This document shows, in pieces, positions 1-43,284 of a stretch of DNA of 43,284 nt. The translations under genes and the position numbers were made by a program. The notes below the pieces were generated by a model. That model saw nothing but the letters and a program-made list of their open reading frames with translations, was not told the origin of the DNA and did no database searches. The stretch is from a virus: the IMG/VR virus record IMGVR_UViG_3300045952_000116, positions 1 to 43,284 of that record; one strand, given 5' to 3'. Each line of letters opens with the position of its first letter. Position 1 is the first letter of the stretch.

Positions 1-54
1 CCTGGGTGGGCCGCATTCGGCGCGGAACTGGATCAGTTCGCTCGCACAGCATGA
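1..54 (+). CDS. ParB/MT-A70 methyltransferase, C-terminal end (duplicate of 43158-43211)
   Basis: The last 17 codons and TGA stop of the methyltransferase described at 42093-43211. The fragment appears here only because the circular genome was opened inside this gene. Its stop codon (52-54) overlaps the ATG at 51 of the next gene. Confidence 0.93.
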   Translation, partial: PGWAAFGAELDQFARTA

Positions 55-127
55 CGCAGCGGCGCAACGACCCCGATCGGCTGAGCAACTACTTCGACCG
101 CCTCCTATCGGGCATTGGTCATCGAGG
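1..127. repeat. 127-bp terminal direct repeat (circular overlap), copy 1
   Basis: Bases 1-127 are identical to 43158-43284. A reading frame crosses the junction without interruption: the methyltransferase gene that ends at 43211 also ends at 54. The exact length of 127 is a common assembler k-mer size, so this is best read as the overlap of a circular assembly and not a biological terminal repeat. The non-redundant genome is 43,157 bp. Confidence 0.95.
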
Positions 128-464
128 CAGTTCTTTCTCGGACATTGATGCATGCACGCATGACGGCGCGACAGATCGCTTTTTGTATCAGGAGTTCAAA
201 AGACAGGCGGAGAAAATCAATCGTGGCCAGGCCGATCTATTGAAGGCGCTTGCGCGGCGGGACTACAACACGGTGTGGTGTGTCCGCCCCCGTGCTGATG
301 CGGATCTTGATTGGTATAACGTGCGAACCAGGAAGCTCGAAGTGATTTCCGTCAAAGAGTACCGCGAGCTGGTTCGACGATGGTGGCGCTCGGACGAGGG
401 CGCTCCGCAAAATACATGGGAGTCCGCGCCCGTGACTCCTGACGTCACAGAGATCAACTGGTAA
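51..464 (+). CDS. small PD-(D/E)XK-like protein, putative nuclease
   Basis: A 137-aa protein starting at an ATGA overlap with the upstream methyltransferase; this start is preferred over the in-frame ATG at 6, which lies inside the upstream gene. It shows an SDIDA motif, then LYQEFKR about 20 residues later, and a GQ pair followed by a leucine-rich helix. That order (acidic residue, E-x-K, Gln) resembles small phage PD-(D/E)XK nuclease-like proteins whose exact substrate is unknown. It sits between a DNA methyltransferase and a recombination module, which suits a DNA-processing role. The nuclease call rests on motif spacing only; an inactive relative is possible. The first 77 nt are repeated at 43208-43284. 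Confidence 0.5.
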   Translation: MTQRRNDPDRLSNYFDRLLSGIGHRGSSFSDIDACTHDGATDRFLYQEFKRQAEKINRGQADLLKALARRDYNTVWCVRPRADADLDWYNVRTRKLEVISVKEYRELVRRWWRSDEGAPQNTWESAPVTPDVTEINW

Positions 465-493
465 GGCGGAACGCCGCCAACTGAAATCCACAT

Positions 494-503
494 AAGAGGA
501 GGC
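494..503 (+). promoter_or_regulatory. strong ribosome binding site for the recombination gene
   Basis: The sequence AAGAGGAGG lies about 9 nt upstream of the ATG at 512, an almost ideal Shine-Dalgarno match. It follows a short hairpin, GGCG-GAA-CGCC, at 465-475 just after the previous stop. It fixes the start of the 373-aa protein. Confidence 0.6.
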
Positions 504-511
504 CCGTTCTC

Positions 512-1633
512 ATGTCCACCACGGCCGAGCCGTTCGAGCTCGACACCACCACCACCGAGATCACCGCGCCCCTCGGCTCGATGCTCGAAGCGCAGACCCG
601 CGGCGAGATCGACATCCAGGTCGCCACCGCCAAGCGCTTCCCGCGCTCGCTGCGCACCTTCCACCAGGAAGCCCTGGAGATGGTCACCCTCACCGAGCAG
701 ATCGCCGAGCAGTGCTTCTATGCCCTGCCGCGCGACGGCAAGACGATCGAAGGCCCCTCCGCCCGCTTCGCCGAGATCATCGCCTCGGCCTGGGGCCACA
801 TGCGCATCGAGGGCCGCATCGTCCACGAAGACGATCGGTTCGTGACCGGCCGCGGCGTGTCCTGGGACATGCAGCGCAACGTCGCGATCGCCTACGAGGT
901 CCGCCGCAAGATCACCGGGAAGACCAACCGCAAGTACTCCGACGACATGGTCACCGTCACCGGCAACGCCGCGGCGTCGATCGCGCTCCGGAACGCCGTG
1001 CTGAAGAACATCCCGAAGGCGTACTGGGAGCCGCTCTACCTCGCGGCCCGCCAGGTCGCCGTGGGCAACGCGCAGACGCTCGTCGATCGGCGGGCGCACA
1101 TGCTCGCCTACTTCCAGAAGATGGGCGTGCCGCCGGCGCGCGTGTTCGCCACACTCGGCGTCACCGGCGAAGCCGACGTGACGCTCGACCAGCTCGCGAC
1201 GCTGAAGGGCCTCGCGACGGCGATCAAGGAAGGCGACACGACCGTCGATCAGGCGTTCCCGCCGGAGGGCGCCCCGGCCGTGGCCAACGGCCAGGCGCCG
1301 GAGCGGAAGTCGGCCGACACCAGCAAGCCCACGTCGGGCATCGCCACGGCCACCGTCACGGCCCTGTGGGAAGCCAAGACCGCGAAAGGGCACCCGAAGC
1401 GCTACGAGGTCGTGGCCGGCGGCATCGTGTATCACACGCACGACCTGGCGATCGCGGACCGGGCGACGCTGCTGTCGAAGGGGGGCGCGCGGGTGCAGCT
1501 GCGGTGGACGCTGGCCGAGCCGTTCGGGCGTCGGCTCGAGGCGGTGGACGCCGTCGAGGCCCCGCCGCGCGAGCGCGAGCCCGGCGACGAACCCGACGAT
1601 CCCACGCCGGCCCAGAGTGACATCGGCTTCTGA
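512..1633 (+). CDS. probable phage single-strand annealing recombinase (RecT-like role)
   Basis: A 373-aa protein. The core (about residues 60-240) contains 'ALPRDGKTIEGPSARFAEI', a 'DMVTVTGNAAASIALRNAV' stretch and 'YFQKMGVPPARV', a pattern I recognise from a widespread phage family usually left unnamed and found where RecT/Erf-type annealing proteins occur. The C-terminal third (from about 255) is low-complexity and then a basic/acidic tail. The next gene, 5 nt downstream, is a Cas4/RecB-like exonuclease, the usual partner of an annealing protein in phage recombination. The inferred role is to coat and anneal single strands exposed by that exonuclease. The family placement is from memory and the function is inferred largely from the pairing. 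Confidence 0.6.
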   Translation: MSTTAEPFELDTTTTEITAPLGSMLEAQTRGEIDIQVATAKRFPRSLRTFHQEALEMVTLTEQIAEQCFYALPRDGKTIEGPSARFAEIIASAWGHMRIEGRIVHEDDRFVTGRGVSWDMQRNVAIAYEVRRKITGKTNRKYSDDMVTVTGNAAASIALRNAVLKNIPKAYWEPLYLAARQVAVGNAQTLVDRRAHMLAYFQKMGVPPARVFATLGVTGEADVTLDQLATLKGLATAIKEGDTTVDQAFPPEGAPAVANGQAPERKSADTSKPTSGIATATVTALWEAKTAKGHPKRYEVVAGGIVYHTHDLAIADRATLLSKGGARVQLRWTLAEPFGRRLEAVDAVEAPPREREPGDEPDDPTPAQSDIGF

Positions 1634-1638
1634 GGCCC

Positions 1639-2268
1639 ATGCACACGGTCCCGCGCGATCCGCTCACCTTCGACGCCGCGACGCACACCTACACGCTCGA
1701 CGGCGTGCGCGTCCCCAGCGTCACGGACATCTTGCGCCTGGCCGGGTTTCTCGACTTCTCCCGCATCCCGGCCGACATCCTCGACGCCGCCCAAGAGCGC
1801 GGCACCCTCGTCCACGAGGCCCTCCACTACCTCGCCGACGACGACCTCCACCCCGACTCCGTCCCGGACGCCATCCGCGGGTACGTCGAGGCCGGCATCG
1901 CCTTCCGCCGCACCGCCGGCTTCTCCGTCGTCGCCGCCGAGCTCCGCGTCTTCTCGCGCACCTGGCAGCTCGCCGGCACCGTCGACCTGGTCGGCTACTG
2001 GGACGGCGAGGACGCGTGCCTCGCCGACTACAAGACGGGCGACCCGGCCGACGTCGCGGCCGACCTGCAGCTGGCGGCCTACGTGGAGCTCCTGAAGGAG
2101 ATGCGGCCGGACCTCGGGATCGTGAAGCGCGTGTCGGTGCGGCTCACGAAGGACGGGGCGTTTCACGTGGAACCGTACGACGACGACCACACCGAGGATT
2201 GGGAAGTCTTTCGCGCGGCGTTGACGACCGTCACCGAGCGCCGGCGCCGGCAGAAACGGACATGGTGA
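1639..2268 (+). CDS. Cas4/RecB-like PD-(D/E)XK exonuclease
   Basis: A 209-aa protein with a complete nuclease signature: RGTLVH (His59), an acidic residue in VAAELRVFS (Glu101), GTVDLV (Asp116), LADYKTG (Asp130, Lys132) and QLAAY (Gln144, Tyr148). These are the motifs of RecB/Cas4-family exonucleases. It lacks the cysteines of the Fe-S type. Placed 5 nt after the annealing protein, it most likely resects double-stranded DNA ends for recombination or concatemer formation during replication. The C-terminus ends in a basic run (RRRRQK) that may contact DNA. Confidence 0.85.
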   Translation: MHTVPRDPLTFDAATHTYTLDGVRVPSVTDILRLAGFLDFSRIPADILDAAQERGTLVHEALHYLADDDLHPDSVPDAIRGYVEAGIAFRRTAGFSVVAAELRVFSRTWQLAGTVDLVGYWDGEDACLADYKTGDPADVAADLQLAAYVELLKEMRPDLGIVKRVSVRLTKDGAFHVEPYDDDHTEDWEVFRAALTTVTERRRRQKRTW

Positions 2269-2447
2269 TGACCCCAGAGGCCTTGTATGCCACCGTCCAG
2301 GCGATGACGCGTTACGGCGGGTCCTTCGTCCGACAGCTCGCAGAGCTCGTGCGCCTGGCCGACGACGACAACCGCGCGCGCCTGCTTCAGGCGTTCCCCG
2401 AGTACTTCGAACGCTACCGACAACGCGCCGAGGCCGACACCGTATGA
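2262..2447 (+). CDS. small conserved phage protein of unknown function
   Basis: A 61-aa protein beginning with ATG at 2262 (or ATG at 2268, which shares its A with the TGA of the exonuclease). The core 'LADDDNRARLLQAFPEYFERY' is a pattern I have seen in many phage genomes next to recombination or replication genes, without an assigned function. It is highly charged and predicted helical. The stop overlaps the ATG of the HNH gene at 2444. It is translationally coupled on both sides, which supports it being expressed. Confidence 0.7.
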   Translation: MVMTPEALYATVQAMTRYGGSFVRQLAELVRLADDDNRARLLQAFPEYFERYRQRAEADTV

Positions 2448-2953
2448 CACTCCGGCGTGAGGCACCAACCGCCGCCGTCAGAATCCGCGCGATGAAGCGG
2501 GATCGATTTCGCTGCACCTACTGCGGCGTTCCGGGAACAGATGCAGAGCTGGAAATAGATCACATCATCGCGGTTTCAAATGGCGGCAGTCATCACATAA
2601 GTAATCTGACTACAGCGTGCAGAACGTGCAATCAGTTGAAAGGCTCCTCCGAAGGACAGCCACCAATCATACGTAATGGAACAGGGAAGCGCGGGTTAAT
2701 TGGGATGTGTATTCACCGCCTCAAGGACGGTCGGATCAATAACCAGGGCCAAATTATCGCAGAAGACGGCGACATGGTTCTTGTTCAGCTCTACGAATGG
2801 TTCTGTGGAAGCCCAACTGTTGTCGTTCCTATCCCAAAGACGGTTATCTATTCGGAAGAGTGCCGAATTTACAGAGACCACGAATCAATGAACAGTGCGT
2901 ACGAGATTGAGGCTAGAGGTCGTAACTCAGCTTTCGACCGGGGAGAACTATAG
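2444..2953 (+). CDS. free-standing HNH endonuclease
   Basis: A 169-aa protein with an HNH/ββα-metal domain in the first 70 residues: Cys24-x2-Cys27, then EIDHI (Asp39, His40), Asn54 and Cys59-x2-Cys62, the usual zinc-bound frame. The remaining 100 residues have no recognised domain and may bind the target. The gene is clearly poorer in GC than its neighbours and uses many A/T-ending codons, a sign of recent arrival, as expected for a homing-type endonuclease. It is slotted between coupled recombination genes. It could nick phage or host DNA; the target is not visible. Confidence 0.85.
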   Translation: MTLRREAPTAAVRIRAMKRDRFRCTYCGVPGTDAELEIDHIIAVSNGGSHHISNLTTACRTCNQLKGSSEGQPPIIRNGTGKRGLIGMCIHRLKDGRINNQGQIIAEDGDMVLVQLYEWFCGSPTVVVPIPKTVIYSEECRIYRDHESMNSAYEIEARGRNSAFDRGEL

Positions 2954-3634
2954 ATGCCCCCTGCAGCCGCCGCTGCGCCGCCCGTCGACACGCGCCCGAT
3001 CGAGTCCGAGATCGCCCCGGCCCTCGCCGCCGCCCGCGGCCTCGCCGTCCTCGACCCCGCCTCCTACGCCCTCGCCGGCCAGGAGCTCGTCCGCCTCGCC
3101 ACCGCCGAACGCCGCATCGCCGACTGGTTCCGCCCGCTCCGCGACGCCGCACACAAAGCCTGGAAAGTCCTCTGCGACCGCGAGCGCGAGGTCCTGACGC
3201 CCCTCACCCAGGAGATCGCCCGCCTCAAACGCGAGCGCGTCACCTGGAAGGCCGCCGACGACCAGCGCCGCCGCGACGAGGAACGCCGCCTCGCCGACGC
3301 GGAGAAGCGGCGCGCGGAAGAGGCCGCGGCCGCCAAAGCCAAGCAGCTCGAGGACCGCGGCCAGGTCGCCCAGGCAGCGCAGGTCCTGGAGCGCGCGATC
3401 GCCGCGCCGCCGCCGGCCGTCGTCCTGCCCGACAGCACGCCGAAGGTCGCCGGCATCAGCGCGCGCAAGGTCTGGCGGTTCCGCGTCGTGGACGAGGCGC
3501 TCGTCCCGCGCGAGTACCTCAAAGTCGATGAGACGAAGGTCGGCGCCTACGTGCGCGCGATGAAGAGCACCGGGGCGATTCCCGGGATCGAGATTTACAG
3601 CGAGGACGACGAGAGCGTCAGAAGGATCGGCTGA
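2954..3634 (+). CDS. coiled-coil phage protein of the recombination region
   Basis: A 226-aa protein starting immediately after the HNH gene stop. Residues about 45-150 form a long charged helix rich in Arg, Glu and Ala (heptad-like, probable coiled coil). The C-terminal domain has the pattern 'KVWRFRVVDEALVPREYL' followed by 'GAIPGIEIYSEDD', which is common to unnamed phage proteins in recombination/replication operons. No catalytic motif is seen. It may be an accessory factor for the annealing protein or exonuclease upstream; that is inference from position. The stop is followed by a 39-nt gap before the replication gene. Confidence 0.65.
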   Translation: MPPAAAAAPPVDTRPIESEIAPALAAARGLAVLDPASYALAGQELVRLATAERRIADWFRPLRDAAHKAWKVLCDREREVLTPLTQEIARLKRERVTWKAADDQRRRDEERRLADAEKRRAEEAAAAKAKQLEDRGQVAQAAQVLERAIAAPPPAVVLPDSTPKVAGISARKVWRFRVVDEALVPREYLKVDETKVGAYVRAMKSTGAIPGIEIYSEDDESVRRIG

Positions 3635-3645
3635 ATCTGTCCGCG

Positions 3646-3658
3646 TTGGTCAGACCAA
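3646..3658. promoter_or_regulatory. small inverted repeat before the replication gene
   Basis: TTGGT-CAG-ACCAA, a 5-bp inverted repeat in the 39-nt gap between the coiled-coil gene and the replication gene. It is one of very few spacers in this operon. It may be an operator or mRNA hairpin; a chance match cannot be excluded. Confidence 0.25.
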
Positions 3659-3673
3659 TGGAGCCACAACGGA

Positions 3674-4729
3674 ATGTGGGTCAAACTCGACGACGCCTTT
3701 CCTGAGCATCGCAAGATCGAAGAGGCCGCGCGCGCCCTCGGCCGCTTCGGCGTCAGCCGCGCCATCGCCGTGTATGTCGAGGGCCTCTGCTACGCCGCGC
3801 GCAACCTGACCGACGGCTTCCTCTCCGCGCGCATCGTCGCCAAGCTCTACACCGACCCGGCGCCGCAGCAGGTCGCCCGCGCACTCGCCACCGTCGGCCT
3901 CTGGGAACCCGTCGAGGGCGGCTATCAGATCCACGACTACGGGCACTACAACCCCACGTCCCAGGAGGTCAAGGAGAAGCGGGAGTGGGACCGAAAACGG
4001 AAGTCCCTCTACAGCGACCCTGACCTCGTCGTCGCGATTCGCACGCGCGATCAGGACCGCTGCCGCTATTGCGGTGAGCGTGTGAACTGGACCGACCGTC
4101 GCGGCCCAGGCGGCGGGCAGTTCGATCACGTCGTGCCCAGAGGCGACAACTCGATGAGCAACGTCGTCGTCGCCTGTCGCGGCTGCAACAACCGGAAGGG
4201 AGATCGGACACCCAAGCAAGCTCGGATGGTTCTTCTCGATGAGAACCAAGTCGGACCTAGTTCTGAGAGCCCAATAGGACCTAGTTCAGAACTAGTTCCC
4301 AAGAACCAAATAGGAACTAGTTCGGAACCAGTTCCCCCTCGCGGGGGCGCGCGGCGCGATCGCGATCCCGTCCCGTCCCCAGATCCGGATCCGGATCCCA
4401 GCAGAGGTACTCCTCCCCCCAGTGTGTCTTCGTCGAACAGGCCGCCTGCGGCGGCAGACACACGGCGCGGGGCGCTCTCGATCGGCTCACATAAAGCCCA
4501 CGCGAGTTGCGGCCGGCCCTGCGTCCCGGCGTTCCTGCACGCCGAATTCCGGCAAAATCTCGGCGGCGATGAGGACGCCAACGACCGCGAGTTACGCGCG
4601 TGGTACGGGCGCGTCATGGACGAATGGCACGGGAAAACCATCCCGCTGGACGGCGTAAAGTTCTGGCGTCGGGCGTTTGAATCCTGGCAGAAAACCGAGG
4701 CAGAGGAGGCGATGTGGAAGGCCATGTAA
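3674..4729 (+). CDS. phage replication initiator with winged-helix N-terminus and embedded HNH domain
   Basis: A 351-aa protein. Residues 1-95 ('WVKLDDAFPEHRKI', 'GLWEPVEGGYQIHDY') match the N-terminal winged-helix region seen in phage replisome organisers. Residues 128-180 form an HNH module: Cys130-x2-Cys133, Asp151-His152, Asn163, Cys168-x2-Cys171. Residues 188-250 are a low-complexity linker coded by repeated DNA (see 4246-4334). Residues 275-345 ('CGRPCVPAFLHAEF', 'ELRAWY') resemble the C-terminal domain of such initiators. The likely role is origin recognition and helicase recruitment; the HNH domain could nick the origin or be an inserted homing domain. The next gene starts 16 nt before this stop. 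Confidence 0.7.
   Translation: MWVKLDDAFPEHRKIEEAARALGRFGVSRAIAVYVEGLCYAARNLTDGFLSARIVAKLYTDPAPQQVARALATVGLWEPVEGGYQIHDYGHYNPTSQEVKEKREWDRKRKSLYSDPDLVVAIRTRDQDRCRYCGERVNWTDRRGPGGGQFDHVVPRGDNSMSNVVVACRGCNNRKGDRTPKQARMVLLDENQVGPSSESPIGPSSELVPKNQIGTSSEPVPPRGGARRDRDPVPSPDPDPDPSRGTPPPSVSSSNRPPAAADTRRGALSIGSHKAHASCGRPCVPAFLHAEFRQNLGGDEDANDRELRAWYGRVMDEWHGKTIPLDGVKFWRRAFESWQKTEAEEAMWKAM
4246..4334. repeat. iteron-like repeats inside the replication gene, candidate origin
   Basis: Three direct copies of CCAAnTnGGAnCTAGTTC at 4246-4263, 4271-4287 and 4306-4323, together with perfect palindromes GAACTAGTTC at 4289-4298 and 4314-4323 and a near copy GAACCAGTTC at 4325-4334. The block is A/T-richer than its surroundings and lies in the linker-coding part of the initiator gene. 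Phage origins are often nested in their initiator gene (lambda O is the model). Directly downstream, GATCCG is repeated three times (4382-4398). Confidence 0.6.
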
Positions 4730-5223
4730 TCGCCGCCGCGCCCCCCCTGCCGGAGTGGTTCAAGACCACCCTCCGCGAATTTTTCCTGTGCTGGCGGCAG
4801 ACCGTCACGGTCGAGATGGGCCGCGCGTACTGGGCCACCCTGAGCGACTGCGACCCGCACGACGTCGCGGCCGCCGCCCTGGATCTCAGGCGCGGTGCGG
4901 GCGGCGAGTGGCCTCCGAGCGCGAGCACCTGGCACCAGGTTGCGGACCAGATCGGGCGCGATCGTCGGCTGCGCGAGACCATCCAGCTGGGACGAGAACA
5001 GCACTGGCGCGCAGAGTGTCAGGACTGCGACGACACCGGCTGGCAGAGCCTGGAATGCACCGCCACGGCCCGCTGTGGTCGACCCCGCTGTGACCAGGCC
5101 GAGGAAGCCTTCACGCATGGCTACGCGGCCGTGTGCCCCTGCCGTCCGACCAACAGCACGTATCAGCGTTCGCGTGACCGTGAGCGCACCAGCGCGCGAC
5201 GCGAGAGGAGCCGCACCGCATGA
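4714..5223 (+). CDS. cysteine-rich replication-associated protein, possible helicase loader
   Basis: A 169-aa protein with a GTG start preceded by AGAGGAGG about 5 nt upstream, overlapping the initiator gene by 16 nt. The N-terminal half is helical ('LPEWFKTTLREFFLCW', 'YWATLSDCDPHDVAAAAL'). The C-terminal half is a zinc-ribbon-like module: Cys102-x2-Cys105, Cys115, Cys121, Cys126, Cys141 and Cys143, with 'DTGW' after the first pair as in small phage replication proteins I have seen. Position straight after the initiator suggests a loader or accessory role in replisome assembly. No ATPase motif is present, so it is not itself a helicase. Confidence 0.6.
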   Translation: MEGHVIAAAPPLPEWFKTTLREFFLCWRQTVTVEMGRAYWATLSDCDPHDVAAAALDLRRGAGGEWPPSASTWHQVADQIGRDRRLRETIQLGREQHWRAECQDCDDTGWQSLECTATARCGRPRCDQAEEAFTHGYAAVCPCRPTNSTYQRSRDRERTSARRERSRTA

Positions 5224-6053
5224 CCACCAGGACGAGCAACCCCAACGGGAAGGACCGCGACGCCGAGCGGCACGCGCGGCGCCGCAAGCCCCGCTCGCAC
5301 ACCGTGCCGCATCCGAAGGACCCCGCGCCCGTCGAGGATCCGCCCGTCGAGGCCGCGCCAACCGTCATCACCCAGGCTGCCGAGATCCTCGAGCAAGAGC
5401 AGGCCACGGAGCCGCCGCCGGCGCTTCATCCCGGCGTCAACGAGGACGAACGCGAACGGCTCCGCGAGGCGCTGCGTCGCTGTGAGGCCGCCAACGCCGA
5501 GCTCGCGCGCGCCACCGATCGCCGCAAGCGCGCGCAGGCCGAGGTCGACGCCGCGAACACGCGCCTGCAGACCCTCGTCGCCGAGATCAGCAGCGGCACC
5601 GGACAGCCGTCGCTGCCGTTCTCTGTCGCCGACCAGGAGGCCGACCGCAACGCGATGCTGCAGGCCGACCGCGAGGCGAACACGCCGGCGCTGATCGAGC
5701 GCCTAAAGCGCTTCGGCTGGATCCTCACGCGCGAGCAGCTTGACGCGCTGGCGCACGCGCAGCGTCACGAGCTCGCCGAGTATGTGAAGCGATCCGAGGC
5801 CGCGATCCTCGACGCGACGCAGCTCCACAACGTCGCGCTGCCGGCGGTCCTCGCGTCGATGCACGTCGCCGACGACCCGCCGCCCGGCGAAGAGCGCCAG
5901 CACTGCACCCTGTGCGGGATGATGCTCCAGGCGCATCCGGTCGACTTCTGGGTGCCGGGTCTGCGCATCGGCAGCGACTGTCCCGGCGAGGACGTCAGCG
6001 GCGAGCGCGACACCGCGCTGGTCACCGCCGACGAGGAGCACGCCGCGTCATGA
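5220..6053 (+). CDS. hypothetical protein with coiled coil and C-terminal CxxC
   Basis: A 277-aa protein, ATGA-coupled to the gene before and after. It has a basic, disordered N-terminus (residues 1-40), a Pro/Glu-rich stretch (40-75), a long charged helix (about 75-125) and a region with 'RFGWILTREQLDALAHAQRHEL' (about 160-185). Near the C-terminus, 'HCTLCGM' and a later Cys in 'IGSDCPG' could bind zinc. I do not recognise the family. Its place between a replication protein and a Holliday-junction resolvase suggests a DNA-metabolism role, but nothing in the sequence proves this. Confidence 0.6.
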   Translation: MTTRTSNPNGKDRDAERHARRRKPRSHTVPHPKDPAPVEDPPVEAAPTVITQAAEILEQEQATEPPPALHPGVNEDERERLREALRRCEAANAELARATDRRKRAQAEVDAANTRLQTLVAEISSGTGQPSLPFSVADQEADRNAMLQADREANTPALIERLKRFGWILTREQLDALAHAQRHELAEYVKRSEAAILDATQLHNVALPAVLASMHVADDPPPGEERQHCTLCGMMLQAHPVDFWVPGLRIGSDCPGEDVSGERDTALVTADEEHAAS

Positions 6054-6652
6054 CCCGCCTGCTCGCAATCGACCCGGGACCGACCGCGTCTGCGTATGTG
6101 CTCTACGTGCACGAACGCGACCCCATGACCCGCCGCAACGTGCTCGAGCGCCCTCTCCTCGAGCACGCCAAGGAGGCGAACGAGACCGTGCTGGCCAGGA
6201 TCTACCGGGTCGCCGCAGAGAACCGCGGCGGGCGATGGGTCGACCAGGTTTGCATCGAGAAAATCGAATCGTTCGGGATGGCGGTCGGCGAAGACGTCTT
6301 TGAGACCGTCTTCTGGTCGGGCCGCTTCGCCGAGGCCTGGTGTTCGTACGACGCGGCCGGCGTGGCGCGTGTGCCACGCGGCGAGGTCAAGATGCACCTG
6401 TGTCGCTCGATGCGCGCGAAGGACCCCAACATCCGCGCCGCGCTGATCGATCGGTTCGGTCAGCCCGGCACCCGCAAGGCACCAGGCAGGGTCTACGGCG
6501 TCACGGGCGATGTCTGGTCCGCCCTGGCCGTCGCCGTCACCGTGGCCGAGGGCGGTCACGTCGAACGCGGGCTCAAGGTGCGACCGCCGAGACCGCCGAG
6601 GCTGCGTGAGGTCGATGCACTGGATGACCCGCGGGCGCCGTTGTTCCCATGA
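6050..6652 (+). CDS. RuvC-like Holliday junction resolvase
   Basis: A 200-aa protein with RNase H-fold nuclease features: 'LLAIDPGPTASAY' (Asp8, first strand), 'VCIEKIESFGMAVG' (Glu70/Glu73 with the following helix) and 'GDVWSALAVAV' (Asp154). This order matches RuvC-type resolvases and their phage relatives. The substrate would be four-way junctions or branched DNA made during recombination and packaging. The start at 6050 overlaps the upstream stop as ATGA and gives the catalytic Asp the expected position near the N-terminus; a longer in-frame extension lies inside the upstream gene and is not credible. Confidence 0.82.
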   Translation: MTRLLAIDPGPTASAYVLYVHERDPMTRRNVLERPLLEHAKEANETVLARIYRVAAENRGGRWVDQVCIEKIESFGMAVGEDVFETVFWSGRFAEAWCSYDAAGVARVPRGEVKMHLCRSMRAKDPNIRAALIDRFGQPGTRKAPGRVYGVTGDVWSALAVAVTVAEGGHVERGLKVRPPRPPRLREVDALDDPRAPLFP

Positions 6653-6670
6653 CTCCTGAACTCTGACACC

Positions 6671-7078
6671 ATGCCGATCTGTCTGGAGCGCGGCTGCCCT
6701 CGCCTCGTCACACGCGGTCGCTGCCCCGCGCACGCCCAGGCCAAGGAGCGCACCCGAGGCACCGCGCATCAGCGTGGCTTCACGTCACACTGGCACAACA
6801 CATTCAAGCCACACTTCCGAAACCTCCTGCTCGAGCAGGACATCCCGCCCGTCTGTGGGGCGACGCTGCCGACCGGACCTCAGACGAGTGACAGCCGATG
6901 CAAGGCGGACGGTGTGCTGACGTTCGACTCGTTGCACCATGACCATGAGCCCCCGTTGACACCGCACGAGCGGCAGCATCGGGCCGCGGTCGAGGACCCG
7001 CAGCGTATCCAGTTGCTGTGCGCGGCGTGTCACGCGGCCAAGACGCGACGGCAGCACGGGGGGACCCCGGGGGGGTGA
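6671..7078 (+). CDS. terminase-associated HNH endonuclease
   Basis: A 135-aa protein. An N-terminal zinc knuckle (Cys4, Cys9, Cys18, His21) is followed by 'RGTAHQRGFTSHW' and an HNH core 'SLHHDHEPPL' (His89-His90-Asp91-His92) with 'LLCAACHAAKT' (Cys117, Cys120, His121). This layout is typical of the small HNH protein encoded beside the terminase in HK97-like phages, where HNH and terminase act together in cutting packaging sites. It lies 100 nt before the small terminase gene, which supports that role and points to cos-type packaging. Confidence 0.85.
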   Translation: MPICLERGCPRLVTRGRCPAHAQAKERTRGTAHQRGFTSHWHNTFKPHFRNLLLEQDIPPVCGATLPTGPQTSDSRCKADGVLTFDSLHHDHEPPLTPHERQHRAAVEDPQRIQLLCAACHAAKTRRQHGGTPGG

Positions 7079-7178
7079 GCCGAAAGGTCCATCGAGGGCG
7101 TCCAAAAACCGTGTCGGAGGTCGGAAACGTTCTCTACGAGATGTGGATTGGTGAGCAGGGCTAGAAAGGCCGGTCGAG
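7079..7178 (+). promoter_or_regulatory. 100-bp spacer between HNH and small terminase, possible cos region
   Basis: This is one of the longest gaps in the rightward gene array. It includes an A run (CCAAAAACC) and no convincing gene. In cos phages the packaging site often lies beside the small terminase and HNH genes. No inverted repeat or known cos consensus can be picked out here, so the assignment is positional only. Confidence 0.25.
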
Positions 7179-7634
7179 ATGCCCGGACCTCCTCCGAAAG
7201 ATCCGAAGCTGCGGCAGCGGACGAATCGCGTGACGACGGCGGCGACCTTGACGCTGGCGAGTGGGGCCAGGCGGGTCCGGCGGCCGCCGCTGCCGCGGCG
7301 TGGGCCTGACGGTCCGGCGTGGCACCCAGACACCGTCTGGTTCTGGTCGAAGGTGTGGGAGTCGCCGATGGCGTCGGAGTTCATCGCGGCCGACGTGCCG
7401 GGGCTGCTGTTGGTGGCGCAGCTCGTGGATCGGTTCAACTACGGCGAGGTCGCGCTGGCGGCGGAAATCCGACTTCAAAGGCAATGTTTTGGGCTGACGC
7501 CACTGGATCGGCGTCGGTTACAGTGGCAAATCGAGAAGGTGTCCGAAGCGGAGCGCCGTCGCACCAAGAGGATGCCGGCACCGGCTGGGACGGCGACCCG
7601 CGATCCGCGACGCGTGCTGCGGGCGGTGACATGA
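7179..7634 (+). CDS. terminase small subunit
   Basis: A 151-aa protein. The N-terminus 'MPGPPPKDPKLRQRTNR' is a typical start of P27-type small terminases. The middle has 'WFWSKVWESPMASEFIAAD' and 'LLLVAQLVDRF', and the C-terminal third has 'CFGLTPLDRRRLQWQIEK', all recurring in this family. It would bind the packaging site and regulate the large subunit. The stop overlaps the ATG of the large subunit at 7631. A weak Shine-Dalgarno (AGAAAGG) precedes the start. Confidence 0.85.
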   Translation: MPGPPPKDPKLRQRTNRVTTAATLTLASGARRVRRPPLPRRGPDGPAWHPDTVWFWSKVWESPMASEFIAADVPGLLLVAQLVDRFNYGEVALAAEIRLQRQCFGLTPLDRRRLQWQIEKVSEAERRRTKRMPAPAGTATRDPRRVLRAVT

Positions 7635-9247
7635 GCGTGCTGTCCGTCCCCGAGCTGGAAGACACGCCGTGGCCGACACTCGGCCCGCACGTCTGCCAGT
7701 TCATCGAGGCGCATCTGGTCCACGGGCCAGGCGATCTGCGGGGTGAGCCGGCGCAGTTGGACGACGAGAAGCGTGGCCTCGTCTACCGGATGTATGAGGT
7801 CTTCCCGAAGGGCCACTCGCAGGCGGGCCGGCGGCGGTTTAAGCGGGTGGCGATCTCGCTGCGCAAGGGGAGCTCGAAGACCGAGCTGGCCGCGTGGATT
7901 GCGATTTGCGAGTTGCATCCCCACGGCCCGGTGCGGTGCGACGGGTTCGACCGGAAGGGCCGGCCGATCGGTCGGGGCGTGACCGACCCGTACATCCCGA
8001 TGGTGGCCTACACCGAGGAACAGGTCGAGGAGCTGTGCTACGGCGCGGTGCGGGTCATCCTGGAGAACTGCGCGCTCGGGAACGACTTCGACATCGGGCT
8101 GGAGCGGGTGATGCGGAAGGGTGGCGATGGGAAGTGCGTGCCGCTCGCGACGTCCCCGAACGGCACCGACGGCGCACGGACCACGTTTCAGGTGTTCGAT
8201 GAAGTGCATCGGATGGTGCTGCCTCGCCTCAAGGCGGCGCACCGGACGATGATGGCGAACATTCCCAAGCGGATGAAGGCCGACGCCTGGAGTCTGGAGA
8301 CGACGACGGCCCCGGCCCCAGGGGAAGGCAGCATCGCCGAGGACACGATGCAGTATGCGCGGCAGATTGCCGACGGGAAGATTCAAGACCCGCGGCTGTT
8401 CTTCTTCCACCGGCAAGCGAGCGATGGCCACGACCTGAGCACGAAGGCCGGATTGACGGCCGCGGTCCGCGAAGCGTCGGGGCCGGTGGCGAGCTGGTCC
8501 GACATCGGCACGATCGTGGAGCAGTGGCAGGATCCCACGGCCGACCCGGCGTATCTCGAGCGCGTCTGGCTGAATCGGCTCGTGCAGAGTTCAGAGAAAG
8601 CGTTCGACATGACGCGGTGGGCGGCGCTGGCGCAGCCGGGGCGCGTGGTGGCGAAGGGCGCGGCGATTGCGCTGGGCTTTGATGGGGCGCGGTATTACGA
8701 CTCCACCGCGCTCATCGGCACGGAGATGGACTCCGGGTTCCAGTTCGTCCTCGGGCTCTGGGAGCGGCCCGAGTTCGTCAAGACCTGGGAAGTGCCGAAG
8801 GCGGACGTGGACGCCGCCGTGGCGCACGCCTTCGAGACCTACCAGGTGCGGCGGTTCTACGCCGACCCGCCGTATTGGGAGGAAACCGTCGCGACCTGGA
8901 TCGGCACCTACGGCAAGGAGCGCGTGACGGAGTGGTGGACGAACCGGCCCAAGGTCATGGGCTACGCCGTCAGGGCCTACCGCAACGCCCTGATCGACGG
9001 CAGCGTGTCGCACGCCGGGGATGCGGGGCTGACGCGGCATCTGGGCCACGCGCACAAGCGGCTGTTGGGCGTGCGAGATGAGCAGGGGGAAGCGCTCTGG
9101 ACGATTCAGAAAGACCGACCGGATTCCCCGTTCAAGATTGACGCGGCGGTGGCGGCGGTCCTGAGTTCAGAAGCGCGGACGGATGCGATTGCGGCGGGGG
9201 CGTTGGCGCCGCCGCCGCAGTATCAGGTGCTGGTGCTGCGGAGGTAG
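7631..9247 (+). CDS. terminase large subunit (ATPase/nuclease)
   Basis: A 538-aa DNA-packaging motor. The ATPase has a variant Walker A, 'SLRKGSSKTE' (residues 76-85), and Walker B 'FQVFDE' (186-191). The nuclease domain has 'GFDGARYYDSTAL' (Asp351), 'FYADPPYWEE' (Asp412) and 'FKIDAAVAAV' (Asp504), consistent with an RNase H-like metal site. Size and order fit the family. The ATG at 7631 overlaps the small-subunit stop and places the Walker A at a normal distance, so the longer in-frame extension back to 7319 is rejected. It docks on the portal coded at 11732-13114. Confidence 0.93.
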   Translation: MSVLSVPELEDTPWPTLGPHVCQFIEAHLVHGPGDLRGEPAQLDDEKRGLVYRMYEVFPKGHSQAGRRRFKRVAISLRKGSSKTELAAWIAICELHPHGPVRCDGFDRKGRPIGRGVTDPYIPMVAYTEEQVEELCYGAVRVILENCALGNDFDIGLERVMRKGGDGKCVPLATSPNGTDGARTTFQVFDEVHRMVLPRLKAAHRTMMANIPKRMKADAWSLETTTAPAPGEGSIAEDTMQYARQIADGKIQDPRLFFFHRQASDGHDLSTKAGLTAAVREASGPVASWSDIGTIVEQWQDPTADPAYLERVWLNRLVQSSEKAFDMTRWAALAQPGRVVAKGAAIALGFDGARYYDSTALIGTEMDSGFQFVLGLWERPEFVKTWEVPKADVDAAVAHAFETYQVRRFYADPPYWEETVATWIGTYGKERVTEWWTNRPKVMGYAVRAYRNALIDGSVSHAGDAGLTRHLGHAHKRLLGVRDEQGEALWTIQKDRPDSPFKIDAAVAAVLSSEARTDAIAAGALAPPPQYQVLVLRR

Positions 9248-9251
9248 CCCG

Positions 9252-9464
9252 ATGGCGAAGACTCCCCCTGGCGAGCCCACGGTGACCGTGCTGATGCGTC
9301 GTCGCGGTCGCCCGCGGACGGTGTGCGTCGACGAACGTGATGGGTCACGCGTGTCGACCTATGTCCCGGCGTCCTTCCATGACCGCCTGGTCACCATCGC
9401 GAAGCGAGAGGAGAAATCCGTCGCCGCACTAGTCCGCTCGTGGCTGATGCTGCGGATGACGTAG
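9252..9464 (+). CDS. ribbon-helix-helix DNA-binding protein (CopG/Arc-like)
   Basis: A 70-aa protein directly after the large terminase. The last 35 residues, 'VSTYVPASFHDRLVTIAKRE' followed by 'KSVAALVRSWL', fit the β-strand plus two helices of ribbon-helix-helix repressors. The N-terminus is basic ('RRRGRPR'), which may add DNA contacts. A transcription factor between packaging and capsid genes is unusual; it might autoregulate late genes or bind the DNA end during packaging. The AT-rich gap just downstream (9465-9491) could hold its operator. Confidence 0.6.
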   Translation: MAKTPPGEPTVTVLMRRRGRPRTVCVDERDGSRVSTYVPASFHDRLVTIAKREEKSVAALVRSWLMLRMT

Positions 9465-9517
9465 GATTTTTCTCCTAATAAATAGGCGATTTTGCGCCAA
9501 CCTGCCACCGTGGCAGG
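9465..9517 (+). promoter_or_regulatory. AT-rich gap and hairpin at the capsid gene start
   Basis: Bases 9468-9490 are strikingly A/T-rich for this genome. They are followed by a perfect 7-bp hairpin, CCTGCCA-CCG-TGGCAGG (9501-9517), that covers possible start codons GTG 9510 and overlaps codons after TTG 9492. No Shine-Dalgarno is visible. The arrangement suggests either mRNA processing or control of protease-capsid translation. Confidence 0.4.
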
Positions 9518-11450
9518 CAGCGTGGATCGCGCCTATTCCCTTCTCGACATCAAAAGCATCGATGATGACGAGCGCATCATCGCCGGGATCGCCAGCTCGC
9601 CGCTGACCGATCGGGTCGGTGACGTGCTGGAGCCCACAGGGGCCGAGTTCCGTCTGCCGTTGCCCTTGCTCTGGCAGCACCGCGCCGACGAACCGATCGG
9701 CCAGGTGCTGGCCGCCAAGGTGTCCGCCAGCGGCATCGAGATTCGCGCGCAGATTGCGAAGAACGTCCTCCCGCGGATCGATGAAATCTGGGCGCTGATC
9801 AAGGCCCGCCTGGTGCGCGGCCTGAGCGTGGGGTTTCGTCCGACCGCGGACCCCGAACCCATCAAGGGCACGAGCGGCCTGCGCTTTCCGGCGTGGGAAT
9901 GGCTGGAGTTGTCGGCCGTCACGATTCCGGCGAACGCGGACGCCTCCATTCAAACCGTCAAGCAATGCGACACGTCGGCCGCCGCGCCTGGGGGCCGCCG
10001 CGTCGTCTCAGTTCTACCCGGCGCTCCGGGGTCACGAGGACACGGCAGTGCGATGAAACCCTACGCCGAACAAATCACGAGTTTCGAGCACACGCGGGCT
10101 GCGAAGGTCGCCGAGCGCGACAGCCTGCAGGAGAAGGCGTCCAGCGAAGGGCGCACCAAGGACGCGGCCGAGCGCGAGTCGTTCGAGACGCTGACGCAGG
10201 AGATCAAGGCCATCGACGACGAGCTCGTGGACCTGCGCGCGCTCGAGCAGACGAACCGGCAGATGGCGGCGCCGGTCACGGGTGGCACACCGGAGCAGGG
10301 CGCGGCCTCGCGCACGCCCGTCATCACCGTGAAGGACACGCTGCCGCCCGGCATCGAGTTCGCGCGGTACGTCATGTGCCTCGCGGCGGCCCGAGGCAAC
10401 ACGTCGCAGGCGGTCGAGATCGCCAAGGCCCGGTACCCCGACATGACGCGCATCGCCACCGTGCTGAAGTCGGCGGTCGCGGCGGGCACCACGACCGACC
10501 CGCAGTGGGCCGGGGCGCTCGTCGACTACACGAACTTCACCGGCGACTTCATCGAGTACCTGCGCCCGGCGACCATCATCGGCAAGTTCGGCACCAACGG
10601 GATTCCCGCGTTGCGGCCGGTGCCGTTCAACATCCGCATCATCGGTCAGACGAGCGGGGGTGAGGGGTACTGGGTGGGCCAGGGGCAGCCGAAGCCGCTC
10701 ACGTCCTTCGACTTCGCGCCGACGCTGCTCACCTGGGCGAAGGTCGCCAATATCGCGGTCCTCAGTGACGAGCTCGTGCGGTTCTCGTCGCCGTCGGCCG
10801 AGGCCCTGGTGCGCGATGCGCTGCGCGGCGCCCTCGTGGCGCGGCTCGACATCGACTTCGTGAACCCGAACAAGGCCGCCGTGGCGAACGTGTCGCCGGC
10901 CTCGATCACCAACGGCATCTCGCCGATCGCCTCGTCGGGCACCGATGCGGCGGCGGTGCGCGCCGACATCGCAGCGATCTTCAGCACGTTCATCGCGGCC
11001 AATCTGACGCCGGCCAATGGCGTCTGGATCATGTCGGCCACGACGGCGCTGCAGCTCTCGCTGATGCGCAACGCGCTCGGCCAGAAGGAATTCCCCACCA
11101 TCACGATGATGGGCGGGACCTTCGAAGGGCTGCCGGTGATCGTCTCCGAGCACGTCGCCGTGTCGGGCAGCCCGGACAATCACATCGTCATCCTGGTCAA
11201 CGCGTCCGACATCTACCTGTCGGATGACGGCCAGGTGGTGATCGATGCCAGCCGGGAGGCGTCGCTGCAGATGGACGATGCGCCGACGAATGCGAGCGCG
11301 TCCGGATCGCCGCTGGCGCCGGTGCCCACGCAAGTCGTCTCGATGTTCCAAACCAACAGCGTCGCGCTGCGCGCCGAGCGCTACATCAACTGGGCGCGGC
11401 GGCGCGTCGAGGCGGTGGCGTATCTGGAAGGCGTGAACTGGGCGGCGTAG
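9492..11450 (+). CDS. fused prohead protease - HK97-type major capsid protein
   Basis: A 652-aa protein from TTG 9492 (GTG 9510 and 9522 are alternatives). Residues 20-160 are an HK97-family (S78) prohead protease with His63 in 'LLWQHRAD', Ser112 in 'RGLSVGF' and Glu139 in 'EWLELSAV'. Residues about 190-260 are helical, like the scaffolding delta domain. Residues 275-645 carry the HK97 capsid fold, with 'DYTNFTGDFIEYLRP', 'GYWVGQGQPKPL' and 'VANIAVLSDELV'. The protease would cut the delta domain and itself out after assembly. An in-frame ATG at 10053 (Met188) sits exactly at the domain junction and has GAGGA 12 nt upstream, so separate capsid synthesis is possible. Confidence 0.9.
   Translation: MRQPATVAGSVDRAYSLLDIKSIDDDERIIAGIASSPLTDRVGDVLEPTGAEFRLPLPLLWQHRADEPIGQVLAAKVSASGIEIRAQIAKNVLPRIDEIWALIKARLVRGLSVGFRPTADPEPIKGTSGLRFPAWEWLELSAVTIPANADASIQTVKQCDTSAAAPGGRRVVSVLPGAPGSRGHGSAMKPYAEQITSFEHTRAAKVAERDSLQEKASSEGRTKDAAERESFETLTQEIKAIDDELVDLRALEQTNRQMAAPVTGGTPEQGAASRTPVITVKDTLPPGIEFARYVMCLAAARGNTSQAVEIAKARYPDMTRIATVLKSAVAAGTTTDPQWAGALVDYTNFTGDFIEYLRPATIIGKFGTNGIPALRPVPFNIRIIGQTSGGEGYWVGQGQPKPLTSFDFAPTLLTWAKVANIAVLSDELVRFSSPSAEALVRDALRGALVARLDIDFVNPNKAAVANVSPASITNGISPIASSGTDAAAVRADIAAIFSTFIAANLTPANGVWIMSATTALQLSLMRNALGQKEFPTITMMGGTFEGLPVIVSEHVAVSGSPDNHIVILVNASDIYLSDDGQVVIDASREASLQMDDAPTNASASGSPLAPVPTQVVSMFQTNSVALRAERYINWARRRVEAVAYLEGVNWAA
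10036..10055 (+). promoter_or_regulatory. possible internal translation start for the capsid part
   Basis: GAGGA at 10036-10040 lies 12 nt before ATG 10053, which is in frame with the protease-capsid gene. The product would begin 'MKPYAEQITSFEHTRAAK', which looks like a normal start of an unfused HK97 capsid protein (helical delta domain first). This would give excess capsid over protease from one gene. Spacing is longer than optimal. Confidence 0.4.
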
Positions 11451-11519
11451 GTCGCCCGTTTGACGGGACGCGGGGCCTCGTGGTGTCGAGGCGCCGCGTC
11501 CTGGTTTTCGGTCCTGCCC

Positions 11520-11732
11520 ATGATTCAGCTCGTGCCCATGTCCGTCCGCGTCGCGTTCGAATTCCACGGGCGCGCCCTGCGCCCAGGCGATCGGATCGAG
11601 GCCGGTCCCGTCGAAGCGCTCGCCCTCAAATATGCCGGCAAGGCCGACTACGTCGAGCCGGCGTCCGCGGCGCCGTCGCCTCCGCGATCGAAGCGGCGTT
11701 ATCGCCGGCGCGATCTGCAGGCGGAGGGCTGA
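11520..11732 (+). CDS. small protein between capsid and portal, unknown
   Basis: A 70-aa protein; the start may be ATG 11520 or ATG 11538 ('MSVRVAFEFHG'). The first 45 residues look like a small β-barrel ('VAFEFHGRALRPGDRIEAGPVEA'), followed by Pro/Ala and a basic tail 'RSKRRYRRRD'. Its stop TGA overlaps the portal ATG at 11732, so it is coupled to the portal. A head decoration or connector-accessory role is possible from location only. Confidence 0.6.
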   Translation: MIQLVPMSVRVAFEFHGRALRPGDRIEAGPVEALALKYAGKADYVEPASAAPSPPRSKRRYRRRDLQAEG

Positions 11733-13114
11733 TGCAGCTCTTCGGCCTGACCATCCAGCGCACGAAGGCGGTGCCGTCGCTCTCGCCGGTGCCGACGACG
11801 ACGTCCGGGAGCTGGATGGGCGGCTGGTTTCCGGTCGTGCGGGAAGCGTGGCCGGGCGCCTGGCAGGACAACGTCGAGGTGCGCCTGGCGAACGTGCTCA
11901 CGCACCCGACCGTGTTCGCGTGTATCAGCCTCATCGCGTCGGACATCGCGAAGATGCGCCTGCGGCTCGTCGAACTGGACCGCGATGGGATCTGGACGGA
12001 GACCGACTCGCCGGCCTACTCGCCGGTGCTGCGCAAGCCCAATCACTTCCAGACGCGGATCCAATTCTTCAAGGGCTGGCTGACCTCGAAGCTCGTCTAC
12101 GGCAACACCTACGTGCTGAAGGAGCGCAACGAGCGCACGAACGTGTCGGCGCTCTACGTGCTCGACCCGACCCGCGTGCGGGTGCTCGTCGCGCCCAATG
12201 GCGAGGTCTACTACGAGCTGATTCGGGATGATCTGGCGCTGCTGCCGGAGCAGCGGACCGCGCCGGCCAGCGAGATCATCCACGACACGATGCACGCGCT
12301 GTATCACCCGCTCTGCGGCCTGTCGCCGATCCACGCGTGCGGTCTGGCCGCGACGCTCGGCCTCAAGATTCAGACCGACTCGGCGTTGTTCTTTGAGAAC
12401 AACTCGACACCGGGCGGCATCCTGACCGCCCCTGGCGCCATCAGCCAGGAGGTGGCGGACCGCATCAAGGAAACCTGGGAAACGAACTACGGCACGGACA
12501 ACCGCGGCCGCACGGCGGTGCTCGGTGACGGGCTCAAGTTCGAACCGATGACCTTCAAGGCGCAGGAGTCGCAGGTCGTCGAGCAGTGGCAGAAGACGGC
12601 CGAAGCGGTGGCCGCGGCCTATCACGTGCCGGCCTACCTGGTCGGTGCGGCGCCGCCGCCGGCCTACAACAACATCGAGGCGCTCACCCAGGCGTATTAC
12701 TCGCAGTGTCTGCAGGAGCTGATCGAGTCGATCGAGCTGCTCCTGGATGAAGGCCTGGGCCTGACGGCCGGCAAGATCGAAGGGCGCACGCTCGGGACCG
12801 AGTTCGACCTCGACGATCTCCTCCGGATGGACAGCGCCACGATGGTCACGACGCTGGCGGCGGGCGTGGGCGCCGGCATTGCCGCGCCAAACGAAGCCCG
12901 CAAGCGCGTGAATCAGAAGCCCGTCGAGGGCGGCGACACGCCGTATCTCCAGCAGCAGTACTGGCCGATCCGGCAGTTGGCGGAACGGGACATTCCGGTG
13001 CCGCCGACGTCGCCGGCGCCAGCGCCCGCTCCGGATGAGGGCGACGACGGCGACGAGGCGAAATTCGCCACCGCCCTCTGGACGAAAGTCGCAGCGCTCG
13101 ACTATGCACCGTGA
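11732..13114 (+). CDS. portal protein (HK97 type)
   Basis: A 460-aa protein. '[22 protein letters not shown]' (about 55-76), '[14 protein letters not shown]', '[18 protein letters not shown]', '[18 protein letters not shown]' and '[12 protein letters not shown]' are landmark segments of HK97-family portals. It forms the dodecameric ring at the capsid vertex and binds the large terminase. The C-terminal 40 residues are Pro/Ala/Asp-rich. In most HK97-like phages the portal precedes protease and capsid; here it follows them. Its last 11 nt overlap the collagen-like gene. Confidence 0.92.
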
Positions 13115-13841
13115 TCCTGAAGCTCGAGCGGAACTGATCGTCGCGGCGATTCGCGCCGCGGTCGCGCCGCTGCTCGTCCGCATTGCGGCGCTCGAAGCCA
13201 AGGTCGCGCTCGGGCCGCGGGATGGCCGCGACGGGATGCCTGGACCGAAGGGCGACCCGGGCGACCGTGGGCCGAAGGGCGACCCCGGGGACGCTGGGCC
13301 CGCCGGCGGCGCCGGCGAGCGGGGGCCGGCTGGTCCCCCCGGTGACCCGGGTCTCCCTGGTGAGGCGGGGGCGCCTGGTGCGCCGGGCCCGCCAGGGTCG
13401 GAGGGACCCGCGGGGCCGGCGGGCCCCCACGGTGACGCCGGCGCCCCGGGGCGAGACGGACTCGACGGCACAGACGGGGCGCCCGGGCTGAACGGCTCGC
13501 TCGAGGGCATCGAGCTCCGACAGGCCGAGGACTTCCGGACGGTGCAGTGTGTCTTCAAGGCGACCGGCGAGTTGGTGCCCGGCGGTACGCTGACCTTCCC
13601 GGTGGTGCTCGATCGCGGCGTCTACAAGACCGGCCAGACATATCAGGCCGGCGACGGCGTGACGTGGGCCGGGTCGTTCTGGATCGCCCAGCGGGAGACG
13701 AGCGAGAAGCCCGGCGAGGGGCCCACCGGGTGGCGCCTGGCCGTCAAGGCGGGCCGCGAAGGTAAGCAGGGGATCAAGGGCGATCCGGGGGACCGCGGGC
13801 CGAAAGGCGACCAGGGGCCGCAGGGGAGGTCGGGCTATTGA
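13104..13841 (+). CDS. collagen-like virion protein with carbohydrate-binding-like module
   Basis: A 245-aa protein starting 11 nt before the portal stop. After a helical N-terminus (1-36), residues 41-130 are 30 uninterrupted Gly-X-Y triplets ('[16 protein letters not shown]'). Residues about 171-214 ('[20 protein letters not shown]', 'PTGWRLAVK') resemble the small chitin/carbohydrate-binding modules common in phage proteins. A second collagen run of nine triplets ends the protein (217-243). Collagen-like runs usually form trimeric rods in fibres or head fibres. The gene is followed by overlapping glycosyltransferase and methyltransferase genes, so the protein may be their substrate; that is inference. 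Confidence 0.85.
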
Positions 13842-14500
13842 TGACCGTCGCGCAGGCTCGTCGGCGGAATGCGCAGCGTCCTCCGATGCCGGTGGTGGTC
13901 GTCCCCAGGTTGTGCCCGGGTGGCACGGTGGTCTGTCTCGCGTCAGGGCCGAGTCTGACCGAGGACGATGCTCGGTTCTGTGAGGGTCGAGCGACGGTGA
14001 TTGCCGTGAACGATGCGTATCGCTACGCCCCCTTCGCCGCCGCCTTGATGGCGAGCGACACCGAGTGGTGGCGCGTGCATCACGGCGTGCCGTCGTTCAC
14101 CGGGCTGAAGTATTGCCTCTCGCGGTCGGCCGTGGGCAAGTGGCCGGATGTGCACGTCCTGCGCAGCACGGGCGCGGCCGGGATTGAAACCGACCCCACG
14201 GGCCTGAAGACGGGCTGCAACTCCGGCGCGGCGGCGGTCAACCTGGCCGTGCACTTCGGCGCCGCGCGCATCCTGCTGCTCGGCTACGACATGGGGGTGT
14301 CGCGCGCCGGCATGCCGGAGCATTTCTTCGGGAATCATCCGCGGCCGTTGCGCGGCGGATCGCCCTACCGGCTGTTTCGCGAGCAGTTCGGCCAGATGGT
14401 CGCGCCGCTGAAGGCCGCCGGCGTGGCCGTCATCAACTGCACGCGCCGCACGGCGCTCGAGCACTTCCCCTGTCAGCCGCTCCGGGAGGCCCTGGCATGA
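13841..14500 (+). CDS. DUF115/Maf-like protein (glycan-cassette gene 1)
   Basis: A 219-aa protein. ATG 13841 shares its A with the collagen gene TGA (a TTG at 13838 is the alternative; GGGGAGG at 13822 suits either). 'VCLASGPSL' forms a nucleotide-binding-like loop, followed by 'VIAVNDAYRYAP', 'TGCNSGAAAVNLAVHFGA' and 'ILLLGYDMG'. These are the hallmarks of DUF115/MptE-like proteins, a family that includes Maf proteins acting in flagellar sialic/pseudaminic glycosylation. A similar protein is coded at 15177-15809. The likely role is sugar transfer or nucleotide-sugar handling on a virion or host glycan; the enzymatic reaction is not established here. Confidence 0.65.
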   Translation: MTVAQARRRNAQRPPMPVVVVPRLCPGGTVVCLASGPSLTEDDARFCEGRATVIAVNDAYRYAPFAAALMASDTEWWRVHHGVPSFTGLKYCLSRSAVGKWPDVHVLRSTGAAGIETDPTGLKTGCNSGAAAVNLAVHFGAARILLLGYDMGVSRAGMPEHFFGNHPRPLRGGSPYRLFREQFGQMVAPLKAAGVAVINCTRRTALEHFPCQPLREALA

Positions 14501-15180
14501 CCCAGTGGCCGACCGTCCTCAGCGAGATGGACACGCTCGACCTGGTCCTCAGCGGGCGGAGCCTGGCGCGCTACGGCGATGGCGAGCTGCATCTGTGCGA
14601 TGGGGTGCCTGCCAAGGCGCAGGAGGCCGATCCGGCGCTCCGTGGGCGCCTGAGAGGCATTCTGCGATCGTCGGGGCACTGCCTCGTCGGCCTCCCGAAT
14701 CTGCGCGCCCAGACGCCCAAGGCGGCCTTCTGGCAGCCATTCGCGCGGCATGTCGGCCTGCTCAAGGAGCGGGAGTACGCCAGCGCGTTCGTCACGCGTC
14801 CCGATTCCGCGCCCTGGATTGACACGCCGACCTATTGGGGCACGCTCGCACAGCTCTGGCTCGGGCAGGACGTGTTGCTCGTGCGCGGGGGCGCGCGGTC
14901 GTTCACCGCCGGGGACCTCTGCGGCGCGGCGCGCGTCACCGAGGTGGTCGGGCCGGCCGTCAACGCGTGGCGGTCGTATCGGGATCTGTTCACCCAGGTC
15001 ATGGCGCATCGGCCGACGCGCGCGCTGCTGTGCCTAGGTCCGACGGCGACGGTGATGGCCGTCGACCTGTGCGCCCACGGGGTGCAGGCGATCGACCTCG
15101 GGCACCTCGGCCTCTTCTGGAAGAAGCATCTGAAGGGGGAGCCGATGATCGTGACCGAGCGCGACAAGGCGGTCGCATGA
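14497..15180 (+). CDS. GT-D fold glycosyltransferase (DUF1792-like)
   Basis: A 227-aa protein overlapping its neighbours by ATGA on both sides. 'SLARYGDGELHLC' near the N-terminus contains the R-x-GD-G-E signature of the GT-D glycosyltransferase fold, in which the acidic pair handles the metal/nucleotide-sugar. 'ALLCLGPTATVMAVDL' and 'QAIDLGHLGLFW' are the later conserved strands of that fold. Known members add hexoses to serine-rich glycoproteins. It would transfer a sugar in the cytoplasm from a nucleotide donor; the acceptor is unknown. Confidence 0.75.
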   Translation: MTQWPTVLSEMDTLDLVLSGRSLARYGDGELHLCDGVPAKAQEADPALRGRLRGILRSSGHCLVGLPNLRAQTPKAAFWQPFARHVGLLKEREYASAFVTRPDSAPWIDTPTYWGTLAQLWLGQDVLLVRGGARSFTAGDLCGAARVTEVVGPAVNAWRSYRDLFTQVMAHRPTRALLCLGPTATVMAVDLCAHGVQAIDLGHLGLFWKKHLKGEPMIVTERDKAVA

Positions 15181-15809
15181 CCGTCGCCACCTGGACGCCG
15201 CCGGCGCTCTGGTCAGTCCCGCGCGTGTGGACCGGCGAGCGGTGCTTCGTGATCTGCGGCGGCGAGAGCGTGAAGGCGCAGCGCGCCGTCGTGCCGCATC
15301 TCAACGGCCGCGTGATTGCGGTGAAGCACGGCGTGTTGCTTCGTCCCGATGCGGACGTGCTGTTCTTCGCCGGCGAACGACCGGCCGACGTGGCGCCGCC
15401 GCTCCTGCGGGCATTTCGCGGGGACCACATCGTGGTGCGGGGCCGCGGGCACGAGGTATTTCCGCCGCACGCGAAACGCGTCTGGCGCACCCTCGAGCAC
15501 ACCGCCTGGAGCACCAATCCGACGATGGTGGCGGGCTACGACGCCGGCACGAGCGCGATCAACCTGGCCATCCTGTTCGGGTGCACCGAGATCGTCGTGC
15601 TCGGCTACGACATGGTCGGCGGGCGCTGGTTTAACGGGGAATGGCCGCACTACCTGCCGAATCCGCCCGAGTCGGATTTTCAGCGGCACCTGTCGGTCCT
15701 GCCGTCGCTGGCCGAGGACGCCAAGGCGAAGGGTGTCCGCATCGTGAACGTGTCGCCGATCTCGCGCGTGCCGGGCTTCGAGCGCCAGCCGCTGGAGGCG
15801 TTCGTCTGA
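15177..15809 (+). CDS. DUF115/Maf-like protein (glycan-cassette gene 3)
   Basis: A 210-aa paralogue of the 13841-14500 product. It has 'CFVICGGESV' in place of the 'GPSL' loop, 'DADVLFFAGERPAD', 'GYDAGTSAINLAILFGCTEIVVLGYDMVGG' split over two strands, and a C-terminal 'GVRIVNVSPIS' strand. It is coupled by ATGA to the GT-D gene and by TGATG to the methyltransferase. Two diverged copies in one cassette suggest distinct sugar substrates or a heteromeric enzyme; this is inference. Confidence 0.6.
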   Translation: MTVATWTPPALWSVPRVWTGERCFVICGGESVKAQRAVVPHLNGRVIAVKHGVLLRPDADVLFFAGERPADVAPPLLRAFRGDHIVVRGRGHEVFPPHAKRVWRTLEHTAWSTNPTMVAGYDAGTSAINLAILFGCTEIVVLGYDMVGGRWFNGEWPHYLPNPPESDFQRHLSVLPSLAEDAKAKGVRIVNVSPISRVPGFERQPLEAFV

Positions 15810-16366
15810 TGGTGGCTCTGGATGATCTGATTTCGCCCGGCTACCTCAAGATGCAGCGCCTCCTGCACGACGCGCCGCGTGGGTACGGCGGGCGCGGTGA
15901 TAAGTGGGCCGGCATCGTGCTGCAGATTGCGATGGCCTATCACGCGCGCAGCATCCTGGATTACGGCAGCGGCGAAGGCAGTCTGGCGAAGGCGCTCCGG
16001 GCGTCGCCGTATCTGGGCGACATCCAGATCGCGGAATACGACCCGGCCATGCCGGGCGTGGACCAGCTGCCCGCGCCGGCGGACTTCGTGAACGTGACCG
16101 ACGTGCTCGAGCACATCGAGAAGGACCGACTGGCGGCCGTGCTCGAGCACATCAGAAGTCTGGCGCACAAGGTCGTCTTCGCGGTCATCTCCACGAAGAA
16201 GACGAACAAGGTGCTGGCCGATGGGCGCAACGCGCATCTCATCATCAAGCCGGATGCCTGGTGGAAGCAGCGACTCCGGCAGGCCGGATTCGACGTGCAC
16301 CCGCCGCCCTCGGTGGTGCGGCAGATCCCGGAGCGGGAATGGTCCGTCATCCTGACCCGTCACTGA
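15809..16366 (+). CDS. class I SAM-dependent methyltransferase (cassette gene 4)
   Basis: A 185-aa protein. 'ILDYGSGEGSLAKAL' (Asp51-Tyr-Gly-Ser-Gly-Glu-Gly) is the SAM-binding motif I, 'IAEYDPA' carries the acidic residue after strand 2, and 'DVLEHIE' (from Asp98) is motif IV/post-motif as in small-molecule and glycan methyltransferases. There is no DNA-methyltransferase (N/D)PP(Y/W) motif. Within a sugar-transfer cassette it most likely O-methylates a sugar. The downstream gene starts 28 nt before its stop. Confidence 0.75.
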   Translation: MVALDDLISPGYLKMQRLLHDAPRGYGGRGDKWAGIVLQIAMAYHARSILDYGSGEGSLAKALRASPYLGDIQIAEYDPAMPGVDQLPAPADFVNVTDVLEHIEKDRLAAVLEHIRSLAHKVVFAVISTKKTNKVLADGRNAHLIIKPDAWWKQRLRQAGFDVHPPPSVVRQIPEREWSVILTRH

Positions 16367-17025
16367 CCGTCGCGTGCGTGTGGGTGCAGGGCGAGTATCC
16401 CTACACGGCGGAGTACGTGCGCCGGCTGCATGGGATGGTCACGCGCTGGGCGGATCCGCCGGTCCGCTTCGTCTGCCTGACCGACCGGCCGTGGCTCCTC
16501 GCGTCGCCCATCGAGGCGGTGCCGGTCACCAAACTCGCCGGGTTCGCGCCGTGGACGAAGCTCGAGCTGTTCAATCCGGCTCGGGCGTGGTCCGGGCGCG
16601 TGCTGTCCCTCGACCTGGACGTGCTCCTCGTGGCCCCGCTGCGGACGCTGCTGGACGCGGCCGCCCCGTTCGTCATCACGGCCGATCCGCCGGCACAGGC
16701 GCGCGCCAGGGCGCGTGACGCGTTCGGCCGTGCCATCGTGCGGCGCGTCAATAGCTCCGTCATGGCGTGGGACGGCGGCACGCAGACCGACCTGTACACG
16801 GACTGGACGCCGGCCGTGGCGTCGCGGCTCTCCGGGGACCAGGACTGGATCGGCGAGCGGCGGCCCGAGGCCGCGACCTGGCCGCGGGCGTGGTTCCCGC
16901 GGCTCAGCGAACTGGGCGGCGCCGCGCCGGCCGACCCCGCGAAGGTCGTGCTCGTGAAGGTGCCGAAGAACCATCTGGCGGTCGCGCAGCATCCGTGGAT
17001 GGCGCCGCTGTGGGGGGCCGCATGA
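16339..17025 (+). CDS. GT-A-type glycosyltransferase with DxD motif (cassette gene 5)
   Basis: A 228-aa protein from ATG 16339, overlapping the methyltransferase by 28 nt; no later start keeps the first β-strand 'LTVACVWVQGEY'. 'RFVCLTDRPWL' and 'VLSLDLDVLLV' (Asp92-x-Asp94) give the GT-A nucleotide-binding and metal site seen in GT8-like enzymes. 'NSSVMAWDGG' and 'SGDQDWIGER' are the later acceptor-side motifs. It resembles the product of 18379-19092 in order of motifs. The expected reaction is sugar transfer from UDP- or GDP-sugar. Confidence 0.72.
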   Translation: MVRHPDPSLTVACVWVQGEYPYTAEYVRRLHGMVTRWADPPVRFVCLTDRPWLLASPIEAVPVTKLAGFAPWTKLELFNPARAWSGRVLSLDLDVLLVAPLRTLLDAAAPFVITADPPAQARARARDAFGRAIVRRVNSSVMAWDGGTQTDLYTDWTPAVASRLSGDQDWIGERRPEAATWPRAWFPRLSELGGAAPADPAKVVLVKVPKNHLAVAQHPWMAPLWGAA

Positions 17026-17624
17026 CGACGGCCCAGCAGATCGCGGCGCGGTATCGCGTGGAGCTCGGCGGCCCGCTGCCGATTCGCCTGCCGGCCGCGC
17101 GCGCCGAGCTGCCGGCGCTCTGCCGCGCGCTCGGGGTGCAGACGGGGGCCGAGGTCGGCGTCTGGAAGGGCGCCTACTCGGAATTGTTCTGCCGGGCAGG
17201 CGTGACGTGGACGGCGATCGACCCGTGGGCGCCGTATGCGGCCTACCGGGAAAAGAAGAACGATCATGTGCTGACCGAGATGGCGTACGCCGAAGCGCGG
17301 CGTCGGCTCGCGCCCTACGACTGCACGCTGCTCCGGATGGATTCGCGTGCGGCCGCCGCGCGCGTGCCGGACGGATCGCTCGGGGTCTGCTACATCGACG
17401 GCAATCACGAGGCGCCGTTCGTGCGGGAGGACCTCGAGCTGTGGACCGCGAAGGTGAAGCCGGGCGGCCTCCTGGCCGGGCACGACTATCGCGTGCCACC
17501 GGCATCCAAGCCGTTTATCCAGGTGAAGCAGGCGGTCGATGCATTTGTCGCCGAACGTGGGATCGCGCCGTGGTTTCTCCTGACGCGCGACGCAACGCCG
17601 TCGTTCCTGTGGGTCGTGTCATGA
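17022..17624 (+). CDS. class I SAM-dependent methyltransferase, TylF/MT24-like (cassette gene 6)
   Basis: A 200-aa protein. 'GAEVGVWKGAYSELF' (Glu44 to Gly50) is motif I in the E-x-G-x-x-x-G form used by Methyltransf_24/TylF-type O-methyltransferases. 'VCYIDGNHEAPFVREDLELW' and 'VKPGGLLAGHDY' are the classic metal-site and motif VI segments of that family, which often methylates sugars. It is ATGA-coupled at both ends. It supports a cassette that makes methylated glycans. Confidence 0.75.
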   Translation: MTTAQQIAARYRVELGGPLPIRLPAARAELPALCRALGVQTGAEVGVWKGAYSELFCRAGVTWTAIDPWAPYAAYREKKNDHVLTEMAYAEARRRLAPYDCTLLRMDSRAAAARVPDGSLGVCYIDGNHEAPFVREDLELWTAKVKPGGLLAGHDYRVPPASKPFIQVKQAVDAFVAERGIAPWFLLTRDATPSFLWVVS

Positions 17625-18382
17625 CGTGGGCGACGGGCGTGCCGCTCGTGCGCGTGCGGACGGCGGACCAGCCGAAGCCGGTGACGGTCGTGCTGCCCTA
17701 CTACGAGAACGCCGATTTTCTGGCGCGGCAGATTGCCGGCTGGGGCCAGTATCCCGCCGCGCTGCGCGCGCACCTGTCGGCGGTGGTCGTCGATGACGGC
17801 TCGCCGGTGCCGGCGCAGCTGCCGGAGGTCCGGCCGTTTCCGATCCGGCTCTTTCGGATCGGGGTGGACGTGCGCTGGAACTGGCTCGCGGCGCGCAACA
17901 TCGGCGCGCATCACGCCGCCGACGGGTGGGTGGTGCTGACCGACATGGACCACGTGCTGCCGGTCGAGACGGCCGCGCGCCTGGTGCATGGCGCGCACGA
18001 TCCGGCGGTGGCGTATGTGTTCTCGCGACGGGAATCGACGGGCGCGGCGATTCATCCGCACTCGGCCAGCTACTTCCTGACGCGGGCGCTCTTCTGGCAG
18101 ATCGGCGGGTATGACGAGCGGTTGTCCGGGTTCTACGGCACCGATGGCTACTTCCGGCGTCGCGTGGCGGCGATGGCGCCGCTGCGACTGCTCACCGATG
18201 TGCTCGTGCGCCACGAGTTCGATGGCGACTCCTCGACGCAGCGGTACGCGCGCAAGCAACCGGCGGATGCGGCGCTGCATGCGTTGGTGGCTGGCCTGCC
18301 GAAGGGATCGCGGCCGACGACGTTGTCATTTCCGTATCACGAAGTTATTTCATTGAATTGTCCACACGAGGTGACGGCATGA
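17621..18382 (+). CDS. family 2 glycosyltransferase (cassette gene 7)
   Basis: A 253-aa protein. 'VTVVLPYYENADFL', 'AVVVDDGSP' (residues 55-62), 'NWLAARNIGAHHA' and 'VVLTDMDHVLP' (Asp108-x-Asp110) form the GT2 GT-A fold. 'LFWQIGGYDERLSGFYGTDG' is the acceptor-binding motif with the catalytic acidic residue. No transmembrane helix is present, so it acts in the cytoplasm. The last 60 nt are noticeably A/T-richer than the rest. Confidence 0.82.
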   Translation: MTWATGVPLVRVRTADQPKPVTVVLPYYENADFLARQIAGWGQYPAALRAHLSAVVVDDGSPVPAQLPEVRPFPIRLFRIGVDVRWNWLAARNIGAHHAADGWVVLTDMDHVLPVETAARLVHGAHDPAVAYVFSRRESTGAAIHPHSASYFLTRALFWQIGGYDERLSGFYGTDGYFRRRVAAMAPLRLLTDVLVRHEFDGDSSTQRYARKQPADAALHALVAGLPKGSRPTTLSFPYHEVISLNCPHEVTA

Positions 18383-19092
18383 CGCCGTTGACCGTCGTGA
18401 CGTGGAAGTGGGCGCCCAAGCCAGGGTATCGCTCGACGTTCGGGCCGGCGACGGTGAACGTGCTGCGGCGGATGGTGGCGCGGCATTATCCGGCACCGCA
18501 TCGGTTCGTGTGCGTGACCGACGACGCGACGGGGATCGACCCTGACATCGAGATCGTGCCGGACTGGAAGGATTTCGCAGACCTGCCCGCGCCAACCGGG
18601 GCGCGCAACCCCAGCTGCTATCGGCGGTTGCGGATGTATGCGCCGGACATCGCGGCCGTGTTCGGGCCGAGGTTCGTGTCGCTCGACCTCGATCTGGTCA
18701 TCACCGCCGACCTCACGCCGGTCTTTGACCGCCCCGAGGATTTTGTCATCTGGGGAGACACCAACCCGCGCACGTTCTACAACGGGTCAATGGTGCTGAT
18801 GACGGCCGGGGCGCGGCCGCACGTGTGGACGTCGTTCGATCCGGTCACCTCGCCGCGGCAGGCGCGCGCGGTCGGGCACTTCGGCAGCGACCAGGGCTGG
18901 ATCAGCTACTGCCTCGGCCCGCACGAGGTGCGCTGGACCAAGGGCGACGGCGTCTACAGCTTCCACAACCACCTCCAGCATGCGCAGCGGCTGCCGCCGG
19001 ATGCCAGGGTCGTGGTCTTCCACGGCCATCGCGACCCGTGGCAACGACAGGTGCAGCAGCGGTATCCGTGGATCGCGACACACTACCACTGA
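18379..19092 (+). CDS. GT-A-type glycosyltransferase with DxD motif (cassette gene 8)
   Basis: A 237-aa protein starting at ATG 18379, ATGA-coupled to the GT2 gene (GTG 18358 is a less likely alternative). 'LTVVTWKWAP', 'HRFVCVTDD', 'FVSLDLDLVIT' (Asp103-x-Asp105), 'FYNGSMVLM' and 'GSDQGWISYCL' follow the same order as in the 16339-17025 product, so the two are probably paralogues. The 'KPG..FH.H' type C-terminus ('VVVFHGHRDPW') is common in this class. It closes the eight-gene cassette just before the head-tail connector gene. Confidence 0.75.
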   Translation: MTPLTVVTWKWAPKPGYRSTFGPATVNVLRRMVARHYPAPHRFVCVTDDATGIDPDIEIVPDWKDFADLPAPTGARNPSCYRRLRMYAPDIAAVFGPRFVSLDLDLVITADLTPVFDRPEDFVIWGDTNPRTFYNGSMVLMTAGARPHVWTSFDPVTSPRQARAVGHFGSDQGWISYCLGPHEVRWTKGDGVYSFHNHLQHAQRLPPDARVVVFHGHRDPWQRQVQQRYPWIATHYH

Positions 19093-19098
19093 GGACCT

Positions 19099-19437
19099 AT
19101 GGCGCTCGTCACGCTGGCGCAAGCCAAGGCGCACCTCAAGTTCTTCACGGCGAGCGTCTCTCCGGCGACGGAGGAAGAGAGCGACCTGCTCCTGAAGATG
19201 GCGCAGGCCGAAGCGCTGATCCTCGACTACCTCGGCTACTCCGAAGCCTCGCCGCCGATCTGGGATGAGGACACGGTGCCGCTGGTCGTCCACACGGCGA
19301 TCCTGTATCAGCTCGGCGAGCTCTGGCGGTTCCGCGGCGATGACCCGGGTGACGAGGGCCCGAACGCCACCGACGGCTACCTGTCGCCGTGGGTGACCAA
19401 CGCGCTCCGGCGGTTCCGGCCTCCCTCTCTGGCGTAG
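19099..19437 (+). CDS. head-tail connector (HK97 gp6-like)
   Basis: A 112-aa protein. 'VTLAQAKAHLKF' at the start, 'ESDLLLKMAQAEALILDYL' and 'AILYQLGELWRFRGD' are characteristic of the phage connector family (Phage_connect_1), in which an N-terminal helix pair forms a ring below the portal. In most relatives this gene directly follows the capsid gene; here the collagen gene and glycan cassette intervene. Confidence 0.82.
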   Translation: MALVTLAQAKAHLKFFTASVSPATEEESDLLLKMAQAEALILDYLGYSEASPPIWDEDTVPLVVHTAILYQLGELWRFRGDDPGDEGPNATDGYLSPWVTNALRRFRPPSLA

Positions 19438-19445
19438 AGACGACG

Positions 19446-20027
19446 ATGGCGACCCGAGGCACCGTCGGCAAGATGTTCGAGCGGATCGTGATCGAGGAGA
19501 GCGCCCCCGATCCGATCGCCGTCGCGTCGCTGACGCGCACGCTGACGACGGCGACGGCCTCGACCGCGCCAACCGCGCACGGCTTCCAGAACGGCGACTA
19601 CGTGCAGGTGGCGGGTGCCAACGAGGCCGCCTACAACGCGGCCAAGGTCAAGGTGACGGTGCTCAGCGCGACGTCGTTCAGCTATCAGGTCTCCGGTTCC
19701 CCGAGTTCTCCGGCGACCGGCACCATCACGGTCACCTATCTGTCCGACGCGCAGGGGAATCGCAAACTGAGCTGGTCTGAGCTGGTCGCCCTGCCGGCCG
19801 AAGCGATGGCGATCAGTGCCACCGAACGCCTAGCCGCCGCGGCGATCCCCGCGCTGGCCTCCAGCACGCTCTATCGCTTCCGCACGCATCTCCGGCCCGA
19901 TGTGACCGACGACATGCGCGTGCGCTGGACGCCGCGGTATCCCGAGGGGGCGCCCGAGCAGGTCCTGGAGATCACCGGCGTGCTCCGTGAAGACAGCCGG
20001 TTCATGGTCCTGGACTGCGTGGACTAA
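19446..20027 (+). CDS. head closure / head-tail joining protein with N-terminal β insertion
   Basis: A 193-aa protein. The C-terminal half ('RFRTHLRPDVTDDMRVRW', 'EQVLEITGVLRED', 'FMVLDCVD') fits the phage head-tail adaptor/joining family, usually about 100-110 aa. Residues about 28-100 are an extra Thr/Ala/Ser-rich β-domain ('TAHGFQNGDYVQVAGAN', 'VTVLSATSFSYQVSG'), resembling small domains inserted in phage structural proteins. The extra domain would project from the neck. Confidence 0.7.
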   Translation: MATRGTVGKMFERIVIEESAPDPIAVASLTRTLTTATASTAPTAHGFQNGDYVQVAGANEAAYNAAKVKVTVLSATSFSYQVSGSPSSPATGTITVTYLSDAQGNRKLSWSELVALPAEAMAISATERLAAAAIPALASSTLYRFRTHLRPDVTDDMRVRWTPRYPEGAPEQVLEITGVLREDSRFMVLDCVD

Positions 20028-20029
20028 CG

Positions 20030-20482
20030 ATGCCCTACGTCGATCCGCTCCTGTCGCTCAGCGATGCGCTCTACAGGGTGCTGGCGCTCGACTCGACGCT
20101 CGGGGGCCTGCTGCCGGGCGGCGTCTGGTTCGACGTGCCGCCGAACCCGTCGTTTCCGTTTGCGTGGCTCGAGCTCCGCAACGACCAGGCCTTCGGCGGG
20201 TTTCACTCGCGGCCCGGCCGTGGCGGACGGCCCGGCCTGCAACTGCGCGTGCATGTCTTCCAGTCGGACGGCGGCACGGTGCGCGACGCGCAGTTGGCGA
20301 TGGCGCGGATCGTCGAGCTGCTTTGGAGTGACACGCCGCTGACGGCTGACGGCTACACCGTGATCAGCGGGACGCCATTGCCGGAGCCCGAGCTGTTCCG
20401 GTTCAACGACGAAGAACTGCGGGGGCTGAAGGTGCACGAGCTGGTGCTGCTCACCGACTACGTGCTGGAGGCGGTGGCGTGA
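20030..20482 (+). CDS. tail terminator / tail completion protein (DUF3168-like)
   Basis: A 150-aa protein. 'LSLSDALYRVLALDSTLGGLL', 'FDVPPNPSFPFAWLEL' and 'LQLRVHVFQSDGGTVRDAQLAMARIVELL' match the DUF3168-type tail-completion family, which caps the tail tube and joins it to the neck. Its position after the connector and closure genes agrees. The stop TGA overlaps a GTG start of the next small gene. Confidence 0.78.
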   Translation: MPYVDPLLSLSDALYRVLALDSTLGGLLPGGVWFDVPPNPSFPFAWLELRNDQAFGGFHSRPGRGGRPGLQLRVHVFQSDGGTVRDAQLAMARIVELLWSDTPLTADGYTVISGTPLPEPELFRFNDEELRGLKVHELVLLTDYVLEAVA

Positions 20483-20670
20483 GCGATCCGCGCATCGTGC
20501 TCACCGATCCGCCGCCGGTGCCCACGGATGAGCGGTGTCCACGCTGCGATGCTGGCTACGCCGCGCGGCGGCGGTCGATGACCTTCGGGCCGGTGCACGA
20601 TGTCTGCGGCGTCTGTGGGTTCGACTTTGACGTGCTGACAGTGCCACCGGCCGAGGACGACGAGATCTAG
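20479..20670 (+). CDS. small zinc-ribbon protein
   Basis: A 63-aa protein with GTG start in a GTGA overlap with the tail terminator stop. It has 'CPRCDAGY' and 'CGVCGFDF', two Cys-x2-Cys knuckles 24 residues apart that should bind one zinc. The tail is acidic ('AEDDEI'). Similar small proteins occur in phage tail operons; function unknown. Confidence 0.65.
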   Translation: MSDPRIVLTDPPPVPTDERCPRCDAGYAARRRSMTFGPVHDVCGVCGFDFDVLTVPPAEDDEI

Positions 20671-20677
20671 TAACCCG

Positions 20678-20905
20678 ATGGGCATGACGACGCAGCAAGC
20701 CATCGCCAAGGAATGGGCACAACGGATGCGGCGATTGGAACCGCAGGCAATGGCCTGGATTTACGAGAGCGATTCAGCACTCGCCGCTGATCTGGCGCGG
20801 CGCACCCTGGCGCAGACGGTGGGTCTGCGTCGGTTACTCGACCAGATGGCCGGGTGCGTCAGCACCCACGGAGAGGAGACACGCAATGAAGTCGGCATCC
20901 CCTGA
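20678..20905 (+). CDS. small helical protein, unknown
   Basis: A 75-aa protein (ATG 20678; ATG 20684 also possible), overlapping the tail tube gene by 20 nt. It is mostly helical ('QAIAKEWAQRMRRLEPQAMAW', 'LARRTLAQTVGLRRLLDQM'). I do not recognise it. Support comes from its place in a tight gene array and lack of another frame there; no clear ribosome binding site. Confidence 0.5.
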   Translation: MGMTTQQAIAKEWAQRMRRLEPQAMAWIYESDSALAADLARRTLAQTVGLRRLLDQMAGCVSTHGEETRNEVGIP

Positions 20906-21320
20906 CATTGTCATTCAGTTCGGGCCGCAGGGTACCAGCCCGCTCCCGGACATCTCGCAGTGGATTCTGTCGGACGTCCCGGTCGGCGACGAGGGCATGT
21001 CCGAGGACGGCACGGCCTACGGCCACACGCACGTCCAGAACCTCATGGTCGGCATCTCGAACCAGGCCGACATCACGCTGGAAGGGTTCTTCGAGGACGA
21101 GGACAACGGGCCAGATGACGTGTTCGGCACCATCAGCGGCCCGAACACCGACCCGTACACGCTGCTGGTGACGTGGACGGCCGGCAGCCCGCCGAGCACG
21201 TCCTCCGTGCCGGTCCACATCAAGTCGTATCAGCGGCTGGGCAAGGTCAAGGCGATCACGCGCTTCCGCGTGGTGCTGCTGTCGGCCGGGCCGAGCGTGC
21301 ACACGCGCCAGGGCGGCTAA
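20886..21320 (+). CDS. major tail tube protein
   Basis: A 144-aa protein with a strong ribosome binding site (GAGAGGAG at 20871-20878), as expected for a high-copy virion protein. It is mostly β-strand: 'IQFGPQGTSPLPDISQWI', 'SEDGTAYGHTHVQNLMVGIS', 'DITLEGFFEDEDNGPDDVFG', 'YTLLVTWTAG' and 'FRVVLLSAG'. It precedes the frameshifted tail chaperones and tape measure, the standard place of the tube protein. Confidence 0.78.
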   Translation: MKSASPDIVIQFGPQGTSPLPDISQWILSDVPVGDEGMSEDGTAYGHTHVQNLMVGISNQADITLEGFFEDEDNGPDDVFGTISGPNTDPYTLLVTWTAGSPPSTSSVPVHIKSYQRLGKVKAITRFRVVLLSAGPSVHTRQGG

Positions 21321-21391
21321 GTCACGAGACGGTCACGACGCCGGGGTTGACGACCCAGCCGTCGCAGCCCGGCGCCAGTGAGGAGGGAATC

Positions 21392-21841
21392 ATGGTGTTC
21401 GCCTCGCGGGTCCAGAAGACGGTGGAGATCCCGCACGATCCGCCGCACACGGCGCTGCTGCAGAAACTGCCGCGGCGCCATCTCATCACGGCCAGCAAGC
21501 AGCAGACGGCCACGCTGATGTCGGACATCCGCGCGCAGTTCGGCGAGCGCTGGCAGCAGGAGATTGCCGGCTTCACGTCGAAGAAGTCGGACGACGCGGC
21601 GGCGCTCACGAAGGCCGCCAAGGATCCGCTGCTGCAGTTCGACGTCGACACGCTCCTGCAGTACGGGCTCAAGGCGTGGACGTACGACGAACCGCTGACG
21701 CCGGACGCCCTCGCGGATCTGGACCAGGAAACGGCGGAGCATCTCGCGCGGGAAATCCTGCGGCTGACGGCCCCAAAGCTCTTCGATCTGGAGGAGGGCG
21801 ACGACCGAAAAAACGGCTCCGCGTCCTCTGGGCCTGCCTAG
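21392..21841 (+). CDS. tail assembly chaperone, short form (gpG-like)
   Basis: A 149-aa protein with an excellent ribosome binding site (AGGAGGG, 21381-21387). It is charged and largely helical ('LITASKQQTATLMSDIRAQF', 'DDAAALTKAAKDPLLQF'). It ends with 'RKNGSASSGPA', just past the slippery site at 21808-21814. In siphophages the short form binds the tape measure during assembly. Identification rests on location (tube protein, then this, then tape measure) and the frameshift site. Confidence 0.82.
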   Translation: MVFASRVQKTVEIPHDPPHTALLQKLPRRHLITASKQQTATLMSDIRAQFGERWQQEIAGFTSKKSDDAAALTKAAKDPLLQFDVDTLLQYGLKAWTYDEPLTPDALADLDQETAEHLAREILRLTAPKLFDLEEGDDRKNGSASSGPA

Positions 21842-22164
21842 AGGACCAGGCGCCGGCGCCGCTCGCGTGGATCGTCAGCCGACTTTGCGAGGAGTTTCAG
21901 ATCCCGGTGCGGGAGGCGCTCGACGCGGTGGACCCGGAGTTGGACACGTTCGACGCGGCGCTGGTGGCCGATGAGTGCGCGACGTTGATGTTCGAGGTGA
22001 TGGACTGCCGGTCGTTTGCGGCGGCGCGTCGGGCGTATCAGCAGGCCAAGCCCGAGGAACAATTCGACCTCGCGAAAGAGCATCCGATGGTGGCGCTGAT
22101 TCAGGAGATCGACCTGGAGGTCCAGATGGCCCGCAAGAAGGTCGCGAAGGCGAACCGCGCATGA
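21392..22164 (+). CDS. tail assembly chaperone, long frameshifted form (gpGT-like)
   Basis: A -1 slip at 21808-21814 joins 141 codons of the short form to a 116-residue extension in the -1 frame, which begins 'RLRVLWACLEDQAPAPLAW' and contains 'CEEFQIPVREALDAV' and 'FAAARRAYQQAKPEEQ'. The total is about 257 aa. The extension has no start codon of its own near its beginning, so frameshifting is the only plain way to make it. The T domain of such proteins binds the tail tube subunit. It ends in ATGA overlap with the next gene. Confidence 0.85.
21808..21846 (+). promoter_or_regulatory. programmed -1 frameshift signal (A AAA AAC plus stem-loop)
   Basis: A AAA AAC in the zero frame (21808-21814) is a perfect X-XXY-YYZ heptamer. 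After an 8-nt spacer, GTCCTCT (21823-21829) pairs with AGAGGAC (21840-21846) around a 10-nt loop, with the zero-frame TAG inside the stem-loop. Slippery site, spacing, hairpin and gene position all fit the conserved siphophage tail-chaperone frameshift. Confidence 0.9.
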
Positions 22165-22538
22165 CCCTGCGCGCGGACATCGACACCGGTCCGGTGCTGG
22201 CGGCACTGCGGCGGCTCGGCAGCGAAGCCCAGCCGCGGCTGCGCGAAGTGTCGCTCGCCACGGGTCGGCGCGTGGCCGACGAGGCGAGAGGGCGCGTGGC
22301 GCGGCGCACGGGCCAGACCGCTGCCGCCATCACGGTCGACGAAGACAACGGGGTGGTCAGGGTCTACGTCGCTCACGTCCCCCGGCGTTCGTCCAATGTG
22401 CCGTTGTGGCTGGAGTTCGGCACCTGGAAGATGAGGGCGCGGCCCTTCCTGCTCGTCAGTGCGCAACTCGAAGCGCCGGGCCATCTGTCCCGCGTGGCCG
22501 CGGCCCTTGACACGCTCCTCAGCGAGGTCGGTGGCTGA
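22161..22538 (+). CDS. HK97 gp10-like tail completion/joining protein
   Basis: A 125-aa protein. 'LREVSLATGRRVADEARGRV' and 'PLWLEFGTWKMRARPFLLVS' match the HK97 gp10 family signature (a tail-completion protein with a conserved 'EFGT..M.A.PF' core). Its usual place is between the head closure gene and tail terminator; here it lies after the tail chaperones. It is ATGA-coupled upstream and overlaps the tape measure start by one base. Confidence 0.8.
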   Translation: MTLRADIDTGPVLAALRRLGSEAQPRLREVSLATGRRVADEARGRVARRTGQTAAAITVDEDNGVVRVYVAHVPRRSSNVPLWLEFGTWKMRARPFLLVSAQLEAPGHLSRVAAALDTLLSEVGG

Positions 22539-25500
22539 TGGCCGCGCCTCCTACCCTCACCGTCCGCATCGCGGCCAATATCGACGCCCTGCAGGCGGCG
22601 CTCGCGCAGGCCCAAAGCGGCATCCAGGTCACGACGGCCGGCATGAACAAGCTGGCCGCGTCGTTCTCGGGCGACAAGCTCGTGCAGCAGGCCGTCAACA
22701 TGGCCGCGGCGATCGAGAAGGTCGGCGGGGTGTCCAAGCTGACCGAGGCCGAGCTCGCCCGGGCCAATCGGGTCTTCGAGGCGGCGGCGCAGAAGATGAC
22801 GGTCCTCGGGTCGGAAGGGGCCGCCGCGATGCGGCAACTGGCTGACTCCACCAAGGCCGTCAAGCAGCCGATTGAGGACGCCGACAAGGCGACGCAAAGC
22901 TGGGCGCAGTCGTTCTCCGCGACGCTGGCCGGCTTCCTCTCGGCCCAAGCCATCTGGAGCGCCGTCACCACGGGACTGAATCTGGTCGTGTCGGCGATCG
23001 GCGCGGTCAAGGATGCGCTGGTCAGCGCCGTGCTCAGCACAGCCGACCTCGGCGACGAGATGCTGACGCTGTCCACCAAGACGGGCATCTCCGTCGAAAA
23101 GCTGTCCGAGTGGCGCTACGTGGCGGGGCAGACCGGCACCAGCGTCGAGCAAATCACGGGGAGCGTCTTCAAGCTGCAGGCCTCGCTCGGGGAGGGCGGC
23201 AAGAAAACCGAACAGGCGCTGAACGCGATCGGCTTGTCCGTGGCGCAACTGCGCGCGCAGCGGCCCGATGAAGCGTTCGAGTCGGTGCTCGCGAAACTGC
23301 GGCAGCTGCCGGCCGAGTCGGACAAGGCCGCCGTGGGGGTGGCCCTGTTCGGCAAGGGCTTCAAGGACATGGCGAACCTCACGCGCGAGGACATCGGCGC
23401 GCTGCGGGAACGCTTCCAGCAACTCGGCGGCACCATCAGCACCGAACTCGCCGTGGCCGGGGATGCGTTCAACGACGCGCGGGGCGACTGGAACGTGTTG
23501 GTGGAGCGGATGAACACCAGCATCGGCGCGGCCATCCTGCCGGCCGCGACGGCCTTCGTGAACATCATGGTCGACGCCGTCGCGAAGGCGCTGAACGAGA
23601 GCAGCCTGTCGGCCACGCAGTTCCAGGCCTCGGTGACGAATGCCTTCGCGGCCGCGGTGGACGTCTCCGGCCTGGTCCTGCAGGCCATTGGGTTGCTCGT
23701 GCAAGGGTTTGCCGAGTTGTTCACCGGCAAATGGACGCAGGAAACGGCGGGCCTCGTCAGCGCGATCGGGCTGGTCGGCACCAACGTCACGAATCTCGGC
23801 CAGGCCGTGGCGCTCTTCAACGGGCAGGCCGGGCTGGCCGGCATGTTCGAGAAGCTGCGGGCGGGCTTTGTCGAGACGATGCGCGTGTCGACGGCGGTCG
23901 CCATCGCGGGGCGCGAGTCTGAACGGGTCCTCGCCACGCTGGGCGAGAGCATGGGCCGCATTGGCGCGGAGATGAAAGGGAAGGGGGCGGCGGCCCTCGA
24001 CGCGGTCCGGGCGCAAATCCAGCAGACCGCGGCGGCCATGCGGACCGCCAGTGCGCAGGCCGGCGATGGCATCGGCCTTCTGGCCGAGGCGGTGACCACG
24101 CTGGGCCGCCAGATCGATTTCAGCGATGAGAAATTGCGCGCGCTGATGCCGCGGATCCAGGCGGTCACGCTCCCGCTGGCCCGGCTCCGAGAGGGAGGCA
24201 TCGAGACCGCGCGCAGCTTCGGTACGCTCAATCAGACCCTCGGCGTGGAGATGGACGCGGCCATGCGCCGCGCCACCGTGGCCAGCCAAGCGGCCACCGA
24301 TCGGATGGTCGTCTTCCGGACCGGCATCCGAGACACCACCGCAGACCTGGGCGGCATGAGTGGCGCGTTGGACGCGGCGGCCCAGGTGATCGGTCAATTT
24401 GGCGATGACAGCAAGGACGCGGCGCTCGCGCAACAAGCGCTGGGCCTCGCGGTGCAGGTCGCGGGCGCGTTCGCCACCAAGGCGGGCGCCGACGCGGCGA
24501 CGGCGGCCTCGCAGGCGGCCCTCGAAGTCGGCAAGTACGAGGAAGCGCAAAAACAAGCGGCGATTGCCACGCAACTGAATGCTCAAGCGTCGGTGCAGTT
24601 CGGGCTGGCCCTCATCAACGTCATTGGGGCCATCGGGCAATATCAGTTGGCGCAGCAGGCGATCGAGGCCGCCGCGTACCGGGCGGGCCGGGCGCAGCAT
24701 GCGTCCGCGGTCGAACTGCTGCAGGACCTGCAGGCGACCCTGGGGTCGTTGCAGGCCATCGGCGAGTTCAGTCGGCTGGCGGGCGTCGATTTGTCTGCCT
24801 TCCTGGAGGCCGCCTCCGGTCCATTTCGCAATCGTCGCATGCTGGACGCCGAGGATTACCGCGAGGCCATCGAGATGGTCGAGCGGTTTGTGCAGACGGC
24901 GGTGTCCGGCATGGCGCGCTACAACCTCTCCTGGGCGGACATGCCGAAGGTGGCGGACCGGCTCCGCATGGCTACCTTTGAGGGGCAGAAACTGCAGGAG
25001 ACGTTCGAGGCGCTGGTCAAGATCGGATTCGACGCACAAACCGCCGCGGGCGGGATGGCGGTCGATCTCAATGAGTGGTTGAACCAGGCGCTGAGAGCCG
25101 GCATCGAAATCCCCGCCGCGTTCCAGCCGATGCTGGACGCGCTCATCCGATCGGGCGAACTGAGCCAGGAGAACGCGCGCTTACTGCTCGGCATCGCTGA
25201 TGCTGGTGTGCCGTCGCTCGACGAGGTCACGGCCGCGGCGGAACGCTACGGCATCGCGCTCGAAGACCTCGGCCCGAAGGTGCAGCAGCTCCAGATCGAC
25301 GAAGCCGCGAAGCAGCTGGTGGACGACTGGAACGTCCTGAGCGCCGCCACGGATGACGTGAGCGTCATCTTCGCGGGCATGGGCGAAGACGTCCAGCAGC
25401 TCGTGGACGACGCGATCCGCTACGGGGCCGAGTTGCCGGCCGCCATGCGCCCGATGCTCCAGGCGTTCATCGACGCGGGGGAACTCGTCGACGAGAACGG

Positions 25501-27109
25501 CCAGAAGATCACCGACCTCTCGCAACTCAACTTCGCCGAGGATCTCACCGCGCAAGTCGATCGGCTCATCGAGAAGCTGGACGAGCTGATCGGCAGCATG
25601 CTCAAAATCCCTCCTGCGGCGGGCGGCATCGTGGGCGGCATCGGCGGCATCGGTGCCGCGGCCACCAGCGCGGCCACGGCCGTCGAGGGCCTCGCCGCGA
25701 AGACCGACGCGGCCGCGCAGGCCATGTCCTACAGCTTCGTGGAGACCGGCGAGGAGGTCGACGACCTGCAGCGGCGCATCGAGGAGTGGGGCGAGGGCGA
25801 GCTCAACAAGATTCCGATCACCGCGGTGGACGAGGCCTCCGGCGTCATCGAGGACGTGCAGGAGGCCCTCGACCAGTTGCCGCCCGAGGTGAGCATCAAC
25901 GTCAAGGCCGGATTGCGCGAGGCGGAGAGTGCCGGCTTCAAGACCCGCGCGGAGCTTGAGGCGGCAGCGGCCACCGCCGAACGCATCTACGAGAGCATGC
26001 GGGCGAGCGGGCAGTTCACGCAGGGCGAAATCACCAGGGCGTTCCGGGCCTGGCAGACGGCGCTTGAAGCGATCGATCCGTCGCCGCTCGGCCGCGTGGC
26101 CGCCGCCGGCTACAAGACGCGCGACGAACTGCAGGCGGCGGCGAACGATGCGCGCACCATCTGGGAGACGATGGTGCAGAGCGGCCGGTTCACGGCGGAC
26201 GAGATCCAGCGCGCGTGGGAAGACTGGCAAGACAAGCTCGAGGCCACCGGGACGGACGGCCTCACGAAGAAGGTGCGGGACGAGCTCAAGAGCCTGAAGG
26301 ACTACGTCGCGACCGAGGTGCCGGAGTTCGACGAGCTCGGCAACCGCATCTTCGGCGTCGAGGAGCAGCGGGCGATCGACCGCATCGCGGAGATCGAAGC
26401 CCAGGTCGCCGCCAGCCAGGCGGCCATCCAAACCGCGACCGGCACGGCCGGCACCGAGATCGAAGGCGCGATGGAAGACGCGCAGGGCGCGGGCGAGGAC
26501 GCCTTCGAGGCGATCGAATCGGGCGCCGAGGACGCCGCGCTGAAGGCGAAGGCCGTCTGGCAGGCGGGCTCCGACCTGCAGACCCTGTTCGCGGCGGCGG
26601 ATTACGAGACGCCGTTCGAGGAGGGGCGCGACGCCGCGGAACGGATGCGTCGGGAAGTGGACCTGCTGCAACGATCGGTCGATGCCGTCTCCTTCGGGCG
26701 CAGTCCTGGCGGCCTCAAGGAATGGTCGCCGATGCTCACGGCGGCCGCCCTGACGGCCGCGAGCGCCAGCGACCGGATGGTCTCCGACTACGACCGCATC
26801 GCGCAGGCGGTCAACCGCGTCACGTTCGGATCGGGGTCGTTCGAGGCGGGCCTGTCCACGGTCAGCACGGTGGGGCCGCTGGGGTTCGGGAGTGCGGGCG
26901 TCTCGGGCGAGGCGAACGCGCTCACCGAGCTCCGCGCGATTCGCCGGGCTCTTTCAGAGCAGCAGCCGGATGTGCTGTTCGTGCCGCTGAAGCCGGGCGA
27001 CTCGATGCAGTCGCTGGAAGACCGCCTGGCGGACCAACTCCCACGCCGCATCATGCAGAGCGCGAGCTTCCGCAACGCCATGCAGCGGGCGATCAACGGA
27101 GGCGCGTAG
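22538..27109 (+). CDS. tape measure protein
   Basis: A 1523-aa protein, the largest in the genome. Residues 127-167 are a hydrophobic stretch ('LAGFLSAQAIWSAVTTGLNLV') followed by 'LSTADLGDEMLTLSTKTGIS' and 'LSEWRYVAGQTGTSVEQI', typical of TP901-like tape measures. Long helical, Ala-rich regions follow. A 58-residue unit is tandemly repeated at 25931-26278, and an 'IPAAFQPMLDALIRSGEL' segment recurs as 'LPAAMRPMLQAFIDAGEL'. At about 0.15 nm per helical residue the tail would be near 225 nm. No lytic peptidoglycan domain was recognised. Confidence 0.92.
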   Translation: MAAPPTLTVRIAANIDALQAALAQAQSGIQVTTAGMNKLAASFSGDKLVQQAVNMAAAIEKVGGVSKLTEAELARANRVFEAAAQKMTVLGSEGAAAMRQLADSTKAVKQPIEDADKATQSWAQSFSATLAGFLSAQAIWSAVTTGLNLVVSAIGAVKDALVSAVLSTADLGDEMLTLSTKTGISVEKLSEWRYVAGQTGTSVEQITGSVFKLQASLGEGGKKTEQALNAIGLSVAQLRAQRPDEAFESVLAKLRQLPAESDKAAVGVALFGKGFKDMANLTREDIGALRERFQQLGGTISTELAVAGDAFNDARGDWNVLVERMNTSIGAAILPAATAFVNIMVDAVAKALNESSLSATQFQASVTNAFAAAVDVSGLVLQAIGLLVQGFAELFTGKWTQETAGLVSAIGLVGTNVTNLGQAVALFNGQAGLAGMFEKLRAGFVETMRVSTAVAIAGRESERVLATLGESMGRIGAEMKGKGAAALDAVRAQIQQTAAAMRTASAQAGDGIGLLAEAVTTLGRQIDFSDEKLRALMPRIQAVTLPLARLREGGIETARSFGTLNQTLGVEMDAAMRRATVASQAATDRMVVFRTGIRDTTADLGGMSGALDAAAQVIGQFGDDSKDAALAQQALGLAVQVAGAFATKAGADAATAASQAALEVGKYEEAQKQAAIATQLNAQASVQFGLALINVIGAIGQYQLAQQAIEAAAYRAGRAQHASAVELLQDLQATLGSLQAIGEFSRLAGVDLSAFLEAASGPFRNRRMLDAEDYREAIEMVERFVQTAVSGMARYNLSWADMPKVADRLRMATFEGQKLQETFEALVKIGFDAQTAAGGMAVDLNEWLNQALRAGIEIPAAFQPMLDALIRSGELSQENARLLLGIADAGVPSLDEVTAAAERYGIALEDLGPKVQQLQIDEAAKQLVDDWNVLSAATDDVSVIFAGMGEDVQQLVDDAIRYGAELPAAMRPMLQAFIDAGELVDENGQKITDLSQLNFAEDLTAQVDRLIEKLDELIGSMLKIPPAAGGIVGGIGGIGAAATSAATAVEGLAAKTDAAAQAMSYSFVETGEEVDDLQRRIEEWGEGELNKIPITAVDEASGVIEDVQEALDQLPPEVSINVKAGLREAESAGFKTRAELEAAAATAERIYESMRASGQFTQGEITRAFRAWQTALEAIDPSPLGRVAAAGYKTRDELQAAANDARTIWETMVQSGRFTADEIQRAWEDWQDKLEATGTDGLTKKVRDELKSLKDYVATEVPEFDELGNRIFGVEEQRAIDRIAEIEAQVAASQAAIQTATGTAGTEIEGAMEDAQGAGEDAFEAIESGAEDAALKAKAVWQAGSDLQTLFAAADYETPFEEGRDAAERMRREVDLLQRSVDAVSFGRSPGGLKEWSPMLTAAALTAASASDRMVSDYDRIAQAVNRVTFGSGSFEAGLSTVSTVGPLGFGSAGVSGEANALTELRAIRRALSEQQPDVLFVPLKPGDSMQSLEDRLADQLPRRIMQSASFRNAMQRAINGGA
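25931..26278 (+). repeat. tandem 58-codon repeat in the tape measure gene
   Basis: Two units of 174 nt (25931-26104 and 26105-26278). Both start 'AG(F/Y)KTR(A/D)EL', continue with a 'Q/A AAA..A' helix, and end with 'F..W(Q)..LEA'. The period is exactly 58 codons. It fits stepwise lengthening of the tape measure by internal duplication. Confidence 0.7.
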
Positions 27110-27898
27110 ATGGCGACGATCATCTACACGTACCCGGACGATAACATCGCGGCGGATGCGACCTGGTCGCTGACGAGTGGATCGGCCGCCGCCGGGTATC
27201 CCCTCGACAACGTGTTCGACCTCCTCTTCGCGAAGCCGTTCAAGGCGGCGTCGGGCACGGGCGTCACCATTCAAGCGGCGTTCGGCAGCCCCGAAGTCAC
27301 GATCGAACTGGTCGCATTTGGCGGGCAGCACAACCTGGCCGGGGCCACCGTGAAGGTGGACAACAACGGCGGCATGGCGCAGCAGACGCTCGCGATTCCC
27401 GCCAACCGCACCGACGGGCACTCGGTGTGTCCCTACCTGGATCTGTCGGAGGTCGCCGAGAACAGCGCCACGACGTGGACGTTCACGATTACCGGCGCCG
27501 CCGCGCCGCCGGCCATCGGCGAGATCGCGCTGTACGCCACGAAGCGATCGCTCGTGCGCAATCCCGCCTACGGCTTCGTCGATGACGAGGTCCATCCGAT
27601 CATCGAGCACCCGACCGACTTTGGCTTCGTGAAGGCACCGTATGACCTCGGCGTGACGTGGCGGACGTTGCAGGGGCTGGACGTGCTCGACACCGTCGCC
27701 AACATCGCCCTGATTCGCGACTGGCATCGTGCCTGCCAGGGCCGCGTGAAGGCGTCGCTCGTGGTGCTCGACCCGGCCGTGAACGACGCCCGCTTCGTGC
27801 GGTTCCTCGAGCCGCGCTTCGCGCATGTCCTGAGCTTTCCCGCGCTCCATCGGACGTCGTTCGCGCTGGAAGAAGTGGCGCGCGGGCCGGTGCTCTGA
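27110..27898 (+). CDS. minor tail protein, distal-tail-like
   Basis: A 262-aa protein with GGAGGCG just before its ATG. It is β-rich: 'FGSPEVTIELVAFGGQHNLA' and 'TWTFTITGAAAPPAIGEIAL' look like a galactose-binding-type sandwich, followed by a C-terminal 'LGVTWRTLQGLDVLDTVANI' domain. The place after the tape measure is that of the distal tail protein. No closer family is recognised. Confidence 0.6.
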   Translation: MATIIYTYPDDNIAADATWSLTSGSAAAGYPLDNVFDLLFAKPFKAASGTGVTIQAAFGSPEVTIELVAFGGQHNLAGATVKVDNNGGMAQQTLAIPANRTDGHSVCPYLDLSEVAENSATTWTFTITGAAAPPAIGEIALYATKRSLVRNPAYGFVDDEVHPIIEHPTDFGFVKAPYDLGVTWRTLQGLDVLDTVANIALIRDWHRACQGRVKASLVVLDPAVNDARFVRFLEPRFAHVLSFPALHRTSFALEEVARGPVL

Positions 27899-28707
27899 TG
27901 CCCATCCAGTGGACGAGCAATCCTGAAAAGTCTTGGCCCGACGGCGCGGGCGGCGTGTCCGTCGCGCCGAGCGGGACGGCAAACGTCTATGGGAGCTGGG
28001 CGACAATCGTGGACCCGACTGCCATTGCGGCCGTACTGTCCGGGATAGTGCTGTGGACGACCAGCAACGCGAACCTGTTCATGGAAGTCCAGATTGGCGT
28101 GGCACCGTCCGGCAGTGCAGCCAACAGCGAGTCGCCTATCGCCACGATTCCCCTGACGCAGTTCGGGCAGGCGTTCACGACCGACTTCACGACGCCGCAA
28201 TGCTGCTTCACCGTTCCGGTTGATCTCATCCCTGCCGACTCTCGCGTGTCGGTACGTATCCGTGTCAGCACGACCTCGGCCACCGCCTATCTCGTCTCTG
28301 CGGCCTATTACGAGAAACCCATCGTCGGCAACTTGCTCGTGTCAGCGCAGCCGATCAAGTCGATGGGGATGCCCGTGCTAGTGACGGCTTCCGGTTCGAC
28401 GTGGACGTACGGTTCATGGACGACGTTGCTCGACCCTACCTCTACAGAACAGGTCATTGACGGCGTGATGTTATTCGCCGGAGGTAACACGCAAATAGAG
28501 GGTCAGTTCGGCGTCGGAGCGAGCCCAAGCGCCGTCGCACTGTTCAGGCAACACGGCGCGGGGTCCTATGGCGCGTTCGGCTACCACCCGCAAATGATTC
28601 CGCTGGACGTGATCGGCTCAGGCGTCAAGGTGTCTGGCCGCGCGCGGTCCAATAGCGCCGCGCAGCAGGTGTATATGTCGTACACCTACCGGGAGAAGCC
28701 TCTCTAA
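27898..28707 (+). CDS. minor tail protein made of two β-domain repeats
   Basis: A 269-aa protein, TGATG-coupled upstream. It consists of two copies of a domain of about 130 residues, each with '(V/T)YGSW.T..DPT', a strand pair, and 'GVA.SGSA'/'GVGASPSAV', followed by 'IPL' and 'SVR.RV'-like strands. The same pattern occurs twice more at the start of the next gene. The region (27898 to about 29560) is less GC-rich than its flanks. It may be a receptor-contacting tail-tip decoration; function unknown. Confidence 0.6.
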   Translation: MPIQWTSNPEKSWPDGAGGVSVAPSGTANVYGSWATIVDPTAIAAVLSGIVLWTTSNANLFMEVQIGVAPSGSAANSESPIATIPLTQFGQAFTTDFTTPQCCFTVPVDLIPADSRVSVRIRVSTTSATAYLVSAAYYEKPIVGNLLVSAQPIKSMGMPVLVTASGSTWTYGSWTTLLDPTSTEQVIDGVMLFAGGNTQIEGQFGVGASPSAVALFRQHGAGSYGAFGYHPQMIPLDVIGSGVKVSGRARSNSAAQQVYMSYTYREKPL

Positions 28708-31373
28708 TGTCCCGTCTGACGACCGGCATCGCCGCCACGGCACCGAGCGGCGCGAGCGGACTGACCGTCACAACGGGGTCTGGTGGCTGGACGTGGGGGG
28801 CGTGGATCGAGTTCATCGCCAACGCGGCGACAGACATCAACATCACGGAATTGATCGAGCACAGCTCGCCCGGTGCCGTCGCTGCGCAAGTAGACGTGCA
28901 AGTCGGCATCGGCCCTGAGGACGATGAGGTTCCGCACGGCGGGTTCTTTCGCTATCACATTCAGAACGTCGGCACCGATACGGCGTTCCCGCGCGTTGTG
29001 GCACTCCCGTCTGCGATGCGCACGGTTCCAGCCGGCTCGCGTGTGTGCCTGCGGTCCCGGCAGCGCTCCTCTGGCGCGGAGGCAGGGACGTACGCGATCA
29101 AGTACTTCACCGACCTCGAATCCGACAACATCCACACTGGCGACGCAGGCGCATTGCCGGACGGCACGACGCCGCCGGACGTCGCCGGCAGCGCGACGCC
29201 GTGGGCATGGAGTAGTTGGGTGCCGGTGGGCACGCTCACCGATTCGCATGACTTATTCGGCATCGCGTGGAACGTCGCATCTGGTCCCTCAAACGTGGAC
29301 ATAGAGTTCGAAGTCGGTGTGGGTGATCCGACGCCAGTTCCGATCACGTCATTCCGAACCGCGAAGATGGTGAATAACAGTGGACGAATTCACCAGATTC
29401 TTCGCTGCGCCGTGTGTCCCCTCGGTGAATCCGGCGACGTTGTCTCGGTCCGCGTCCGCAAGGGCGGCACGAGCACGAGCAACATCGCCGTGTCCCTGCT
29501 GATCTACACGCCGACCGGCGTGGAATCGCCCAATCCTGAAGTCGGCATCAGCCTCTGCGGCGCCGAGACCGCGTACGTCTGGCTCGAGCTGCAGACCGAC
29601 GACCCCGAGGATGTCCGGTCCTACGGCAAAGAGAGCCTCGCGCTCGATGCCATCTTCAAGGAAGGCCGCGTCCTGAGCTTCGGCACGGTCCGCCGCGGCT
29701 TCTCGCGCGACCGCGGCGGCTACGAAACCGCGACGGCCTCCATCGAGTTGAGTGACACCGATCGCGAGCTCCGCGGCCTGGCCGCCACAAATACGCTCCT
29801 GAACAAACGGTGCGACGTCTACATCTCGACGCCCGACGCCATGCGCGCCGGCGACGCGCCGCGGCGCGTGATGCAGGGCATCATCCGCCGCTACAAGCTG
29901 CTCCCGCAGCTCCAGTTCCGCCTGGAGCTCGAGGACTTCTTCGGCTGCAAGCTGAGCGCCTTCAGCGGCGACCGCCAGATCCCGCACCGCCTGTTCAACA
30001 TCGACGACTTCCCGAATCTGGCGAATGCGTCCGATGACGCGGTCTCACCGGGGAATCCCGACCTGATCGGCAAGCCGATCCCGATTGCCTACGGGCATCT
30101 GTCCGATGCGGACGTCTCCGCCTCGACGGGCGTCGTGCCGTGTCACTTCGTCGGCCGGCGGAATGTGAATAGCTTCGACTGGGATGAATACGTCGTCTGC
30201 GGCCACGCGGTCAAGGAAGTCGAGCAGTGGTACGCCGCCGCGTCGATCGACGCCTACGATCTCCCACGCGAGCTGATGCCCCCGACCACCGAGGGCGTGG
30301 ACTTCCTGATCCCGGGGTTCGCCGGGTGGGCCACGCACGTCGGCACGTCGGCCATGTACCGCGACTTCAACGGCCATCGCTACACCGTCATCTATGCCCG
30401 CGGCCCACGGTCGGATGCGGCGCGCGAAGGCAAGGTCCCGTTCACCTTGAACATCAAGGCCGCCGAGACGGTCGGCGACGGCACCGGCGATCTCATCGAG
30501 TCACTGCCCCAGCAGATCGAGCATCTCCTGGTGCAGTGGGTGCTGGTCGAGGGCGGGTATCTCACCGGCGACTGGTCGGAGACGCCGACGATTGGCGACC
30601 CGCCTTACGAGCGGTTCCGGTCGTCCAGCACGGACGTGGTGCAGGCCGCGACCGAAGCCCGCATCACCGGCGGGTATCTCGGCGCCTTCCTGCTCGCCTG
30701 GCAGGGGCAGTTCCACAGCATCGCGGAGCTGGTCGGGGATGCCTGTCGATCCTGCGACATCGACCTCGGGCTGAACAAGGACGGCCAGGTGTTCATGGCG
30801 ATGGTCGATCCGGCTGCCGCGAGCGTGAAGGACTGGAACGACGTCCTGGACGTGCTCAAGGACAGTTTCGACATCGACCAGGACTTCGATGCGCTGGCGA
30901 ACCGGATTGAGTATCGGTATCAGCGGCGCTACATCGCCTCGGCGACGCACCTGGTTGAGGTCACGGTCGGATCACCCGGAGAGAGCACCTTCCGCTTGCC
31001 GCCGACCCTGCGTGAGCCGCCACAGACCGACTGGTTGGCGGACACGCTCGCGCAGGAAGACACGGCTTCGATCACCGCCCTGGGGGAGACGCGCCTCTAC
31101 GACCTCGAGCTGCCGATGGTGCGGGACGGCGCCACGGCCGATGACGTGGTCGGCGAGCTGCTGACGCGGCTGAAGGATGGGCCGATTCACGCCACGTTCG
31201 ATGTGGACCTGTGCGGCACCGACGTCGAGAACGGTGACAACTGCACCCTCGACGAGTATCAGGGGATGTCCGCGTCTGGCTGGGCGGATCGCCTCATTCG
31301 CGTCGAGGAGCACGTGCTCAATCTGGATACCCTGTCGGTCACGCTCGTGGCGCGCGACATCGGCGGATTGTAG
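28707..31373 (+). CDS. tail hub / tail-tip protein with two N-terminal β-domains
   Basis: An 888-aa protein. Residues 1-280 hold two β-domains of the kind making up the upstream protein ('WTWGAWIEFIANAATD' and 'WAWSSWVPVGTLTDSHD'). From about 290, 'YVWLELQTDDPEDVRSYGK', 'RKGFSRDRGGYETATASIEL'-like strands and 'YKLLPQLQFRLELEDFFGC' suggest the ring-forming hub fold; 'FHSIAELVGDACRSCDIDLG' and 'LANRIEYRYQRRY' appear later. Position and length agree with a tail hub that carries the fibres. Domain identity is inferred, not proven. Confidence 0.65.
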   Translation: MSRLTTGIAATAPSGASGLTVTTGSGGWTWGAWIEFIANAATDINITELIEHSSPGAVAAQVDVQVGIGPEDDEVPHGGFFRYHIQNVGTDTAFPRVVALPSAMRTVPAGSRVCLRSRQRSSGAEAGTYAIKYFTDLESDNIHTGDAGALPDGTTPPDVAGSATPWAWSSWVPVGTLTDSHDLFGIAWNVASGPSNVDIEFEVGVGDPTPVPITSFRTAKMVNNSGRIHQILRCAVCPLGESGDVVSVRVRKGGTSTSNIAVSLLIYTPTGVESPNPEVGISLCGAETAYVWLELQTDDPEDVRSYGKESLALDAIFKEGRVLSFGTVRRGFSRDRGGYETATASIELSDTDRELRGLAATNTLLNKRCDVYISTPDAMRAGDAPRRVMQGIIRRYKLLPQLQFRLELEDFFGCKLSAFSGDRQIPHRLFNIDDFPNLANASDDAVSPGNPDLIGKPIPIAYGHLSDADVSASTGVVPCHFVGRRNVNSFDWDEYVVCGHAVKEVEQWYAAASIDAYDLPRELMPPTTEGVDFLIPGFAGWATHVGTSAMYRDFNGHRYTVIYARGPRSDAAREGKVPFTLNIKAAETVGDGTGDLIESLPQQIEHLLVQWVLVEGGYLTGDWSETPTIGDPPYERFRSSSTDVVQAATEARITGGYLGAFLLAWQGQFHSIAELVGDACRSCDIDLGLNKDGQVFMAMVDPAAASVKDWNDVLDVLKDSFDIDQDFDALANRIEYRYQRRYIASATHLVEVTVGSPGESTFRLPPTLREPPQTDWLADTLAQEDTASITALGETRLYDLELPMVRDGATADDVVGELLTRLKDGPIHATFDVDLCGTDVENGDNCTLDEYQGMSASGWADRLIRVEEHVLNLDTLSVTLVARDIGGL

Positions 31374-31384
31374 GAAGGGGCCAC

Positions 31385-31888
31385 ATGGCCGGCAGCGCTC
31401 GGAACATCGTGCGGACCGTGACCAGGGATGGCCGGTCGGCGGCGCGCCCACTCGTCGAGCCATCCACTGGCGGCGGCGGGATGAGTGGCGGCGGCATCGT
31501 GCCCTCGACCGCGGCGAGCGCCGTCGCCTACGGCGGGACGATGGGCCGCACGGCGCCCTCGGGCACGACGACGGCGCAATCCATGCCCGACGCGCACGAC
31601 GTGCCGGGGGATGGGCGCACCTGGGTCGTGCACGTCCTCACGCGCTCGCAATTCAGCGCGCATACGGCGACGCCGAGTATCGCCCGGTGTTCGGCGGCGC
31701 ATGCCGTCGAGGCCACCGTCGCCACCGGCACCGCGACGAGCGCCACGAGCTCGGATCCGTCCACGGGAAATTGGCAGACGCTCGGTCCGTTCATCGCCGC
31801 GGCGGGCAAGTTCTATCGGCTGCAAGTCACCATGAACCATACGGCGGGCGCCGGCGCCGTCATGGGGATGGGGGAAGTCAGTGCCTAA
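31385..31888 (+). CDS. hypothetical minor tail protein
   Basis: A 167-aa protein with a ribosome binding site (GGAAGGGG) ahead of ATG 31385. It is rich in Thr, Ser, Ala and Gly with many short strands ('RTWVVHVLTRSQFSAHTATP', 'FYRLQVTMNHTAGAGAV'). No family is recognised. It lies between the hub and the tail fibre and its end overlaps the fibre start by 8 nt, so a tail-tip role is likely. Confidence 0.55.
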   Translation: MAGSARNIVRTVTRDGRSAARPLVEPSTGGGGMSGGGIVPSTAASAVAYGGTMGRTAPSGTTTAQSMPDAHDVPGDGRTWVVHVLTRSQFSAHTATPSIARCSAAHAVEATVATGTATSATSSDPSTGNWQTLGPFIAAAGKFYRLQVTMNHTAGAGAVMGMGEVSA

Positions 31889-33959
31889 GACAATCGGCCT
31901 TCTGCTCCTCGCCTGGCTGCTCGGGGCCGCGCCCGTCGCCGCGCAGGCCACGTGCACGCAAGTCAGCGATACGACGCGGATCTGCAGTGGCAGCGGCACT
32001 CCCGAGGGCGCCGTGCTCGGGAACATCGGCGACGTCTATCTGCGGACGGACACGACGCCCACGGTCTACAGCAAGACGAGCGGCGCCGGCACGAATACCG
32101 GCTGGACGGATGTCTCCAGCGGCGGCGGCGGGGGCATCAGCGGCACGGCGGGCACGCTCCCGAAGTTCGCGACGGCGACGACGCTCGGCGACTCGGTGCT
32201 CACCGAGGCCGGCGGGAACCTGTCGACGGCCGGCACGATCACGGCGCCGTCGTTCCTGGGCAATGCGACGACGGCCTCGGCGCTCGCCGCCGATCCGACC
32301 GACTGTCCTGCGAACCAGGTCGCGACGACGATCAATGCGAGCGGGACGCTCGGTTGTGTCGCCCTGACCGACGCCTTTGTGCCCGATACGATCACCGTCA
32401 CTCTCGCCGCGACGGCGACCGCGCTCGCCGCCGACCCGGCCGACTGCACCGCGGGGCAGTATGCGACGGCGATTAATGCCAGTGGGACGCTGACGTGCGC
32501 GACGGTGGCGGGCGGATCGACGCATGCGCTCTTGAGCGCGACGCATACCGATACGTCGGCCGCCGCGGTGGCGCGAGGCGCCTTACTCGTCGGGAATAGC
32601 ACGCCGGCCTGGGCGCGGCTCACGATCGGCGGGGCGAACACGGTGCTCGCCTCGAATGGGACCGACGCCGCCTGGACATCACTGACCGACGCCTATATTC
32701 CCAACACGATCACGGTGGACCTGGCCGCGACCGCGACCGCCCTGGCCGCCAATCCCGCGGACTGCACGACCAATCAGGTGGCCACGTCGATCAACGCGAG
32801 TGGCACGCTGGGGTGCGTGGCCCTCACCGACGCCTACGTGCCGGACTCGATCACGGTGATGCTCGCGGCGACCGCGACGGCGCTCGCGGCCAATCCGGCA
32901 GATTGTTCGGCGACGCAGTTTGCGACGTCGATCAATGCAAGCGGCACCCTGGGCTGCGCGGCCCTGACCGACGCCGACGTGCCGAATACGTTGACGCTCA
33001 CGAATATCAGCGGGACGGCCGGCACCATTCCGAAGTTCACGGCGGCCGGCGCGATCGGCAATTCCATCTGTGCGGAAGCGAGCAGTTCGCTGACCTGCAC
33101 CGGCGGATCCGGGGTCTATGCCCTGCGCGCGGTCAATACCAGTGCGGTCGGCGGCTCGTTCGGACTGGAGGTGCAAGCGGGCAGTAACACGACGAACTAT
33201 GCCGTGCTGGTGAGCGATTCGAGTGCTTCGACGACGCTGTTCAGCATTCGGGGCGACGGGGAAACGGTCGTGTCAGACGATATGACCATCGGGGGGGCGC
33301 TCGGCATCGGGGAATCGCTCGTCGTCGGCGGCGCGGGGTCGTTTGCCGAAACGGCGTTGGGGCTGACACCAATGGTCCCGGGGGCGTTCGGCGCCGCGTT
33401 TGAAGCCTACGACTCGCCCGTCGGGACGGGCAATGCCGGCGGCACGTACCTGTACCTCGGGCGGAATACCTCGGGCAACGGATCGCCGGGCGTGATCTAC
33501 TTCATCGACCGCCAGGGCGTCGGCGGCGCCGTCTGGATGGATACCAGCGACGTCCTGCGCATTGGCTCGGCGCCTGAGGAAGACGGCGCTCCCGCTGACA
33601 CGGGCGGCACGGTGATCGGCACGCAGACCTCGACGCGGGCCTCCAAGCAGGTCTTCGGCGAGTACGTGGACTATGCGGCGAAGCTCCGGCAGATCCTCGA
33701 CACGCCGCTCTACGACTTCACCTATCGCAACGGCCGCTACAACGGGCAGCGCTTCGTTGGCCTCGTCACCGACGAGGCGCCGTGGTTCGGCCTGGACCGC
33801 GATGCCGAGTATCCGCAAGGGAAAAGCCTCAACGACATTGAGTTGTTCGGCGCGTTGATTGCGAGCACCAAAGTGCTGTATGCGGAACTCGAACAGCAGA
33901 AGGCCGAAATCGCCGAATTGAAGAAGGAACTCGCGGCCTTGAGAGAAGCCAAGCGCTAA
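31881..33959 (+). CDS. tail fibre with signal-like N-terminus and C-terminal chaperone-like domain
   Basis: A 692-aa protein with GTG start (GGGGGAAG about 6 nt upstream). Residues 1-23 ('MPKTIGLLLLAWLLGAAPVA') look like a Sec signal peptide with an AxA-type site. Four repeats with the pattern 'ADC...Q.AT.INASGTL.C' occur at residues 131-165, 178-212, 284-318 and 331-365, each with two Cys 17 apart. After β-rich middle parts, the last 100 residues ('YAAKLRQILDTPLYDFTYRN', 'RFVGLVTDEAP', then a coiled coil) resemble the S74-type intramolecular chaperone of fibres. It probably recognises the host; a secreted or surface role is also possible given the signal. Confidence 0.75.
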   Translation: MPKTIGLLLLAWLLGAAPVAAQATCTQVSDTTRICSGSGTPEGAVLGNIGDVYLRTDTTPTVYSKTSGAGTNTGWTDVSSGGGGGISGTAGTLPKFATATTLGDSVLTEAGGNLSTAGTITAPSFLGNATTASALAADPTDCPANQVATTINASGTLGCVALTDAFVPDTITVTLAATATALAADPADCTAGQYATAINASGTLTCATVAGGSTHALLSATHTDTSAAAVARGALLVGNSTPAWARLTIGGANTVLASNGTDAAWTSLTDAYIPNTITVDLAATATALAANPADCTTNQVATSINASGTLGCVALTDAYVPDSITVMLAATATALAANPADCSATQFATSINASGTLGCAALTDADVPNTLTLTNISGTAGTIPKFTAAGAIGNSICAEASSSLTCTGGSGVYALRAVNTSAVGGSFGLEVQAGSNTTNYAVLVSDSSASTTLFSIRGDGETVVSDDMTIGGALGIGESLVVGGAGSFAETALGLTPMVPGAFGAAFEAYDSPVGTGNAGGTYLYLGRNTSGNGSPGVIYFIDRQGVGGAVWMDTSDVLRIGSAPEEDGAPADTGGTVIGTQTSTRASKQVFGEYVDYAAKLRQILDTPLYDFTYRNGRYNGQRFVGLVTDEAPWFGLDRDAEYPQGKSLNDIELFGALIASTKVLYAELEQQKAEIAELKKELAALREAKR
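32271..32975 (+). repeat. four cysteine-pair repeats in the tail fibre gene
   Basis: Units at 32271-32375, 32412-32516, 32730-32834 and 32871-32975, each coding about 35 residues of the type 'ALAA(N/D)PADC...SGTLGC'. Spacing is 141 nt within each pair and 318 nt between pairs, which points to duplication of a two-unit block. Confidence 0.7.
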
Positions 33960-33972
33960 GGGGGATACACGC

Positions 33973-34290
33973 ATGGCCGAAGAATTGATCCTCACAGACC
34001 CGGTCCAGCCACCGACCACGACGAAGTACCGCGTGTCGTCGCTCACGCTGGACCTGGATCGGGTCGTGAGTCCGGGGGTCACGGGCTCCGTCGAGATCAC
34101 GCTCGTCGACAATAACGGCGTCTTGTTGAATCACCAATACATCGGGGCGGAAGCCGAGTCCATGATTCGGCAGCTGAACACCGCGAACCTGACCACGAAG
34201 TCGATGCACAAACGGGTGCTCGAGAAGCTCGCCGCGGATGGCGTGATTCCCGGCACGGTGACCGGCACACCGGATCCGCCCGCTGCCTAA
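33973..34290 (+). CDS. small tail-associated protein, unknown
   Basis: A 105-aa protein with a good ribosome binding site (AAGGGGGA). The first 60 residues are β-rich ('YRVSSLTLDLDRVVSPGVTG', 'VEITLVDNNGVLLNHQYIG'), followed by a helix with 'MIRQLNTANLTTKSMHKRVL' and a Pro/Thr-rich tail. Proteins of this size and shape often follow tail fibre genes in phages, with unknown function. Confidence 0.6.
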   Translation: MAEELILTDPVQPPTTTKYRVSSLTLDLDRVVSPGVTGSVEITLVDNNGVLLNHQYIGAEAESMIRQLNTANLTTKSMHKRVLEKLAADGVIPGTVTGTPDPPAA

Positions 34291-34300
34291 CGGGTGAGAG

Positions 34301-35431
34301 ATGAGCGAGTCGATCATTCCGGACAGTGGCGAATACGCCGACCTGGTGGCCGTCGCCGGCCGCGTCTATCTCGCGACGGAAGTCGCGGCGCGCGATGCCG
34401 TGGCGGTCTACGCCGACACGTACGGGAGCCAGCTCCTGGCGCTCCTGCCGGGGGCGTTTGCCGGCGACCGCGTGTACGCGCTCTATCCGCGCATGGCCGT
34501 GAACCTGGATGGGCAACTCGCCGTGGTCTACCAGCGCGGGCCGGCGCTCGCGCTCTGCCTGATCGGCGTGACCGAGATCGTGCGGCCGACGAGCGAGGTG
34601 CCCTTCGGCACCGAGATGACGTGCGTCGCGTGGGTCGGTGACCGCTGGCAGTGGTCGTCGGTCGTGCAGTTGGGACCAGGCGGCCCGATCAAACTGGTGA
34701 CGCATTTGTACGCGCGGGACGGCGCGTACATCGGGTCGTCGGCGGTCGATGCGGACACGACGCAGGGCATCTCGCGCATCCTGCCCTCGGGCGACGTCAT
34801 CACGATTGACGAGGACTTCCTCTGGCCGGCCTACCCGGCGATCTCGCGGCCGTACCAGAGCGGCGATCTCATTGTCGGCCAGAACAACCAAGGGCCGGCG
34901 CGGTGCCTCGGGTACCGCAACGGCTTGCCCGATCCGACCTATCGCCTCTTCGACGGGTTGGCGTTCCGACCGCGCGCGGCAGAACCGACGCCTGGTCAGT
35001 GGACCGTGATTGCCGGCGGCCAGGGCGGGATTCGCGTCACCGACGTGCCGCCGTTCGTGCTCGACGTCGTCGAACCGCCCATCGAGCCGCCCGTTGAACC
35101 ACCGATTGAGCCACCCATCGAACCGCCGATTGAACCCCCAATTGAACCCCCGGAGCCTCCTATGCCTGGCAAACCCTACGACGAACAGTTCTACCTGAAC
35201 ACCGCCCCGCCGATGGTCGATGGCGAACCGGCCGGCGCCATGAATCAGGCCATCGCCGACTATCGGGTGATGGGGCGGGAACCGGACGCGCAATATGCGA
35301 TCTGGGCGACCCGCACCGAGTTTGACTATCAGAATGCGGGGATGTCGCTCGCGGCCAGTTGGAAAAAGCACCGCAACGAGATGCGGCAACTGCTCAACCC
35401 GGCGGGCGACAAGCTGCCGCTTTTCCCGTAG
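34301..35431 (+). CDS. tail-tip protein with PPIE repeat hinge, short form
   Basis: A 376-aa protein. Residues 1-255 are β-rich ('VYLATEVAARDAVAVYADTY', 'LAVVYQRGPALALCLIGV', 'TLYRLFDGLAF'-like strands). Residues 257-287 are seven tandem (V/I)-E-P-P units, a stiff proline hinge. The remainder ('EQFYLNTAPPMVDGEPAGAM', 'QYAIWATRTEFDYQNAGMSL') is helical. It stops at TAG 35429-35431, immediately after a slippery TTTCCCG; reading on in the -1 frame gives 'FPVGGGGPTGPIPVPGRD', another Pro/Gly linker, and then the sugar-hydrolase-like domain coded to 36453. Confidence 0.65.
   Translation: MSESIIPDSGEYADLVAVAGRVYLATEVAARDAVAVYADTYGSQLLALLPGAFAGDRVYALYPRMAVNLDGQLAVVYQRGPALALCLIGVTEIVRPTSEVPFGTEMTCVAWVGDRWQWSSVVQLGPGGPIKLVTHLYARDGAYIGSSAVDADTTQGISRILPSGDVITIDEDFLWPAYPAISRPYQSGDLIVGQNNQGPARCLGYRNGLPDPTYRLFDGLAFRPRAAEPTPGQWTVIAGGQGGIRVTDVPPFVLDVVEPPIEPPVEPPIEPPIEPPIEPPIEPPEPPMPGKPYDEQFYLNTAPPMVDGEPAGAMNQAIADYRVMGREPDAQYAIWATRTEFDYQNAGMSLAASWKKHRNEMRQLLNPAGDKLPLFP
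35069..35152 (+). repeat. seven 12-bp repeats coding (V/I)-E-P-P
   Basis: Seven tandem 12-nt units such as ATCGAGCCGCCC and ATTGAACCCCCA, each coding Val/Ile-Glu-Pro-Pro, followed by Glu-Pro-Pro. Third-codon positions vary, so the protein repeat is under selection or old. It forms a rigid spacer between two domains of the tail-tip protein. Confidence 0.85.
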
Positions 35432-35454
35432 GGGGCGGGGGACCCACCGGTCCC
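35422..35454 (+). promoter_or_regulatory. candidate -1 frameshift site T TTC CCG with downstream hairpin
   Basis: Zero-frame codons ..T TTC CCG TAG give the heptamer TTTCCCG (35422-35428) in X-XXY-YYZ register directly before the stop. Ten nt further, GGGACC-CACC-GGTCCC (35439-35454) forms a 6-bp GC-rich hairpin that can be lengthened by G37-G38 pairing across a 2-nt bulge. A -1 slip would yield a protein of about 717 aa. The alternative is a one-base deletion in the adjacent G runs (mutation or assembly error). Confidence 0.55.
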
Positions 35455-36453
35455 ATCCCCGTCCCTGGCCGGGACCAACTCTTCGGATGCTGGGTGGCCG
35501 CGATGGGCAGCCAACAACTCATCGCGCCGCATGCGGACGAGTTCTTCGATCGGATGCAGCAACTCGGCGTCAATGCGACCGAATTGTGGATGATGCCCTG
35601 GGTGGACGACGCGGGTCAGTTTGGGACGATCTCGCCGTGGCTCCCTCGGTCTGACGGGAAGTACGACCTCAGCATCGTCAACACTGCGTACTGGGATCAG
35701 ACGTGCGCGACCATCGACGCGGCGCATCGCCGAGGCATGGTTGTGCAGTTGTGCTTCTTCGACCTGTACTGCTGCTCGAAGGAAAAGCAGGGGATGCTCT
35801 GGGTCCCCGACCGGGACCAGAACCCCGTGCGGAAGAACGTCAACGGCGTCAAATGGGGCGACCCCAACGACGACCAAGGGATCTATTTCCTGCTCCCCGA
35901 TTGGGTATTGCAGGCGTTCATCGCGGAGACGTTCCGCCTCGTACCGGCCACGGGCATCTATGCGCGCACGGCGAACGAATCCCCCGAGAAGCCGATGCAC
36001 CAGCGGATCTATGCGGAGATCAAAGCGCAGCGACCGGATTGCTTCACGATCTGCAACCGGCAGAACAACAACACGGGCCAGTACCGGAATATGGTCATCA
36101 ACGGGGGCATGGACGGGATCGAGTTCCACAACTTTGACCACGTCTCCTACATCGACGAGGTGATGCCGGGCGAAGTGCCCGACACCTACCCGGAAGCCTG
36201 GGCGGAAGCCGACCCACGGCGCATCTTCATGTCCACAGATGGATGCCGGAACGGGAACACGACGGACGTGGGGCAATCCTACGAGTACAACGACATCCGA
36301 GACGTGCTCATCGACCACTGGCGGCGCGGGTTCAACATCTCGCACCAGTCAGATCGGAAGATGATCCCGTTCATCGAAGGGGCCTTCCACTTCGAGCAGT
36401 GGGAGAACGAATTGCGGATGCTTGACGAAATCCGTCAAGCCATTGGGAGGTAA
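35432..36453 (+). CDS. glycoside-hydrolase-like TIM-barrel domain (frameshift extension or separate gene)
   Basis: The frame is open from 35359. Independent starts would be TTG 35359, GTG 35494 or ATG 35503, none with a good ribosome binding site, and the last two would cut the first strand. The domain begins 'GRDQLFGCWVAAMGSQQL' and has repeating β/α units: 'LGVNATELWMMPWVDD', 'RRGMVVQLCFFDLY', 'YARTANESPEK' (an Asn-Glu pair like the acid/base of clan GH-A), 'GGMDGIEFHNFDHV' and 'PFIEGAFHFEQWENEL' (possible nucleophile Glu). A role in degrading or binding host surface polysaccharide is likely. The listed start marks the base after the short-form stop. Confidence 0.65.
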
Positions 36454-36455
36454 TC

Positions 36456-36719
36456 ATGGCGGACATCGACGTCCCGATCGATATTCAGCAGGCGCTGGAC
36501 CAGTGGCTCGCCGACAACCCCGACGCGCAGAAATACGTGTCAAAAATCTGGTACGTGCAGGAAGGCACGCCAGTCCCGACGGACTGCACGCACACACTCC
36601 GACTGCAATCGACGGTGTCTGACGAACGCGCGCTGACGGTCGGGGTGGTCGGCGTGCCGCCGTTCCCGGCGTTTCTCGACGCGTTGCTGGCGATGATCGC
36701 GACACAACCGAGTCAATGA
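36456..36719 (+). CDS. small protein after the tail-tip genes, unknown
   Basis: An 87-aa protein with a clear ribosome binding site (GGGAGG, about 36447). 'DIQQALDQWLADNPDAQKYV' is helical; 'THTLRLQSTVSDERALTVG' is β-like; the C-terminus is hydrophobic ('PPFPAFLDALLAMIAT') but probably not a membrane segment. I do not recognise a family. Confidence 0.55.
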   Translation: MADIDVPIDIQQALDQWLADNPDAQKYVSKIWYVQEGTPVPTDCTHTLRLQSTVSDERALTVGVVGVPPFPAFLDALLAMIATQPSQ

Positions 36720-36733
36720 TTCTGGAGGTAACG

Positions 36734-36877
36734 ATGGCGAAGAAGCAGCACGCGGGGGGTGCCACGGGCCGGACCGTGCGACCCGCCGCGAAGAAAGACC
36801 ACGATCTCGCGACCCGCCTCACGGCCTTGGAAGCGCGGGTCACTGCCCTCGAGCGCGCGGGATCGAAGAAACGCTAG
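36734..36877 (+). CDS. 47-residue basic coiled-coil protein
   Basis: ATG 36734 is preceded by GGAGGT at the ideal distance. The product has a basic N-terminus ('MAKKQHAGGATGRTVRP') and then a heptad-like helix 'LATRLTALEARVTALERAG' ending in SKKR. Very short, but the ribosome binding site and position in a tight gene row support it. It may be a small oligomerising factor of the lysis or tail region. Confidence 0.6.
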   Translation: MAKKQHAGGATGRTVRPAAKKDHDLATRLTALEARVTALERAGSKKR

Positions 36878-36882
36878 CGCGC

Positions 36883-37026
36883 GTGGCCATCCCCGTGCGG
36901 GAGTTTCTTCTCATCCAAGGCGCCGCGCTGCTCGTGGTGGGCGTGGCGTTCGGCCTGGTGACGACCATCCTGGCCGGCGTCACCGCGCTGCTGGTGGCGC
37001 TGTGCTTGAAACGAGACACCCTATGA
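36883..37026 (+). CDS. 47-residue membrane protein
   Basis: GTG 36883 start, 5 nt after the previous stop. Residues 8-41 are almost entirely hydrophobic ('LLIQGAALLVVGVAFGLVTT', 'LAGVTALLVALCL'), enough for one or two membrane helices, followed by a basic 'KRDTL'. Its stop overlaps the ATG of the next gene (37023). Such small membrane proteins at the end of a late operon are often lysis-associated. Confidence 0.55.
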   Translation: MAIPVREFLLIQGAALLVVGVAFGLVTTILAGVTALLVALCLKRDTL

Positions 37027-37253
37027 CTGCCATGACGCTGGTCTCGATCCTGATCGCCGTGCTGGTCGTCTGTGTCGTGATCTGGGGCACCAAGTCGCTG
37101 ACGAGTGCGTTCAAGGTGGGGGAGCCGATCGCGACCGTGATCCTCGTCATCGTCGTGCTGCTGTGCCTGGTGCTGCTGCTCCGGCAGATCAACCTGCCTC
37201 GGGTTCTGACCCGAGGGCAGACGTCGGCGGTGCCACGGTCGGTGCCACGGTGA
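37023..37253 (+). CDS. two-helix membrane protein, holin candidate
   Basis: A 76-aa protein, ATGA-coupled upstream. Two membrane helices ('MTLVSILIAVLVVCVVIW' and 'ATVILVIVVLLCLVLLL') with a short loop between them and a polar basic tail fit a small holin. No endolysin is adjacent, so the call rests on topology and location. Codons for the tail overlap a strong hairpin (37194-37220) and att-like repeats (from 37229). Confidence 0.5.
   Translation: MTAMTLVSILIAVLVVCVVIWGTKSLTSAFKVGEPIATVILVIVVLLCLVLLLRQINLPRVLTRGQTSAVPRSVPR
37194..37220 (+). terminator. hairpin at the end of the late operon
   Basis: CTGCCTCGGGT (37194-37204) pairs with ACCCGA-g-GGCAG (37209-37220, one bulged G) across the loop TCTG: an 11-bp, GC-rich stem. 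No T tract follows, so a Rho-independent terminator of the standard type is not certain. It lies in the last 60 nt of the last rightward gene, before the convergent integrase. Confidence 0.45.
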
Positions 37254-37470
37254 CGACGGAAACCACGCGAACACGGCGGAATTTGTGGCACTCTCCCGGA
37301 CGAATGTGCACACGGCCGGCCGGAGAGATTCGCAAAATCCTTAATTATTATGAGGATTATTATGCTGGAGGCTGGCGGAAGCGCCTGGGAGTCGAAGCCA
37401 ACCGCGTCGGCTCCTAACGGCTTGGCGACGGACAGGATCCGGCGCCGTGCCACGGTGCCGGTGCCACGGT
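37229..37470. other. candidate attP region with integrase arm-type repeats
   Basis: Two pairs of GTGCCACGGT direct repeats flank this region: 37230-37239 and 37242-37251 on the left, 37447-37456 and 37461-37470 on the right, with an inverted GTGGCAC at 37285-37291. The centre, 37333-37364, is a rare AT-rich island containing the inverted repeat AATCCT...AGGATT (37336-37341/37353-37358) and a doubled ATTATTATG (37344-37352, 37356-37364). Paired arm sites around an AT-rich core next to the integrase gene are the expected attP layout. No gene is credible in 37254-37469. Confidence 0.6.
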
Positions 37471-38537
37471 CAGGCCCGTTTCTTCCCCTTCTCCGCCGGC
37501 GCTGACACCTCGGCCGGCCACTGCAGCCGGCCCGACAGGCGCGCACTCGCCTCCCTGAGCCGACCGCCTAGCACCGGCACGTAGTGCAGGCGCGTCGTCG
37601 CGATCCGCTTGTGTCCCATCATCGCCTGAATGTCGGCGAGGTCTTCACCCTGTTCGGACAGCGCAATCCCGAACGCGTGCCGGAGGTTGTAGGGCCTGAC
37701 GTTCTCTGGCCAGCCGGCGGCGCGCAACGTCCGATCAAACGCGCTCACATCGAACCCGCCCCAGGCGCGCACGGCGGCGAACAGCGTCCACGCCGCGAGC
37801 ATGTCATCGTTGAGCCAGAGCCCAGCCGACCACCCGCCCTTGCCATCGCGCACGCGCCAGACGCGTTGCTGAAGGTCCACGTCACCGGGCTCGGCGCGCA
37901 TCACTTCGGACGGGCGCTTCCCGGTGGACGCCAGGACCATGAACCGCGCCCGCGTCTTCGCGCTCCGGATCAGCCCGGCCTGCTCCCGCTCGAGGAGCTG
38001 CGCCGCGACGTCGACGACCATCGCCGGATCAATCGCCTGCGGCACCGTACGCGGCACGGCCGGCAGCGTGACGTCATCGCACGGCGTCACGGCCCGGCGC
38101 CCGTCGAGCGCCCGATAGAGCGTCTGCAGGCTGCGCACGCGATTGACGATCGTCTTCGGCGCCCTCCCGTCCTGACGCCATCGGCTCATCGCGATGCGGA
38201 CGTGTTCGGCGGTGAGGCTCCGGCGCTGCAACGGCCCGAACAGGGCGACCCACGCCTTCAGCTCCGCGCGTCGCTCTCGCCAGCTCGCCAGATACGTGAT
38301 CTGGGTGACGTAGCGATCGACGTCGCCGACCAGCGTGCCCTTCGCGTGCGGCGGCGGCGCGCCCTTGCTCAGTTCCGCGCGCAGCCGGCCGCGGACGTCG
38401 CGCAGCGTCGAGATGTCGGTGCCGAGCGGCCACCGCTCCTCACGCCGCGTCTCGCCGAAGAACCCGACGACGCGATACCCGCCCGGGTCGCGGTAGATGC
38501 CGTCCTCGATGCGCGTCGACGTGCCGCGGCGCCCCAT
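37470..38537 (-). CDS. int: tyrosine recombinase integrase
   Basis: A 355-aa protein. The catalytic domain has Arg208 in 'STGKRPSEV', Arg286 in 'YNLRHAFG', His309 in 'MMGHKRIATT' and the nucleophile Tyr319 in 'LHYVPVLGG'. Residues 65-150 form the core-binding SAM-like domain ('DRYVTQITYLASWRERRAEL'). The N-terminal 60 residues likely bind the arm repeats near 37229-37470. ATG 38537 gives 'MGRRGTSTRIEDGIY', a normal integrase start, and shares one base with the TGA of the zinc-ribbon gene; a longer open extension to 38708 only shadows that gene. It is the last gene of the repressor operon. Confidence 0.92.
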   Translation of the reverse strand: MGRRGTSTRIEDGIYRDPGGYRVVGFFGETRREERWPLGTDISTLRDVRGRLRAELSKGAPPPHAKGTLVGDVDRYVTQITYLASWRERRAELKAWVALFGPLQRRSLTAEHVRIAMSRWRQDGRAPKTIVNRVRSLQTLYRALDGRRAVTPCDDVTLPAVPRTVPQAIDPAMVVDVAAQLLEREQAGLIRSAKTRARFMVLASTGKRPSEVMRAEPGDVDLQQRVWRVRDGKGGWSAGLWLNDDMLAAWTLFAAVRAWGGFDVSAFDRTLRAAGWPENVRPYNLRHAFGIALSEQGEDLADIQAMMGHKRIATTRLHYVPVLGGRLREASARLSGRLQWPAEVSAPAEKGKKRA

Positions 38538-38986
38538 CAGTCCTTGGCTGATGACGGCGGCGGCGATGTCGTCGCCGGCGATGACCAGTAGGACGATCGG
38601 GTGCGACGCGTCGGCGTCGAAGACCAGTAGGACGATTTCACAGCGACGCCTGGCGCCGCGTACGGATTGCCCTGCGCCGCGGTCAGGATGGCTACGAGGT
38701 GCAGGCACAGGCCAGGAATGATCAGCATGACGTAGCCGACCACCGTGACGACGAACAACACGATGCCGGTGCCCGCCTCGCCCTTGTACACGTGGCCGGC
38801 GCCGGGAACGATGAGGCTGAGGAAGGCCGCGACGCCTGGACTCCAGCGCGGCACGGGCGTGTGCACGACGACGGTCGGCTTCTGAGGCGTCGCGGGCAGC
38901 GCGCCAGGCGCGAGCTCGCGATTGCAGAACCGACAGACGATCGCGGCGTCTTGGATTTCTTCAGCGCAGAACGGGCAGTTTTTCAT
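38537..38986 (-). CDS. zinc-ribbon membrane protein in the lysogeny operon
   Basis: A 149-aa protein. Residues 3-24 are a zinc ribbon, 'CPFCAEEIQDAAIVCRFC', followed by a Pro-rich linker and a hydrophobic part with three candidate helices ('GVAAFLSLIVPGAGHVY', 'GTGIVLFVVTVVGYVMLIIP', 'LCLHLVAILTAAQG'). Chromosomal proteins of this type are common and poorly characterised. Expressed with the repressor it could modify the lysogen envelope, for example to exclude other phages; this is inference. The C-terminus ('SSYWSSTPTRRTRSSYWSS') comes from a 39-bp duplication. Confidence 0.7.
   Translation of the reverse strand: MKNCPFCAEEIQDAAIVCRFCNRELAPGALPATPQKPTVVVHTPVPRWSPGVAAFLSLIVPGAGHVYKGEAGTGIVLFVVTVVGYVMLIIPGLCLHLVAILTAAQGNPYAAPGVAVKSSYWSSTPTRRTRSSYWSSPATTSPPPSSAKD
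38583..38636. repeat. 15-bp direct repeat, period 39 bp
   Basis: GACCAGTAGGACGAT occurs at 38583-38597 and 38622-38636. The 39-bp period keeps the frame, giving a doubled 'SSYWS' in the zinc-ribbon protein. It lies 46 bp upstream of the integrase start, so it could also be a binding site. Confidence 0.7.
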
Positions 38987-39309
38987 CGAGCGTCCTTGTT
39001 GATGCTTGCCTTCGCTGGGCGTGGTTTGATGATCGTCAGGCGTTCCCGGCTTTCGGCCGCCAGATCCGACTCGCGGATGATTGCGGCGATCGCTTCGAAG
39101 GCCGCGACGGTTTCCGCGTCGGCCGCTGGCGCCTGGACACGTGGCCGCAGCGCGGCGCGTAGCGTCTTCGGCGGAACCTTTCGTTTCAGGATTTCATCGA
39201 CATAGCGCAACGTCCACGTGAGGAGTAGTTCGAGGCGCCGGTATTCCTTCGGCGTGAGTCGCTCGCGGATCTCCCGCTCCACGAGCTGTGCGCGCGTCGG
39301 TCCCTTCAT
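38983..39309 (-). CDS. hypothetical protein of the lysogeny operon
   Basis: A 108-aa, highly charged, mostly helical protein ('RAQLVEREIRERLTPKEYRR', 'LLLTWTLRYVDEILKRK'). It is coupled by ATGA overlaps to the repressor upstream and the zinc-ribbon gene downstream. No family recognised. It would be made in the lysogen with the repressor; a role in repression or immunity is possible but unproven. Confidence 0.6.
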   Translation of the reverse strand: MKGPTRAQLVEREIRERLTPKEYRRLELLLTWTLRYVDEILKRKVPPKTLRAALRPRVQAPAADAETVAAFEAIAAIIRESDLAAESRERLTIIKPRPAKASINKDAR

Positions 39310-39785
39310 CCGGCTCGTCTGCTACGCGCCATCGGTTTCGTGGCCGGCGTCTCTTCGACGTGCCGCGTCGTGCCTGGCGATGGGCCTGATGCCCCCTCGC
39401 CGTAGAGCAGCCGGCGGATCAGTCGTGTGAACTCGTGCCGCGCGCCGGCCGGCAGCGCCCGCCAATCCCTCAGGTGAGCCCGCTCTTCAATGCTCGTTGA
39501 AGGTTCGCCGTACAGCTCCTCAAGGAGGGTAGCGACGTCCTGCTTGCCGGCTGAGCGAAGGATGCGTGATGCCGGCACTCCACTCGCCCGAGAGAGTCGA
39601 AGGCAGTTCTCCACGCTCAACGGGAAATCGCCTTTGTTTAAGGCCCGGCTGAAGCGTTGCGGCGTGATGCCGATCGCACGGGCGACCTCGACCTGTGACT
39701 GCGCACCTTGGACGATCTGGCGCAGTAGCTCGGTGAACGATTCCGGCGTCTGGCTCACGGTGACCGTAAGGTAGCGAGAGAACAT
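39306..39785 (-). CDS. CI-like phage repressor (XRE-type HTH)
   Basis: A 159-aa protein. Residues about 30-75 form a helix-turn-helix: 'SQVEVARAIGITPQRFSRAL' then 'ENCLRLSRASGVPASRIL'. The C-terminal part is helical and basic, without a LexA-type peptidase domain, so SOS self-cleavage is not expected. It is divergent from a Cro-like gene across a 96-bp region with operators, the standard lysogeny switch. It heads a four-gene leftward operon ending in the integrase. Confidence 0.82.
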   Translation of the reverse strand: MFSRYLTVTVSQTPESFTELLRQIVQGAQSQVEVARAIGITPQRFSRALNKGDFPLSVENCLRLSRASGVPASRILRSAGKQDVATLLEELYGEPSTSIEERAHLRDWRALPAGARHEFTRLIRRLLYGEGASGPSPGTTRHVEETPATKPMARSRRAG

Positions 39786-39810
39786 GAATTGCCGCTAGTG
39801 CAACTCGTGC

Positions 39811-39840
39811 TTGACAGTGCCATTCCATCGCGCTTATATT
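39811..39840 (+). promoter_or_regulatory. rightward early promoter (PR-like)
   Basis: TTGACA (39811-39816, a perfect -35) and TATATT (39835-39840, five of six -10 bases) with an 18-bp spacer. Transcription would start near 39847 and run into the Cro-like gene. The -35 box is also an operator half-site and the -10 touches the palindromic operator, so bound repressor would block RNA polymerase. Confidence 0.75.
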
Positions 39841-39866
39841 GACAGCACTGTCAACGTTACGTTGAC
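39839..39866. promoter_or_regulatory. repressor/Cro operators
   Basis: TTGACAGCACTGTCAA (39839-39854) is TTGACA-N4-TGTCAA with a perfect 7-bp half-site. GTCAACG-TTA-CGTTGAC (39850-39866) is a second, overlapping inverted repeat. A further half-site TTGACAGTGC is at 39811. The TTGACA-N4-TGTCAA form recurs at 42459-42474 inside the methyltransferase gene. Confidence 0.8.
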
Positions 39867-39867
39867 T

Positions 39868-39884
39868 GGAGAGAATGGCCATTG
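39868..39884 (+). promoter_or_regulatory. ribosome binding site that fixes a TTG start
   Basis: GGAGAG at 39868-39873 lies 8 nt before TTG 39882, the best distance. The ATG at 39875 in another frame is only 1 nt away and so is disfavoured. Confidence 0.65.
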
Positions 39885-40079
39885 GTCAGAGAAATTCGAG
39901 AACTGAATCAGTTGCGACTCGATCGGAACCTGCCATTCCGGCAGCTCGCCGAAGAGTGCGGTATCCCGTACCGCACGCTCTTCCGCATCCTGACGACCCC
40001 GAATGCCAAGGTTTACGACCGGACCCTGCACCGCATCCGGTTGTACCTCGACCAGCAGCGCCAGGAGGCGAGCGCGTGA
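39882..40079 (+). CDS. Cro-like HTH protein
   Basis: A 65-aa protein with TTG start and GGAGAG 8 nt upstream. 'FRQLAEECGIPYRTLFRIL' is a clear helix-turn-helix, followed by 'DRTLHRIRLYLDQQ'. Being the first gene of the rightward operon opposite the repressor, it most likely competes for the operators at 39811-39866 and favours lytic growth. The stop shares a base with the next ATG (40079). Confidence 0.75.
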   Translation: MVREIRELNQLRLDRNLPFRQLAEECGIPYRTLFRILTTPNAKVYDRTLHRIRLYLDQQRQEASA

Positions 40080-40483
40080 TGGCGCGGCGCGAGTACTTCA
40101 CCGGCGCTCGGCGTCTGGATGGCCAGGCGAGCCCCAGCCCGCAGGCCGCAGGGACCCAGGCGTCGAGCGTCGCTGACGTCCTCGCGCCGCCGCCGGCCGC
40201 GCACAGCCTCGACCAGGCGATCGCGCGCCTCCTCGACGCCGCTGGCGATCGCGCCTGGCTCGACGTCCACGGGATCTGCGCCTACCTCGGCATCGGCCGC
40301 ACGACCTACTACCGGATGCTGCGTGCCGGCACCTGGCCGATCCCGGAGATGTGGCCGCGCTTCACGGCCACGCGCTTCCACGTCGACGACGTCATCGCGT
40401 ACCTGCGCAGCGCCGCGGCGTGCCACGCCGATGAACGCCTGACGCTCGTGCGGGGTCGCGTGTCTCATCAGGCACAACGGTAG
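40079..40483 (+). CDS. AlpA/MerR-like HTH protein, excisionase or regulator candidate
   Basis: A 134-aa protein. After a disordered N-terminus (residues 1-45), 'WLDVHGICAYLGIGRTTYYR' and 'FTATRFHVDDVIAYLRSA' form the winged HTH of AlpA/excisionase type ('..LGIGRTTYYRM...G..P.P' then 'R....DV..YL'). It is the only excisionase-like protein in the genome, in the early operon where xis genes act. It could instead be a CII-type activator. Confidence 0.65.
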   Translation: MARREYFTGARRLDGQASPSPQAAGTQASSVADVLAPPPAAHSLDQAIARLLDAAGDRAWLDVHGICAYLGIGRTTYYRMLRAGTWPIPEMWPRFTATRFHVDDVIAYLRSAAACHADERLTLVRGRVSHQAQR

Positions 40484-40487
40484 AGCT

Positions 40488-40862
40488 ATGTCTGCCGCCC
40501 TTCCAGTTGCGTCGCGTCACCCCGCCGACTCTGCGCCGGTTGCGCGGCGCAACCGGGACCTCTCGGACTGCCTGGCTGATGCGCTCGCGCGGCTCGGCTT
40601 GCAGAAGAAGGAGCTCGAATTCTGGTGGCGCTGCTCGCATCAGTTCGTCAGCCAGGTGCTCGATGGGTCGAAGCCGCTGACCGACGAGCGGCTCGCGCAA
40701 CTCCCGGGGCACATCCAAGTCGCCGTCGCGCAGGAGTGGTGTGCCGAGCTCGGCTTGCTGACCGGGTCGCGGGCCGCCGCGATCGGCGCGCTCGAAGCTG
40801 CCCGGCATCTGCTCGCGTTGCCGGAGCGCGCGGAGCGCATGGCGAAGGCGGGAGTGGAGTAA
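40488..40862 (+). CDS. putative early regulator with HTH-like core
   Basis: A 124-aa protein. 'LSDCLADALARLGLQKKELE' followed by 'CSHQFVSQVLDGSKPLTDER' has the spacing of a helix-turn-helix, and the rest is helical ('GHIQVAVAQEWCAELGLL'). Similar proteins in other phages are usually unnamed early regulators. The TAA stop overlaps the next ATG by one base. Confidence 0.5.
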   Translation: MSAALPVASRHPADSAPVARRNRDLSDCLADALARLGLQKKELEFWWRCSHQFVSQVLDGSKPLTDERLAQLPGHIQVAVAQEWCAELGLLTGSRAAAIGALEAARHLLALPERAERMAKAGVE

Positions 40863-41503
40863 TGGCGACGACACGCCGCCGCGGCGGCCCCTACGTCTAC
40901 GTCACCTGGCTGACCAAGCTCCTCGCCGGCGGCGACCGCTGCGTCTGGTCGGCCTGGTTCAAGGCCAACTTCAAGTACGACAAGCGCCCCGACGAGACGT
41001 TCGACCTGGCCGCGTGGACCACCGAGCACAACCTGCTCGTCACCGAACAGGCCGCCACGCTGCGCGCCGAGGGGTGGCGCGTGACGCTCGAGGATCAGAA
41101 TGCGTTTCGTCTGCAGGGCCGTGGCTGCGTCCTGGCCGGGAAGCCGGACCTCCTCGCGATCCGCGACGACGAGCTGCTCATCCTCGACGTGAAGACGGGG
41201 AAGCCGCGCGATGCCGACTGGTGGCAGATCCTCATCTACCTCTTCGCGCTGCCGCTCGTGGGGGCGGTCGCGCCGCGCCGGTCCGGACGCGTCGTCTACA
41301 AGACGCACGCGATCGACGTCGCCGGCGAAGAACTGTCCCAGCCGCGCCGCGAGCAGATCATCGCGCTCCTGCGCGAGCTGTCAGGTCCCCCGATGGCGAC
41401 CGCGCCGAGCGCCCGGGAATGCGGGTTCTGCGACATCAGCGATGCCGACTGTCGCGAGCGGGTGCACGCCGCCGCGCCGGCCGTCTTGACGGAGGCGTTC
41501 TGA
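40862..41503 (+). CDS. Cas4-like Fe-S PD-(D/E)XK nuclease
   Basis: A 213-aa protein. Nuclease motifs are 'GKPDLLAI' (Asp95), 'LLILDVKTG' (Asp109, Lys111) and 'WWQILIYLFAL' (Gln122). An N-terminal Cys27 ('GGDRCVWSAWFKANF') and a C-terminal triad Cys187-x2-Cys190-x6-Cys197 match the four-Cys iron-sulfur clamp of Cas4/AddB nucleases. It probably is a single-strand or end-processing exonuclease. It differs from the exonuclease at 1639-2268, which has no cysteine cluster. It lies in the early regulatory block, with no CRISPR genes nearby. Confidence 0.8.
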   Translation: MATTRRRGGPYVYVTWLTKLLAGGDRCVWSAWFKANFKYDKRPDETFDLAAWTTEHNLLVTEQAATLRAEGWRVTLEDQNAFRLQGRGCVLAGKPDLLAIRDDELLILDVKTGKPRDADWWQILIYLFALPLVGAVAPRRSGRVVYKTHAIDVAGEELSQPRREQIIALLRELSGPPMATAPSARECGFCDISDADCRERVHAAAPAVLTEAF

Positions 41504-41505
41504 CG

Positions 41506-41736
41506 ATGGCCCTCGAACCCGATCGCCGCCCGGACCGCTGCCAGTGCCACGCCCACACGTGGCCCGTCACGCGCCCGATTCCGCCCGTCTGCCGCACCTA
41601 CGTCCAGCCGAGGATGAACGGACGCTGCCATTGCAGCACGTGCAGTCATGACCCGGAGTGCCACGGCGTGGTCCGATCGCCGTCGCGCCGCGGGTCGAAG
41701 CGCCAGGCGATCACCCTGCCGGAGCGCGCGTCATGA
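41506..41736 (+). CDS. small cysteine-rich protein
   Basis: A 76-aa protein with seven Cys in 'DRCQCHAHTWP', 'PPVCRTY', 'NGRCHCSTCSHDPECHG', probably binding one or two zinc ions, and a basic tail ('SPSRRGSKRQA'). It starts 2 nt after the nuclease stop and is ATGA-coupled to the next gene. Family not recognised; nucleic-acid binding is plausible. Confidence 0.6.
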   Translation: MALEPDRRPDRCQCHAHTWPVTRPIPPVCRTYVQPRMNGRCHCSTCSHDPECHGVVRSPSRRGSKRQAITLPERAS

Positions 41737-42083
41737 GCCCCTACGACTGGTCCGTCATCGGCGCCGCGCTGCTCGTCGCCGTCGGGCTGCTGATCGGCGC
41801 GCGGGAGATCGCCTATGAGGTCCGTCATCGCGTGCGTCGGCGCCGTGTGCGCGCCGAGATGGCTGCGCTGTCTGCTCGGGTGGCACGAACACACGCGGGA
41901 GGTCAGCGGCGGCCGGCTGCGGCTGCGGTGCCTCCACTGCTTGCGCCGGACGCCGGGCGTGCCGTTCGCGATCCGGTAATCGGCGTCGACCAGGTCACGG
42001 TGGAGGCGCGGCGGGCGGCCTTCGGCCTCCAGCTCGCGGCCGACGGGCAGTACGTCGACGAGCTCCGCATCGAACCGAAGTAG
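41733..42083 (+). CDS. small membrane-anchored protein (overlapped by another frame)
   Basis: A 116-aa protein. Residues 6-22 ('WSVIGAALLVAVGLLIG') form a membrane helix, followed by a basic stretch. The middle (41815 to about 41975) overlaps a convincing gene in the +1 frame and has poor codon preference there, while the end ('DQVTVEARRAAFGLQLAADG') again has the GC-ending codons of this genome. It could therefore be one protein or two short coding pieces around the nested gene. Confidence 0.45.
   Translation: MSPYDWSVIGAALLVAVGLLIGAREIAYEVRHRVRRRRVRAEMAALSARVARTHAGGQRRPAAAAVPPLLAPDAGRAVRDPVIGVDQVTVEARRAAFGLQLAADGQYVDELRIEPK
41815..41979 (+). CDS. nested 54-residue zinc-binding-like protein
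   Basis: ATG 41815 to TAA 41979, in the +1 frame inside 41733-42083. The product contains 'WLRCLLGWHEHTREVSGGRL' and 'RLRCLHCLRRTPG'. The pattern C-L-x-G-W-H ... C-x2-C matches a small phage/bacterial protein type I recognise as recurring but unnamed. Third codon positions are almost all G or C, unlike the overlapping frame. Too short for most gene finders. Confidence 0.55.
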   Translation: MRSVIACVGAVCAPRWLRCLLGWHEHTREVSGGRLRLRCLHCLRRTPGVPFAIR

Positions 42084-42092
42084 CGGTGAGAC

Positions 42093-43211
42093 GTGATCAA
42101 GGTCGATTCCGAATTCCGATCGTTGATTCCGCCGCTGACGCCGGACGAGCGCGCGCAGCTGGAGGCGAACGTGTGCCGGGATGGCTGCCGGGATCCGCTC
42201 GTGCTCTGGAAGGGGATCCTGCTCGACGGTCACAACCGCTTCGAGATCTGCGCGGCGCACAAGATCAAGTACCGGGTCATCGATCAGGAGTGTGTCGATC
42301 GGGCCGACGCGAAGATCTGGATCATCCGCAATCAATTCGGCCGCCGGAACCTCACGCTCTTCGCCCGCGCCGAGCTCGCGCTCACGCTTGAGCCGCTCAT
42401 CGCCGCGAGAGCAAAGGCAAAGCAACGGCTGTCTCGTGGCAGAGGTCGCCAAAAAGGTTTGACAGATTTGTCAAACCTTTCATCAACCAATACGAGAAGG
42501 GAGATCGCGAAGGCCGCCGGCATCTCCGAGGGCACGATCGATAAGGCGCGCGTGATTGCGGCGCGGGCGCCCGAGGCCGTCAAAGAGAAACTCCGGCGCG
42601 GTGAGACGACGATCGACAAGGAACACAAGGCAATCGTCCAAACCGAGCGCAAGGCCGCGCAGATCGCCAAGATCGAAACGGCCGCGGCGTTGCCCGATGG
42701 CCTCTTCGACGTCATCGCCGCCGATCCGCCCTGGGCCTACGCCAAGCGTGCGGAGGATGCGACGCATCGCGGCGCCGCGCCGTACCCGTCGATGACGGTG
42801 GAGGAGATCGCGGCGCTGCCCGTGGGCGGGCGTGCGTCAGCCGATTGCATCCTCTGGCTCTGGACGACCAACGCCTTCATGGAGCAGGCGTATTCCGTGG
42901 CGCGCGCGTGGGGCTTTGAAGTCAAGACGATCCTCACATGGGTGAAGGATCGGATGGGTACGGGCGATTGGTTGCGCGGGCAAACCGAGCATTGCCTGAT
43001 GGCCGTGCGCGGCCGTCCCGCGGTGAACCTGACGAATCAGACGACGTTCCTTCGGGGGCCTCTCCGCGAACACTCGCGGAAGCCAGACGAGTTCTTTGCA
43101 CTTGTGGACGTGCTCTGCGTCGGCCGGAAGTGTGAGCTGTTTGCTCGCGAGCAACGACCTGGGTGGGCCGCATTCGGCGCGGAACTGGATCAGTTCGCTC
43201 GCACAGCATGA
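42093..43211 (+). CDS. ParB-like domain fused to MT-A70 adenine methyltransferase
   Basis: A 372-aa protein with GTG start. Residues 5-105 are a ParB/sulfiredoxin-type domain ('DPLVLWKGILLDGHNRFEIC', 'IWIIRNQFGRRNLT'). Residues 133-185 resemble a KorB-like HTH ('REIAKAAGISEGTIDKARVI'). Residues 198-365 are an MT-A70-type N6-adenine methyltransferase with 'FDVIAADPPW' (DPPW at 211-214), 'ILWLWTTNAFMEQA' and 'NQTTFLRGPLREHSRKPDEF'. It likely methylates phage DNA at A in a motif chosen by the ParB/HTH part, for protection from restriction or for regulation. A perfect 12-bp inverted repeat with an operator core lies in the gene at 42453-42480. Confidence 0.87.
   Translation: MIKVDSEFRSLIPPLTPDERAQLEANVCRDGCRDPLVLWKGILLDGHNRFEICAAHKIKYRVIDQECVDRADAKIWIIRNQFGRRNLTLFARAELALTLEPLIAARAKAKQRLSRGRGRQKGLTDLSNLSSTNTRREIAKAAGISEGTIDKARVIAARAPEAVKEKLRRGETTIDKEHKAIVQTERKAAQIAKIETAAALPDGLFDVIAADPPWAYAKRAEDATHRGAAPYPSMTVEEIAALPVGGRASADCILWLWTTNAFMEQAYSVARAWGFEVKTILTWVKDRMGTGDWLRGQTEHCLMAVRGRPAVNLTNQTTFLRGPLREHSRKPDEFFALVDVLCVGRKCELFAREQRPGWAAFGAELDQFARTA
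42453..42480. promoter_or_regulatory. perfect 12-bp inverted repeat containing a repressor-type operator
   Basis: AAAGGTTTGACA (42453-42464), loop GATT, TGTCAAACCTTT (42469-42480). The inner 16 bp, TTGACAGATTTGTCAA (42459-42474), have the same half-sites and spacing as the switch operator at 39839-39854. It is A/T-rich in a GC-rich gene and codes for the linker between the ParB and HTH parts. Confidence 0.75.
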
Positions 43212-43284
43212 CGCAGCGGCGCAACGACCCCGATCGGCTGAGCAACTACTTCGACCGCCTCCTATCGGGCATTGGTCATCGAGG
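43158..43284. repeat. 127-bp terminal direct repeat, copy 2
   Basis: Identical to bases 1-127. It holds the end of the methyltransferase gene (to 43211) and the first codons of the PD-(D/E)XK-like gene. Confidence 0.95.
43208..43284 (+). CDS. PD-(D/E)XK-like protein, first 25 codons (duplicate of 51-127)
   Basis: Partial copy of the gene described at 51-464, cut by the end of the window. Its ATG overlaps the methyltransferase stop as ATGA. Confidence 0.93.
   Translation, partial: MTQRRNDPDRLSNYFDRLLSGIGHR

Follow-up and report, generated by a model that had tools for sequence, protein, structure and literature searches.

Based on the reading of both frames, the comparison with relatives in IMG/VR and structure prediction, we conclude that the region summarized in Table 1 is very probably a tail-assembly chaperone gene of the lambda G/GT type that uses programmed -1 ribosomal frameshifting. 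The region is part of a 43,284-base virus record, the whole of which was analysed and is called the window here, with a G+C content of approximately 64–71% in 2-kb steps. The supporting observations are the register of a slippery heptamer, a conserved overlap of two frames, coding conservation of both frames, a stem, the gene order and a confidently modelled fold of the extension. From these we infer the slippage itself, its efficiency and the functions of the two proteins. As the anatomy resembles that of G/GT, a 257-aa form and a more abundant one of 149 aa are therefore expected.

Table 1. Predicted features of the chaperone region and its neighbours, in window positions.
Feature	Position	Strand	Basis
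Upstream gene for the tail-tube (major tail) protein, 144 aa	20886..21320	+	Homology to same-position genes of relatives
Short tail-assembly chaperone, 149 aa, ATG to TAG	21392..21841	+	Model and PDB matches 2ob9, 3klu
AGGAGG, Shine-Dalgarno-like, ends 10 nt before the heptamer	21792..21797	+	Word search
Slippery heptamer A_AAA_AAC	21808..21814	+	In register, conserved
Extension in the -1 frame: helical domain, 116 codons past the slip and then TGA	21814..22164	+	Conservation; model pLDDT 93.5
10-bp stem-loop, 21823-21832 with 21837-21846, loop 21833-21836	21823..21846	+	Folding, relatives
TAG stop of the zero frame, within the 3' stem arm	21839..21841	+	ORF reading
Tail completion/Neck1-like gene	22161..22538	+	phrog_5 E 7.3e-8 for the enclosing ORF 21975-22538
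Tape measure protein, 1523 aa	22538..27109	+	phrog_8125 E 3.5e-16 and others

The preliminary description, which was made from the sequence of the window, had placed A AAA AAC in the correct register, and this was borne out at exactly the coordinates that it gave: the zero-frame codons are CGA AAA AAC GGC ... GCC TAG, so that the heptamer is in register with the ORF running from the ATG at 21392 to the TAG at 21841. AAAAAAC is present in this sole copy on either strand, and nowhere else in the window do six A or six T follow one another. Shuffling of the whole window gave an average of 0.36 AAAAAAC heptamers on both strands and at least one in 30 of 100 shuffles, so the bare presence of the heptamer is unremarkable; what is remarkable is that it is in register, shortly before the stop and conserved. 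With the zero frame read to 21814 and the -1 frame from there to 22164, the predicted product is 257 aa long, and thus the lengths proposed earlier for the two predicted products, 149 and about 257 aa, were confirmed by ORF reading. The statement that the long-frame extension has no start is right in substance but not literally, as possible starts are found in the -1 frame: a GTG at 21676, which falls within the coding region of the chaperone, and further start codons at 21907 and beyond, which lie past the conserved N terminus of the extension.

The same pair of proteins is encoded by three IMG/VR contigs (L003, L004 and L005), with 59–73% identity in the short protein and 49–85% in the extension. 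In all three the heptamer is unchanged, the TAG follows it after 24 nt, the stem is re-formed and the extension is kept, while the codon that holds the first A varies (CGA, CTA, CAA and CGA in the four sequences). It had been proposed that a -1 frame not conserved in relatives would speak against frameshifting; this comparison was now made, the frame was found to be kept in the relatives and the idea survived. Both frames show coding conservation: between the window and L003 there are 12, 3 and 36 changes at codon positions 1, 2 and 3 of the -1 frame (106 codons), a third-position excess that is seen downstream of the overlap. Two scans of genome contigs with the short-protein profile gave no relative, and a further scan, with the four-sequence profile of this protein, gave nothing beyond the three known contigs.

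These comparisons bear on two other explanations. Homopolymers are error-prone, and the frame break might be an error of assembly or else the mark of a decayed gene; we regard this as the least credible of the explanations considered, since the break is found at the identical position not only in the three close relatives but also across a wide family that comes from many metagenomes, and coding conservation in both frames argues against decay. The extension could also be a separate gene whose translation begins by reinitiation or at an internal start beyond the TAG, as phage genes are often tightly packed and the GTG at 21676 and the in-frame starts at 21907 and later are available. This is highly improbable in our judgement, as the extension is already conserved from the slip site on, ahead of 21907. 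Moreover, the -1 frame of L004 opens no earlier than 6396, which is 12 nt before the heptamer at 6408, and because of this closure no upstream start can serve the extension; likewise, no start was found in L004 between the upstream stop of this frame and the conserved part of the extension.

The wider family points in the same direction, that of a frameshifted fusion. A profile of four extensions found 48 loci in IMG/VR, from which 37 were kept and 11 near-copies dropped, a choice that was confirmed by clustering at 95% identity. The loci were found by way of the patterns W..SR.CE and LMFE, so the conservation of these motifs is partly due to this choice of loci; the slip site is outside them. 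In every one of the 37 non-redundant loci the extension is in another frame and overlaps the end of the upstream ORF, which again argues against a separate gene. The frame is -1 in 35 loci and +1 (or -2) in two. For the -1 arrangement we took 36 members, namely the window and 35 of the 37 loci (L039 and L056 were left out of the heptamer count and of the comparison of folding and Shine-Dalgarno-like words), and in 28 of these an X_XXY_YYZ lies in register no more than 12 codons from the stop, against approximately 1.4 expected from its frequency in the rest of these ORFs (15 in 4633 codons). The heptamer is AAAAAAC in 21 loci, GGGAAAC in six (two with a second heptamer) and AAAAAAA in one. Clustering at 70% identity gave 26 clusters, 14 of them with AAAAAAC. 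The users of G_GGA_AAC are six non-redundant relatives (L062, L070, L075, L078, L081 and L082). The remaining eight members are without a standard heptamer near the stop: six have GGG GAA, and further upstream L076 has AAAAAAT and L080 has CCCTTTG.

It is conceivable that the slip is made by RNA polymerase, at the A6 run, and that some mRNAs with an extra or missing base encode the long form with no slippage of the ribosome. The site does hold the only such run of the window, and the run is A7 in L004 and longer in L054. However, the six relatives with G_GGA_AAC and the six with GGG GAA have the same overlap and no A run of six, and the register of the heptamer and the structure downstream are requirements of ribosomal slippage; we therefore give transcriptional slippage very little weight, if slightly more than the separate gene. 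Transcriptional slippage, a separate gene and assembly error were thus all considered and rejected.

Among the homologous loci, the predicted slip word itself is variable. GGG GAA replaces the standard heptamer at a conserved -1 junction in L044, L055, L061, L068, L071 and L074. In L039 (~4959-5035) and L056 (~4965-5011) the extension occupies the +1 (or -2) frame and GAG GGG CGA is found at both junctions, a sequence on which the ribosome could slip by +1, from GGG to GGC, ahead of CGA. A search for further members of this +1 branch gave only the same two lineages. The slip word, and perhaps also the direction of the slip in the two lineages of the +1 case, thus appears from these sequences to change among homologous genes, and we consider this change of slip word the most interesting side result of the analysis. 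That the fusion is the conserved trait and the slip mechanism an exchangeable one is a proposal to which we give even odds.

The spacing of 8 nt between heptamer and stem was described correctly, but the stem comprises 10 bp and not the 7 bp originally reported. The zero-frame stop, which had been located to the loop or stem, is in the stem, in its 3' arm, and not in the loop. One of the ten pairs is G-U, and further outer pairs are possible. Folding of the window sequence alone gave modest z values of -1.94 and -2.11, and of -1.01 for a 50-nt stretch. In the four sequences (window, L003, L004 and L005) two pairs change on both sides, and 95% of the stem cells are paired, compared to 32–58% after the partner is slid by 1–3 columns. 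As 45 of 500 shuffles attain both the score and the percentage paired, and 211 of 500 the number of two-sided changed pairs, the covariation in these four sequences is suggestive only. In the larger set, the 50 nt 3' of the site fold better than coding windows from the same genes (mean z -1.50 for 28 loci versus -0.36 for 84 windows; Mann-Whitney p 4.5e-6, with the 28 loci not being independent). The AGGAGG stretch upstream of the heptamer is a possible stimulator of slippage. A Shine-Dalgarno-like word was present within 20 nt upstream of the site in 22 of 28 loci, in comparison to 23% (750/3264) of other codon positions, an excess that could instead be explained by the coding of a Glu-rich linker. 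The label 'textbook' that was first given to the site suits the signal, but not a demonstrated event.

The order of genes in the window is tube, chaperone, extension, neck gene and tape measure. The chaperone pair is therefore located between the major tail protein and tape measure genes, with one small gene before the latter; the ATG of this Neck1-like gene overlaps the TGA of the extension, and its start is kept in relatives. The tail-tube product gave no direct match in Pfam or PHROGs. It is homologous to the gene at the same position in all 12 relatives compared (phmmer E 5.8e-17 to 7.4e-3), and two of three such genes scanned matched the PHROG 'major tail protein' phrog_10528 (L042, 2.4e-5; L061, 0.0028; none for L046). 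A tape measure gene was found downstream in six of six relatives scanned. The scan with the Neck1-like profile gave 23 loci, including L013, a contig of a close relative, and the tape-measure scan gave seven, with L007, L008, L010 and L012 being those not already known. In L005 a 209-aa ORF (4369-4998) follows the Neck1-like gene at the place of the tape measure in the close relatives and is possibly an inserted gene. Further upstream in the window, connector-like genes are located at 19099-20027. Methyltransferase-like and glycosyltransferase-like ORFs (14497-19092) lie inside the structural module, flanked by the portal/fibre region on one side and the head-tail connector genes on the other. 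In addition, the N-terminal part of a 652-aa ORF at 9492-11450 matches the PHROG head maturation protease and the rest of it the major head protein, which looks like a fusion of protease and capsid protein.

No match to the chaperone families of Pfam and PHROGs was found for the window proteins, for the extension in 38 members scanned or for the short protein in 10 of the 36 aligned relatives scanned (L076 was left out of the short-protein alignment). The AlphaFold2 model of the short protein has a pLDDT of 73.4, and in a comparison with 45 chains only 2ob9 (HK97, Z 5.3) and 3klu (YqbN, Z 5.8) reached a Z of at least 5; Foldseek matches to these two PDB entries were weak (E 2.7 and 8.8, respectively). 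In BFVD, the best of the matches listed was an uncharacterised phage protein (E 1.3e-3), and 10 of the 50 listed were named tail assembly chaperone, the best of these at E 1.8e-2. The modelled fold of the short protein thus weakly resembles the HK97 and YqbN chaperones; their identity to it is 12% and 7%, and homology is not established, the Z values being too weak for this. The model of the extension is all-helical and gave no known structural match of note (best PDB Z 3.6; best BFVD E 1.1). A sequence search of solved structures with both profiles gave chance-level matches only. Such a lack of structural and sequence matches does not show that the folds are unknown. The gene order and the predicted structure fit a tail-assembly chaperone.

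Annotated phages were searched by tblastn with P0003, P0001 and the proteins of four relatives; five of these six gave no match and one gave a weak match, to Geobacillus phage GBK1. In this phage (L084, MN727882 8504-14701) gp13 and gp14 overlap in -1 at 2648-3237 and are annotated as two hypothetical proteins. The extension-like ORF of GBK1 is, as in the window, in the -1 frame, with A_AAA_AAG as the heptamer, and a long ORF follows it directly. The extensions give 96.5% in hhalign over 45 columns, with a tblastn E of only 0.04, and unlike the extension the GBK1 short protein does not match that of the window (8.5%). Judged by this comparison, gp13/gp14 may be one frameshifted chaperone, distantly related to the present one.

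The slippery heptamer of lambda is G_GGA_AAG. As far as gpG/gpGT is described in the literature cited below, the window resembles lambda in having two overlapping frames before the tape measure and, by prediction, a -1 shift late in the first frame and a short and an extended chaperone; it differs in its A_AAA_AAC, in the strong 10-bp stem right after this, in the small Neck1-like gene between extension and tape measure, and in the lack of a match to a named family. By this likeness, most ribosomes would read to the TAG at 21839 and make the 149-aa short chaperone. A minority would pause at the stem-loop, perhaps also at the Shine-Dalgarno-like stretch within the gene, shift back by one base on A_AAA_AAC and bypass the stop, yielding the 257-aa form with its helical C-terminal domain. 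By analogy to lambda, the common N-terminal part may bind the tape measure and the extension may recruit the tail-tube protein, with both forms being absent from the finished virion. PMC5009743 describes how, in lambda, gpGT is produced when a minority of the ribosomes undergo a -1 shift close to the end of G. The tape measure is bound by the G part and the tube protein by the T part, and both are gone from the tail once it is finished. According to the same source, A_AAA_AAC is less shift-prone than A_AAA_AAG in E. coli, a point that weighs against the present reading. For two genes of an HK97-like chaperone cluster, 6% and 7% frameshifting in tests is reported in PMC3711429. Of the slip words quoted for the haloarchaeal tailed viruses HCTV-1, -2 and -5, the first two are also present in the chaperone family analysed here.

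The mechanism and its genomic place have long been known, the prediction of frameshifts in tail chaperones is described as routine in PMC10274946, and the finding is ordinary in kind. The protein family seems, by the searches made here, to be unlisted in Pfam and PHROGs and to be a new sequence family. The two orphan ORFs of the window, together with those of dozens of related uncultivated phages, can be annotated as one frameshifted tail-assembly chaperone, and the differing slip sites that this one homologous protein displays offer a natural series in which to ask which recoding signals can substitute for each other.
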